From positions 806,001-870,000 of the forward strand of contig OZ005693.1 in assembly GCA_963930775.1 (NCBI GenBank): a stretch of 64,000 bases of DNA. The letters run 5' to 3'. The stretch comes from Cliona cf. orientalis (Eukaryota > Porifera > Demospongiae > Clionaida > Clionaidae). The notes beneath the pieces are model-generated. The model was not told the DNA's origin. It worked only from the letters and a program-made list of their open reading frames with translations, and searched no databases. This document shows, one piece after another, positions 1-64,000 of this stretch (the first letter of the stretch is position 1; each line of letters begins with the position of its first letter). The position numbers and the translations under genes were made by a program.

Positions 1-1129
1 TATCACCATGGCAACACAGCCACATGTGTACAGCCAAGTCAAGTTTGAGCAATATCTCACATGAGAACGAGGAACACACTCTACCACCGGGTGGGTCACC
101 CTCCCTATCAGTGCAATTCTTTGTATGCCTACAGCGATGGGGGAAAATACTCTCAGCACTGTAATAACAATAATATAGCTTAAAGCGTCCACCCTGCCCA
201 CATCAGTGCACCACATCACAGCTGCATCAATACTCCAGCCACGTACACATCACCAGATCCTCTTCCTCAATATAATTATGATTAAGATTATGTCTGTCCC
301 TTTTGTCATAATAAATTATAATTGCCCCGGCCCTATTGGTATACACACGTGTGGCAGAAAAATAATTGTTCAAAAAACAGCCGTATCTCTTCAACTGCAC
401 AGCAAAAAATGGGGTGAAATACGGGAAATACGAATTCCCGTCAATTTCTGCTAACGGGAAAATCAACGGGCATTGACGGGCTGAGAATTTGACGGTACCG
501 CGCAATTTCCCGTCTCGATATCTGCGGTGGTGACCGCAGCAAAAACGGGCGCCGTTTGAGGCACCGTCTTTTACCGCAACCAAAAACGGTCCTACGCAGT
601 TCCCCGTCTTGATATAACTGTAGTAAAGACGGGCACTGGTTGTACCGTCTTTTACCTGGCCAAAATACGGTGTGGAAGATCGGCCGTCATACTGTACACG
701 TCATATACGCATGCGTATTGGAGTCAAATTCAAATCTGGCAAAGAGAAATGGCGGCTGGGGTTGCCGAGTGTGAATCACCACTCAGAATGGTAGCGCTGG
801 CCTTCTGGTCGTCTGTACGAGGTTATTTTTCACTTCAACCATGGTAGAAGTCGCATTCTCTGGTGAGTGGAGGGCACGGACGAAGAACACGTGGCCAGGC
901 AGCTCACTGCACGAGGTAAGTGTATGAGGGAGTTCAATATAGAATAGAGACAGAAATGGGACGCATCTTGTGTGTATGTGAACACCATAGGTTGGCTTAT
1001 TTTATGAACATGCCGGTAGGATACCCTATCAGCTTCTCAGACCCACCATACTCGAGGGGTCCTATCATGGTGTGCGTGAGACAAAAGAACCAGGCTTACT
1101 GAGAGGGTGTGTATATATATGTACTAATC

Positions 1130-2925
1130 TGCTAAGCATTGAGCATATAGGTTAGAGGGATCTTTGCTGTCAGGATGTCCCATCCTTTCGTCAGCTTCTC
1201 GATAAGATGTCCCATCTCAAGTCGAGGGGTCCCTACGTGTGTGCGTGTGAAAACAAACTTGTCGAGTGTGCGTGTACATGTATTAATCTGCTGAGCATTG
1301 AGCATATAGGTTAGAGGGATCTTTGCTGTCAGGATGTCCCATCCTTTCGTCAGCTTCTCGATAAGATGTCCCATCTCAAGTCGAGGGGTCCCTACGTGTG
1401 TGCGTGAGAAAACAAATTTGTCGAGTGTGTGTGTACATGAACTAATCTGCTGAGCATTGAGCATATAGGTTAGAGGGATCTTTGCTGTCAGGATGTCCCA
1501 TCCTTTCGTCAGCTTCTCGATAAGATGTCCCATCTCAAGTCGAGGGGTCCCTACGTGTGTGCGTGAGAAAACAAATTTGTCGAGTGTGTGTGTACATGAA
1601 CTAATCTGCTGAGCATTGAGCATATAGGTTAGAGGGATCTTTGCTGTCAGGATGTCCCATCCTTTCGTCAGCTTCTCGATAAGATGTCCTATCTCAAGTC
1701 GAGGGGTCCCTACGTGTGTGCGTGAGAAAACAAACTTGTCGAGTGTGCATGTACATGTACTGAAATGCTGAGCATTGAGCATATAGGTTAGAGGGATCTT
1801 TGCTGTCAGGATGTCCCATCCTTTTGTCAGCTTCTCGATAAGATGTCCCATCTCAAGTTGAGGGGTCCCTACGTGTGTGCGTGAGAAAACAAATCTGTCG
1901 AGTGTGTGTACATGTACTAATCTGCTGAGCATTGAGCATATAGGTTAGAGGGATCTTTGCTGTCAGGATGTCCCATCCTTTTGTCAGCTTCTCGATAAGA
2001 TGTCCCATCTCAAGTTGAGGGGTCCCTACGTGTGTGCGTGAGAAAACAAACTTGTCGAGTGTGCATGTACATGTACTGAAATGCTGAGCATTGAGCATAT
2101 AGGTTAGAGGGATCTTTGCTGTCAGGATGTCCCATCCTTTCGTCAGCTTCTCGATAAGATGTCCCATCTCAAGTCGAGGGGTCCCTACGTGTGTGCGTGA
2201 GAAAATAAACTTGTCGAGTGTGTGTGTACATGTACTAATCTGCTGAGCATTGAGCATATAGGTTAGAGGGATCTTTGCTGTCAGGATGTCCCATCCTTTT
2301 GTCAGCTTCTCGATAAGATGTCCCATCTCAAGTTGAGGGGTCCCTACGTGTGTGCGTGAGAAAACAAACTTGTCGAGTGTGCATGTACATGTACTGAAAT
2401 GCTGAGCATTGAGCATATAGGTTAGAGGGATCTTTGCTGTCAGGATGTCCCATCCTTTCGTCAGCTTCTCGATAAGATGTCCCATCTCAAGTCGAGGGGT
2501 CCCTACGTGTGTGCGTGAGAAAATAAACTTGTCGAGTGTGTGTGTACATGTACTAATCTGCTGAGCATTGAGCATATAGGTTAGAGGGATCTTTGCTGTC
2601 AGGATGTCCCATCCTTTCGTCAGCTTCTCGATAAGATGTCCCATCTCAAGTCGAGGGGTCCCTACGTGTGTGCGTGAGAAAACAAATCTGTCGAGTGTGT
2701 GTGTACATGTACTAATCTGCTGAGCATTGAGCATATAGGTTAGAGGGATCTTTGCTGTCAGGATGTCCCATTCTTTCGTCAGCTTCTCGATAAGATGTCC
2801 CATCTCAAGTCGAGGGGTCCCTACGTGTGTGCGTGAGAAAATAAACTTGTCGAGTGTGCGTGTACACGTACTAATCTGCTGAGCATTGAGCATACAGGTT
2901 AGAGGGATCTTTGCTGTCAGGATGC
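1130..2925. repeat. 159-bp satellite, about 11 tandem copies
   Basis: The phrase gagcattgagcatatagg recurs at about 1137, 1294, 1453, 1612, 1770, 1927, 2085, 2244, 2402, 2562, 2721 and 2881, a spacing of 157-160 bp. Copies differ by only a few bases. A degraded copy lies at 1020-1100. Because 159 is a multiple of three and the unit has no stop in one minus-strand frame, long periodic reading frames of 53-residue repeats appear. I treat these as by-products. Confidence 0.95.
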
Positions 2926-2929
2926 ATTG

Positions 2930-4260
2930 TAATTTATAACATTGTTAGTATCATCTTAACTTGTGACATATTATTATATTGTTATTTTAACATTCAGAAT
3001 CAATTATTCTTCAATACCTGGTAAGTCATTTAGAACTCATGGGTTTGTACTTGTCAGTATCCGTGTATGATATGCACCAAAACTATATTTATGCCATGTC
3101 ATCAAGTGTAGGAAGTCAACAAGTAAGCTCTCATTTTGCATAGACCTCCCCCTTGTCAGCAAGATTTACCAAATTAATAGTATTAAGTTTTCTTAGAAAG
3201 TGTTCGTTCGTTTCTTTGCAGCTAGCAACTGAGAATAACAGGATGGAACTACATTATTGCCACACTCTTTTTCCGTAAGACATGCATTGTACAATATCAT
3301 AATATTACCGGTATTCTATGTACATGTATCAGCACTCCTCAGAGTTGCTCAACTGGCTACTATCCATGCAGTGGATTCAAATGAACTAGTACTTGCGCTA
3401 TCTGCCGGGTAAGAGAAATGCTAACAATATTATGCATGCACTCATGGTTTCTTGTGCTCAGTTTCAGCGATGATGGTCAAACTGGTGTACATCATATACA
3501 ATCATGTATCAAAATTAATTGTGAGTTGCTGAGTTTGTACATACCTGTGTATCAGCTGTACCAATGTAAGGTTACAACATGCAAGCTGGAGTCATCTCTG
3601 AAGCTTACAAAATTAATATGCAGCCAGTGCCAGCCACTACTCTTGATTTCAATGGCATTTAAGGTACAAACACAACATCCATTGCATTCTGTCATACAAT
3701 TCACCAAATAATTTGTTTTCTAGATACACTTGTACTGCCAGCTGCAGTGGTCGAGCCATGTAAAGTTTGTGTATTATTATTATCATGAAAATTGTTGTTG
3801 CACTTGTTTGATTCTCCTAAACTCGCTCATCTGTGGCTCCCTGCTGCTCAGTTTTAAAGACTGGTGCCTCTTGATCCAGGTATTATAATATTATTGTCAC
3901 TGTTATAATCCTATGACACCAAATGTCTGTAGGTATGACTTCATGTAGCGGCTGATGCATGCTGTTCAACGGTATCGACTGCTGGAGGTGTATGTATGGA
4001 GTGGCAGGATTAAAGAAAAGAACAGTGACTCAATAACATTAATTGATAATTATCATCATGAGGTACTAGGTATAACTATTTTTGCTGTTAAAACTATACA
4101 TGCACTTGTGTATTTGTGAATTGGAGTCAATTGTCCATGTTTCTCTCAATTTTTTTGGAATTCAATATTCATTGTGATTCCGCGCGCGAGTGCGTATAGC
4201 GCTAGCGCTGTATGAAATAATGATATTCATGGCAACTAGAGAGGTGGGGTATATACGGTG
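2930..4260. other. Non-coding interior of the 4.5-kb insertion
   Basis: AT-rich sequence without a convincing reading frame, splice pattern or repeat. The 97-residue frame at 3418-3711 has no recognisable domain and no counterpart in the other units. Confidence 0.5.
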
Positions 4261-4273
4261 GCACCGCGCTACC

Positions 4274-4609
4274 CAGTGGCGGATCCAGCGGGGGGTAAGG
4301 GGGGTGCAAGTGTACCCCCCTTTGGGCTGCATCCAACACTAAGAAGTACTGATGATAAGCTAAATGGAACCCCCCCTTTCTGGCTATAGAACTAAGAAAA
4401 CTGCTGCTATGGCTCACCTTAGAATGCTTTAGAAGAACATTCGTTTGAAAACGGATCGATTGGACTGGTAGGGCTGGTAGTTAGTCTCAAAAGCAATCAA
4501 AATGGGCGTGGTTTTGCCTAAAGTGGGCGTGGCTTCTAAAATTTTGCGCGCGCTCCGCGCACAAGAGTGTACTACAACCCCCCTTTTAGAAATCCTGGAT
4601 CCGCCACTG
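4274..4609. mobile_element. hAT-like MITE with CAGTGGCGGATCC ends
   Basis: Begins CAGTGGCGGATCCAGCGGGG and ends in the inverted complement GGATCCGCCACTG. CTACC flanks both sides. C/G-run sub-termini and about 340 bp length fit a non-autonomous hAT-type element. It is nested in the 4.5-kb insertion. Confidence 0.65.
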
Positions 4610-4920
4610 CTACCCGTATCAGCGAAGGCAAGTACGGTATGATCCACGGGCCTTTTGGGAGAAATCGATGGGCAGTCACGGTATAAAGCGGGAAAATCGA
4701 CGGGTAAAACGGGGAAATCGACGGTTCCCGTCTAGCTCGCCCGTGTAGTTTGTTCCCATTACGGGCGTCGACGGTACCCGTAGTAATGCCGTAAATTTCC
4801 CGTACGGAGTACCGTCTTTGTGGGAAATACGGGCAAAAAACGGGGCCGTATTGCCCACCCTTTTTTGCTGTGCTGCTTAATGGTCTGGATTTTATTTTGA
4901 TGCCTCCTTGATCACTGTGG

Positions 4921-5026
4921 CAATATCATAATAATTATGGTAGTGGTCGTCACAGGCAAAAGTTAAAATAATGTAGTCAGCATAATTATACTTTTGACTG
5001 TGACGACCACTACCATAATATTATTG
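4921..5026. repeat. Hairpin-forming short inverted repeat (unit A copy)
   Basis: Arms ATTATGGTAGTGGTCGTCAC and the complement surround a loop of about 30 bp. The same hairpin stands at the homologous place in B (30629-30742) and C (59479-59590), so it predates the duplication. It is probably an old MITE. Confidence 0.6.
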
Positions 5027-5743
5027 TGTAATTGGTATCTCTGTGCTAAATTCACATCCTGTATCCTAGGTGATCATGATACCGGCCCACTTCACCACTC
5101 GTCCATCATGCTTTGAACCCACGCTATCTGCAGGAAATATGCCGTGACTTGCACTGTTGAAGGAAAAAAACTTGTTATTGACAATAATTTATTGCAAATA
5201 CATACATTATAATATTATTCACACAACAACAAAACAGGAAATGTAATGTCAGTGCTTTGATAAAGAAATAGGTCAATAAATCAATCATGATCAATACAAA
5301 CAAGACAACATTAACTTTATTGTCTCTATTAGTCTCTACTGTAATATCAGTGAACAGTACTTCATTTTCTACTTTCAGATTTCTCAGACTTTATAAAATG
5401 CTGCAAATTAAATGCACACATCACAAACCCGTAAATGTTGCCATAATTATGTGCTGAAATAAAATTAATTGTACATAGACATGACCAGACCTTTCCTATT
5501 TGTGTACTTATCTATGCTGGTGCTTGGGCTTGGAGGGTGACTGGCTAGCAATGGTAGACCACGTTGTGTACAAGGAATAATCTACCCTCCCACAATCCCC
5601 CCCATCACCCCCCCCCCCCAAAACATCCGAATGCAACCAAAATTGTCTGTAAGAATACTAACATTTGGAATTGGTTTACCACCAATGAACAATAGTCTGG
5701 CAGTCCCAGATACCATAAACTTAGCTACAGAAAAGTACATGTA

Positions 5744-5746
<3 letters not shown>

Positions 5747-5776
<30 letters not shown>
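5747..5776. repeat. (CA)n microsatellite
   Basis: Pure CA run, followed at 5850-5872 by a C-rich tract. The homologous run in unit C is at 60295-60320. Confidence 0.9.
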
Positions 5777-6625
5777 TATACACTGGCATAAGAACCAGGG
5801 GGGCTGGTGGGGCTGAACAGTTCAAAATATAGGAGGGCTCAGCACCCCTCCCCCCCTCCCCCCCCCCCCACCCCCACAGCCTACCCAGTAAATTATGTAC
5901 TACCTATGCCCAGAAATTTTATTTGCACACACTTGAATAGGATTTACACTGGTTTTGTATTAGGACATTATTATAATATTATTATGCATGTAGCCTCGAT
6001 TCTATACACATAATTTGCTGTCTCAAGTGTTTTGGATGAACAGGCTTTAAATTGGAGTGTAACAGTTGAACTTCAGCCCAACAAAATCTCGAAAATTTGT
6101 AATAGCTATCACGGTCAACCAATGTGCTCAGAATGCACCAGAATCGTGCTAAAATTTCCTGGGGGACCATGCCCCCAGACCCCCTAGACTTGCAAATTTA
6201 CATTCATGTGTGCTAGGCTATCGCTATGAACACTGAATAAAGCATAATCCAACGAGAAGCTCAGAACTGAGGCTTCAGAGGGTAGGAGGCAAGAGCGAGA
6301 CAGAGTTCATCGTCAATCAGAGCCTCAGCTCAACAGCAGCCAAGAGTAAGAGACAGAATTTAATAGCCACAGAGTCGGCGGAAGAGAGAGGCCAGGCTAC
6401 GAGCGTGCCGGCATCCTGCAGCCCATAGTTTATAGTTGGGCATGGCGCAACATAAATCACTGTTGCACGCTCAGGTTCGCCCCACAATGCTGTGCATTTC
6501 CCTTATTAGACCACATTATGTACAAGGAACAATCCACCCTCCCATACTCCTCCCATCACCCCCCCCCCTCCCCAAAACATCCAAATGCAACCAAAAATTA
6601 TCTGTAAGAATACTAACCCTTGGAA

Positions 6626-7606
6626 CTAGAGCTCTGTAGAGCACATACCACGCGCGCACATTGCGCAATCTATAGATCTGCTTTTGTTGCTGCTTGGTTG
6701 TATCAAGAGCTTATAGACCCCCATATATTAAGCCCTTGGGTGTATAATATAGGACTCTTGGTGATATCAGCCAAAATACCACTAACTCTCTCTGCACCAG
6801 ATCTAGACTAGGTAGATATTCGCATCTTACATTCTGATTCGATGGGGCTCTGCATTCCAGCCTGCAAATAGCTACTACCGTATCCGATCTAATTAACGCG
6901 CCACTAAAAAATAATTACCGATCTTGGGTGGCGCACAATTAGAGCCCGGAAATTAACGTTCTGATCCAGGTGGCGCATCTTTTAGAGAGGCGCGTTGTAA
7001 TTAGAGCGAAAGTGTGGAGAACATAGCTTCCAGTACTCCGTACGAGATATTCAGTACTATCGAGGTATTATCAGCTGTAAGTATGCCGGCACCGCTCTAA
7101 TTAGAACGCGCCTGAAAAAAATAATTAGCATGGCCACATGGCGCTTAAATAGAGCCCGAAAATTAGGACTCTAGCGTAGGTGGCGCGTTCATTAGAGAGG
7201 CGCCTTAATTAGATCAGATACGGTAGCCAAACGTGTGCCACTAGCATTATTGACGACCTTTACCAGTCCATGTTATGCGCAGCACAAAGCCTGTCATACG
7301 TTGGGCCACTTAGTTGTGCGCATGAGCAATAATTATTGATTTGCATATGCATTGTGGGCACTGTTGATAGGCGTGGCTACGGTGGCCAACAAAAAGGCAC
7401 TGTTTGTGACGCTCGTGGACCGTATCCCTCGATTTGACGCACACTGAAGCCAGTTTTTCGCCAAATTCGATTGATTCGTTGTGCTTACGAGTCGCTTAGA
7501 CGCCTATATCTTGAGATATGACGATTTTTGTGCTAACAACAACAATGACAACGACGACAACGACACGACCGATTACTTTACCCCCTTGCGCATGCGCGCG
7601 GGGTAA
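6626..7606 (-). mobile_element. Helitron-like non-autonomous element (unit A)
   Basis: Unit C reads TTGGAAT-TAGTTTA without interruption at 61136; here the same site is split between A and T with no target duplication. Read on the minus strand the element starts TTACCCCGCGCGCATGCGC and ends in a GCTCT..AGAGC hairpin followed by CTAG, as Helitrons do (hairpin, CTRR, inserted in AT). An ACGACAACG-type microsatellite lies beside the 5' palindrome. It is interrupted by a nested TA-target MITE at 6878-7223. The 5' end is not the canonical TC, so the subfamily is atypical. Confidence 0.6.
6878..7223. mobile_element. TA-target MITE with CCGTATCnGATCTAATTA ends
   Basis: Inverted ends CCGTATCCGATCTAATTAA and TTAATTAGATCAGATACGG are flanked by TA at 6876-6877 and 7224-7225. 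Internal GGCGC/ATTAGAG words repeat on both strands. It is nested in the Helitron-like element. Confidence 0.65.
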
Positions 7607-7876
7607 TTAGTTTACCACCCATGAATAGTAGTCTGGGGTAGAAGGGATTGGTACCATAGCTACAGAAGAGCACATGTACACGTACACACTATGCCAGTCT
7701 ACAACTAGCCACAAAAGTGCGGAAGTTATCCTAATTAACGATTATTATCAAAAAAGCTGAGCGTGCAGTTAGACAGAGCAGCACAGCTAGCTAGCTATAG
7801 CTACAGTCAGTGAGGTAGTAGCTACTGAATTGAGAGCCGGCGGTGAAGGTTCTAAGTCGTTGACATCGTTAAGAAG

Positions 7877-8370
7877 AACGCTGTGGCTAGAGTGCCGGGA
7901 ACGGTACTGGAAATATTCCCGTTGGAGTGCCGGTTCCAGTGCCCGCCAAAAAATTTAGAAAATTTCGAGAGTAGGGGGAAAAAAAAAGTTCATAGATCAA
8001 GCGGGATTCGAACCCACGACCACTGCTCCACCAGCCCAGGCCCTAGTCCGCTCAGCCACCCGGCTCGCCGCTGCTGGCTACCGTTTTTTGCCAAATTCAT
8101 ACACCTTAAACCCAAAATACTAACCCTCGTCAACAACCGATTACCTAAACCCAAACCCCTCGAGCTTGTCAACAACCGATCACCGAAACCCAAACCCCTC
8201 GTCAACAACCGATTACCTAAACCCAACCCCCCGCTACTAGTCTCACTTGCCGTGTATCGCTCAGTAATAGTTTGTTCTATATTATTATTAGCTACCTATA
8301 GATCACGTGAGTTATGCCGGCTCTTTAAGCCTTATATCTGGGTGCCGGTCCCGGCACTCTAGCCACAGCA
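7877..8370. mobile_element. TIR element carrying a tRNA-like segment
   Basis: Inverted ends CGCTGTGGCTAGAGTGCCGG and CCGGCACTCTAGCCACAGC are flanked by a 7-bp duplication TAAGAAG (7870-7876 and 8371-8377). Units B (about 36705) and C (about 61417) have the uninterrupted site. Inside are a tRNA-like piece (8001-8066) and several copies of a CCTAAACCCAAACCCCTCG repeat. A related element lies at 35340-35690. Confidence 0.7.
8001..8066 (-). pseudogene. tRNA-derived sequence (box A and box B present)
   Basis: On the minus strand it contains TGGCTGAGCGG (box A-like) and GGTTCGAATCCC (box B) at tRNA-like spacing. The sequences where the acceptor stem should be do not pair. It therefore looks like a tRNA relic or SINE head captured inside a TIR element, not a working tRNA gene. 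Confidence 0.55.
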
Positions 8371-8571
8371 TAAGAAGAAACTAGGAAACACAGAAAAAAA
8401 TTACAAGGTACTTGAGAATGAACTAGCCGTACACTGCCAGAGGCAAAGAAGCAGACAAATATGCAAAGATGGCCGCCAGCGCTCGAAAAAGAGCGCTCTC
8501 TCCCTTGTAGTCGGCTACACAGAATGTGCTACTACACCAGAGACTAGTGAGAAACTAAATGAGACAGTGTA

Positions 8572-9364
8572 GCGTAAAGTACCAATTATCGGCACCTAAA
8601 TTTGCCCCGCGCATAACTTACCAGCAGAACAACCTATGATGATGGTTCTTGCACCAAAAGGTAGGTTTTTAACTCAATATACTATACCGCAAATCCAAGG
8701 CTATAGATACAGTTCTTCGCGAAACTATGGGCAGCACAGCCAAGGTATCAAAAAATCAGATATCGGCACCCCGTACGTATTATCGGCACCCCATAGTACT
8801 GCCTATACTCAATTATCGGTACCAGCAAGCTTTCGTGTATCTTGACACTTACCACTTACTTGGAAAATTCTGAAAAAAATTCCACAGGTTCCTTTCAATG
8901 TGCTCCACTAACAGTAGCGTTTAAAGAGAGTGAATCTTTCCATTCGCTACGTAATAGCTAAAATTACATCCAAAAATACACAAAATTTTCTCTTAGATAT
9001 GATCGGCGTTAGTCTGACACTTTGTAGGCTAAACTCTAGCTTCTGGCAATAGCCTGAAGCTATAGAACTCATAAATAGTAACTTCAAGACTCAGTGGAGA
9101 CTACCAGACAACAAAATAGCAAAAAAACTCGATCCCAAAATTCGGCTAGCAAACTGGGGGTCGAAGGTCACTTTCTTGGGCTCTATGGGTCCGTTGCCAC
9201 GCCTACATAACGGCTGTTGGCCTTAAAACGTCCTGTTTACTTCCCTTCGAGAGATAGCGCTAGTTTTTGTTCCAGGACCGTAAACGGATCTGTAATTTCC
9301 CGTAAAATTTGCCGTAAACGCGGGTGCCGATAATTGATACATGCCGATAATCTGTCGTTTACGC
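8572..9364. mobile_element. 793-bp TA-target element with GCGTAAA ends
   Basis: Ends GCGTAAAGTACCAATTATCGG and CCGATAATCTGTCGTTTACGC are inverted and flanked by TA. Units B and C show the empty site gtgTAcactac (about 36907 and 61612). The repeated word TATCGGCACC occurs inside. It encodes nothing I recognise. TA target and TIR suggest a Tc1/mariner-type non-autonomous element. Confidence 0.7.
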
Positions 9365-9499
9365 TACACTACTTGTGCGCGGCTAGGTCAATGTTCAAAA
9401 TTCGACATAGCCGCTTGTCGACAAAATGGCGGCCGTACGAGCGGGAGGATAAAAGAAGCTATGGCGGCTCTCGGGAAGATGCAGGCCACTCGCCAAGCT

Positions 9500-12400
9500 C
9501 TACGCTTGTAGCACGTCACCGACTGATATCAGTGAGTAGCTGAGAGAGACAGCGTAGTGTACTTGTGCGTGGCTAGGTCAGGAAATGTTCTACTGTACAT
9601 GAAAACAACAGTTGTGGACTTACCCTAACCATATGCCTTTCTCTTTAGCAGCTTCTCTAACAACTCTCCATCCTTTGTCAGTAATGGCGTTGTTGGCATA
9701 GAGGCTGTGGGTGCAAGGAGAGGCCGACCGCCATGACACACTAACTCACCTAGCTAGGCTAGTCTAGTAAGTAGACAACATTATTGTAGCTAGGTCAACT
9801 TACTCTAAGTGCTTAAGATTAGCCATTGTCTTGATGGCGTCGGACAAGGCCTTGGCTCCTTCATCGCCGATGGAGTTGAAGTGGAGGCTGTGAGTGGAAG
9901 GAGAGAGGAAGACACCAACCGCCATGACACACTAACTCACCTAGCTAGTCTAGTAAGTAGACAACATTGTAGCTAGGTCAACTTACATCAACTCCTTAAG
10001 ATTAGCCATTGTCTTGATGGCGTCGGACAGGACCTTGGCTCCTTCATCGCCGATGGAGTTGGCACTGAGGCTGTGAGTGGAAGGAGAGAGGAAGACACCG
10101 ACTGCCATGACAGGAGGGAGGAAGACACTGACCGCCATGATACACTAACTTACCTAGCTAGTCTAGTAAGTAGACAACATTATTGTAGCTACTCTAGTTG
10201 TTAGCAAATTATGCCAATAGAGTGGGTGTGGTCGATAAACCACAGACATGCTGAACGGAATTTGTAGCACTAGTATTAAAGCGTTTTTGAGCAATTTGAA
10301 GCGCGTATAGACCAGTTTTCACCGATATCTATCGATTGAATGTGCTTATAGCACGCACAGATGCCTAGAAGGTGAGATATGGCGATTTTTGTGCCGACGA
10401 CGACGACAACGACAACGACAACGACAACGACAGACAGACAAACCGATTGCTTTACCCCTTGCGCATGCGCGCGGGGTAATAAAACACTTAGGCCAGTAAA
10501 CGTGCAGCTGCCAGAAATTAAACTTCCCACCGCGTACGTAACATCAAATTTGATTGGCCGGCCAACACCAGCTAGCCCCACCCAATTTTGCACATGCACG
10601 AGCAATGCCTAGCGAGCTACACCCTCTGCGTGAGCGCATAGAGGAGAGTCAAGTAACCTATGGCCAGACTAGCACCAAATTCACGTACTCAAGATATTCA
10701 AGGTCATATCGTTTATCCTTCCTGAATAAAGCCCTGCACCCATCATCACCCATGGAACAGCTTTCTAGGTACACTTTGAATTGTCTACAATGGGTGAGAA
10801 AGTAGCCCACGGAAAGACAATCTGCTGGACTGAGGCTGATCCCCTCTAGACCTCGCAGCTCCCCTTTGAGTTCCTTGGCTACCAGCTGACACAGAGTCTC
10901 ATCTTGAGCTTCAAAGAGACAGTGTAGCAATGAGAGAAGAAGCGGTTGGGATTTGTGGCCCAAACTCGAGCCACCTGAATCCAGATCAGAGTTGGTACCA
11001 GAATGAGGTGTTAGTTCTGTTACTGCACTGTCTCGCATACACTTCTGTACAGCTAAGATAACGATTTCATCCATTCCTTGTGCTTTAAGTTTAGTTTTGG
11101 CAGCATAAAACTGGAATACAGCACTAAAGCGAGCCCGACCAAAGAGTTCCTTGAATTGTGCCACTTGCTCACTCGGATCCATCTTGGTAGCCATGTGAAT
11201 GGCCGCCAACTGTTCTTGTATGGAGAGATGGAGGAAGTTGTAGGAGTGTGATGGCATTCCACTAGCAAAGCTTTCTACTCCCTGAAGTAAACCAAGAGTG
11301 TTGAAACTGTATTCAAGGTCAAAGGTTATATGGTCTTCTATCACTCCCTTGTATGCTATCTCACAAATATGTTCGAACTGACTTTGAATGGTAGTTGGAA
11401 GCTTATCCAGTGACTTTATTCCACGTATATCAAGTTGCTCCTTCTTTTTTTTCAGATGCCGAAATATGCAGTTACAGGTAAGTGCAGAAAAAATGCCAAA
11501 TTGAGTATGTGGAAGTACACCATCACACTTGAAAAGGTGGACCAGGATGCTGGCATTCAAAGGCAAGTAGCAGCTGCCTTCTACAAATGGGTTTTCTTTG
11601 ATTCTTTGCTGCAGTTCCTTGACCTTGCCATGATCATCTTCCAGGCATCCAGTAAAGTACTTCTGCAGTTCAATTTTTGTGAATCCCAAGATTTCGATTC
11701 GAGTGTTAACAAGTTTATGAAGATTCATTGATGAGATGGGGCGAGATGTGATGATCACAGAGCTTTTGTGTAGCTGTTTGCAGTCTAGTATGTCTCTGAT
11801 GATGGAATGGCCTGGTGCTTTTTCTGGTAGCTCATCCCAGCCATCAAAAATGAAGAGAACACCTTCTCCATCACGAGTAGTTATCTCCTTCTCTGCATTT
11901 TGTCCCATTGTGCCGTTTCGTTTTGGTAACAAATCAGCTATGCTCTTGGCATTTTGAACTACTTCTTCACGCAATTTCACCAGTATGACTTGACTGTATT
12001 CTTTCAATAATTGATTAGCTACCCACTCATGGCAAATGTGCAGAGAGAGGGTACTTTTCCCACATCCTGGGGCTCCTTCAATCAATATTTTCTTTTGTTC
12101 TGATTTTTCAAAGATTTGTTCAAGTGTGATGGGAACCTTTCTTCGTAATATATCATCTATCTTGCCTGTAATAGTCTCATGTATAAATTGATCATCAATA
12201 TTTCTTCGCTGCACTTGTTCCGGCATGATCATTGCCAAACTAAATACTTTATCAGTTACCGGAGGAGGCCAGTGGTCATCGCCACTGAAGCTAGCTTGAG
12301 TCTTGGCTTTGTAGAGTGATTTCAAGTATGCAGTAAACTCTTCTAACTTGTCATCAGATTCTGTGACTTCAGACTTTCTATCATCAGCTACAGTTATAAG

Positions 12401-15345
12401 AGCATACAGGGTAGTAAACAGGCATAAATTACTATCGTATTGCTAAGCATCATCATGCACTCATCACTATAATAATTATTATTTTAATCAAGCTTGCTTG
12501 CATAATAATACCTTCTGCATTTGAGACAAGCTTAGATTGAAGAGCTACTCTGATAATTTCTTTAGTTGGTCTTGAGCTGTTTCTGAGCCAGTGCTTAATC
12601 ATTTCTTGAAGGCAGTCATTAACCTTTCTGCAGTCTTTCTCGATTGCATCAAGTGTACCAGTGTCCACACACAACTCGATACCTATAGACTTCCATCTGG
12701 CACGATAGTCCCACATCTCATCAAGCACTTCTTTTATGTTGTTAATATTGAGGACATCTGCATAATATTATGCATGCATCCGATTCTATTGTTCAAACTA
12801 TATTATATAATATACTATAATTATCTATAGGCATTATAATGACTCTTATTAAGTATATATACTGCTTCAAGATGCTTACCTTCAGTGTTACATGTTTTTG
12901 GCTTAGTTTCCTTCTGCAGGGATGCAGTCAAACTTCTCACTAAAAATGTTAATATGCATAGAACAGCAGTATATCAAAAATTTAATATTAACCACTGTAC
13001 ATTCAAAGTACTGTAGCAGGTTTAAAAACTGTATAGGGATGCATCTGATCAGTTAATATACATTTCTACAACTTTTGAAGCTGGAATGCAATAAGACTGC
13101 ATGGTCACTTCCTTGGCCTGTGTGTCTGCATAAATCTCCCTCTAGCTATTTGTGAACAAGAAAAGCAATTCTAAGTCGTGAGTTCATGACACCTTTTATA
13201 TATAGGGTAAAATATTATAGGCTATCATATTAACTTAGCCACATTTCCACAATGTCTGGAAACTTGATGCTATCCAAATATTGGTAGTACCTATAGTACC
13301 TGCTGAATGATTTAAAGCAATTTGTTTGGCCAGCTCGTGACTATCTCCACCGCTCTTTTTGCTGATAGCTTCCACCAACATCCGCCATGTGGGTGGACCA
13401 TGTTTCTTCTTATCATACTTTTGATTGAGCCACAGGAGCAATACATCTTCAAGACCATCTGAATCACTGGGATGTTCATCACGAATCTTTCGCAAGTCCG
13501 TTATTTTCAAATTCAGTGATCGCCCAAGATTGTAGTACCTTGATTCTAAGGGCAGTATCTCCTCAATGATTGTAGATAGATCATCTTCATCTATATAGGA
13601 TGAGCAAATTAATTCCTCAACATCATGCAGTTGGTGCATAAATTATTAATAACTTACTCAATTCCGTTGTATCAATGGAATCAAAATCAATATCTGTGTG
13701 AATAGACGTTAACATTATGCATGGTATATCATTATACTAAGATTATAGTTGTCTGTGCATGCGTACGAGCGGGAGGTGACCGGAAGCGATTCAACCCGAG
13801 CTAAAAAGTTTTCTTTTTCGGCGTCACTGGACTTGGGGCGATACAACAGACAGCCCACTGACACGGCTGGCTATGGCCCCAGCAGCCACTAACGTGAGCT
13901 ACTTCAAAAAAATGGCAGGGCAGAATTAGACTGAACTGTAGGCTTACATGTGGCGGCCTGGAGAATGCAAAAGGGTGACATTCTGGAGTCGATGTTGCCC
14001 ATAGGTACTCTTCAGAGGGAAGCGATTCTATTCTAAGCGCCTTCTCTTGGGACCCCTTGCGAGCGAAGCTGCAAGACAAGTAACGAATTCTTTAGCTAGC
14101 TGATTGACGATGTCACATGATTAGGCAGGATGTGCACGTGTGGTAGCTTTATCTCTGCGCATGCGCACAAACATGTAGGTAAAGGTCGTCGAGCACACAT
14201 GCACAATATTAATAATAGCCACGCACAGGGATAAAGGAGTGCACTCCTTGTATATATATATATTATTATTTGGCTATTTTGTATATTATTGTCAAGCAAA
14301 TGTAACATAGTGTTGTTGTAATTATACCTCCAACAGGTCCAGGGTTCTCCTCGACATCTCCAGATATCAGCAGTAGAGATAAGATGATAGAAGCAGCTAC
14401 TGATAATGCAACATCCAGCACCGCTTTTGCCACTACCAACACCCATGTCCCCTGGAGCTTGCAATTGGTCATAATCACAACTTTTACTTCAGTATCAACG
14501 TAATGCAGCTTCTCCACCAGGTCCTGCTTATTGGCCAGGGCTTTCCATAGAACACTCAAAGATATCAGACAGTCCACTGTCTGTATGACTGAATGCATAA
14601 TAATTTATTTATTACTGCTATTATAGATGAAGGAGTCATGCATACATACACAAACTACATTATGACATTGTATTAGTACAAACAAGTTACAATGGCATTA
14701 GTTTTGTACATGTATGTATGTTGAGTATATAAATTCAAACATGCAGAGCACTCCCCACAGCTATAGAGAGCTACCTGAGAGGATCAGCAAGTGGTCTGGA
14801 TGCAGTGACGAATTAATCATTTTCAGCATCAGGAAGATTGAGTAGTAAGCAAAGCAAGTTCTAAAGGAGAGGCTCTCTGATAAATCACCATCGATTCCAG
14901 CTTTTGATCTTCTGATGGCTATGGATAATAATTGGTAGACGAGAGCAGAGGTAATCTGAAGGATCACGGTGAGAACAAAGCCAAGATTGATCAAATACAT
15001 TCTGTCAGGGATGGTACCACCTTTGCAAAAATCTGCAAAAAATGCACACACCACCGAAATACCGAGGCATGCAGACATTATGGCAAGCTATAAAAACTAT
15101 GTTGACCATGCATAACACTCACTCAATAGTGGGAGGTGATGTCCCCTTGCTACTAAAGTACGTAGCCCAATATTGACTCCAATTGACATTATCAATAGTA
15201 AGAGTGTTGCTACTCCTTGACTCAGTGTCAAAGATCTTTGAGTAGTCTTTCCTCTAAATGGTGACCTCATCTTGAATGGGTGGCCCAGGGCACACCATGA
15301 AGACCCAATGCGAGCCCTCCACTCTCCAATGCTCCAATATGGCAT
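9500..15345 (-). CDS. NLR receptor A: membrane module-2A-Death-Death-NACHT-LRR
   Basis: Twelve exons can be joined with GT/AG sites into one open frame of 1120 aa: 15345-15123, 15032-14775, 14588-14328, 13693-13658, 13590-13300, 12939-12880, 12757-12512, 12387-10689, 10070-9987, 9887-9804, 9704-9624, 9539-9500. The first three encode five predicted membrane segments and end in ISGDVEENPGP, a 2A recoding motif. Exons 5 and 7 are death-fold domains, exon 8 the NACHT ATPase, the next two single LRRs, then a cap repeat and a short tail. NLRs of this type are cytosolic pattern sensors that oligomerise through NACHT and signal through death domains. A 0.5-kb element (13745-14255) sits in the intron after the 2A exon. 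Start chosen because unit B conserves the same ATG. The last exon is the least certain. Confidence 0.85.
9624..10070 (-). CDS. LRR cassette exons of NLR A (two repeats plus cap)
   Basis: Exons 10070-9987 and 9887-9804 are each 84 nt and encode one 28-residue LRR of the NLR/RI type (NSIGDEGAKVLSDAIKTMA...). Exon 9704-9624 (81 nt) is a divergent last repeat. The exons start and end in phase 2, so any number can be added without shifting frame. Strand-facing residues are D-L-SA, I-L-HF and D-L-YA. Confidence 0.85.
10211..10479 (-). mobile_element. Helitron-like fragment in the LRR-NACHT intron of NLR A
   Basis: Carries the same TTACCCCTTGCGCATGCGC palindrome (10452-10479), the ACGACAACG microsatellite and the 'GATATGGCGATTTTTGTGC' block as the elements at 6626-7606 and 38632-39264. 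The distal end is not clear. About 0.8 kb present in unit C between LRR array and NACHT is missing here. Confidence 0.5.
10689..12387 (-). CDS. NACHT ATPase exon of NLR A
   Basis: A single 1699-nt exon. The Walker A motif GAPGCGKST is near residue 563, Walker B LFIFDGWDE near residue 636, sensor-1 VIITSRP follows, and the winged-helix region carries FLHLSIQEQLAAIH, the NLR FxHxxxQE signature. The C-terminal part (SLLHCLFEAQDE, SLSPADCLSVGYFL) is the usual NLR pre-LRR helical region. The exon ends in phase 2 after LEYL-(D), giving the first LRR strand LDL. The copy in B is exactly the same length. Confidence 0.95.
12512..12757 (-). CDS. Death-fold domain 2 exon of NLR A
   Basis: Residues RWKSIGIELCVDTGTLDAIE, then a helix with KVNDCLQEMIKHWL, and a final helix IIRVALQSKLVSNAEG, match the Death/DED superfamily pattern (helix 2 with Trp-x-x-Ile-Gly, helix 3 'x-L-x-x-I'). 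The exon is 246 nt, phase 1-1. Confidence 0.75.
13300..13590 (-). CDS. Death domain 1 exon of NLR A
   Basis: The translated exon contains the helix pattern LGRSLNLKITDLRKI and then GPPTWRMLVEAISKKSGG and LAKQIALNH, a classic six-helix Death-domain layout with the conserved Trp. It is a phase 1-1 exon of 291 nt. The preceding 36-nt exon (13693-13658) encodes an acidic linker. Confidence 0.85.
13745..14255. mobile_element. Dispersed element in NLR A intron (inverted copy at 17640-18120)
   Basis: Reverse complement of 17640-18120 over about 0.5 kb, including the GGTAAAGGTCGTCGA word and the CTTGCGAGCGAAGCTGCAAGACAAG stretch near one end (given in parts: CTTGCGAGCGAAG, CTGCAAGACAAG). Unit B has no insertion in the same intron. 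Exact ends and target duplication are not clear. Confidence 0.55.
14328..15345 (-). CDS. N-terminal multi-pass membrane module ending in 2A (NLR A)
   Basis: Exons 15345-15123, 15032-14775 and 14588-14328. Hydrophobic segments lie at roughly residues 41-63, 87-114, 131-149, 157-180 and 209-235, with basic stretches between. The fifth segment runs directly into GDVEENPG/P (residues 237-245). 2A motifs of the form D-x-E-x-N-P-G-P make the ribosome skip the Gly-Pro bond, so residues 1-244 are predicted to be released as a separate membrane protein. I do not recognise the family. The WRARIGSSWCALG motif near the N-terminus is identical in unit B. Confidence 0.75.
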
Positions 15346-15419
15346 TTCTCAATGTCACAGCAAATCTAGAATTAGTCATCAGTCATAGTGATAACCTGAT
15401 GGCACTATATATCAGATCT

Positions 15420-15485
15420 AGACCTGAGAACCGGACGGTCATATATATACTATAATATAGTATATATGACCATCCAGTCCCCAGG
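15420..15485. repeat. Hairpin 75 bp upstream of NLR A start
   Basis: Near-palindrome: ACCTGAGAACCGGACGGTCA pairs with TGACCATCCAGTCCCCAGGT around an alternating AT core (tatatatactataatatagta). In unit B (44938-44965) only the left part remains, so the hairpin is probably a small insertion, not a conserved control element. Confidence 0.45.
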
Positions 15486-15499
15486 TTAATATAACCTCA

Positions 15500-15906
15500 C
15501 TATTGTATACTGATTATTCTTGATCCACCACGTTTAATTTAATTTTATCAGAACCTTTGGCACAAGCCTATGCTGCATGGGAAACTCTATACAAGCATGC
15601 TATAGCTACTGGTAAAAATTAAATGTGAAAGCATGTTGAAGTATACGAGAACGAAGATCCAGTGCCATACCCCGCCCAGCCTGTCCACTTCTCAAACTTC
15701 TTGCAAATCAAGAAAGCACTGATTCAGTTCTCTGCAGCTATGACAATACCAAAAAACGTATTGGTTCATCCTTTCACTGTTAGCCTCGGACCACCTCCAC
15801 TTCAGCTTAAATTAGGCTGGCCATATGCCTAGATCTCAAGATCTGGTAATTTTTATAATGCATGGCAATGACAGAATCATCAATTTGATTACTGCATGTA
15901 CCGCAT

Positions 15907-15949
<43 letters not shown>

Positions 15950-16030
15950 ATAACAAGTATATGTACATCAAAAATAAAGTATGCATGGGTAGATATCACA
16001 GGTCATGCATGCATATGTATAGCTATATCA
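15500..16030. other. Non-coding spacer upstream of NLR A
   Basis: Homologous to 44990-45490 in unit B. It contains a (CA)n run at 15911-15947 and no supported gene. It would hold the NLR promoter region and part of the AMDHD1-NLR intergenic space. Confidence 0.4.
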
Positions 16031-16254
16031 TAGAGTCGGTAGACTCTATAAGTAGGGATGGCACGGATACTCCATATATATAATACATTACAAACATCCA
16101 AATATCTCAAAACAGGTATCTCTGTGAGATTTCTAAGTGTCAAAATCAGAATCTACAGCAAATTATCGATCTAACAAGACCAACACCATTCATCAACTCA
16201 ATTGTATATGCCAGAACCAGATGTTCAAAAAAATAGCCTTTTCTCATTCTTTCT

Positions 16255-16289
<35 letters not shown>

Positions 16290-16530
16290 GTTTTCTTGGG
16301 CTAACTCAAGACTACCATGACCGCTCACCTTAGTTCGAGTGTAAATCCACACCATTTTGGAGCGCGCACGTCTGTGGCACGCTCGTTTTGTGTTATCAGG
16401 ACAGCGATTTAATTGTGGGTGTGTACAGGGCATTTTGCGAGTGGGTGTGTCTGATTAGCCATTTTGTCACATAATGCGCATGCTCATAAAGTATTGCCAT
16501 GGTGAAGTCATGTGACCTATGTCAGTGGCG
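16030..16530. repeat. Dispersed repeat with TTTC microsatellite (copy 1)
   Basis: Begins AGAGTCGGTAGACTCTATAA and contains (TTTC)n at 16254-16288. About 500 bp match 31735-32240, which lies at a non-homologous place in unit B, so this is an interspersed repeat. Confidence 0.6.
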
Positions 16531-17454
16531 CGCATGCGCCGGCGCATCCACAATTGATCCAGGACCTGCTCAAGCGCTCAGTTGATCAGCTCAGTGAACT
16601 ATCGACTATTACCAACAGTACACTTACTGGCCTATAAAATACGCTCCCGAAATGGAAGGTTTTCGTCGCTACTTGGTTCTAAACAGCCTTCTAATCTTTC
16701 AAGTTTGCCGATCTAGCCAGCTTCAGGATCGAGATAACGAGGGGCGTGGCTTCAATCGCAGGTCACTGGTTACCCGAGTTGTCTCAAGAACCCCACTGAT
16801 GCGTGTTCAATAGTGTGTAATGCAAAAGAAGACGTCCTAGCTAGCTATCAAAAGACGGCCTGGGATTTGAACTTACAGGAGTATTCAAGTTTGAACTCAC
16901 GGTGTGTTTGGGGTACCATAGCTACCTGACTCAAAGGCTAGGATCGCACAGATATGCTGAATCAGTGATGTACCTGCTTAATTCCGTATAATATTGTAAT
17001 AATACATTATTGTTAGAGCACAGTTGGATATAGCTAGGTCCAGAAGCTGGTTCCATGCATTTTATAATGATGAATAGGCAAGCCATAAGGCCACTGTAAC
17101 TTGATTCCTTGTTTCCCGTCACCCGCCCGCATGTTTATTTTGTAGCTGCCTCAAAATTCATTATGCATTGCTACAGCAAGCCAGCTAGTCATGCTCCTTG
17201 TAAACCACAGGAAGTGGGCAAGGTTTAGTGGTTACATAATGATATTCATACATAATGAATAATGAATGCCCGCCCGCATGCTCTCCAGGCATAGGAGAGG
17301 ACGGGAAACAAGTATTTAAGTTACAGTGGCCTAATATCTGGTCATGCACCGTGGTGAGTCTCATGCCCAGCCTCTGTCTCCACGAGATTAGTTAGCTAGG
17401 TGGCATTGATGAAAATTAATGACTATCATGTATGAAATACCCTGGGGGCACTAA

Positions 17455-18395
17455 AAAAAGAACAGTAACAAGTATAAAAAGCAATTAAATAAAATTGAAG
17501 GATGAAGTAGGGATGGCAGTGCCAAAAAGTACACAAACAAGGTTTGTAGGGATAACGTATCACACTCACTGTACATCTCTACGCTTGCTTTTTGAGTAGC
17601 CGTGCACACACATATTATATACAAGGAGTGAGCTCGCTTCGCTCGCTCACTCCTACTATTATTGTGCATGTGTGGTCGACGACCTTTACCTACGTATTTG
17701 TGCGCATGCGCAGAGAGCAATCTAGCGCACGTGCACATCCTGCCTAATCATGTGACTTTGTCAATCACCTTGCTAAAGCATTCATTACTTGTCTTGCAGC
17801 TTCGCTCGCAAGGGGTCCCAAGAAAAGACGCTTAGAATAGAATCGCCTCCCTCTGGAAAGCACCTATGGGCAACATCGACTCAAGAATGTCACTCTTTCG
17901 CATTCTCCAGGCCGCCATATGTAAGTGTACAGTTCAGTCTAATACTCTCCTGCCGGTTTTTTTAAGCAGCTCACTTTAGTGGCTGCTGGGCCATAGCCAG
18001 CCGCCATCAGTGGGCTGTCTGCTGTATCGTCCCAAGTCCAGTGATGCCCAGAAAGAAAAATTTTTAGCTCGGGTCAAATCACTTCCGGTCACCTCCCGCG
18101 CGCTGGGACGGACGCACGGACGCACGGACAACTATAATCTTAGTATAATGATGGGGCACATGCATGCAGGAGTGGAAAATCAATACATGGATTAATATCA
18201 AAATAATAATTATTATAGCGACACTTTACATACTGAATCGGGAGTGTATGACGTTAATTATCGAGAAAAGCAAGCGTAGGGATGTATAGTGAATGTGATA
18301 CATTATCCCTACAAACCTTGTTTGTGTACTTTTTGGCACTGCCAGCCCTACTTCATCCTTCAATTTTATTTAATTGTTTTTTATACTTGTATATT
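17455..18395. mobile_element. Long-TIR foldback element with a nested insertion
   Basis: About 130 bp at 17455-17595 (AACAGTAACAAGTATAAAAA ... TACGCTTGCTTTTTGAG) recur inverted at 18268-18395. The same arms bound 35806-36215. Between them a different element (17640-18120), also found inverted at 13745-14255, is nested. Unit B lacks the insertion (about 45500). Confidence 0.7.
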
Positions 18396-18399
18396 TTTT

Positions 18400-19590
18400 A
18401 TTAATGCATGAATGTAGTTTACATAATCATGCTGATGGTTATCATAACACACTGAGATAACAAGGATAGGATAGCCAAGAAGGAGGAAAACGACGGTATG
18501 TGATTTTTAGCCACCACTATCAGTGTAGTATACTCATGTGTAACTTGATAGGTATCTGGAACCTCAACCATGACCAGAATGTACGTACTTGTCAGTGGTT
18601 ACAGGCTATTGGTCAGCCCGTCATGGGAAACCATGCAAGCCATTGTGGATGGGATGGCATGACCACGGGGTAGTACCCTACAAACGGCAACATCTGTCAG
18701 TGCATACCTACCCACACAAAACACAAATTCAATTATAATAATAATATTATAAATCTCATAGAAAGCCGTGGTTTAATTTAGGGTAGCTAGCTAAAGTTTT
18801 TTTCTGATCTGATAACTTGCACCTTGTACACACATCTCAGCAATAGACAGTCAACTTATAAATGACACCCAAACCATGCTGGGCCATGGCACGCTTATTA
18901 AATATAGGCAGTCCATATCATTCGATTAGCTATACTCTACAATTAAGATTTCTTTCTGATATAGTGGCAGTGTTTACCGAAATGTGACATTTCCTATGTG
19001 ACACTTGTTTGTCAGAGGATAGGGCAGAATTTTTGCTAATTAAATGTGTAGCCTGAGAGAACTTGCCCTATCCTATACATTTCCTATTTGCATGAAATCC
19101 CCATTATAATATAATATTATTTTCATCAGTGTAGTGCTCCTTTGTATACATTCCGTTCAAGTCTGAGTATGAAATCCAAACCCAAATAATATTCAGCCAC
19201 TGAAAAGTACGAAATAAGTTTAATATTATCATGAATCAAATAACAAGATCCTAGCTCCCTTCTGGCAGTGTAGATATAAAACGCTAGCTATCAGTCAATA
19301 ACGAGGCTCTCTCGCGCACTGACACAAAATTAGCTAATTATTATTACCCAGATTCATCACGGGGATCATCTTACCGATTGATTTATATCGCCGGAGAAGT
19401 TCGAGTTACCGTCTTCACTATCACTCGAGTAATAGTAGCTAAGCAATGCAGCTTATTCAGGAACCCGAAGGTGCCGGCTGGCTAGACGCTCATGACACTG
19501 TTTTAATGGGCGCAAGGCCGTGCCAAAGGGGGCGGAGCTCATTCTTGTGACGTGCTACCGGATATCTATGGTGCTACTGACGCATTCGCC
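18400..19590. other. Conserved non-coding region between NLR A and AMDHD1
   Basis: Aligns with 45500-47010 of unit B. A minus-strand stretch at 19375-19450 could be a small exon: acceptor-like ...TTGCTTAG, then a frame reading YYYSSDSEDGNSNFSGDINQ, and a GTAAGA donor. It is conserved in B (about 46860-46915), but nothing joins it to a gene. Confidence 0.35.
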
Positions 19591-19718
19591 GTACAGTCAA
19601 TTTTGCTTGCGTTTGAACATGCGTGATTGCGTGCGTGCGCGTGCGTAACGCCCCGCCCCACATAGTACTACACATATTCACTAGCTGGCTGCAATACGCA
19701 TGCTCAGAATTCAAAAAA

Positions 19719-20703
19719 ATGTCCGCGGAACCTGGAAGAAAAGCGCCTTATTCTGTTGACCTTCGCCACAGAATGATATGGCAGAAGATAGGCATGGGCT
19801 TGACTTTTAGAGAAGTAGCGAGAAATTTGAATGTGTCACTTGGTACAGTACATAATATATTTCGTCTGTTTAAAGAAACTGGCGAGGTGGATCCAAAACA
19901 TCCAGACAGAACCTCTACTAGAAAACTGTCTTCCAATGAGGAATTAATACTTGTTGGCTTGATTCTGGATAATCCTGGCCTATATTTGGGAGAAATTTGC
20001 CAAAATATTGCTGATGTTACCGGTACACGGATTTCTTCACCAACAGTGTGTCGTATTCTCCGCAAGCATGGTTTAACCCGTAAGAAAATCCAACAGGTTG
20101 CTTTGCAAAGATCAGCAATCACCAGAGCTAAGTTTATGGCTGATATGCAATTTTTCCACACAAACCAACTTGTGTGGTTAGATGAAACTGGATGTGACCG
20201 ACGAGATCATATTCGGAAACATGGGTACTCCTTGAGAGGGGAACGTCCGGTGTATCATCGTTTTTTACACAGGGGTAATAGAGTGTCTGCTATCACAGCC
20301 ATGTGCACAGATGGAATTTTAGCCACGGAAGTATTTTATGGTACCCTGAATGGTGAGAGATTCTTAGACTACCTCAGAGGAAGTCTCATTTCTGAAATGT
20401 TATATACCTTTTGATGGAATATCTGCACGATCAGTATTGGTCCTAGACAACTGCAGTGTGCATCATGTGAGCGGTGCACTTGAATTGCTAAGCCAGGCAG
20501 GTATACTGGTAATGTTTCTTCCACCGTACAGCCCTGATTTAAACCCTGTGGAGGAGCTGTTCAGTGCAATCAAGTACTATCTTAAGGACCATGATGACAT
20601 TTTGCAAGCAATGCCAAACCCAATCCCTTTACTAAAGTCTGCCTTTGATTACATCTCTGTGGAACAATGCAATGGGTGGATCTCACACAGTGGAATTTAT
20701 TAA
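19719..20703 (+). pseudogene. Tc1/mariner-type DD34E transposase, frameshifted
   Basis: The start MSAEPGRKAPYSVDLRHRM leads into a helix-turn-helix (GLTFREVARNLNVSLGTVHNIF) and the first catalytic Asp in VWLDETGCDRR. The second Asp is in VLDNCSVHH and the Glu in YSPDLNPVEELF, with 34 residues between the last two. The frame breaks at about 20403 (GTTATATACC), where the first part stops at 20414 and the rest continues in another frame from 20415 on. A 4-bp TATA insertion would explain the shift. It is thus probably inactive. Confidence 0.9.
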
Positions 20704-20762
20704 CATTACAGTATACTTGTTAATTGAAAATCAATGTTAATTTTAATGATTCTTTAACACTG

Positions 20763-22215
20763 TTACAGCTCTTTAATGTCTGTAATTATCGTTTTCCTGA
20801 GCTCTTGATACTCATTTTCATCAATCACACCAGACGTACGTAGCTGATTCCATTTCTCTAGTTGATCAATCAGCTCCGTCCGCATGGATACTTTCCTCCC
20901 TGGTGAGCTTGAGACAACACGTGTTTTGGTGCAACCAGAAGCACCCTGCTCGTTGTTAGGCCTTTTGCGTCCACGGAAATAGGGCTTGTCAGGTGGCTCA
21001 TCTAGTGAGGTATGCTTGCTCATTTGGACTAAGTGGGCCCACATTCTGAGACGCTCCTCGTCATACGATGAATGCTTCTCCCGTAGCTGTTCATACACGG
21101 CATCTACATCCGATTTTTGGCCTTCTGAACTTGCTGACATATCCTTAGAGGTTTCCTTCTGGCTTTTGGTGGCTGTAACATGCGTGTAGCACCACAGTTG
21201 AATCGACTTCTTCCCAGTGAGCTTATCATACATTCCTTTTAAGTCTGCATCAGCGTACAGCCAAACTTTTCGCCCTCTCAGGCCGTGTCCTGGTTCAATA
21301 TACCCAATCTCGACAATTTGAAAGTTTGGCTTGTTAATTTTTACTTCAGATGGCAAGCAGGTTTTTTCTTCAAGCAAACATCTAAGGGCTAAGAGCGTCT
21401 TGCATTGCTTCCAAGTACCCAAACGTAGGTTAACAAATTCGCTCATTTTGGATGGGTTAACTACCTTCAAAAAGTACTCAAACTCGGGTATCACCATCAC
21501 TTCATTAGCATTGTGAGAACCCTATTATGTGTGCATCATGACTCAGTTAATGCATATGTTACCCATACATACATAGCCTTGTCCCCATACCCCTCCCAAC
21601 ATGGGGAAAAGGGCCTAGTACATAACTGCACTTGTACAAATTAAATTAACCTATACATGTAGATTTTCTGTATAATTGTCCACATATATAGCTTATAGAG
21701 TGGTATTATATACAAATAGGCCCATGTACAGTCGTTGTGCACCAGGTTTGGTTGAGAGGGGCCTGCAGATGAGGCTAATACACATGATACTACCTTCATA
21801 AGTGTACATGCACACATGTGCATTATTACACAAAGACTACGTACCAACACTGTGAAGAGCGGGGGGAGTCCCGTTTAATTAAGCTAATCGCGATAGCACA
21901 CTCATTAAACTCGACTGTAGTGTCATAGGCATATTTAATAGCAGCTCAGGGATGACAGAAACAACCTAGGTAGACTAAATTTTAAAGTTGTTAACGTACC
22001 TGGCTAGATCGAGCAGTTGACTGATCCTTGCCAGTTACCGCTACCACCACTTCTTTAGATGCTGTTTGGCTATGGCCGTCTCCGTTACCAATAGAGACAT
22101 GGCTTGCCCCAGCGCAAGAATTGTAAGCACTCCAGATCTCTGCCATTATCGGCTGTCCAGGACACACAACAATAAACGAGAGTCCGAGCCCGCCAAATCC
22201 ACTAAAACTGCTCAT
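20763..22215 (-). CDS. Transposon-borne gene of unknown function, SHOCT-like tail
   Basis: Two exons in phase 0 (22215-22000 and 21521-20763; donor GTACGT, acceptor ATAATAG) give 324 aa. Exon 1 starts MSSFSGFGGLGLSFIVVCPG, a hydrophobic start with no clear cleavage site. The second exon has a basic-aromatic core (YIEPGHGLRGRKVWLYADAD), an acidic-basic helical part (YEQLREKHSSYDEERLRMW), a basic RGRKRPNNEQ patch and a C-terminal helical pair LEKWNQLRTSGVIDENEYQE resembling short SHOCT-type modules. Such proteins are in my experience found as uncharacterised, expanded families in marine invertebrates, but I cannot name this one. It sits inside the TIRs with the transposase, so it travels with the element. 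Confidence 0.7.
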
Positions 22216-23199
22216 CTAGCTAGCACCTTTGCATGCATGTAGTAGAAGAAACATGCATGGTACATACATGCATGCGTGCGCCCGCGCTATTTCGGACTGT
22301 TGACGTGCGCACGCGCACACGCATACGCACACGCATGTTCAAACGCTAGCGAAATCGACTGTAGTGCCTGAATCCAGTACACAGGCAGTGATGGCTAGTC
22401 ACCTTCTTCGCATCAGGAATGCCTCCCAGCTGGTGTTGGTCTGCTCTGGCAGAGAGAAGGCGCTAAAGGGAACATCCATGCAGAACCTGGCCATCCTCGA
22501 CATCCAGCTTGAGGAGGTGGGCGTGGCCAGTGGGCTGAGCATAGCTGTGGACAGAGAGGGAAGGATAGCAGCCATTGGTCCAGACCATGAGGTGGACTCT
22601 AGAATGGATGGGTGCTCATTTGAGCGATGTATTGATGCATCAGGGATGAGCGTCATACCAGGTCTGGTCGACGCACACACACACACCCCGTCTGGGTGGG
22701 GGACAGGGTGCACAAGTTTGCAATGAAGGTAAGGAGTTAATTGGTTAATTAATTAGGAGCATACCCTTTCCATAATAGTTAAATAATCAACAGATTCTTT
22801 TGAAAAATGATTCTCCACATGCCTATTAACTTTCCCCAAAATGATGTGAGGCATTGGCAGAATCTAATGGGGTATATTTTTAATATCAAACTTATCCCAT
22901 ACCCTCCTCTGATATACATAGCTATCAGGTGCCACATACATGGACATTCATGCCAAGGGAGGAGGCATCCACTTCACAGTGGACTGTGTTCACCAGGCTA
23001 GCGTTGACCAGCTCTATAGCTCCCTCTCTGAGCGACTCTCAGCCATGCTACGCTGTGGGACCACTCTGGTCGAGGCTAAGAGCGGCTATGGGCTCGACTT
23101 TGAGAATGAGTACAAGATGCTAGAGGTGATTGAGAAGGCAAAGAGAAAGCACCCAATTTCAGTATCAACAATATACTGTGGAGCTCACGCTGTGCCTAA

Positions 23200-23464
23200 G
23201 GCCAAATAAAATTGAATATTAGTTTCTCATCCCCGCCCGCCTATAGTTTTTCCTCCGCCTGACCACATTTTAATTCATGAATATCATTAAAACTATCATT
23301 AAAAAATGCACAAGGCATTACGTCACAGACTCGCCCATTTTTTAATGAAATTCATGATGACATTTAATGATATTCATGACAAAAAATAAAATAAAAAGCC
23401 ACCCTCCCGCCTGGGGAAATTCCTGAACATAGGATGAGAAACTAATAATCAATTTTGCTTGGCC
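23200..23464. mobile_element. 265-bp MITE, TAA target duplication
   Basis: Ends GGCCAAATAAAATTGA and TCAATTTTGCTTGGCC, with a longer imperfect TIR reaching AGTTTCTCATCC, flanked by TAA on both sides. Unit B's AMDHD1 shows the empty site. A second copy sits at 46394-46643. A 3-bp TNA duplication fits PIF/Harbinger. Confidence 0.85.
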
Positions 23465-24396
23465 TAAGTGAGGGGATATAATTATTATGCATGCAAAGTA
23501 GTATTACACTTGTACATAATTGTACTGTGTTAATGGCTGGCAGCTGTATTCTATTGGCTTGTACTGCTCATCCTGTAGGATGTAGGCTAGACAACTAATA
23601 ATTATATTCCTTCACTGATACTGTATAAGGCCGTACCTATCTATGATATTATGTTTTAAACTTCTTATTTCCATAGGGGCAGCATGGCTGAAGTGGCCAC
23701 TCAGAATATCATTGATGTTCAGATCCCAGCATTGAAGGATCTCTGTAGCTCTGGTTCTCTCTCCATTGACAACATTGACGTGTTTTGTGAGAAGGGAGTG
23801 TTTGACACAGATGCCTCTCGGAGGATCCTGAGGGCGGGGCAGGAGGCGGGGTGGAAGGTCAATTTCCATGGCGACGAGCTCCACCCAATGAACTCAGGAG
23901 AGGTGAGTGAGATGACAAATTCTGGTCATCATCAGTCTAGAATATGATGGTTCGTGGTATAGCATCAAAATGATATGAGATAATGCTTTGCTGATTTTCG
24001 CATTAAATTTGGTCACATAATATTCCTTGCATACTATAGCTTGGTGCAGAGCTGGGGGCCCATGCTGTCAGCCACCTGGAGAATGTTAGTGAGGCGGGGA
24101 TAGAGGCCATGGCCCAGGCTGGAGTGGTGGGCATTCTGTTGCCAACCACCGCATACATACTCAGGCTCCACCCACCCCCTGCTCGGAGAATGATTGAGAA
24201 AGGTTGGCTGTCACACTATTAATATTTATGATGATGTAATGTCCATTTTCATGTATTGAGAGTGATGCTTAATGATGATGTAATGCACCACTGTTGTATC
24301 AATATATTCATGCAGGAGTTGCAGTTGCTCTTGGCAGTGATTTCAATCCCAGTGCCTACTGCATGGCCATGGTAAGAGAGATTAAATATAATATCG

Positions 24397-24613
24397 TATA
24401 GCTGGAAATATTGGTGGGAATTAAATTTGGCGGTTGAGCCCAAAATCGCTATTACAAGAATATTGGCGGATTTAAATTTGGCGGTTCGGTACGGGATCGC
24501 CATATGTATATATGCAAGTAGGAAATTTTGGCAAATTTTAATTTGGCGGTTATAATATAGACCACCAAACTGCCAAATTTAATTCCCCGCCAAATTTTCC
24601 AGCTATACGGTAT
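24397..24613. mobile_element. MITE with TATAGCTGGAAA ends in AMDHD1-A intron 5
   Basis: Ends TATAGCTGGAAATATTGG and CCAAATTTTCCAGCTATA are inverted. GGCGGTT and CCAAATTTAATT words repeat inside. It belongs to the same family as 49930-50115, which is in a different intron of the unit B gene, so the two inserted independently. Confidence 0.7.
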
Positions 24614-25864
24614 TGTGCCATATACATGTACTCTTTAAAAGGAGATGATCATAGCCCATCTTAATAATGACATCAAACTTTTGTAGTAATAATCCTGGTG
24701 ATAATGGTATCCTGTTTTAGAATAAAACAGTTACTTCCATAATAATATTATTATACCTTTGTATACATGACAGGGAGAATCTAATGGACACCTGCAATCC
24801 GAATAATTCTTAATTTGAGTTAATCGTTGATCTCATCTACTCTACATCTCTATAGCCCTAATAATAGTTTGTGATTGCTGGTGATAGTGGAGTTCAAGTG
24901 ACAACAGTAGCTAATATCATGGCAGGGTGATCACCTTATTTATTCACATAGCAATGCTGCGTATGCACATGGTTATAAGAATTATTCAGCCATTAATTTT
25001 AAGCACATCTCTTCTTTCATCCCTTCTCCCCACACCCTCCCCCACCCCCAAACGATGTAGCCAATGGTGATGCACCTCGCCTGTGTCAACCAGCACATGA
25101 GTATGCCTGAGGCGCTGGCAGCTGCCACCATCAATGCAGCGGCTGCCCTCGGTCTCTCTGAGGACTATGGCTCCTTGGAGGAGGGGAAATGGGCTGACAT
25201 GATCATCATCAACGCAAACAAGTGAGTGCATACATGCATAACAATTGTCAATAATTGTACATGTACCTAGTAGTACTGTATTGTCTGGTATGCTAATTAT
25301 ATCTCATCAATAATGATCAAGGCCCCAAAGGCAGTGGCATGTAACTGGTCATCATAATAATAATATTATTGTACATGTACCTGTAATTCAAATCTGATAG
25401 TGGTTTGTGACTAATTATGGAAACAGCTGCTGTCTTTGTTATTATCAGGTATGCCAATTACATTCCATTTACTGAGCAAGATTTGTGGAGTTGGATGGAT
25501 CTGGCCGGCCATAGTACACAATGAGGGATGTTGACATGTCAGGCTACAGGGCTAGGAGAGGTATAATGGGGACTTAGAGTTGGAAAACTTTGGCAATTTT
25601 GCAACTGACACTTGTGTATGTATGAATGGTGATCCTGTGACCAAACTGCCAAATTGAATCTGCCAGTATTGCAATAGCGATTTGGGACCAATCACCAAAT
25701 TGATTTAATTCCTGCCAATAGTGCATTAATTTAATTACTACTCGCCATCAGTGGGGTGTGTCCATCTTTTTGCAGGTGGGAGCATAAATTTTGATGTATC
25801 AGTTTGGTTGCCATAGTGACATTATTAAGTACATTATCAAGGAAGGTAGAGTAGTCCATTCAGT

Positions 25865-26175
25865 GATACCGAAGCCTGATTATGAGAGGACGGGGAGGAA
25901 TAAAACGAGTGGGATCAGCCATGCCAGAAATATCAGGACTGATAGGATTTTCTTGCTGTACTTCTTGTAGGAGAATGGGAACCGGACCGTGCTGAATCGG
26001 TCGACGCACAATATGGCCATGATGAGCCAGCGGGTCATGAGGAACTGGAAAGAGAAGGTACCAAAAAAACACGCAGCCTTGTGCTGCAGCTGTGACCAAC
26101 ACTGGAATGGTGAATATCATGGTGAGTAGAATATCCTCCACCACCACGCTCAGAGACACCATGATCGAGCGTCTA
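25865..26175 (-). pseudogene. Rhodopsin-like GPCR fragment (TM2 to TM4), frameshifted
   Basis: On the minus strand SLSVVVEDILLTMIFTIPVL forms TM2. After a T7 run at about 26063-26069 the frame moves by one and continues FLMTRWLIMAILCVDRFSTV, a TM3 with DRF in place of DRY, then FPFSYKKYSKKILSVLIFLA leading into TM4, then a stop. The VDRFxxVxxPxxY signature is diagnostic of family A receptors. No other TM segments are present. It replaces the PI3K fragment that unit B has at this place. Confidence 0.8.
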
Positions 26176-26262
26176 CACTCATCCCGTAGCCAATAATTTA
26201 AAATTTTTGTTGCTAGGCGATTACAAACATAAATACACACATGTGCACACAGTCCCAAGCAG

Positions 26263-26877
26263 GAGAAAGCTCAGATGGGCCTTCTCTGTGTCATTCTCTC
26301 TCTCATCATGATGAAACGAGGAAACATCACAGAAGGAAATAACAACACGGCATAACTATAATGTTTCACTAGCCTTGTCCCCAGGCCCTCCCTTCCATTA
26401 TTTCACTCGAGCCGGGGACTGTATATTGTACGCCCACCCATACAATTATTAATTTTATGTACTATTTCCTGTTTTACTTATTAAGACTAGTGAACAGTTT
26501 CAGTTTTTAATTGATCATCTGTTCCCTCTTCCTCCTGCCACACGTCATACACACACACACACTCACTCATTGTAGCTCACACTCCACATTTGGTGACGTA
26601 AAGAGACTCATAACAAAAGATTTTGTCGACCAAATGTGAGTTCATCGTCATGAACAAGCTAAGGAGTAAACCCCTACATAAGCCAACCATAGGAAATGTC
26701 AATAGAATTCAAAGGCCACTTCCAGTTTATGGTCGGCTGGGACAATAATTGGTCACTATGTCGGTGGTGGTGGTGTTTGTGAGAATTATTTACGATTGTT
26801 TAGACTGAAGTTGTGATTAATAATTATGAGGTCCATTATTAGATCAAATCAAGTCACCACAGATCCCTTGATCTCTC

Positions 26878-26919
<42 letters not shown>

Positions 26920-27102
26920 TCCCTCAGGTATCTTGATCGTGAACGCACAGCTGCAGGTGAGAGCTATCTTGTTCGCTACAGCTGGGGACCTCGTGCCCAG
27001 GTGGAGCTTGATAAGCGAGAGGTGCTAGCAATAGTCTCTGAGATCTACGAAGGAGACCTCTCTCAGTGGGAGAGGCAGTTTAGTGATATTCTTGACAACT
27101 GA
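26263..27102 (+). pseudogene. MAGE-domain (NSMCE3-like) 3' exons, unit A copy
   Basis: Exons 26263-26335 (EKAQMGLLCVILSLIMMKRG...), 26576-26635 (FGDVKRLITKDFVDQ) and 26928-27102 (SYLVRYSWGPRAQVELDKRE ... stop) match the second winged helix of MAGE domains (LLxxxLSLIxMxxG, WGPRA). The exon encoding EQLWNCLKRLGL present in B (54015-54063) is deleted here, and the donor of the first exon is GA in place of GT. All upstream MAGE exons are absent. Hence a relic. Confidence 0.8.
26878..26916. repeat. (CT)n tract at splice acceptor
   Basis: A long pure CT run forms the polypyrimidine tract of the last MAGE exon. The homologous run in B is at 55041-55081. Confidence 0.85.
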
Positions 27103-27109
27103 TGACTCG

Positions 27110-28940
27110 GGAGATACCATTGATATGTATGATACTTCCTCTACTCCAAACCACACCCATTTAGCTACTAAACCACACCCTATTTCGCTAAAATATTTGT
27201 CTAGTCCATTCCCATGGCATGCACTTACCTTTTTCTTCATCCTGGCAGCTGCTCTCAATTAGTATGAATTATTTTTCCTTCTGATCTGGTATTAAATTTT
27301 ATCATCTGTCTGTCTATTCTCAAGCGTAGCAATTATTATTCACAATTATTACATTCTATTCCCATGATGCTGTAATAAAATGTAACTTACGACTGTGCCA
27401 TAATTATAATGTGTAATGTAGTGTCTAATTATTAATCCATTCTCTTTTCAGTGAGAAATCTATCCTTCCACCGATCGATAGCTATAGTCTATGTTCTCCA
27501 TCATGCGGTGTAATTAAATAATTCATGGTCACGCTTTGGACTAACAAAATTGTCTGCTTTAAGTGTCTAACTTTTCCATCAAGAATGCTACGCTATAGTC
27601 TCAGCTTTTCCCACACAGTCTGTCTATCGTGTCATGCGACCTGTCATGTGACCTGTCCTGGCCTGGCTTGGCTTGGCTTGGGTGTCAGTCGACCAGTAAC
27701 CCAATCCCCCATCTCCCAATAACACGATTACGTCATCCTCGCCAAGTAAGGCCTACTGCGTTTCTTTCTTCTTTTACACTATTAATGCCTAGTTACATAA
27801 AACTAATTCGATTAATGTCAGCTGTTAGTCTGTAACTCAATCCACCCACTATATATATCTCTCTCTCTCTCAGTAGAATAGCAGTATCTTAATGATATTA
27901 TAGTATGCATTCCAACTGCTGTAAGTCTTCTGCTGTAGTGTTCTTGTTGGTCTTCTGTGTCGGGTATGTTGACACGTTAGACGCAGCTACTAATGAATGT
28001 AAATGGATGCTGATAGTCTGATATAACGGTAAATGGATACTATTAGTAGTAATGATTAATTAATAATAACCCGGCTTGCGTGGTATGGTGGCCGCACATT
28101 ATATTCTACAGTGTCATGGCTTTGGCGAGGATGATGGTGAGCGGTTTAGCATGAATTGTAGCAGGGATATTAAATTTTTAATTGAGTTTTGTCTCCGGCC
28201 CATGCTTGTGGTGTATAATTATGCATAATTAGATAAAAGCTCTGCTTGCTATAATAATATTATTATAATGTTACAATGAATTAAACATGAGCCTGTACAT
28301 GTTCAAGATGATTCAATCTGCTGTTTTCTAAGCAAAATTAATTCTATAGTGGTGTAGTTAGGATTTTCACCCCCCCCCCCCCCCAATCATGGTACAGTCA
28401 TTCTTTTTCCCCCATCATGGTATAGTCACATTGAAGTCACGATCCAACCATTTTCTTGAATTCCCGCCTGTAAAAATCTGTTATGCAGTAGTTGGCTTGT
28501 TAACTAATAATTAATTAACTAATCTTGTCCTATAATTATCTCTTAAAGACAAATTTTGATGTGTGAATAACAAGGGATGATTTGTATGAGACAAATGACC
28601 TTCACACAGCTAGTCTTAATCAGCAGTTGCTGAATAATAATTATTACTACATTATATCAGTCTCCGGAGGAAGGGGGGGGGGGGCAGGTACCACCCTGTA
28701 TTCTTTTTTGCTTATAGCACCCCCCTCCCCCACCCAAAAAAATCATGTCTTCCTATAATTATGCTTCTGTATAATTATCACGCCTGGTAAGGACCAACAT
28801 AAGTAGTAATTATTATACCATTCAAAGTACAAAAACACTTCCACCAACATTAAATACATTAATTTTTATTCAAGAGTAATTAAGATTGAAGTGAAGTGTC
28901 GTGTGTATGGAGCTATTGGCTTGGCTTAAACTGAGTTGAT
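27110..28940. other. Non-coding downstream of MAGE exons
   Basis: Homologous to 55270-58600 in unit B. Contains ATAAAA near 27374 as a possible MAGE poly(A) signal, the short signal-peptide-like frame, a C-run at 28370-28384 and a G-run near 28674. No other gene supported. Confidence 0.4.
27905..28021 (+). CDS. Possible short secreted peptide or signal-peptide exon (unit A)
   Basis: A 38-codon frame starting MHSNCCKSSAVVFLLVFCVG, a good signal-peptide profile, then DTLDAATNECKWMLIV and stop. A TATA-like string (ACTATATATATC) lies about 55 bp upstream. Unit B has the same frame at 56046-56162, and a diverged copy without the start codon is at 57600-57706. It could also be a first exon spliced onward (TGTAAAT near the end). 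No homology recognised. Confidence 0.35.
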   Translation: MHSNCCKSSAVVFLLVFCVGYVDTLDAATNECKWMLIV

Positions 28941-28952
28941 GACTAACTCATA

Positions 28953-29290
28953 GTTACCAACTGTCCCGAAACTGGCGGGACAGTCCCGAAAATATTGGAT
29001 ACGTCCCCTCTTGTCCCAAATTCCCCCTCTGCTGACATCATAGTACATCACTACGTATAATGCACAAAAGAGGTGTGGCATAAGCCTAACCTTGTATATA
29101 CAACCCTGTTTTTGTCCGTGTATATATCTCGAGATTTAGTGGGCGTGGTAGGTGGATTTTGTGTGTAGTCACGGATATTGTCGAAATAGTGGGTGTGGCA
29201 ATGCAAAAATGGGCGTGGCCCCAAAATTTCTCACGTGTTAGCTCATCTGTCCACGTCCCACATCGGTTTCTTACAAGGTTGGCAACTATG
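28953..29290. mobile_element. MITE with CATAGTTnCCAAC ends
   Basis: Ends CATAGTTACCAACTGTCCCG and GGTTGGCAACTATG are inverted. Unit B (about 57510 and 58640) reads through without it. The right end of the large nest at 36341 has the related sequence GGGACAGTTGGCACCTA, so they are one family. Confidence 0.6.
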
Positions 29291-29584
29291 TTAATACTGT
29301 ACATGTACACTATACTATGATTCCCTGCATTGAGCTATAGTGTGGTTGTAGCTGCCAGCTCAGCGATTGAGGGCTGGCTGAATCGATGTGTGTGTGCTAT
29401 GGCTTCTTAGATGTAGTTCAACACAGGGGCAGCTGCAAGTTATTATATTAAATACTCAGTTGTGAGCAAAATCTTGGTCCCAGCACCTGCCAAGAAAACA
29501 ATTACACAAGAATTTAATGTCCGAGAGAGAGAAAAACACTTAGCTACCTGGCCTGATTATTTACATGATTTAGCAGCAGTGCCT

Positions 29585-29746
29585 TGTATTTAGGTGGAAT
29601 GGGAATGAGCCCGGCTGGCTGTTCATGCAAGGCTACAAGTTATTTTGTTGACACGCACTTGCCACGAAGCCACTGGTCATCTAATCTATACTCACTATCA
29701 CCATGGCAACACAGCCACATGTGTATAGCCAAGTCAAGTTTTGAAT
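29585..29746 (-). pseudogene. Unrecognised conserved exon at A/B boundary, with stop
   Basis: Minus-strand frame LDLAIHMWLCCHGDSEYRLD followed by DQWLRGKCVSTK then TAA where the B/C copy has CAA. After the stop the frame would continue LVALHEQPLAGLIPIPPKYK. The family is not recognised. The open copy is 58891-59069. Confidence 0.35.
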
Positions 29747-30628
29747 GGGTGAGAACGGTCAAGGGACGACCCACCCTCCCTATCAGTGCAGTGCTTTGTG
29801 TGCCTACAGCAATGGGGAACACAAAAAAAATTAATGTCCTCTCAGCTCTGTAATAATAATACTATCTAGCTTAGAGCATCCACGTACCCTGCCCACATCA
29901 CAGCTGCATGCATCAATACTCCAGCCACGTCACCAGATCCTTTTTCTCATGCAATTAATGCAATATTATATTATGTCTGTCCCTTATGTCATAACAAAAT
30001 TTATTGTAACTGCCCCCGGCCCTATTGGTACACACGTGTGGCAGAAAAAATAATTATTTATAATGTTCAAAAAACAGCCATATCTCCTCAACTGCCAATG
30101 GTGTGGATTTCATTTTGATGCCTCCTTTGTCATTGTGGCAAACGAGAAATTACAATATCATGAACAACTTAAGACTACATCCCGAGTCCCTCATAAGTAT
30201 TGCACCGCGCTGTCTGTACGCCGCCATAATTCGAACTAGGACACATCGACAAACTGCGCATGCTCCATATATAATAATATTAGGGCATGCGGCTTGAGCC
30301 GGTTGACCCAGACGTGACCTCCACTGCCATGTGCTAAACTGAATAGGGAAATCCCCCCGTCGAGTGCGAACTTACCAAAGAAAGCGAACTTAGAAAATTG
30401 CCTTATATGATATATATCAATCGATAGTTCACGATCTCTTCTACACTAGGTTCGAATTCTGGGTCCCAACAACCTTTCATGCGAGCTAAACATTTTGAAG
30501 CAGTCTTCACCCCAATTTCATCATAATTTCATCATAACTTTCATCATCATTTCATCATCACTTCGTCATTAATTACCTCATCGCGAGGCCGAATTCTTTT
30601 TTGCGGATTGGGATCGACTCGGGATGTA

Positions 30629-30742
30629 AATAATAATTATGGTAGTGGTCGTCACAGGCACAAGTTAAAATAATGCCATCTATAGTACTAGTAAGCATAA
30701 TAATTATACTTTTGACTGTGATGACCACTTCCATAATATTGT
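30629..30742. repeat. Hairpin-forming short inverted repeat (unit B copy)
   Basis: Homologous to 4921-5026, with a few mismatches in the right arm (GATGACCACTTCCATAAT). Confidence 0.55.
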
Positions 30743-31147
30743 GTAATTGGTATCTCTGCGCTAAATTCACACTGGCCCACTTCATGAATTCACCACTCGT
30801 CCATATCAAGTCTTGCATGCTTTAAGCCCACACTATCTGCAGGAAATATGCACAGTTGAAGGAAAAAAACTTGTTATTGACAATTTATTGCAAGTGCATA
30901 CATTATAAATAATATATTATTATTATTCACACAACAACAAAACAGGAAATGTAATGTCAGTGCTTTGATAAAAATAACACAAGAAATAGGTCAACAAATC
31001 AATCGTGATCAATACAAACAAGATAACATTAATTTTTTATCGTCTCTATTAGTCTCTACTGTAATCAGTGAACAGTACTGTCGTTTTCTACTTTCAGATT
31101 ACTGATCTTTAAACACTGCAAATTAAATGCACACATCACATACCCGT

Positions 31148-31362
31148 AAATACCGTATAGCGGGAAACTTTCGAGGGAGAAAACTTTCACGAATTTCGCG
31201 ATTTTTCAGCCATCCGCGAAAGTTTTCTCCACGAAATTCTAGGCATGCCACACCCATTATCCGATCAGTTTTTGCATTCCGCGAAAGTTTTCTCCGCGAA
31301 ATGCTCTTTTCCTACCGATCCGCGAAAGTTTTCTCCCTCGAAAATTTCCCGCTATACGGTAT
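31148..31362. mobile_element. MITE with TACCGTATAGCGGGAAA ends
   Basis: Ends TACCGTATAGCGGGAAACTT and AAATTTCCCGCTATACGGTA are inverted. GCGAAAGTTTTCTCC words repeat inside. Units A (5430) and C (59980) have the uninterrupted site. Confidence 0.75.
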
Positions 31363-31734
31363 TACCATAATTATGTACTGAAACAAAACTATTTGTACAA
31401 TGTCATAGACATGACCACATCTTTTCTATTTGTGTACTTAACTACGCCAGTGCTTGGAGGGGCTGCATAGGTGCCAACTTTTTTTGGTGGACATCAGGGA
31501 CACAAGGACCATGCCCCAAACACACCCACTCCACACCCATACCACACCCACTAGGACTAATTAAACCCAAGAATGTGACCTTAGTGCCACTAATCATTAA
31601 TGGTTGACTCCACCCCCAAGCCAGCTATTTGGCACAAGTCAACAATCAATCCACTATAGAGAGATTTTATAGCGATTTACTAGCAGTTTTGAAGGTTGCT
31701 CAGCCGTTTACAAGTGCAATTGGTAAGCTATAAT

Positions 31735-31956
31735 CGTAGAGTCGGTCTGAGACTCTATAAGTAGGGATGGCCCAGATTTACTATATGTAATACATTATAA
31801 ATATCCAAATATCTCAAAATAGGTAATTTTGTGAGATTTCTAAGTATGAAAATCAGAATCTCCAGCAAATTATCTATCTAACAAGACCAAGATCATTCAT
31901 CAAATCAATTGTACATACCAGAACCAGATGTTCAAAAAAATGGCCATTTCTCAAAT

Positions 31957-31987
<31 letters not shown>

Positions 31988-32240
31988 TTAGTGTATAACT
32001 TTCTCATTTCCAGGGCTAGCTCAAGACTGTCTGGACCTCTCACCTTAGTTCTCATATAAATCCACTCTATTTTGTAGCGCGCAGTGCAGTGGCACGCTAG
32101 TTTGGCATTATCTCGACAACCGTACGTAATAGTGGGTGTATACGTCGCATTATCGAATGGGTGTGTCTGATACGCCATTTTGTGATATAATGCACATGCT
32201 CGGAACATGTTGCCATGGTGAAGTCATATGACAGCGCCTG
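31735..32240. repeat. Dispersed repeat with TTTC microsatellite (copy 2)
   Basis: Same family as 16030-16530: AGAGTCGG start, (TTTC)n at 31962-31986, and a GTTGCCATGGTGAAGTCA tail. Confidence 0.6.
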
Positions 32241-33141
32241 ACCCTAGGCGGCCTAGGCAAGCTAGCTATTAAATTTTACTCGTAGCTACATCGCTAGCGT
32301 GTGCAATTGCGTGCTGGACCCAGTGGCGGATCCAGGGGTAGTTCGTTTGGTTCGTTCGAACCCCCCTGACCCCAAGCCTACCACGAGTAATAATATCTTC
32401 CAGTGAAAAAAATCGACTGTATCAGTGATTCTTGATGTGAAACTACATTATTTTGGAAGTCTTGGCCTTGTTACTACAGCTACAATCAGGAAACTTACAG
32501 GTTCTTTCGTCGTCTTTCTAGCGGCTGCACGGTTCAGCGGCAAGCGTGATCGAAAAGGGGCGTGGCCAACACAAAAGTGGGCGTGGTCGACGAAAATTAA
32601 CCCCCCTGTATAATACCGCAGCTCATTTCAAAGGTCGCTTTAGTCTCGTCCCCAGACCCCACCCCCAAAAAAGGAGGAAGAGGGTCTGGTGACATTTGAG
32701 CGCTTTCTTGGTTCTTGCAAGCTCAGCATTCTTACTTTTGCGAAAGCCAATCAGATTGCAGCTCCACGATTTTCATGTGACCTTGCATCTGGTCGCTCAG
32801 CAACGATCGTGCAATGTCAGCTGGCGGTTTAGCGCAAGCCAATGAGAACGCAGTTCTTTGATTGTGCATTGCATTGCGTAGCAACGTGGGACTGGCACGT
32901 GATTGATTGCATAATATTGGCATGAAATCACGCGCCTGTACAACCAAGAAATCGTTCCAATGTCACCAGACCCTTCCCCGCGCGGGGATTTGGGGGCTGG
33001 GTACGAGACTAAGGTCGCTTCTGATTGGTCAAACCGGCTAAAATTGGTCACGTGAAGGGGCGGGGTTTGGTTTTGGTATAGGGTTTTGTATGGAAGGGTT
33101 TGAAAACAGCTGCGGGATAGTTCACCCCCCTTCACAATACC

Positions 33142-33915
33142 ATAGATCATATAGACTACGTACCCGGGATTGGAAACTGCTCACGTGAGCAATAGAGTTA
33201 ATGCAATCCATGGCGGGCACTCCGTGTCCCCTAGACCGAGGCAGCTGAACATGGCTCTACTGCAGCCTGTGTTAGTGCTGTAGCTAAGTGGAGGCAACGA
33301 AAGTAAAGCTCTATGATGGGAGAATACTACTAGCAAAAATTTTTGAAGAGCGCAACTATCTACGGCAGTCTTTTCGGGGTACGAAGTTGTTCACTGCTAT
33401 TTCAGTCGCCTTCGCCCATACTTGCCCCATAGGACGCTGTACAAAACAACTTTTGGACCTGTATCTCGAGTCCCGTGGCAGCAGCTACCAAAAACTGAAG
33501 TTCTACGTCAAAATATGGTGCCTCTGCACTAGGATAGCCACAATTTCGGGAGAATATACTGCTACCGCTGAGCCAGAAACAGTCAGAAGCACAAAAAAAG
33601 ACGCCATTTTGAAGTCGCCTCGTTGTTGGGACTAGAACACCTCAGATACTGAACCAAGGAACTTCTCGTCACTATAAATAGTTAGAAGAAGCCCTTGTCC
33701 ACGAGGATAGCTAAGTTATAAGGTTGTAAGTATTTCTATTTAGTAGCTATTGTCAAAAGTATTAGAAAAATGTGTGATTTTTGGCCATTTTTTGTGATTT
33801 TTTCGCTATTTTTGTGCATTTTTGTGGTTTTCCGTGCGACACGGATTGCACCAGTGGACTCTATTGCTCACGTGAGCAGTTTCCAATCCCGGTTACGTAG
33901 TCTATATGATCTATG
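33142..33915. mobile_element. 774-bp element with about 55-bp TIRs and 8-bp TSD
   Basis: ATAGATCATATAGACTACGT ... GCTCACGTGAGCAATAGAG at the left is repeated inverted at the right with very few mismatches. ACAATACC flanks both sides (33134-33141, 33916-33923). The internal 115-codon frame (33288-33635) has no recognisable transposase motif. An 8-bp duplication suggests hAT, though the long TIR is unusual for it. Confidence 0.8.
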
Positions 33916-34221
33916 ACAATACCCTGCATCCGCCCCTGGGACCAATCATGGATATGAAGGTTCAAGGCTCGAGGAGCAGTAAGGCGCTAGGCATAGGCGA
34001 GTTACTTGCTAGCGCTTGCAGCGCTAGTGCTACACTGAATCGATCATAATAATTATAGATATCATACCATCATACGAAGGCACAAGGCTCGAGGCATGGC
34101 AGATCATAAAATTATGCCGGGTAGCTAGCTGCTGTCAGTTTTCTCCCTAAGTGGAAAAGTCTCATTACTACTTGGGCTGCCTAAAGCAGCCTTCTTTGTC
34201 ATCCTGTTTATCGTCATAATA

Positions 34222-35229
34222 TTATTATGCTGTGTCTAGAGTCCCGGAGTATAGTTGGACCCCCCGGATACATGGACCCCGGGGTCCAAAGCCCCAAGGA
34301 TATTTGGACCCCTGGTCCATTCGTAACGAGGCTTGAATGGACCCCCCTATGGATAGAATGACCCCCCCCCCCCCCTCTCCAAGCTCGCACGCACGTGAAC
34401 CTGTGCGTTGCTATTAGTCAGGCTGCTTGCTTGTTACTGTCACACAAAATGGATGAGTATGACGAGCTCTTTACCTATCTAGAAAGTGGTACATATCCAG
34501 AACGGTTATCTAAAGATGGCAATATCATAATAGCTAACTATTGCTTGTCTGGCTTGATGCATTCTGATGCGTGACATAAAAATCTATCTATCTAGCTATC
34601 TATGCTTAGCAGAGGTGCTGGATTGGATCCAAAGCCGCAATAGCTATCAACCTACTAGCCTTGTACCCAGGCCCTTTGAGGAAGGCCTGGGTACGAGGCT
34701 ATCAACCTACACGAAAGAAATTCAATGAGATTATGGAGAAAATCAAAGCAAAAGTTGAAATGACTCACTAGTCTAAGACTAATATCACTAGCTATTTATT
34801 TAGAATAATAATAATATTATATATATACTTGTGACAAATAGTTACTGTGATCTGATTGGTCACTCAGAGGTCTCTACCAGTTCTCAGGCCCTTAGTAGCA
34901 CCCTCACTGTGGTCGGGATGCTACAGCCTCGGGCCATAGATAGTAGAAAGGGTAAAACAGTATTATACCCTTTCTACTATCCATGCTCGGGCCTTTAGTC
35001 TCTTAAAACATGTAGAGACTTTGGACTCAGTCTCTAAGTATTATTTAATAGGTTGGGAAGGAGATCGAGGCCAGGGCTAGTATGTGAACTTCGATTCGAA
35101 TGGGGTTCCATTCTTCCAGGGAGGGGTCCACGGATCCTAGGATCATTGGACAGAGGGGGGTCCAATCATCCTAGTACTATTGGACCCGGGGTCCCGTAGC
35201 GGGGGGTCCAATCATACTGCGACACTGGC
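34222..35229. mobile_element. TGGACC-rich TIR element with a short ORF
   Basis: GTGTCTAGAGTCCCGGAGTA followed by TAGTTGGACCCCCC at the left; GGGGGGTCCAATCATACTGC followed by GACAC at the right. The hexamer TGGACC/GGTCCA recurs many times near both ends. A 42-codon frame at 34449-34577 (MDEYDELFTYLESGTYPERL ...) resembles the N-terminus of integrase-type transposon proteins, then stops. A hairpin occupies 34919-34985. Confidence 0.5.
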
Positions 35230-35272
35230 ATCGGTACCCAAGATTTAGTGCTTGGAGTACCGGCAGTGTATT

Positions 35273-35323
35273 ATATAGCTATAGATCCCAGCCCCCTTCG
35301 GGGGCTGGGATCTATAGCTATAT
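35273..35323. repeat. Perfect 24-bp hairpin with 3-nt loop
   Basis: Left arm 35273-35296, loop TTC, right arm 35300-35323, fully complementary over 24 bp (core GATCCCAGCCCCC / GGGGGCTGGGATC). It lies between two nested elements. Confidence 0.9.
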
Positions 35324-35339
35324 TATAATACTGAGTGCA

Positions 35340-35690
35340 CGACGGCTAATGAGGCTAGTAGCGGGGGTTTGGGTTCCGATAATCGGTTGCTTACAAGGGG
35401 TTTGGGTTTCGGCTACAGTTGGTGACAAGGGTTAGTATTATAGTGGCAAGGTGTATAAATTTGGCAAAAAACGGCATCCAGCAGCGGCGAGCTGGGTGGC
35501 TGAGCGGACTAGGGCTTGGGCTGGTGGTACGGTGGTCATGAGTTCGAATCCCGCTTGATCTATGAATTTTTTTTCTTTTTCTCACTTCGAAAAATTTCTA
35601 AGTTTTTTGGCAGGCTTAGCTGCTGGTACTCAAAGCGCAAAATTTCCGGTACTGGTGCCGGGACTGTAGACACAGCCATATTATTATGAA
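35340..35690. mobile_element. Second tRNA-bearing element
   Basis: Reverse-oriented relative of 7877-8370: GGTTTGGGTTTCGG repeats, the box A/box B tRNA-like part at 35488-35563 (TGGCTGAGCGGAC ... GAGTTCGAATCCCGC), and an end GTGCCGGGACTGTAGACACA. Confidence 0.6.
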
Positions 35691-35805
35691 CGCAAGTTAA
35701 TGAGGGGCATGGCAAAGAATTTTGCGCACCTCCCATCTTCCACTTAATCAGAAGTTGAGAGCAAACCATGTATTAAAGATGGCATTGATAAATTACACTA
35801 AGTGC

Positions 35806-36215
35806 AATAAAAAAGAACAGAAACAAGTATAAAAACAATTGAATAAAATTAAAGAATGAAGTAGGGGTGGCAGGATCAAAAAGTACACAAACAAGAGATA
35901 ATTGCATCTGCTATACATTCCTACGCTTGCTTTTCTCGACTATTGTGTACTATTATATATTAATAATGTTGACGTGTTTGTTGAGTGCGGTAGCTATGTT
36001 TCGTGCAGGTTGTTCCCTAGTTGTCACGATGGTCCGAGGTTAATCAGTTTTTAATTCAATCACATTATTACTGGCCATGGTTATTTTTGCACCCCTCAAA
36101 AAGCAAGCGTAGGGATGTATAGTAGAGATGCGATTATCTCTTGTTTGTGTACTTTTTGATCCTGCCATCCCTACTTCATTCTTCAATTTTATTCAATTGT
36201 TTTTATACTTGTTGT
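35806..36215. mobile_element. Long-TIR foldback element (copy 2)
   Basis: Arms of about 120 bp (AACAGAAACAAGTATAAAAA ... ACGCTTGCTTTTCTCGA) face each other. Same family as 17455-18395, here without the nested insertion. Confidence 0.7.
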
Positions 36216-36910
36216 TAATCAGCTCAGTCAGATAGAAATTCCGGGAACATTTAAGCCAAAAAGCAAGTTCCGTGCAGGACACGGGACAAGGCCTCCAATT
36301 TCGGGACTGTCCCGGACGTTCCGGGACAGTTGGCACCTAATGGAGCTGGCTAGCAATGGTAGACCATATTATTATGTATAAGGAACAATCCACCACCATC
36401 CCCCCCCCCCCCAAACACCCAAATGCAACCAAAATTGTCTGTAAGAACACTTGGAATTGGTTTACCACCCGTCTGGGGTAGTCCCTTTTAGAAGGGATTA
36501 GCAGTCCCAGGTATATACCATAGCTACAGAAGAGTACATGTACACATACAGTCTACAACCAGCCACAAAAATGCGGAAGTTATGCTAATTGTCAACAAGC
36601 TAAGCGTGCAGCTGTAACGTAGCTAGCTAGTTATAGCTACGGTCAGTGAGGTAGTAGCTACTAAATTAAGAACCACTGGTGAAGGTTCTACGTTGTTGAT
36701 ATCATTAAAAAGAAACTATGAAACACAGAAAAAAAATTACAAGGTACTTGACAATGAACTAGCCGTACACTGCCAGAGGCAAAGAAGCAGGTGCCGCAGA
36801 CAAAGATGGCTCCCATCGCTCGAAAAGAAGCGCTCTCTCCCTTACAGTCGGCTACACAGAATGTGCTACTACACCAGAGACTAGTGAGAAACTACATGAG
36901 ACAGTGTACA

Positions 36911-39900
36911 CTACTTGTGCGCGGCCGTGCGAGCGGGAGGATAAAAGAAGCTATGGCGGCTCTCGTGAAGATGCAGGCCACTTGCCGAGCTCCACGCTTG
37001 TAGCTCGTCACCAACTGATGATAGTGAGTAGCTGAGAGAGACAGCGTAGTGTACTTGTGCGTGGCTAGGTCAGGAAATGTTCTACTGTACATGAAAACAA
37101 CAGTTGTGGACTTACTCTAATGCTAGGCCTTTCTCTTTAGCAGCTTCTTCAAGAACTCTTCTTCCTTCGTCGGTAATGGCGTCGTTGTCCCAAAGGCTAT
37201 GGGTGGAAGGAGAAGCCGACCGCCATGATACACTAACACACCTAGCTAGTCTAGTAAGTAGACAACATTATTGTAGCTAGGTCAACTTACATCAACCGCT
37301 GAAGATTAGCCATTGTCTTGATGGCATCGGACAGGGCCTTGGCTCCTTCATCGCCGATGGAGTTGTAGCTGAGGCTGTGAGTGGAAGGAGAGAGGAAGAC
37401 ACCGACTGCCATGACACACTAACTCACCTAGCTAGTCTAGTAAGTAGACAACATTATTGTAGCTAGGTCAACTTACTTCAACTCCTTAAGATTAGCCATT
37501 GTCTTGATGGCGTCGGACAGGGCCTTGGCTCCTTCATCGCCAATGGAGTTGCCACTGAGTCTGTGAGTGGAGGAAGAGAGGAAGACACCAACCGCCATGA
37601 CACACTAACTCACCTAGCTAGTCTAGTAAGTAGATAACATTATTGTAGCTAGGTCAACTTACTTTAACTCCTTAAGATTAGCCATTGTCTTGATGGCGTC
37701 GGACAGGACCTTGGCTCCTTCATCGCCGATGGAGTTGCCATTGAGGCTGTGAGTGGAAGGAGAGAGGAAGACACCGACCGCCATGACACACTAACTCACC
37801 TAGCTAGTCTAGTAAGTAGACAACATTATTGTAGCTAGGTCAACTTACTACAACTCCTTAAGATTAGCCATTGTCTTGATGGCGTCGGACAGGACCTTGG
37901 CTCCTTCATCGCCGATGGAGTTGCCATTGAGGCTGTGAGTGGAAGGAGAGAGGAAGACACCGGCCGCCATGACACACTAACTCACCTAGCTAGTCTAGTA
38001 AGTAGACATCATTATTGTAGCTAGGTCAACTTACTACAACTCCTTAAGATTAGCCATTGTCTTGATGGCGTCGGACAGGGCCTTAGCTCCTTCATCGCCG
38101 ATGGAGTTGTAGCTGAGGCTGTGTGTGGAAGGAGAGAGGAAGACACTAACCGCCATGACACACTAACTCACCTAGCTAGTCTAGTAAGTAGACAACATTA
38201 TTGTAGCTAGGTCAACTTACTACAACTCCTTAAGATTAGCCATTGTCTTGATGGCGTCGGACAGGGCCTTGGCTCCTTCATCGCTGATGGAGTTCTCAGT
38301 GAGGCTGTGAGTGGAAGGAGAGGCCGCCCGCCATGACACACTAACTCACCTAGCTAGTCTAGTAAGTAGACAACATTATTTTAGCTACATCAACTTACTG
38401 CAACGTCTTAAGATTAGCCATTGTCTTGATGGCGTTGGACAGGGCCTTGGCTCCTTCATCGCTGATGGAGTTGTTGTAGAGGCTGTGAGTGGAAGGAGAG
38501 AGGGTTGAAGACACCGACTGCCATGACACACTAACTCACCTAGCTAGTCTAGTAAGTAGACAACATTATTGTAGCTACTCTCTAGTTGTTAATTATAATA
38601 GTAGGTAACTAGCATTAAGTCTAGGTATTTATTACCCCGCGCGCATGCGCAAGGGGTAAAGTAATCGGTCGTGTCGTCGTTGTTATCGTCGTTGTCGTTA
38701 GCACAAAAATCGCCATATCTCGGGATATAGGCGTCTAAGCGACTCGTAAGCACAACGAATCAATCGAATTCGGCGAAAAATTGGCTTCAGTGTGCGTCAA
38801 ATCGAGGGATAAGGTCTACGAGCGTCACAAATAGTGCTTTTTTGTTGGCCGCCATAGCCACGCCTATCGGCAGTGCCCAGCAATGCATAATGCATGCCAT
38901 TACATTGTGCTTTCTGCTCATGCGCATAACTAATAAGCGTATGACTGGTAAAGATCGTCGATGTTCTAATGTTCTAAATAATGCTCGTGACGTCTATAGT
39001 GACTGAAATCTGAAGCCCCATGGAACCAATCACTATGTAAGATAGCTATACTGTTATCACAACAAAATTTAGGTACAAGTTCATGTCTTCCTAGTCCGGG
39101 CTAGATCTGGGTGCAGAGAGCACTGTTTCAAGTGTCACTGGGACAACTAAGCAGCATAATTTTCCATTATTTCTCTCAAGTTCACAAAATTATAGCCATG
39201 CACCGATAGTAAATCTATAGATTGCGCAATGTGCGCGCGGGGTATGTGCTCTACAGAGCTCTAGTTAATGTTGTTATTGTTAATGACAAGTAATATAAAG
39301 GAATTTTAATCTTATCACCATGGTAACAATAGTGAGTAATAGTGATTAATGTTATTGTATCGGGCAAGGTACAAGTGGTGGTAAAATTCAATGTTGTCAT
39401 GGCAACCACATTAATTACCGGATGTTATTAAAGTTAATTAACACGGCTTGGCAGCAGCTGCATTTAGCCGATGGCTAGCTGTTGCCTTTGGCTATGGCGG
39501 TTTCAAAAAGAAGCCCGAAGCTGTTGGTTTAAAAGGCAGAGCTGGTTTGTAGAGGATACTTTTAAATTTAAAAACGCTTGTTCATCTGCTAGCTTTTAGT
39601 CTCGATACCAGACTGCTCCCACCGCAGTGTTCAATTCTTTCAGGATGAACGCGCGGAAAGAACTAAACGCTGTGGTGGGAGCAGTCCGGCTTGCCAGACT
39701 AGCTTGCTTTGGATGGCAGGCTACTTGCTGACAATGTACATTTCAATATTGTTACACTTGGCTTGCCATACACCTTCCCGTGAAGGTTACGTATGTACGG
39801 TATCAATAGGCAATTTTTACAGTAGGCTCTGAAGGTGACAAGCCTAAGGCTGTTTCAGTAAAGGGCCTGGGTACGAGGCTAGAATTCCTCCCCTCCCCCT

Positions 39901-42900
39901 AAAAGGGCCTGGGCACAAGGCTAGGCTAGAATTACACCAGCCTGTGAACTAAAGGTGCCCAAGTGGGACATTTGTGGCTATTCATAGATATTAATGAATA
40001 AACAGCTAAAAGAACGGTAGTTGTCAAACAATATTAAATAGATTCGCGCTCAAAATGTTTAATACAACCTGGCAAAACAATTATATACATACCATTATAT
40101 CATCGAGCCTCTCATTTCAGTACAGTGTCACGTCTATTACGACACAGAACTTGAGCTGCACCAACTACTTTCACTTTTTACTTGCAAAATAAAACAAACG
40201 TGCAGCTGCCAGAAATTAAACTTCCCACCATGTACGTGACATCAAATTTGATTGGCAAACATCAGGTAGCCCCACCCAACTATGCACATGCACAAACAAT
40301 TTCTGGCGAGCTAGTTAGACCCTCCGCAATTTTGCGCGTGCATGCATATACATAGAGGAGAGTCTAGTTCGCCAGATCATAGACTATGGCCACAAATTCA
40401 CGTACTCAAGATATTCAAGGTCATATCTTTTATCCTTCCTGAATAAAGCCTTGCACCCATCAGTACCCATGGAACAGCCTGCTAGGTGCACTTTAAATTG
40501 TTTACAATGGGTGAGAAAGTAGCCCACGGACAGACAATCTGCTGGACTGAGGCTGATCTCCCGCAGACCTCTCAGCTCCCCTTTGAGTTCCTTGGCTACC
40601 AGCTGACACAGAGTCTCATCTTGAGCTTCAAAGAGACAGTGTAGCAATGAGAGAAGAAGCGGTTGGGATTTGTGGCCCAAGCTGGAGCCACCTGAATCCA
40701 GATCAGAGTTGCTAACAGAATGAGGTGTTAATACTGTCGCTTTCCTTTCTTCCGTGCACTTCTGTACAACTCGGATAACGATTTCATCCATTCCTTGTGT
40801 TTTAAGTTTAGTTTTGGCGGCATAAAACTGGAACACAGCGCTAAAGCGAGCCCGACCAAAGAGTTCCTTGAACTGTGCCACCTGCTCATTCGGATCCATC
40901 TTGGTAGCCATGTGAATGGCCGCCAACAGTTCCTGTATGGAGAGATGGAGGAAATTGTAGGAGTGTGATGGCATTCCACTAGCAAAGCTTTCTACTCCCT
41001 GAAGTAAACCAAGAGTGTTGAAACTGCATTCAAGGTCAAAGGTTATGTGGTTTTCTATCACTCCCTTGTATGCCATCTCACAAAGACGTTCAAACTGACT
41101 CTGAATAGCAGTTGGGAGCTTATCCAGTGACTTTATTCCAGGTATATCAAGTTGCTCCTTCTTCTTTTTCAGATGCCGAAATATGCAGTTATAGGTAAGT
41201 GCAGAGAAAATGCCAAATTGAGTATGTGGAAGTACACCATCACACTTGAAAAGGTGGACCAGGATGCTGGCATTCAAAGGCAAGTAGCAGCTGCCTTCTA
41301 CAACTGGGTTTTCTTTGATTCTTTGCTGCAGTTGCTTGACCTTAGCTTGATCATCTCCCAGGCATCCAGTAAAGTACTTCTGCAGTTCAGCTTTTGTGAA
41401 TCCCAAGATTTCAATTCGAGTTTTAATAAGCTCATGAAGTTTCATTGACAAGATGGGGCGAGATGTGATGACCACAGAGCTTTTATGTAGTTTATTGTGT
41501 TCTAGTATGTCTATGATGATAGAATGGCCTGGTGCTTTCTCTGGTAGCTCATCCCAGCCATCAAATATGAAGAGAACTCCTTCTCCATCACAAGCAGTTA
41601 TATCTTTCTCTACATTTTGCCCCATTGTTCCGTCGCGTTTTGGTAACAAATCAGCTATGCTCTTGGCATTTTGAACTACTTCTTCACGTAATTTCACCAG
41701 ACTGAGTATGACTTGACTATATCCTTTCAATAATCGACCAGCTACCCACTCATGGCAAATGTGCAGAGAGAGAGTACTTTTCCCACATCCTGGGGCTCCC
41801 TCAATCAATATTTTCTTTTGTTCAGTTTTTTCAAAGATTTGTTTAAGTGTGATGGGAACCTTCCTTTGTAGAATATCATCAATCTTGCCCGTAATAGTCT
41901 CACGTATGAAATGATCGTCAATATTTCTACGCTGCACTTGTTTCGGCATGATCATTGCCAAACTAAACACTTTATCAGTTACCGAAGGAGGCCAGTGGTC
42001 ATGGCCACTATAGCTAGCTTGAGTCTTGGCTTTGTAGAGTGATTTCAAGTATGCAGTAAACTCTTCTAACTTGTTATCTGTGACTTCGGACTTCGTATTA
42101 GCAGCTACAGTTATAAATAGCAAACAGGGTATTAAACATAAATTTCATCTTGCTAAGCTATATTCACCATCATGACAGTGAGCTTAGCATTACCATGCAC
42201 TCATAATAGCTCACAATAATAATAATATTATTGCAATATTATACTTTGCTTGTATACAATAATACCTGCTGCATTTGAGACATGCTTAGATCGAAGGGCT
42301 ACTCTGATACTTTCTCGAGTCAATATTGGTCTTGGACTGTTTCTGAGCCAGTCCTTAATCATCCTTAAAAGGCAGTCATCAACCGTTTTGCAGTCTTTCT
42401 CAATTGCATCAAGTGTACCGGTGTCAACGTCTAACTGGATTCCAATAAACTTCCATCTGGCACGATAGTCCCACATCTCATCAAGCACTTCTTTTATATT
42501 GTTAATACTGAGGACATCTGTAGCTGCATCCGATTCTGTAGGCCAAATTATGGTCTGGCTCATGATAATGTCTTGCATGTAAGTACTGTTTCAATATGCT
42601 CACCTTCAGTGTCACATGCTTTTTGCTTAATTTCCTCCTGCGGGGATGCAGTTGAAGTTCCTGCTATATACATCAAAATCATAGTATTATTGTTGCACAT
42701 AAAATAGGATGGCAGTACAAAGTGTTCCATGCATGAAACAAGAGTTGTATAAAATTATTTATAGCATGCAGGTACACACTTTGTACAATCCAAGTAATCA
42801 GCCATATATATATACTACCTGCTGGATGATTCAATGCAATTTGTTTGGCCAGCTCATAATTATTTCCACCACTCCTTTTGTTGACGGCTTCCACCAGCAT

Positions 42901-44854
42901 CCGCCATGTGGGTGGACCGAATCTCTCTACATTGTACTCTTTTTTAAGCCATAGAAGCAACACATCATTAAGTGCTCGCTCATGATCAGATTCATTGGGA
43001 TATTTTTTACAAATAGCTTCTACGTTTTCATTTCGTAATCTCAAGGATCGACCAAGGGCAAAGCACATTGATTTAATATCCAATACTTCTTCCATGATAT
43101 CAGTCAAATCATCTTCATCTATATAATATTATATAACGGTATTACTATAATTTTTATTATTGCAGCTTCAAATCACTCACTTAATATTTGACTGTCGTCA
43201 ATACTCTTGTAATCAAGGTCTGCAGAAATATAACAGCAAGTTAGCAGTAATAATCATATAGTTCTACAATGATCCTTGAAAGTTTGAGTTTGAAATAATA
43301 CTATATATACATACCTCCAACAGGTCCAGGGTTCTCCTCAACATCTCCAGATATCAGTAGTAAAGATAAGATGACAGATGCAGCTACTGATAACGCAACA
43401 TCCAGCACCGCTTTTGCCACTGCCAACACCCATGTCCCCTGGAGCTTGGTCATCATCACAACTTCTACTTCAGTATCAACATAATGCAGCTTCTCCACCA
43501 GGTCCTGCTTATTGACCAGGGCTTTCCATAGAATACTCAAAGATATCAGACAGTCCACTGTCTGTATGACTGCATGCATAATAACTATACTTATTACTAG
43601 CTATTATAGATGTGAAGATTTTAAGGAGTCATGCATACATAGTAGTACTATAATATGCATAATGTATAATATTATTATTGTACTATATATAAAAATTATT
43701 ATTACATCCCCAGTATAAATTTACTTTTTTGCGGTTATAAGGTAATTATGTTGTAATTATGATGTAACCTATGTCGTCATAGCGCTAAAATTCAGAGCCT
43801 TTACAGAACACTTCTGAGACCTGAAAATCCACAGAATCGTATATTAACTTACATACATATCCAGCGAATACATTAAAAGCCGAGTGCTACTTTCTCCGAC
43901 AAGTAATGCCAGCCGAACTTCACGCGTTCTCTTGGCTGACGTAATCCTGTGGATAAATAAAGCTAGCCTTGCGCTATTTATAGCACGCGTCATGCCACGA
44001 CCGATCTGAAGTTCGGAAGCTGTACTGTGCTGTCGAGTTCATCTCCTTTGATTGAAGCATCGAAACTCGAAGTCGAAAGTTGATCTTAGACTCCATCTCT
44101 GCGATTGAGGCCCCGGCATCGATGTGTGTATTGACGACCTTTACCACATGCACCATTAGAACTATGCAGCCACTGGGGATGTGGTCAAGGGTTCATTATT
44201 ATACAAACTACATCATGTATTAAGTGTATGTATGTTACGTATATACATTCAAACATGCAGAGCATTCCCCACATGCAGCTATAGATAGCTACCTGAGAGG
44301 ATCAGCCAGTGGTCTGGATGCATGCGCATTGACGAATTGATCATTTTCAGCATCAGGAAGATCGAGTAGTAAGCAAAGCAAGTTCTGAAGGAGAGGCTCT
44401 CTGATAAATCACCATCGATTCCAGCTTTTGATCTTCTGATGGCCATGGATAATAATTGGTAGACCAGAACAGAGGTAATCTGAAGGATCGGGGTGAGAAC
44501 CAAGCCAAGATTGATCAAATACATTCTGTCAGGGACGGTACCACCTTTGCAAAAATCTGCAAAAAATGTGTACACCACTCAAATGCCGACATTGTGGCAA
44601 GCTAAAAATTGTGTTGACTATGCATACCACTCACTTAATAGTGGGAGGTGATGTCCCCTTGCTACCAAAGTGCGCAGCCCAAGATTGACTCCAATTGACA
44701 TTATCAATAGAATGAGTGTTGCTACTCCTTGACTCAGCGTCAAACCCCTACGAGTCTTTCCTCTAAATGGTGACCTCATCTTGAATGGGCGGCCCAGGGC
44801 ACACCATGAAGACCCAATGCGGGCTCTCCACTCTCCAATGCTCCAATATGGCAT
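36911..44854 (-). CDS. NLR receptor B: membrane module-2A-Death-Death-NACHT-LRR
   Basis: Seventeen exons join into 1292 aa without a stop: 44854-44635, 44556-44293, 43569-43315, 43219-43181, 43118-42819, 42663-42604, 42517-42266, 42104-40406, seven 84-nt LRR exons between 38482 and 37291, cap exon 37196-37116 and tail 37031-36911. Domain order equals NLR A. The first part ends ISGDVEENPGP at residue 244, so the predicted products are 243 and 1049 aa. Splice phases agree exon by exon with A. The tail reads 26 residues longer than in A and C because their TAG is TGG here; this end is less certain. An inserted block (43737-44172) lies in intron 2 and a Helitron-like element (38632-39264) between LRR and NACHT. 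Confidence 0.87.
37116..38482 (-). CDS. LRR cassette array of NLR B (seven repeats plus cap)
   Basis: 84-nt exons start at 38482, 38304, 38118, 37932, 37746, 37560 and 37374; the 81-nt cap starts at 37196. The period is 186 bp (once 178), exon plus a nearly invariant 102-bp intron that begins GTAAGTTGACCTAGCTACAA and ends TCTCCTTCCACTCACAG. Each exon is one LRR. In order, the exposed strand residues are D-L-YN, H-L-TE, Y-L-SY, Y-L-NG, Y-L-NG, K-L-SG, N-L-SY, then I-L-WD in the cap, while the remaining part is almost unchanged. Confidence 0.9.
38632..39264 (+). mobile_element. Helitron-like non-autonomous element (unit B)
   Basis: Inserted between A and T: unit C at 62630 reads GGTGTTTATTAATG uninterrupted. 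Starts TTACCCCGCGCGCATGCGC (palindrome closing with GGGGTAA), then TCGTCGTTGTTATCGTCGTT microsatellite; ends GTGCTCTACAGAGCTCTAG, a hairpin followed by CTAG. No target duplication. Same family as 6626-7606. Confidence 0.65.
39270..40380. other. Intron between LRR array and NACHT exon, NLR B
   Basis: Homologous to 62640-63600 in unit C. It holds the foldback and GGGCCTGGGTACGAGGCTAG-type repeat ends near 39862 and 39905. No further LRR exon was found in it. Confidence 0.45.
39596..39705. repeat. Short foldback repeat
   Basis: CCAGACTGCTCCCACCGCAG pairs with CTGTGGTGGGAGCAGTCCGG across a 55-bp spacer. Unit C lacks it at the matching place (about 62930). Confidence 0.6.
40406..42104 (-). CDS. 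NACHT ATPase exon of NLR B
   Basis: 1699 nt, same length and phases as copy A. GAPGCGKST, LFIFDGWDE, VVITSRP and FLHLSIQELLAAIH are all present. A two-codon difference (VILSLVKLREE) balances a deletion elsewhere. It ends in phase 2 after LEYL-(D). Confidence 0.95.
42266..42517 (-). CDS. Death-fold domain 2 exon of NLR B
   Basis: Contains RWKFIGIQLDVDTGTLDAIE and IRVALRSKHVSNAAG. Phase 1-1, 252 nt. Confidence 0.75.
42819..43118 (-). CDS. Death domain 1 exon of NLR B
   Basis: Contains FALGRSLRLRNENVEAICKK and GPPTWRMLVEAVNKRSGG. It is more diverged from copy A than the NACHT exon is, with a three-codon insertion. Confidence 0.85.
43315..44854 (-). CDS. N-terminal multi-pass membrane module ending in 2A (NLR B)
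   Basis: Exons 44854-44635, 44556-44293, 43569-43315. Hydrophobic segments match those of copy A. Substitutions are conservative; two-residue indels occur (MRMHPDH; MTKLQG). The 18 residues ending in the 2A Pro differ from A at one position at most (VILSLLL for IILSLLL), so the recoding signal is maintained while flanks drift. Confidence 0.75.
43737..44172. other. Unit B-specific block in NLR intron 2
   Basis: About 435 bp with no counterpart in the same intron of unit A (14590-14775). It ends with TTGACGACCTTTACCACATG, a word shared with several elements here (7251, 17671, 38951 reversed), so it is probably a mobile element whose ends I could not define. Confidence 0.4.
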
Positions 44855-46393
44855 ATCTCAGTGTCACAGCAAACCTAGAATTGTTAGTCACCAGTCATAA
44901 TGATAACCTGATGGCACTATATAGCTATATATCAGATCTAGACTTGGGGACCGGATGGTCATACTATAATCCCCCTATTGTGCTGATGATCCACCCCATT
45001 AATTTTATCAGAACCTTTGGCACAAGCCTATGCTGCATGGGAAACTCTACGAGCATGCTATATATATAAAAATGTGAAAGCATGTTGTAATATATGAGAA
45101 AGAAGATCCAGTGCCATGCATACCCCGCCCATCCACTCCTCAACTTGAAACTTCTTGCAAATCAAGAAAGCTCTGAGTCAGTTCTCTGTATAGCTATAAT
45201 TATGATACACCGAAAACGTATTTGTTCATCCTTTCACTGTTACGTAGCCTCGGACCATTCGATCCTTGACTCACCTCCACTTCGGCTTTAGGCTGGCCTT
45301 ATGCCTATAGATCTCAAGATCTGGTAATTTTTATCCATGATAATAACGCATGGCGATGATAGGATCATCAATTCGATTACTGTACCACATGCGCATGCAC
45401 ACGTGCACACACACAGGATAACATGTACATCAATAATAAAGTATGCATGGTTAGATATTAGCTATATACTACACAGGTCATGCATATGTCATATTCATAT
45501 ATGCATGAATGTAGTTTACATAATCATGCGTGACGGTTATCATAACACACACCCCATATAAGCCTAATAAGGTCACACTGAGATAACGAGGGTACGATAG
45601 CTGAGAAAGAGGAAAACAACGGTATGTGATTTTCGGCCACCACTATCAGTGTACTCATGTGTAACTTGATAGGTATCGGGAACCTCAACCATGACCAGAA
45701 TGTAGCTACATGTCAGTGGTTACAGGCTATTGGTCAGCCCGTCATGGGAAACCAAACCATTGTGGATGGGATGGCATGACCACGGCCCTACAAACATGAA
45801 CATCTGTCAGTGCACACCTACCCACACAAAACACAAAATTCAATTATAATAATATTATTATAAATCTCACAGAAAGCCGTGGTTTAATTTAGGGTAGCTA
45901 GCTAAGTTTTTTTCTGATCTGATAACTTGCACATTGTACATGTCATCTCAGCAATAGACAGTCAAGTTATAAATGACACCTATAGACCATGCTGGGCCAT
46001 GGCACTCTTTAAATATTCCTGGTGCAGGCAGTCCATATATATATCATTCGATTAGCCATACTCAACACTAGATCAAAATTAAGATTTCCTTCTGATAGTG
46101 CAGTGTTTACCGAAATGTGACATTTCCTACACTTGTTTGTCAGAGCATAGGGCAGAATAATTCATGCAAGTTTGCTAACTTGAATGAATTAAATGTGTAG
46201 AAAATTTACACATTTCCTATTGAATGAAATCATCAGTGTAGTGCTACTTTGTATACATTCTGTTCATGTCTGAGTATGAAATCCAAACCCAAACTCAGCC
46301 ACTGAAAAGTACGAAACAAGTTTAATCAAATAACGAGATCCTAGTTATTAAAAATATCAGCTCCCTCTGGCAGTGTATAAATTATAGCTATCA

Positions 46394-46643
46394 GGCCAAA
46401 TAAAATTGAATATTAGTTTCTCATCCCCGCCCGCCTCTAGTTTTTCCTCTGCCTGACCACATTTTAATTCATGAATATCATTAAAACTATCTGCACAAGG
46501 CATTACATCATAGACTCGCCCATTTTTTAATGAAATTCATGATGACATTTAATGATATTCATGACAAAAAAACTGAGCCACCCTCCCGCCTGGGGAAATT
46601 CCTGAACATGGGATGAGAAACTAATAATCAATTTTGCTTGGCC
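46394..46643. mobile_element. 250-bp MITE, TCA target duplication
   Basis: Ends GGCCAAATAAAATTGA and TCAATTTTGCTTGGCC flanked by TCA. Unit A at 19286 has the empty site GCTATCAGTCAATAA. Same family as 23200-23464. Confidence 0.85.
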
Positions 46644-47026
46644 TCAGTCAATAATTTGATATAATGTAGCTATATAATTAGTTTATCACAAATATAGACT
46701 ACCGTGGGTGGGGTAGGGGTATGTCCTGTAGCTCAGTTCTTCACGAAGACATGGAAGAGAGGCTCCCTCGCGCAACACAAAATTAGCTATAAATAATTAT
46801 TATTATTTTTACCCAGATTCATCGCGGCCGGGGATCATCTTACCGATTGATTTATATCGCCGGAGAAGTTCGAGTTACCGTCTTCACTATCACTCGAGTA
46901 ATAGTAGCTAAGCAATGCAGCTTATTCAGGAACTCGGCGTAGCGGCTGGCTAGACGCTATTGGCCGTACCCAAAAGGGGCGGAGCTCATTCTCGTGACGC
47001 GTCGACGTGCTACCGTGGGAGATTTG

Positions 47027-47590
47027 TAGCCTCGTCCCCAGGCGCCCCGATCTTTTCAACTGCACGCGAGAAAAGAGGGGGAGCCTGGTAAAACTTATCA
47101 CGTGCGTGACGTCAGGTGGAACCAACTTCCATATATGGCACAACAGCAAGTTGGCCAAGATCAAGCCGAGAGTTCGAGTTCTACAATCAGTACGTTACAA
47201 TCGGCTATGAATCAGCAAGAGGAGACGCTTCAGCATCTTCGCTATGTGTCAAAAACTGCGATTTGTATGGTAACTCAATCGTGTCCACGCTCAGGTGGAA
47301 CCGACTTGGACGTTGGCACGATCGAGTTTACCATGCAAATCGCGGCTTTTGACACCCAGCGAAGGGACTGAAGGGCCCTGGCTTGCTGATTCATAGCCGT
47401 TCAGATCGAAAAGCTCGAACTTCGATGAGAAATTCTGTGCCTCAAGCCGGCCAACTTGCTGTTGTGCCATCTATGGTGCCATATATGGAAGTTGGTTCCA
47501 CCTGACGTCACGCACGTGATAAGTTTTACCAGGCTCCCCCTCTTTTCTCGCGTGCAGTTGAAAAGATCGGGGCGCCTGGGGACGAGGCTA
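47027..47590. mobile_element. Mutator-like foldback, 9-bp TSD, just before AMDHD1-B
   Basis: Arms of about 130 bp (TAGCCTCGTCCCCAGGCGCC ... ATATATGGAAGTTGGTTCC region) are nearly perfect inverted copies. GGAGATTTG flanks both sides (47018-47026, 47591-47599). Long TIR plus 9-bp duplication fits MULE-type elements. It ends 64 bp before the AMDHD1 start codon. Frames inside come from the arms and are not genes. Confidence 0.8.
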
Positions 47591-47654
47591 GGAGATTTGG
47601 TGGTAGCTACTGAACGCATTCGCCGTAGTGCCTGAATTCAGTAGGCAGGCAGTG

Positions 47655-50493
47655 ATGGCTAGTCATCTTCTTCGCATCAGGAATGCGTCACAGCTGGTTT
47701 TGATCTGCTCTGGCAGAGAGAAGGCGCTAAAAGGAACAGCCATGAAGAACCTGGCCATCCTTGACATCCAGGAGGTGGGCGTGGCCAGTGGGCTGAGCAT
47801 AGCTGTGGACAGAGAGGGAAGGATAGCGGCCATTGGTCCAGACCATGAGGTGGACTCTAGAATGGATGGGTGCTCATTTGAGCGATGTATCGATGCATCA
47901 GGGATGAGCGTGGTACCAGGTCTGGTGGACGCACACACACACCCTGTCTGGGTGGGGGACAGGGTGCACGAGTTCGCAATGAAGGTAAGGAGTTAATTGG
48001 TTAATTAATAGGAGCATACCCCTTCCATAATAGTTAAATAATCAACAGATCCTTTTCTACATATCGTATAAAGTGATTCTCCACATACTTATTATTTAAT
48101 ATTCTGCTATGTTGAATGATTTGTATAGGCAGTCTTTGTAATGGGGACATGTGACATAAATTTAAGAAACTTTCATCCCATACCCTCCCCTGGTATAGCT
48201 GTCAGGTGCCACATATATGGACATTCACGCCAAGGGAGGAGGCATCCACTTCACAGTGGACTGTGTTCGCCAGGCTAGCGTTGACCAGCTCTATAGCTCC
48301 CTCTCTGAGCGACTCTCAGCCATGCTACGCTGTGGGACCACTCTGGTCGAGGCTAAGAGCGGCTACGGGCTCGACTTTGAGAATGAGTACAAGATGCTGG
48401 AGGTGATTGAGAGGGCAAAGAGAAAGCACCCAATTTCAGTATCAACAACATACTGTGGAGCTCACGCTGTGCCCAAGTGAGGGGATTGGTCTACCATGCA
48501 CATGCGTATCGATAGCGTATTTTAAAGTTCTTCTTTCCATACATAATTATAGGGGCAGCACAGCTGAAGTGGCCACCCAGAATATCATTGATGTTCAGAT
48601 CCCAGCATTGAAGGATCTCTGTAGCTCTGGTTCTCTCTCCATCGACAACATTGATGTGTTTTGTGAGAAGGGAGTGTTTGACACAGACGCCTCTCGGAGG
48701 ATCCTAAGGGCGGGGCAGGAGGCGGGGTGGAAGATCAATTTCCATGGCGATGAGCTCCACCCTATGAACTCAGGAGAGGTGAGTGAGATGACAAATTCTG
48801 GTCATCATCAGTCTAAAATGTGATGGTTCGTGGTATAGCATCAAAATAATATGAGATAGTGCTTTGCTGATTTTCACATTAAATTTGGCCACATAATATT
48901 CCTTGCATACTATAGCTTGGTGCAGAGCTTGGGGCCCATGCTGTCAGCCACCTGGAGAATGTTAGTGAGGCGGGGATAGAGGCCATGGCCCAGGCTGGAG
49001 TGGTGGGCGTTCTATTGCCAACCACCGCATACATACTCAGGCTCCACCCACCTCCTGCTCGGAAAATGATCGAGAAAGGTTGGCTGTCACACTGTTAATA
49101 TTTAAGATGATGTAATGTCCATTTTCTTGTATTGAGAGTGATGCTTAATGATGATGTAATGCACCACTGTTGTGTCAACATTGATGCAGGAGTTGCAGTT
49201 GCTCTTGGCAGTGATTTCAATCCCAATGCTTACTGCATGTCCATGGTAAGAGAATAATTATAGTACTATTCTTTACCTAGGGATGGCATGAAAATAAAAA
49301 GATATGAAGGTAGTTGCAGCTGCACCCATCATGTCTTAATAATGACATCAAACTTTCATTAAATTGTAATAATAGTCCCGGTAATAATGGTGTCCTGTTC
49401 AGAACACAACAGTTAAATCTAACTTCACGTCAGTGACATGTTAGTGTACCTTTGAGTACATGACAGGATAACTCTAATGCACACCTGCAATCCAAACAAT
49501 CCTTAATTTTAGTTAATTGTTTATCTCATTGGATCGTCCTCATACTTCCCAGAGCGTGCTATATTATAGTGACATAGTGAAGTTCAGTTGACAATACTAT
49601 CATGCTTGGATACATGGCAGGGTAGTCACCTTATTCATTCACGTAGCATAATAATAATATACACGGTTATAAGAATTATTCACCCATATGAACACATCTC
49701 CTTTCTTCCTCCCCATCCCCCAAATGATGTAGCCGATGGTGATGCACCTTGCCTGTGTCAACCTGCACGTGAGTATGCCTGAGGCGCTGGCAGCTGCCAC
49801 CATCAATGCAGCGGCTGCCCTCGGTCTCTCTGAGGACTATGGCTCCTTGGAGGAGGGGAAATGGGCAGACATGATCATCATCAATGCAAATAAGTGAGTG
49901 CACGTATACATGGCATTGTACATTATACTATATAGCCAGAAATATTGGCGGGAATTAGATTTGGCAGTTGAGCCCAAATCGCTTGGTACGGGATCGCCAT
50001 ACGATATATGCAAGTAGGAGATTTTGGCGGATTTTAATTTGGCGATTGTAATATAGACCGCCAAACTGCCAAACTGCCAAATTTAATTCTCCGCCAAATT
50101 TTCCGGCTATACGGTACCCAGTGGACTAGTAGTACTATAATATTATTATCTTTACAAGTAACATCTCTTTTAATTAGATCCACCACTGCATGTTGTAGCT
50201 GGAAATTTTGCAACTGCCACTTGTGTATGTATGTATGGTGATCCCGTACCTAACTGCCAAATTTGAATCTGCCAATTTAATTTTCCAGCGGCAAGTTTGG
50301 GACCAATCACCAGTTATTGTTAATACCGGGGTAACTTAATTCCTGCCGATAGTACATTTGATTATTACTGGGGGTGTATCCGTCTTTATGCAGGTGGGAG
50401 CACTTGGTGTATCAGTTTGGTTGCCATAGTGACATTATTAAATACGTTATCAAGGCAGGTAGAGTAGTGCATTCAAATGGAGAACAGAATTAA
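47655..50493 (+). CDS. AMDHD1: Imidazolonepropionase (AMDHD1), intact unit B copy
   Basis: Seven exons (47655-47984, 48199-48476, 48553-48778, 48916-49078, 49190-49245, 49733-49893, 50394-50493) join in frame to 437 aa, the usual family length. The enzyme hydrolyses 4-imidazolone-5-propionate to N-formimino-glutamate in histidine breakdown, in the cytosol, with one bound metal. Seen: [15 protein letters not shown] with the metal HxH at 94-96, the [14 protein letters not shown] and [13 protein letters not shown] blocks, [28 protein letters not shown], and GSDFNPNAY with the metal Asp near 341. The last exon reads WEHLVYQFG to a TAA. An AATAAA lies at about 50651. The ATG at 47655 is the first in frame. 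The promoter is cramped by the foldback ending 64 bp upstream. An insertion-free neighbour at A is broken, so this is likely the only working copy here. Confidence 0.93.
49930..50115. mobile_element. MITE with TATAGCCnGAAA ends in AMDHD1-B intron 6
   Basis: Ends TATAGCCAGAAATATTGG and CCAAATTTTCCGGCTATA are inverted. Same family as 24397-24613 but in another intron. Confidence 0.7.
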
Positions 50494-50763
50494 TCTGATT
50501 CATAATTTGTCATACTAGAGGACTCAATCATGTAACAACCCTTCCCCAAAATATTTTATCAATATGAAAGTTAGCCTTTTAGCAATGACGAAATGATATT
50601 ATTTTTACATAAAAAAATTAACGATGAACCAGTGTAATGTTTGTGACCATAATAAATATTATTAAAATTAGAGACAAAGACAGATGGACAGTTGGACAAA
50701 ATTTTTAAATGGATCAATGTGATCACATCCTATTTTTAATTAATTTGGTTACTAAAAATAGCT

Positions 50764-53365
50764 TCAGCTGCTCCCCTTCTTTAAGTTTCTTAGAATGTGG
50801 AACCGCCACATCCACTGGACTGTGTACTTCAGGTCGAGGCATTTCTTGATCACCTTTCGGAACATCTGCTCAGCTTCGTGCTCTGACTTGTCGAGAACTA
50901 GAGCGTTGCGAATATAGTCCGTGTCCTCCACGCAAGTTAACTCTGGGATGCCTGTGGAACGCATCTGAGAGGGAAAGGAAAGGGAGACAGAAGAGATGCA
51001 GGGAGAGAGGAAGAGAGAGAGGGTGTAAGGGAGGGAGAGAATTGGGGGGGGGGGGGGGGGGGGTGTTGACAGAGAGAGAGAGACGTGATAAATTTTTGGC
51101 CGAGATTTGAAATTTAGCAAGCTGCTTACTAGTGAGAAGAGGTTGATGATGAGGTCTGAGTGTCTGCGTAGGATCAGAAATGCTCGGCAGCAGAGGTTCT
51201 TGTATGTTTCAAATGTGCTGCTATCCTGTAAAGAGATTTTTGCCATAAATACTTCATTTAAAGGATCACTTTCTGCTAAGTATACATGTACCTCTCCTCC
51301 CATGACCCACACAAAATCTGGGGTGAGAACAAATGGAGCCCACTCTCTTTTGAAGCCCTGTACAATGATGAAAGGGGAGAGAGAGAGAGAGAGAGAGAGA
51401 GGGTGGGGGAGAGGGACAATGTGATATAGGCTAATAGTGCCATAAAAATGATATTTATGTACCATAATGTATTTGATGTTTCCGAGAAAGTGTCCAAAAT
51501 CGATGTGGAAGAGATTACCAGATGTAGTCACCATGATGTTATCGTTGTGACGATCACCAATACCCTACAGTGGTGTGTGGTGTATAATCACATGACTAAT
51601 AATGTGACCTCAATATAGTAATTATATTACATACCAGTACATATGTTGCTACGGAGTATCCAGCACATGAATGTATAAATATCTTGACAGCTGCCTTCAA
51701 CTTGTCAGGATCCACCTCTCCAAATTCACTGAGAGAGAAGGGAAAGCTCATAATAATATTATTAAACAAAAAAATTTTCAAGTATCACATGTTCATCCTT
51801 AATAAGTAGGATGAACTGCCCCTCGAAATAGCCACCAAAGCCCCTACCGGGATTTGGTGGTTTGGGGGCTCTGGGCATGGTTTGCCGTACCCTCTACAAC
51901 TCCGGTTGCCTCCCATTGTAGTGCCCCCATCCTAATTATCCGTCCTTAGCCCAACTTGGGGGGCTATTAAGTGGGAGGAGCTTACCACCATACCCAGGCC
52001 CTTCACAGATGTCACACAGAACTGTGACTCTGGATTACAACCTTAAGTAGAGGGAGGGATCATGGGTAGGACAAAGCAGCAACTTTCCTTTTGCTAGCAC
52101 GAGGTACTTGTCAGACTGAGCATGCTCATACCACCATGCATTACCTCATCTTTTTCATATACTTACTCGTATCCACGTAGGCAGAATCCTATCTTATTTG
52201 CCAACATAATATGACACTTCACCTAATTATCCTACTATCTATCCTTTGCATGCGCATGCAAGCCTTCCATAGTTCATCCCTTATTAACTTAGGTTAAATG
52301 ATTGACATCTAACCCGCATTTAAGCCCTTTGACTAGTAATCCCACGTGCAGTGGTGTCGCCAGGGGGGTGCATGTGGGTTCATTTGCACCCAATCTATGC
52401 ACCTGTGCACCCATCCTATGCATGTGTTGTTTACCCTATGGCCTGTCACAGATGCATATAATACTCACTACACAGCCAGTAATGTAACCGTGTCATATTA
52501 AATATTGCATCACTACATATATGTACACAAACTGTCTACATGGAATAGTATCGTAGGTTAACTTATTACGCTATTAATAGTACTACACTATACGTATACT
52601 ATAGTACGCTTCCGCTAGCTTTATGCGTGCGGTTGCGTTCAATAACTTGCACCCAGATAAACAATCGCCTAGAGACGCCACTGCCCACGTGTATGCAGGT
52701 GACCACATTATGTACCAGTATGCGTGTATGTGTGTGTGTGGGTGGTTTGAGGGTTTGATCAATCAACCTGTAACTGATGAATTGAAGCTGGCATAGTTTT
52801 AATGGCTTCCATGGCAGGCCACCTGCAAGCTAAAGCTGGACATGACAGCACAGCAGATGTACTATAATAATATTATTATAATACATAATACATGCATGAT
52901 CAGTTGTTGTCATGTGGAAGGAGAAAGGTAAGGGGTGATGAAATAAAAAAAAAAAATCTAGAGACGCTAAATTAAATGGTAATAGCAGCTATGGTCACAG
53001 TACCGGTGGGTGTGTGCGCATGTAATAATTATGTGAGAGCAATAATTAATCATTATAAAACCAAACTACGTGTATATAGCTAGCCAATCATGATATGAAT
53101 TGAATTCTCCAGCTGACCTTTTCAAAGAGAGAGAACATTCTGAGGGTGATCATGTGACAGTCTTGTCTCAAATCATCTCCGATCTTGAGTATCAGTCTGG
53201 TCGGTGTTTGCGTCAGCACAGTGGGATCAATGTTTGACATCTCCAACCACTGAGGCTTCTGTACTCAACAAAAAAAATTGGATAATATTAGGTTAGTACA
53301 ACTCGAAATTCTACTACAATTATAATAATTATACCTTCTTTGAATGTTGGAGATGTTGAGCCATG
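50764..53365 (-). CDS. Class I PI3-kinase catalytic subunit, C-terminal part
   Basis: Exons 53365-53335, 53258-53118, 51728-51635, 51564-51463, 51357-51292, 51225-51130 and 50964-50764 encode the kinase domain end: HSKK/KPQWLEM, LILKIGDDLRQD (ATP-lysine region), HSCAGYSVATYVL, catalytic loop GIGDRHNDN, activation-loop start FHIDFGHFLGN, GFKREWAPFVLTPDF, LPEL-like IPELTCVED and a C-tail WMWRFHILRNLKKGSS then stop. These match p110-type lipid kinases. A stretch of about 60 residues between the second and third exon was not found (a hAT element and other repeats fill that gap), and the amino-terminal domains are absent, since MAGE exons begin only 426 bp beyond on the other strand. It is therefore a truncated copy or a gene whose 5' half lies elsewhere. 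Unit A lacks it. Confidence 0.8.
51040..51063. repeat. G-run (about 20 bp) in PI3K intron
   Basis: Homopurine stretch gagagaattgggggg... followed by a GA-rich microsatellite. Assembly of the run length may be unreliable. Confidence 0.8.
52349..52683. mobile_element. hAT-like element with 8-bp TSD in PI3K intron
   Basis: CAGTGGTGTCGCCAGG at the left, AGACGCCACTG at the right. CCCACGTG on both sides (52341-52348, 52684-52691). 335 bp, no coding capacity. Confidence 0.85.
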
Positions 53366-53790
53366 CTGCAACTAGTGGTAGAATAGAAAGAATAATAAAC
53401 GGATAGTATATCGTGGCTGAAGGCTGTTTTTAACAGCAGAAGAAAAGCCTCGGGTATTTGATAGCTACACTGCAATAATGGCGGCTTGTTTATCTCTGAG
53501 ATCGTATTTGCTTTGCTATGTAAAGCAAGTACAATCCTCACCTCTCCACCCCCACCCCCCCCCCACCCCCCCCCCCCCCACACACACATCATCGATTGGG
53601 GTGCTTTCAAATTGGAGTACATGAGATGCATATTCAAGTTTGTTTGTCCATGATCCCCTTTCATCATTAGGCTCCCCTATAACTATCATCTACACTCATC
53701 CCATAGCCGATAATAATTTAAAACTTTTGTTGCTAGGCGATTACAAACATACAAACATACACACATGCATGTGCACACAGTCCCAAGCAG

Positions 53791-55039
53791 GAGAAAGCTC
53801 AGATGGGCCTTCTCTGTGTCATTCTCTCTCTCATCATGATGAAACGAGGAAACATCACAGAAGGTAATAACATTAATTTTATAATGACACGGCATAACTA
53901 TAATGTTCCAGTAGCCTTGTCCCCAGGCCCTCCCTTCCATTATTTCACTCGGGCTAGCCAGAGATAGGGCTGATAATTATTATTTTAATCTTTCGCTGAT
54001 TTTATATTTCACAGAGCAGCTGTGGAATTGCCTTAAGAGACTGGGGCTCTCACCAGACTCCAAGTGAGTAGGTAGCTACCACATAATTTTGTTTTAATTG
54101 ACAGTCATTTTCAGAATTTTGCTTTTGTGGTTGAATGTTTAAGCATCCTTACGGTGGTCTCTTGGTAACGGATGGCGTCATTGTGTACTTGGAGACAAGG
54201 AGGAGGGGGAGAAAAGAGGGAGAGAGAGAGAGAGAGAGCTGGTCAGCTGACCACTGCATGTGTTCGAGGTCTGCTACCTCATTCTATCGTGGTGAAAACA
54301 GCTACATGTGCATCCTTGGAGGTGTTCCCCCATCCCTCCCTCCCTCCCTCCCATCCTTCCATCCGCTGGCTACCTTCACTCTTAACTGATGGGAACAGTG
54401 AAGTCTGTTGTTGGTGTCATGTTTCGCTGGCCGCGCCCTCCCACGTACTAGTATTGCATGTTGTATAATAATTATACATGTTGGCAGTTTGTAGCAGCCT
54501 TGTCGGCATAATTGCATTAATGCAGTGTTTGCAGTTTTGCTTGCATACCACACACACACTTACACACGTGCCTACACACACACACACACACACACACACT
54601 CACCACTGTACGCCCATACAGTTATTAACTGTTTCCTGTTCTACTTATTAGGTGAACAGTTTCAGGTTTTTTAATTGATCATCCCCTTCCCTCTTCCTCC
54701 TGCCACACATGTCATACACTCACACACACACACTCACTCATTGTAGCTCACACTCCACATTTGGTGACGTGAAGAGACTCATAACAAAAGATTTTGTCGA
54801 CCAAATGTGAGTTCACCGTCATGAACAAGCTAAGGAGAAACCCCTACATGAACTAACCGTAGGAAATGTCGATAGAATTCAAAGGCCACTTCCAGTTTAT
54901 GGTCAGCTGGGACAATAATTGGTCACTAGGTCGGTGGTCGTGTTTGTGAGAATTATTTATGATTGTTTAGACTGAAGTTGTGATTAATAATTATGAGGTC
55001 CATTATTAGATCAAATCACATCACCACACATCCCTTGAT

Positions 55040-55084
<45 letters not shown>

Positions 55085-55267
55085 TCCCTCAGGTATCTTG
55101 ATCGTGAACGCACAGCTGCAGGAGAGAGCTATCTTGTTCGCTACAGCTGGGGACCTCGTGCCCAGGTGGAGCTTGATAAGCGAGAGGTGTTAGCAATAGT
55201 CTCTGAGATCTACGAAGGAGACCTCTCTCAGTGGGAGAGGCAGTTTAGTGATATTCTTGACAACTGA
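53791..55267 (+). CDS. MAGE-domain (NSMCE3-like) 3' exons, unit B copy
   Basis: Exons 53791-53863, 54015-54063, 54747-54806 and 55093-55267 join in frame: GLLCVILSLIMMKRGNITE, EQLWNCLKRLGLSPDS, FGDVKRLITKDFVDQMYLDR, SYLVRYSWGPRAQVELDKRE, then SDILDN stop. This is the second winged helix of a MAGE domain; in single-copy form the family is NSMCE3, part of the SMC5/6 DNA-repair complex, binding NSMCE1 and NSMCE4. The first winged-helix exons are not present upstream, where a PI3K fragment begins instead, so the gene is 5'-truncated. Splice sites are intact, unlike copy A. Confidence 0.8.
54580..54600. repeat. (CA)n microsatellite in MAGE-B intron
   Basis: ACACACACAC run, near a (GA)n run at 54221-54238 and a TCCC repeat at 54335-54352. 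The block 53955-54605 is absent from unit A. Confidence 0.8.
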
Positions 55268-56045
55268 TGACTCGGGAGATCCTATTGATATGTATGATAC
55301 TTCCTCTACTCCAAACCACACCCATTTAGTTTCCAAAACCACACCCTATTTCGCTAAAATATTCGTCTATTCCATTCCCATGGCATGCACTTACCTTTTT
55401 CTTCATCCTGGCAGCTGCTCTCAATTAGTACGTATTCTTTTCCTTCTGATCTGGTATTAAATTTTATCATCTGTCTGTCTATTCTCAAGCGTAGCAATTA
55501 TTATTCACAATTATTACATTCTATTCCCATGATGCTGTAATAAAATGCAACTTACGACTGTGCCATAATTATAATGTGTAATGTAGCGTCTAATTATTAA
55601 TCCATTCTCTTTTCAGTGAGAAATCTATCCTTCCACCAATCGATAGCTATAGTCTATGTTCTCCATCAAGCGGTGTAATTAAATAATTCATGGTCACGCT
55701 TTGGACTAACAAAATTGTCTGCTCTAAGTGTCTAATTTTGCCATCAAGAATGCTACGCTATAGTCTCAGCTTTTCCCACACAGTCTGTCTATCATGTCAT
55801 GTGACCTGGCCTGGTTGGCTTGGGCGTCAGTCGACCAGTAACCCTATCCCCCCATCTCCCAATAACACGATTACGTCATCCTCGCCAAGTAAGGCCTACT
55901 GCGTCTCTTTCTTCTTTTACACTATTAACGCCTAGTTACATAAAACTAATTCGATTAATGTCAGCTGTTAGTCTGTAACTCAATCCACCCACTATATAGC
56001 TCTCTCTCTCTCAGTAGAATAGCAGTGTCTTAATGATATTATAGT

Positions 56046-56162
56046 ATGCATTCCAACTGCTGTAAGTCTTCTGCTGTAGTGTTCTTGTTGGTCTTCTGTG
56101 TCGGGTATGTTGACACGTTAGACGCAGCTACTAATGAATGTAAATGGATGCTGATAGTCTAA
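56046..56162 (+). CDS. Possible short secreted peptide or signal-peptide exon (unit B)
   Basis: Same 38-residue frame as 27905-28021, identical in the hydrophobic part AVVFLLVFCVG. A TATA-like CACTATATAG lies about 55 bp upstream. Function unknown. Confidence 0.35.
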   Translation: MHSNCCKSSAVVFLLVFCVGYVDTLDAATNECKWMLIV

Positions 56163-56637
56163 TATAACGGTAAATGGATACTATTAGTAGTAATGATTGA
56201 TTAATATAACCCCTCGGCTTGTGTGGAATATATGATGGCCGCACATTATTTCTGCAGTATCATGGCTTTGGCGAGGATGGTGGTGAGCATTTTAGCATGA
56301 ATTGTGGTAGGGTTTTAATTGAGTTTTGTCTCCGGCCCATGCTTGTGGTGTATAATTATGCATAATTAGATAAAAGCTCTGCTAGCTATAATAATATTAT
56401 TATAATGTTACAATGAATTAAACATGAGCCTGTACATGTTCAGGATGATTCAATCTGCTGTTTTCAGAATAAGCAAAATTAATTCTAAGATTATGGTGTA
56501 GCTAGGATTATCATTTATCCCCATCATGGTATAGTCATACTGAAGTTGTGATCCAACCATTGTCTGGAATTCCCGCCTCTAAAAATCTGTTATGCAGTAG
56601 TTGGCTTGTTAACTAATAATTAACTAATCTTGTCCTA

Positions 56638-57087
56638 CAGTGGCGTAGGAAGATGTTTTTGAGCAGGGGGGCTGAAAGTGAGCAGGTGAAGACTTCCTTA
56701 TGCGCGCATAGCGCACGAAAGCTAGGGGGGTCTGGGGGCATGCTCCCCCAGGAAAATTTTGGAGTTTTAGACCTTCTGAGAGCTTTTCTAATGCATTTTC
56801 GAGGACATTCTGGACTCTTAGCTTGTCATATGTGAACATAAATCAGTATACAGTGACTATTGATCTGTGTTCATATGTGACAATTATTGATATCTACACA
56901 CCGTGGGGCTAAGATACACCACAAACATGAATAACTCAACCCTGATTGTGGCAACAGATGAAAGAGAGGGTGAGCCCCACCTCCTGGCTTGTACAGCAGT
57001 CTAAAAATCAGAGGGGCTCTGCCCCCCCAATCTTATGACTGGGGGGGCAATTGCCCCCCCCCCCAGCCCCCCTGGTTCTTACGCCAG
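56638..57087. mobile_element. hAT-like element with CAGTGGCGTA ends
   Basis: CAGTGGCGTAGGAAG at the left and CTTACGCCAG at the right, flanked by TGTCCTA. Unit A (28527) and the second internal repeat copy (58202) show the empty site TTGTCCTATAATT. Confidence 0.75.
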
Positions 57088-57262
57088 TGTCCTATAATTA
57101 TCTCTTAAAGACAAATTTTGATGTGTGAATAACAAGGGATGATTTGTATGAGACAAATGACCTTCACACAGCTAATCTTAATCACCAGTTGCTGAATAAT
57201 AATTATTACTATATCAGTCTCCGGAGGAGGGAGGGGGGGGCAGGTACCACCCTGTATTTTTT

Positions 57263-57294
57263 GCACCCCCTCCCCCCCCCCCCCCCCCCCCCCA
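57263..57294. repeat. C-homopolymer
   Basis: Run of C of about 24 bp or more with few interruptions; others at 53551-53580, 58406-58428 and 60388-60412. Lengths may be unreliable. Confidence 0.8.
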
Positions 57295-57597
57295 AATCAA
57301 ACTTAATCATGTTCCTATAATAATATGCTTCTGTATAATTATCGTGCCTGGTAAGGAGGACCAAGTATGTGATGTGATTAATTATTATACTATTTAATGT
57401 ACAAAAACACTTCCACCAATATTAAAATTCGCTTATTCAAGAGTAATTAAGATTGAAGTGGTCATGTGTATGGAGCTATTGGCTTGGCTTAACTGAACTG
57501 AGTTGATGATTAACACTGTACGTGAATACTACACAGTGACTATGTTTCCCTGCATTGAGCTATATAATAGTGTGGTTGTATACAAAGGCATATTATG

Positions 57598-57706
57598 GAA
57601 CTGCTGTAAGTCTTCTGCTGTAGTGTTCTTGTTGGTCTTCTGTGTCGGGTATGTTGACACGTTAGACACAGCTACTAATGAATTTAAATGGATGCTGATA
57701 GTCTAA
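57598..57706 (+). pseudogene. Third copy of the short signal-peptide frame, start lost
   Basis: NCCKSSAVVFLLVFCVGYVD is preserved, but the MHS start is replaced by unrelated upstream sequence at the duplication junction. Confidence 0.35.
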
Positions 57707-58890
57707 TATAACGGTAAATGGATACTATTAGTAGTAATGATTGATTAATATAACCCCCCGGCTTGCGTGGTTACTGGTATGATGGCCGCACATTATTTCT
57801 ACAGTGTCATGGCTTTGGTGTGGATGGTGGTGAGCGTTTTGGCTTTGGTGTGGATGGTGGTGAGCGTTTTAGCATGAATTGTGGCAGGGATATTAAATTT
57901 TAATTGAGTTTTGTCTCCGGCCCATGCTTGTGGTGTATAATTATGCATAATTAGATAAAAGCTCTGCTAGCTATAATAATATTATTATAATGTTACAATT
58001 AATGAATTAAACATGAGCCTGTACATGTTCAGGATGATTCAATCTGCTGTTTTCGGAATAATTTTATGTGGTGTAGCTAGGATTATCATTTTCCTCCATC
58101 ATGGTATAGTCACACTAAAGTCGCGATCCAACCATTGTCTTGAATTCCCGCCTCTAAAAATCTGTTATGCAGTTGGCTTGTTAACTAATAATTAACTAAT
58201 CTTGTCCTATAATTATCTCTTAAAGACAAATTTTGATGTGTGAATAACAAGGGATGATTTGTATGAGACAAATGACCTTCACACAGCTAGTCTTAATCAC
58301 CAGTTGCAGAATAATAATTATTGCTACATCAGTCTCCGGAGGAAGGGGGGGGGGGCAGGTACCACCCTGTATTTTTTTGCTTATAGCACCCCCTCCCTCT
58401 TTTCCACCCCCCCCCCCCCCCCCCCCCCAAAAATAATCGTCTTCCTATAATAATATGCTTCTGTATAATTATCACGCCTCATAAGGAGGACCAAGTATGT
58501 GACAGAAGTAATTATATTGTTCAAAGTACAAAATACTTCGAATTCCACGAACATTAAATATGCTTATTCAAGAGTAAATATAAGATTGAAGTGTCATGTG
58601 TATGGAGCTATTGCTTTGCTTAAACTGAGTTGATGATTAATACTGTACACTGCACTAGATTATTCCCTATAGTGTGGTTGTAGCTGCCAGCTCAGCGATT
58701 GAGGGTTGGCTGAATCGATGTGTGTGTGCTATGGCTTCTGAGATGTAGTTCAACACATGGGCAGCTGCAAGTGATTATATTAAATACTCAGTTGTGAGCA
58801 AAATCTTGGCCCCAGCACCTGCCAAGAAAACAATTACACAAGAATTTAATGCCCAAGAGAGAGAAAAACACTTTATATACCCGGCCTGAA

Positions 58891-59069
58891 GATTTAGCAG
58901 CAGTGCCTTGTATTTAGGTGGAATGGGAATGAGCCCAGCCAGTGGCTGTTCATGCAAGGCTACAAGTTGTTTTGTTGACACGCACTTGCCACGAAGCCAC
59001 TGGTCATCTAATCTATACTCACTATCACCATGGCAACACAGCCACATGTGTACAGCCAAGTCAAGTTTA
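58891..59069 (-). CDS. Unrecognised conserved exon at B/C boundary, open
   Basis: Open minus-strand frame: LKLDLAVHMWLCCHGDSEYR, DDQWLRGKCVSTKQLVALHE, QPLAGLIPIPPKYKALLLNL, with an AG before it and a GT (GCCGG/GTATAT) after it. It lies on the same strand as the PI3K fragment 5.5 kb further on and might be one of its upstream exons, but I see no motif that proves this. The first bases of the window (1-47) are the third copy. Confidence 0.4.
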
Positions 59070-59478
59070 AGCCGTATCTCACATGAGAACGAGGGACATA
59101 CACTCTACCACCAGGTGGGTCACCCTCCCTATCAGTGCAGTCCTTTGTGCAATGGGGGGAACACAAAAAAATAATGTCCTTTCAGCTCTGTAATAACAAT
59201 GGAGCATCCACCCTGCCCAGGTTGACCAAGCCACATCAGTGCACCACAGCACAGCTGCATCAATACTCCAGCCACGTACACATCACCAGATCCTCTTCAT
59301 CAATATTATTATGTCTGTCCCTTTTGTCATAACAAATAATTGTAACTGCCCCTGGCTCTGTTGGTATACACATGTGTGGCAGAAATTCAAAAAACAGCCA
59401 TATCTCCTCAACTACTCAATGGTCTGGATTTATTTTGATGCCTCCTTTATCATTGTGGCAAAGGAGGAATTTTCAATG

Positions 59479-59590
59479 GCATAATAATTATGGTAGTGGT
59501 CGTCACAGACAAAACATAAAATAATGCCGTGTATGGTAAACATGATTATACTTTTGACTATGACGACCACTACCATAATATTATTATGTA
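59479..59590. repeat. Hairpin-forming short inverted repeat (unit C copy)
   Basis: Homologous to 4921-5026. Both arms are nearly perfect. Confidence 0.55.
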
Positions 59591-61740
59591 ATTGGTATCT
59601 CTGTGCTACGGTAACTTCACATCCTGTATCCTAGGAATCATGACACTGGCCCACTCCCTCCAACGTTTGTCTGTCATGCTATCTGCAGGAAATATGCCGT
59701 GACTTGCACAGTTGAAGGAAAAAATTGGTATTGACAATTTATTGCAAGTGCATACATTATAATAAAATATTCACACAACAACTAAATAGGAATGTAATGT
59801 CAGTGCTTTGACAAAATAACACAAGAAATAGGTCAACAAATCAATCGTGATCAATACAAACAAGACAACATTAATTTATATCATCTCTATTAGTCTCTAC
59901 TGTAATATCAGTGAACAGTACTTCCTTTTCTACTTTCAGACTTTAAATACTGCAAATTAGATGCATACGTCACATACCCGTAAATGTTGCCATAACTATG
60001 TGCTGAAACAAAATATGACCAGATCTTTTGCTATTTGTGTACTTAACTATGCTGGTGCTTGGAGGGTGGCTGGCTAGCAATGCTAGACTACGTTGTATAT
60101 ATACAAGAAACAATCCACCCTCCCACACTCCTTCCATCACCCCTCCCCACCCCCCCCCCTCCCCAAAACATCCGAATGCAACCTAAATTATCTATAAGAA
60201 TGAATACTTGGAATTAAATTACCACCAATGATCATGAGCAATAGTCTGGCAGTCCCAGATACCATAAACTTAGCTACAGAAAAGTACATGTACACACACA
60301 CACACACACACACACACACTATACACTGGCATAAGAACCAGGGGGGCTGACGGGGCCGAACAGTTCAAAATACAGGGGGGCTCAGCACCCCCCACCCCCC
60401 CCCCCCCCCCCCAGTAAATTATGTACTACCTACACCCAGAAATTTTACTCGTGCACACCTGGTTTGTATTAGTAATATTATGCATGTAGCCTCAATTCTG
60501 CAGACCCCCTAGGCACAGCATGGAGGGTGGCTGGCTAGCAATAATTGGGGTGAGCCTGAGCGAGCCCCACATAAATGGGAATGAACTGCGCAAATGAGAT
60601 ATATTATATATATATTATAGGGTAGGTCGGTCCTTAGTTACACCCTGCCCAATGTCCGTCACTCCGTATAATAATATATGCTGCTCTAATTCAACGACTT
60701 GCAAATTTTACCTTCATGTGTGCTAGGCTATCGCTATGAACGCTGAACAAAGCATAAACCAGCGAGAAGCTCAGAACTGAGGCTTCAGAGGGTAGGAGGC
60801 AAGAGCGAGACAGAGTTCATCGTCAATCGGAGCCTCAGCTCAACAACGGCCAAGAGTAAGAGACAGAATTTACTAGCCACAGAGTCGGCAGAAGAGAGAG
60901 GCCAGACTACGAGCGTGCCGGCATCCTGCAGCCCATAGTATATAGTTGGCGTGGCACAACATAAATCACTGTTGCACATTCACTGTCGCTCAGGCTCGCC
61001 CCACAATGCTGTGCATTTCCCTAGTTATTAGACCACATTACGTACAAGGAACAATCCACCCTCCCATACTCCTCCCATCATCCCCCCCCCCCTCCCCAAA
61101 ATGCAACCAAAAATTGTCTGTAAGAATACTAACACTTGGAATTAGTTTATCACCCATGAACAATAGTCTGGACCCTTTAGAAGGGATTGGTACCATTTCT
61201 ACAGAAAGAGTACATGTACATGTACACATACACACTATGCCAGTATACAACAATATTATTAGCCACAAAAATGCGGAAGTTAGTCTAATTAACGATAATT
61301 GTCAACAAAGCTGAGCGTGCAGCTGTAGCTAGCTATAGCTACGGTCAGTGAGGTAGTAGCTACTGAATTGAGAGCAAGCGGTGAAGGTTCTACGTCATTG
61401 ACATCGTTATAAGTTTAAGAAGAAACTAGGAAACACAGAAAAATTTATACAAGGTACATGAACTAGCCGTACACTGCCAGAGGCAAAGAAGCAGGTGCCG
61501 CGGACAAAGATGGCTACCAGCGCTCGAAAAGGAGCGCTCTCTCCCTCGTAGTCGGCTATTTGGAATGTGCTACTACACCAGAGACTAGTGAGAAACTAAA
61601 TGAGACAGTGTACACTACTTGTGCGCGGCTAGGTCGATGTTCAAAATTCGACATAGCCGCGACAAAATGGCGGCGGTGAGAGCTGGAGGATAAAAGAAGC
61701 TATGGCGGCTCTCGGGAAGATGCAGGCCACTCGCCGAGCT
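59590..61740. other. Non-coding stretch of unit C before the NLR tail
   Basis: Homologous to 5030-9500 in A without A's insertions. Contains a (CA)n run (60295-60320), a C-run (60388-60412) and a block at 60770-60960 conserved with 6240-6430. No gene supported. Confidence 0.4.
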
Positions 61741-64000
61741 CTACGCTTGTAGCTCGTCACCGACTGATGTCAGTGAGTTGCTGAGAGAGACAGCGTAGTG
61801 TACTTGTGCGTGGCTAGGTCAGGAAATGTTCTACTGTACATGAAAACAACAGTTGTGGACTTACTATACGTTTATGCCTTTCTCTTCAGCAGCTTCTCTA
61901 AGAACTCTTCTTCCTTCGTCGGTAATGGCGTCGTTGAGGCTGAGGCTGTGGGTGGAAGGAGAGGCCGACCGCCATGACACACTAACTCACCTAGCTAGTC
62001 TAGTAAGTAGACAACATTATTGTAGCTAGGTCAACTTACCTCAACGTCTTAAGATTAGCCATTGTCTTGATGGCGTCGGACAGGGCCTTGGCTCCTTCAT
62101 CGTCGATGGAGTTCTCACTGAGGCTGTGAGTGGAAGGAGAGGCCGACCGCCATGACACACTAACTCACCTAGCTAGTCTAGTAAGTAGACAACATTATTG
62201 TAGCTATGTCAACTTACTACAACTCCTTAAGATTAGCCATTGTCTTGATGGCGTCGGACAGGGCCTTGGCTCCTTCATCACCGATGGAGTTGACACTGAG
62301 GCTGTGAGTGGAAGGAGAGAGGAAGACACCGACCGCCATGACACACTAACTCACCTAGCTAGTCTAGTAAGTAGACAACATTATTGTAGCTAGGTCAACT
62401 TACACCAACTTCTGAAGATTAGCCATTGTCTTGATGGCGTCGGACAGGGCCTTGGCTCCTTCATCGCCGATGGAGTTGCTCCTGAGGCTGTGAGTGGAAG
62501 GAGAGAGGAAGACACCGACCGCCATGACACACTAACTCACCTAGCTAGTCTAGTAAGTAGACAACATTATTGTAGCTACTCTCTAGCTGTTAATTATAAT
62601 AAGTAGGTAACTAGCATTAAGTCTAGGTGTTTATTAATGTTGTTATTGTTAATAAAAACAATTTAAAGGAATTTTAATCTTATCACCATGGCAACAATAG
62701 TGAGGAATAGTGATTGATTAATTATTGTACCGGGCAAGGTACAAGTACGTGGTGGTAAAATTCAATGTTGTCATGGCAACCACATTAATCACCGGATGTT
62801 ATTAAAGTCAATTAACACCGCTAGGCAACAGCTGTATTTCGCTAAGGGCATAGTTGTTGCCTTAGGCTATGGCGATTTCAAAAAGAAGCCCAAAGCTATT
62901 GGTTTAAGGCAAAGCTGACTCGTAGGCTACTTTAAATTCAAAAACGTTTGTTCGTCTGCTCATAGATAATTTGCGTAGTCTAAAGGGCAGGCTACTGCTG
63001 TCAACGACGCCCTTCCCTCGAAGGTAGCGACGATGTACGCAGTTAAATGGCAGTTTGTTTTTTTTACAGTATAGGCTCTGGCCTATTAAAGGCTTTTTAA
63101 AACTGCGAGTGGTGAATTGCACCATAGATAATTTAGACTACGTTACATTTGTGGCTATTAAACAATTAGCTGGATAATGCATGCGCGGCTAAAAGAATGG
63201 GGGGTTCGTGCTCAAAATTATATAATTTACAACCTGGCAAAATAACTAAGCTTACACGTACCATTTTCCTTTTAATAAATGTGTCCACGAATAGTGCGAT
63301 ATAGTCAAGCCTCTCAGTCACGTCTATCACGACACAGAACTTTAGCTGCACCACCTACTTTCATTTTTTACTTGCACAAAAACACTGGCCAGTAAACGTG
63401 CAGCTGCCAGAAATTAAACTTCCCACCGCGTACGTGATATCAAATTTGATTGGCCAACTGCAACACCAGCGAGCCCCACCCAACTATGCACATGCACGTG
63501 CAATGCCTAGCGAGCTAGCTACACCCTCCGATCCGAGTGCGCGCATAGCTATAATATAGAGAAGAGTCTAGTACACCAGACTTTAGACCAAGTAACCTAT
63601 GGCCAGACTAGCCTAGCGACAAATTCACGTACTTAAGATATACAAGGTCATATTTTTTATCCTTCCTGAATAAAGCCTTGCACCCATCAGCACCCATGGA
63701 ACAGCCTCCTAGGTACACTTCGAATTGTCTACAATGGGTGAGAAAGTAACCCACAGACAGACAATCTGCTGGACTGAGGCTGATATTCTGTAGACCTCTC
63801 AGCTTCCCTTTGAGTTCCTTGGCTACCAGCTGACACAGAGTCTCATCTTGAGCTTCAAAGAGACAGTGTAGCAATGAGAGAAGAAGCGGTTGGGATTTGT
63901 GGCCCAAGCTGGAGCCTCCTGAATCCAGATCAGAGTCGGTACCAGAATGAGGTGTTAATACTGTCGCTTTCTTTTCTTCCATGCACTTCCGTACAACTCG
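61741..64000 (-). CDS. NLR receptor C, 3' part (cut by window end)
   Basis: The visible exons are the end of the NACHT exon (64000-63633, RVVRKCMEEKKATVLTPHSG onward, ending in phase 2 as LKYL-(N)), three LRR exons (62487-62404, 62301-62218, 62123-62040), cap 61945-61865 and tail 61780-61741 with stop. Exposed LRR residues are N-L-RS, V-L-SV, Y-L-SE, then S-L-SL in the cap. The frame is open throughout. The upstream Death and 2A exons would lie beyond 64000. Confidence 0.85.

Follow-up and report, generated by a model that had tools for sequence, protein, structure and literature searches.

Two NLR genes on the minus strand, gene A and gene B, lie in the window, the whole stretch of 64,000 nucleotides analyzed here (Table 1). 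Gene A was modelled with 10 exons and gene B with 15, with no stop codon over 1080 aa and 1230 aa, respectively; each model runs to the last listed LRR exon, short of the stop codon. Both genes have the order hydrophobic module, DVEENPGP, Death, Death-like, NACHT, and LRR, and introns 1 to 7 are phase 1 with GT/AG borders. Exons 1 to 3 of both genes were re-derived at the coordinates given in a preliminary description of this DNA, and its claim that these exons are open and splice in phase 1 into the Death exons held: no stops were found, and both joins (14328/13693 in gene A and 43315/43219 in gene B) are in frame. In the spliced models, NPG is reached at residue 244 (gene A) or 243 (gene B), which would be the length of the product left if skipping occurs and agrees with the membrane product of about 244 aa predicted earlier.

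Table 1. Modelled exons and 2A octamers of the two NLR genes (window positions)
Feature	Position	Strand	Remarks
Gene A exon 1	15123..15345	-	ATG, conserved basic N-terminus MPYWSIGEWRARIG..., hydrophobic segment 1
Gene A exon 2	14775..15032	-	Hydrophobic segments 2 and 3
Gene A exon 3	14328..14588	-	Hydrophobic segments 4 and 5, then 2A
Gene A 2A/StopGo octamer DVEENPGP	14335..14358 (core 14336-14358)	-	Predicted skip G244/P245
Gene A exon 4	13658..13693	-	36-nt linker past 2A
Gene A exon 5	13300..13590	-	Death domain, PF00531 above cut-off
Gene A exon 6	12880..12939	-	Linker
Gene A exon 7	12512..12757	-	Second, Death-like exon
Gene A exon 8	10689..12387	-	NACHT NTPase and part after NACHT
Gene A LRR exons	9804..10070 (10070-9987 and 9887-9804)	-	84 nt each
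Gene B exon 1	44635..44854	-	Module exon
Gene B exon 2	44293..44556	-	Module exon
Gene B exon 3	43315..43569	-	2A at its end
Gene B 2A/StopGo octamer DVEENPGP	43322..43345 (core 43323-43345)	-	
Gene B exon 4	43181..43219	-	Linker
Gene B exon 5	42819..43118	-	Death exon
Gene B exon 6	42604..42660	-	Linker
Gene B exon 7	42266..42535	-	Second, Death-like exon
Gene B exon 8	40406..42104	-	NACHT exon
Gene B LRR exons	37291..38482	-	Seven, 84 nt each

The Pfam scan was made on gene A and gave three matches, all above cut-off: PF00531 (E = 4e-06), PF05729 (E = 1.8e-20), and PF13516 (E = 3.8e-05). Death, NACHT, and LRR domains thus share one spliced frame, which defines gene A as an NLR gene. Exon 7 of gene A had no Pfam match of its own and is termed Death-like because the d1 and d2 profiles cross-hit weakly. 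Gene B domains were assigned by exon-by-exon match to gene A; identity between the two genes is 92 to 93% in the module exons and 56% in the Death exon.

The window contains two octamers, whereas 100 shuffled versions of it gave 0.01 on average. Genome-wide the octamer is present 155 times (100 of these places were listed, plus lists of 28, 67, and 30), compared with a single occurrence of the reversed pattern. Changing the last Pro to Ala left 2 genome-wide matches, and changing the first left none; these variant patterns accept V, I, or M as second residue, and true octamers of that kind number at least 125 (28 + 67 + 30). A chance motif was rejected on the basis of the shuffles, the reversed pattern, and the Pro→Ala variants, and a 2A confined to one gene pair was rejected on the basis of the many further copies. 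In all 37 distinct contexts retrieved, of which 19 belong to the close family of module copies and 18 lie outside it, the octamer is preceded by an L/I/M-rich hexapeptide ending in [A/S/C]G; contexts with a stop in the last part would drop out of this set. Matched by eye to the classes in section 10 of PMC12846837, the arrangement resembles viral StopGo/2A motifs 2 and 6, in which (D/G/C/N)(V/I)ExNPGP follows an L-rich hexapeptide ending in (A/S/C)G. Motif 6, of the L-rich class, is active according to that section, and the viral examples tested, which represent four context classes including an L-rich one, skipped at about 93% or more. The viral motifs, unlike those described here, serve viral polyproteins. 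The earlier identification of a canonical recoding motif of the D-x-E-x-N-P-G-P type in genes A and B is supported by the sequence, as a prediction.

Twenty-six close copies of the module were examined in the genome, and all 26 have the three-exon module ending in an octamer of the form (D/G/C/N)(V/I)ExNPGP (25 D[V/I]EENPGP and one NVEENPGP). In 20 of 20 of these copies, all three module exons have AG/GT sites, and 19 are stop-free; the other six loci, with the same module exons, were found by tblastn. These sites were sought in phase, at most 12 bases from the homologous position, and are for that reason partly built in; the exon-3 donor, printed as GTAT in 20/20, is independent of the search constraint. 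In all 26 copies, P[V/I]GG comes after the 2A and a Death exon lies downstream (this exon is broken in L025), so that the search of other NLR copies proposed in the preliminary description did find the motif before Death exons. The Death-exon acceptor phase, which was not imposed by the script, is identical in 26/26. The first in-frame stop is scattered 12 to 70 codons from the first residue of the octamer, and an in-frame stop lies 1 to 30 codons 5' of the exon-1 ATG in every copy. Damage was seen in exon 1 of L012 and the Death exon of L025; L012 also has stops in its d2 exon, as L022 does in its NACHT exon. L013 was omitted from the exon-3 alignment because of stops in its range. Places with the exon-1 motif EWRxRIG led to 2A in 46 of 47 cases, as judged against a list of 48 octamer places; L050 has this motif, Death, and NACHT, but the 4.5 kb read there contain no octamer.

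A hydropathy scan of six copies gave five hydrophobic stretches in four copies and six in gene A; L009 is without the third and has another. The third segment is weak, and the fourth scores low on one of the scales. Several hydrophobic segments precede the 2A, as had been described; their number is less sure than the five predicted earlier, and 4 to 5 putative membrane segments is the safe statement. Topology was judged from hydropathy and charge counts in these six copies. In a five-segment, N-in reading, the loops of gene A have 16 Lys plus Arg residues on the inner side and 3 on the outer, a bias that favours a lumenal or outer position for the module C-terminus and 2A end. If skipping failed, misrouting of the receptor would thus be likelier than anchoring in the cytosol, and the membrane-anchored receptor previously envisaged for that case is less likely.

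No Pfam family and no PDB sequence matched the module at E 1, so that a known sequence family was rejected, and no relatives were found among IMG/VR viral contigs. Across 18 copies (L012 and L025 omitted, paralogues pooled), dN/dS of the module was 0.39, and it was lower in the first 33 aa (0.13), the ten 2A columns (0.24), and segment 5 (0.27); the close copies are recombining paralogues and hence not independent. These values support, at the sequence level, the view that selection keeps both the 2A and the module. Since the module is conserved along its whole length, beyond a leader, a role of its own at the membrane seems most likely, and our guess is that it serves the receptor made along with it, for instance as a partner, an anchor, or a sensor.

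We consider it likely, with a probability of roughly 0.77, that genes A and B each encode one polyprotein frame, composed of a multi-segment membrane module, a StopGo/2A, and a Death–Death-like–NACHT–LRR receptor. The ribosome would probably release a small membrane protein at the 2A and then make the receptor, and it would do so in dozens of genes. In the proposed mechanism, the first segments of the module would insert at the ER; once the Gly of NPG occupies the peptidyl-transferase centre, formation of the Gly-Pro bond would be blocked by the 2A stretch in the exit tunnel. At its release, the module would still have the last hydrophobic helix inside the tunnel and would be inserted afterwards, and the ribosome would resume at Pro to give a cytosolic receptor starting P-V/I-G. 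By the positive-inside rule, the module C-terminus would be lumenal or outer, and skipping would keep the receptor cytosolic; rare failures of skipping would misroute it.

The same arrangement might serve dual targeting only, with the module as a bulky leader of no consequence and partial skipping splitting the receptor between the cytosol and the secretory pathway. A direct precedent is the 2A signal sequence of 26 aa described for echinoderm NLRs (PMC4981915), and such splitting has been proposed for sea urchin NLRs; in the close family, moreover, the 2A is continuous with the last hydrophobic segment. Against this, a leader needs about 25 aa, whereas purifying selection acts here on about 240 aa in three exons, most strongly on the first 33 aa, and skipping at the viral level cited above would leave little fused product; we regard this account as unlikely. 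An inactive 2A, giving membrane-anchored or secreted NLR fusion proteins, would fit the transmembrane domains reported in sponge NLRs and read there as membrane-bound (PMC12909245, in the part used here). The octamer is, however, retained in 25/26 copies, the one change being to N, and a viral N example is about 90% active or more. Octamer and context are also retained behind upstream frames without detectable similarity to the module, and, given the charge bias, a receptor made without skipping would end up outside the cytosol. These points make inactivity highly improbable.

Lowest in our ranking, and very improbable, is the possibility that exons 1 to 3 are a separate upstream gene and that the receptor is expressed from its own promoter past the 2A exon. 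The Death exon does lie 0.8 to 2.2 kb past the 2A in 3/26 copies, but no stop is conserved past the 2A, and the constant GTAT donor and shared Death acceptor phase both speak for splicing across this interval. We also know of no use for a 2A at the end of a gene.

Several known systems resemble the polyprotein arrangement favoured here. In the consulted part of PMC4981915, about 35% (85/241) of sea urchin NLRs have a 2A-like sequence N-terminally, at the very end of the protein or close to it, and the 26-aa sequence is present in 14/87 NCBI entries; recoding and targeting were shown in cells, mainly for SpNLR2A6 (Roulston et al. 2016, PMC4981915). Genes A and B are like SpNLR2A in being animal NLR genes with a 2A-like sequence N-terminal of the receptor, but instead of a short signal of about 26 aa they have a module of 240 aa that spans three exons and contains several hydrophobic segments, and the contrast with echinoderms drawn in the preliminary description stands. 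The literature searched yielded no multi-pass module that is released by 2A, consistent with its being, as then suggested, apparently undescribed. Sponge NLR models with transmembrane segments, read as putative membrane-bound NLRs, are reported in PMC12909245 (Dysidea avara 2026), which in the part used credits such NLRs to an A. queenslandica study and in its main text has no occurrence of "NPGP". They share predicted membrane segments in NLR gene models with genes A and B, the difference being the proposed 2A release here.

If the polyprotein reading is true, one messenger would give two partner proteins, and innate immunity would include an animal polyprotein system with a conserved multi-segment partner made from dozens of receptor genes. 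In echinoderms, what has been described is a short signal peptide, and StopGo motifs are very rare in cellular coding sequences according to PMC12846837. In such animals, "transmembrane NLRs" could come to be read as pairs of a membrane and a cytosolic protein instead of as anchored receptors.

Dissimilar upstream frames likewise end in 2A ahead of Death-like exons. At L036 and L039, the Death-like exons are followed by ankyrin repeats, without NACHT in the stretch read, so the earlier association of 2A with Death-Death-NACHT-LRR receptors is too narrow. The d1, d2, and n profiles contain some of the loci they match, which inflates their E-values; the BLAST matches are independent. Five of 17 other 2A loci (L008, L031, L032, L037, and L049) had no Death exon in the stretch read. 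A listed octamer lies at most 10 kb upstream of 12 of the 104 NACHT matches listed (103 of 490 candidates were scored), so most listed NACHT genes seem to do without 2A; the octamers compared were places already listed in the genome searches, excluding the C1 E-V-N class, most C13 tandem places, and all C18 places. A tentative extension, to which we give somewhat less than even odds, is that StopGo acts as an operon substitute for innate immunity in both Death–NACHT–LRR and Death-like–ankyrin polyproteins, the first product being a membrane partner obligatorily made together with its cytosolic receptor. Several dissimilar modules would then have been captured, and module and receptor exons shuffled into new pairs.

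Among the E-V-N places on C1 at 18 to 36 Mb (16 of 100 listed), L037 was the one read. Profile matches to its frame included no receptor domain, and weak helix-turn-helix matches all fell below cut-off. The open frame, which is dispersed, has a hydrophobic N-terminus ahead of DIEVNPGP. 2A also occurs in non-LTR retrotransposons (PMC4981915, in the part used), and L037, a putative mobile element, shares with them a 2A in a dispersed frame.

Genes A and B, the two receptor genes of the window, begin with a hydrophobic module (exons 1 to 3) that ends in a 2A octamer; their lengths in the table are those of models that end at the last LRR exon modelled, short of a stop codon. The modelled frames contained no stops, junctions were GT/AG, and introns 1 to 7 were in phase 1 and later introns in phase 2. 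The preliminary description of exons 1 to 3 as open and joined in phase 1 to the Death exons was upheld at its coordinates for both genes. After the 2A, gene A gave Pfam matches to Death, NACHT, and LRR, each above the cut-off; the module gave no Pfam match and no sequence match to any solved structure. The pattern DxExNPGP matched the genome 155 times versus once for the reversed pattern, which places the observation far beyond chance. D[V/I/M]ExNPGP gave at least 125 matches, versus 2 and 0 for the two variants with one Pro changed to Ala. The LRR exons of gene B look like a recent tandem exon amplification.

Coordinates of features (window positions unless a locus or contig is named)
Feature	Position	Strand	Details
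Gene A, ATG	15345	minus	10 exons through two LRR exons, 1080 aa
Gene B, ATG	44854	minus	15 exons through seven LRR exons, 1230 aa
Gene A DVEENPGP, searched core	14358-14336	minus	NPG reaches residue 244
Gene B DVEENPGP, searched core	43345-43323	minus	NPG reaches residue 243
Exons discordant in identity	15345-10689; 44854-40406	minus	module, Death, NACHT; also in paralogues
Gene B LRR exons	38482-37291	minus	seven of 84 nt, spacing 178-186 bases, introns very similar
DNA transposon piece	19617-20411	plus	DDE_3 endonuclease and HTH_23, above cut-off
Kinase-like frame	50767-51564	minus	open; PI3/PI4 kinase domain (PF00454, E 5.4e-18)
Triplicated last helix	L025:4586-4936		DVALSVAASVILSLLL three times, in frame
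NVEENPGP copy	L042:3882-4142	minus	
Tandem 2A, DVERNPGP	L033:1226-1249 (C10:760125)		
Tandem 2A, DVEMNPGP	L033:1596-1619 (C10:760495)		
Second 2A pair	C10:774007; C10:773803		
E-V-N octamer locus	L037:252-791		

Searched against the genome that contains the window (216.8 Mb, 149 contigs), the module gave 103 exon matches, and 26 close loci (a first 20 and six further) were examined. In each of the 26, the three module exons lay in order on one strand, P[V/I]GG came directly after the 2A, and a Death exon whose acceptor had the same phase was found downstream. The first codon matched in that exon was 186 to 2164 bases away from the octamer; in L043/L048 the octamer lay 7.7 kb beyond exon 1. P[V/I]GG spells a GGTAT donor, cut after its first G, that was present in all of the first 20 loci. 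All 20 had splice sites at homologous positions, the search being confined to sites in phase and no more than 12 bases away; 19 modules lacked an in-frame stop, the exception being L012, with a damaged exon 1. Counted from the first residue of the octamer, the first in-frame stop fell at scattered distances of 12 to 70 codons. Of the first 20 loci, 18 (all but L010 and L025) had NACHT homology downstream, as did two of the six further loci, where a short stretch was read. Some close copies are not intact genes, since later exons of L012 and L022 carry stops. L025 has a broken Death exon, and its last membrane helix ahead of the 2A is triplicated.

The start codon of the module appears credible because in every close copy a stop lies in frame 1 to 30 codons upstream of the ATG, and 21 of 26 have a purine at −3. 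Pooled pairwise dN/dS of the module was 0.39 among 18 copies, with a minimum of 0.13 in the first 33 residues. Purifying selection over 240 residues suggests an independent function for the module after its release; the most economical guess is that it would partner, at a membrane, the receptor made alongside it.

A 36-residue consensus of the conserved module start matched 47 places, a lower bound, and 44 of these had a same-strand octamer, among those listed, 0.6 to 7.7 kb downstream. Two more exon-1 places had a 2A: L049 (DVEMNPGP) and L042, the sole close copy with NVEENPGP in place of D[V/I]EENPGP, whose exons, as far as they were read, are otherwise open. At L050, where an exon 1 with the conserved EWRxRIG motif, Death, and NACHT are in line, no octamer was found in the 4.5 kb read; this is either a natural loss of the 2A or a differently built gene.

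Outside the close family, 17 distinct 2A loci were fetched, and at 12 of them a Death or Death-like exon followed in the same orientation (L001, L002, L003, L013, L015, L029, L030, L033/L051, L035, L036, L040, and L041). None was found in the stretch read at L008, L031, L032, L037, or L049. Several assignments rest on likeness to the gene A Death exons because Pfam scored a Death match above the cut-off in L001, only subthreshold ones in L035 and L041, and none in L030 or L036. NACHT continued after the Death exons in L041, L040, L029, L013, and L015. Of the 104 NACHT matches listed, 12 had a listed octamer no more than 10 kb upstream; not all of them share the arrangement.

Fetched loci held 37 distinct 30-residue contexts, 19 in the close family and 18 elsewhere, and each had an L/I/M-rich hexapeptide closing in SG, AG, or CG ahead of the octamer. 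In the available portion of a 2026 study (PMC12846837), L-rich upstream motifs 2 and 6 are described for StopGo (2A skipping), an example of motif 6 was active in lysate, and an example with N at octamer position 1 retained ∼90% activity or more; NVEENPGP of L042 would therefore fit a working site. D[V/I]ELNPGP forms a second large octamer class (67 genomic matches). At five such loci (L001, L002, L003, L035, and L036) the 2A closes a long open frame with, by eye, at least one hydrophobic stretch, and tblastn found no similarity between these frames and the module. That dissimilar upstream frames share the 2A context argues for selection on recoding itself.

Two of these loci probably extend the arrangement past NLRs, so that the preliminary description, whose main line stood, was too narrow in scope. 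L036/L039 (contig C13) has a hydrophobic frame, 2A, a Death-like exon, a subthreshold TRADD-like_N match, and ankyrin repeats (Pfam, L039); L035/L038 (C18) has the same order, with subthreshold TRADD-like_N and ankyrin repeats seen by eye in L038. The ankyrin exons are likely part of these putative genes, which probably represent a second receptor family. In L033, an EWRxRIG exon 1 upstream and Death-like exons downstream (L051) flank two 2A sequences that are 370 bases apart and out of frame with each other; these are possibly two skip sites giving three products, or alternative exons, and a similar pair lies elsewhere on C10. L037 resembles a mobile element, with a hydrophobic N terminus, 2A, and weak helix-turn-helix matches in that order; its octamer is of a dispersed E-V-N type that on C1 (18-36 Mb) made up 16 of 100 among the matches listed.

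Hydropathy of six module copies, with scales entered by hand, gave five hydrophobic stretches in four copies and six in gene A; L009 lacked the third and had another near 193-211. With scales combined, the first, second, and last stretches were strongest; the fourth was hydrophobic and scored poorly on the insertion-type scale. Presuming a basic N terminus inside, gene A has 16 Lys+Arg on the inner side versus 3 on the outer (five segments, the 195-213 stretch taken as a loop), a bias that predicts a lumenal or outer C-terminal 2A tail. In the preliminary description, the two products arise in equal amounts, a conjecture, and a failure of skipping yields a membrane-anchored receptor; the charge bias disfavors the latter, and the unskipped product would probably be translocated. 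The last helix would still be inside the exit tunnel as NPG arrives at the peptidyl-transferase center, so release would have to precede its insertion. Skipping would then be more than an embellishment, since the receptor of an unskipped chain would be drawn toward the lumen.

In the portions available of the respective papers, 85 of 241 sea urchin NLRs carry 2A-like sequences, and recoding and signal-sequence activity of such a sequence were demonstrated mainly with SpNLR2A6 (Roulston et al. 2016, PMC4981915); the Dysidea avara NLR paper confirms that sponge NLRs have transmembrane segments, with credit to an earlier Amphimedon study (PMC12909245). Those portions describe no multi-pass module freed by a 2A of the kind predicted here, and no report of one appeared among the titles and abstract openings listed from a largely open-access literature without bioRxiv preprints.

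Genes A and B share 92 to 93% identity in each module exon versus 56% in the first Death exon. Across 135 non-independent paralogue pairs, pairwise identity of module and first Death exon was uncorrelated (r = −0.05); correlations among paralogues were 0.50 for module versus NACHT and 0.13 for Death versus NACHT. It is as if these exons had been exchanged as phase-1 cassettes, which the phase-1 introns flanking each would permit. Elsewhere in the window, one frame is a piece of a DNA transposon, and another matches a PI3/PI4 kinase domain.
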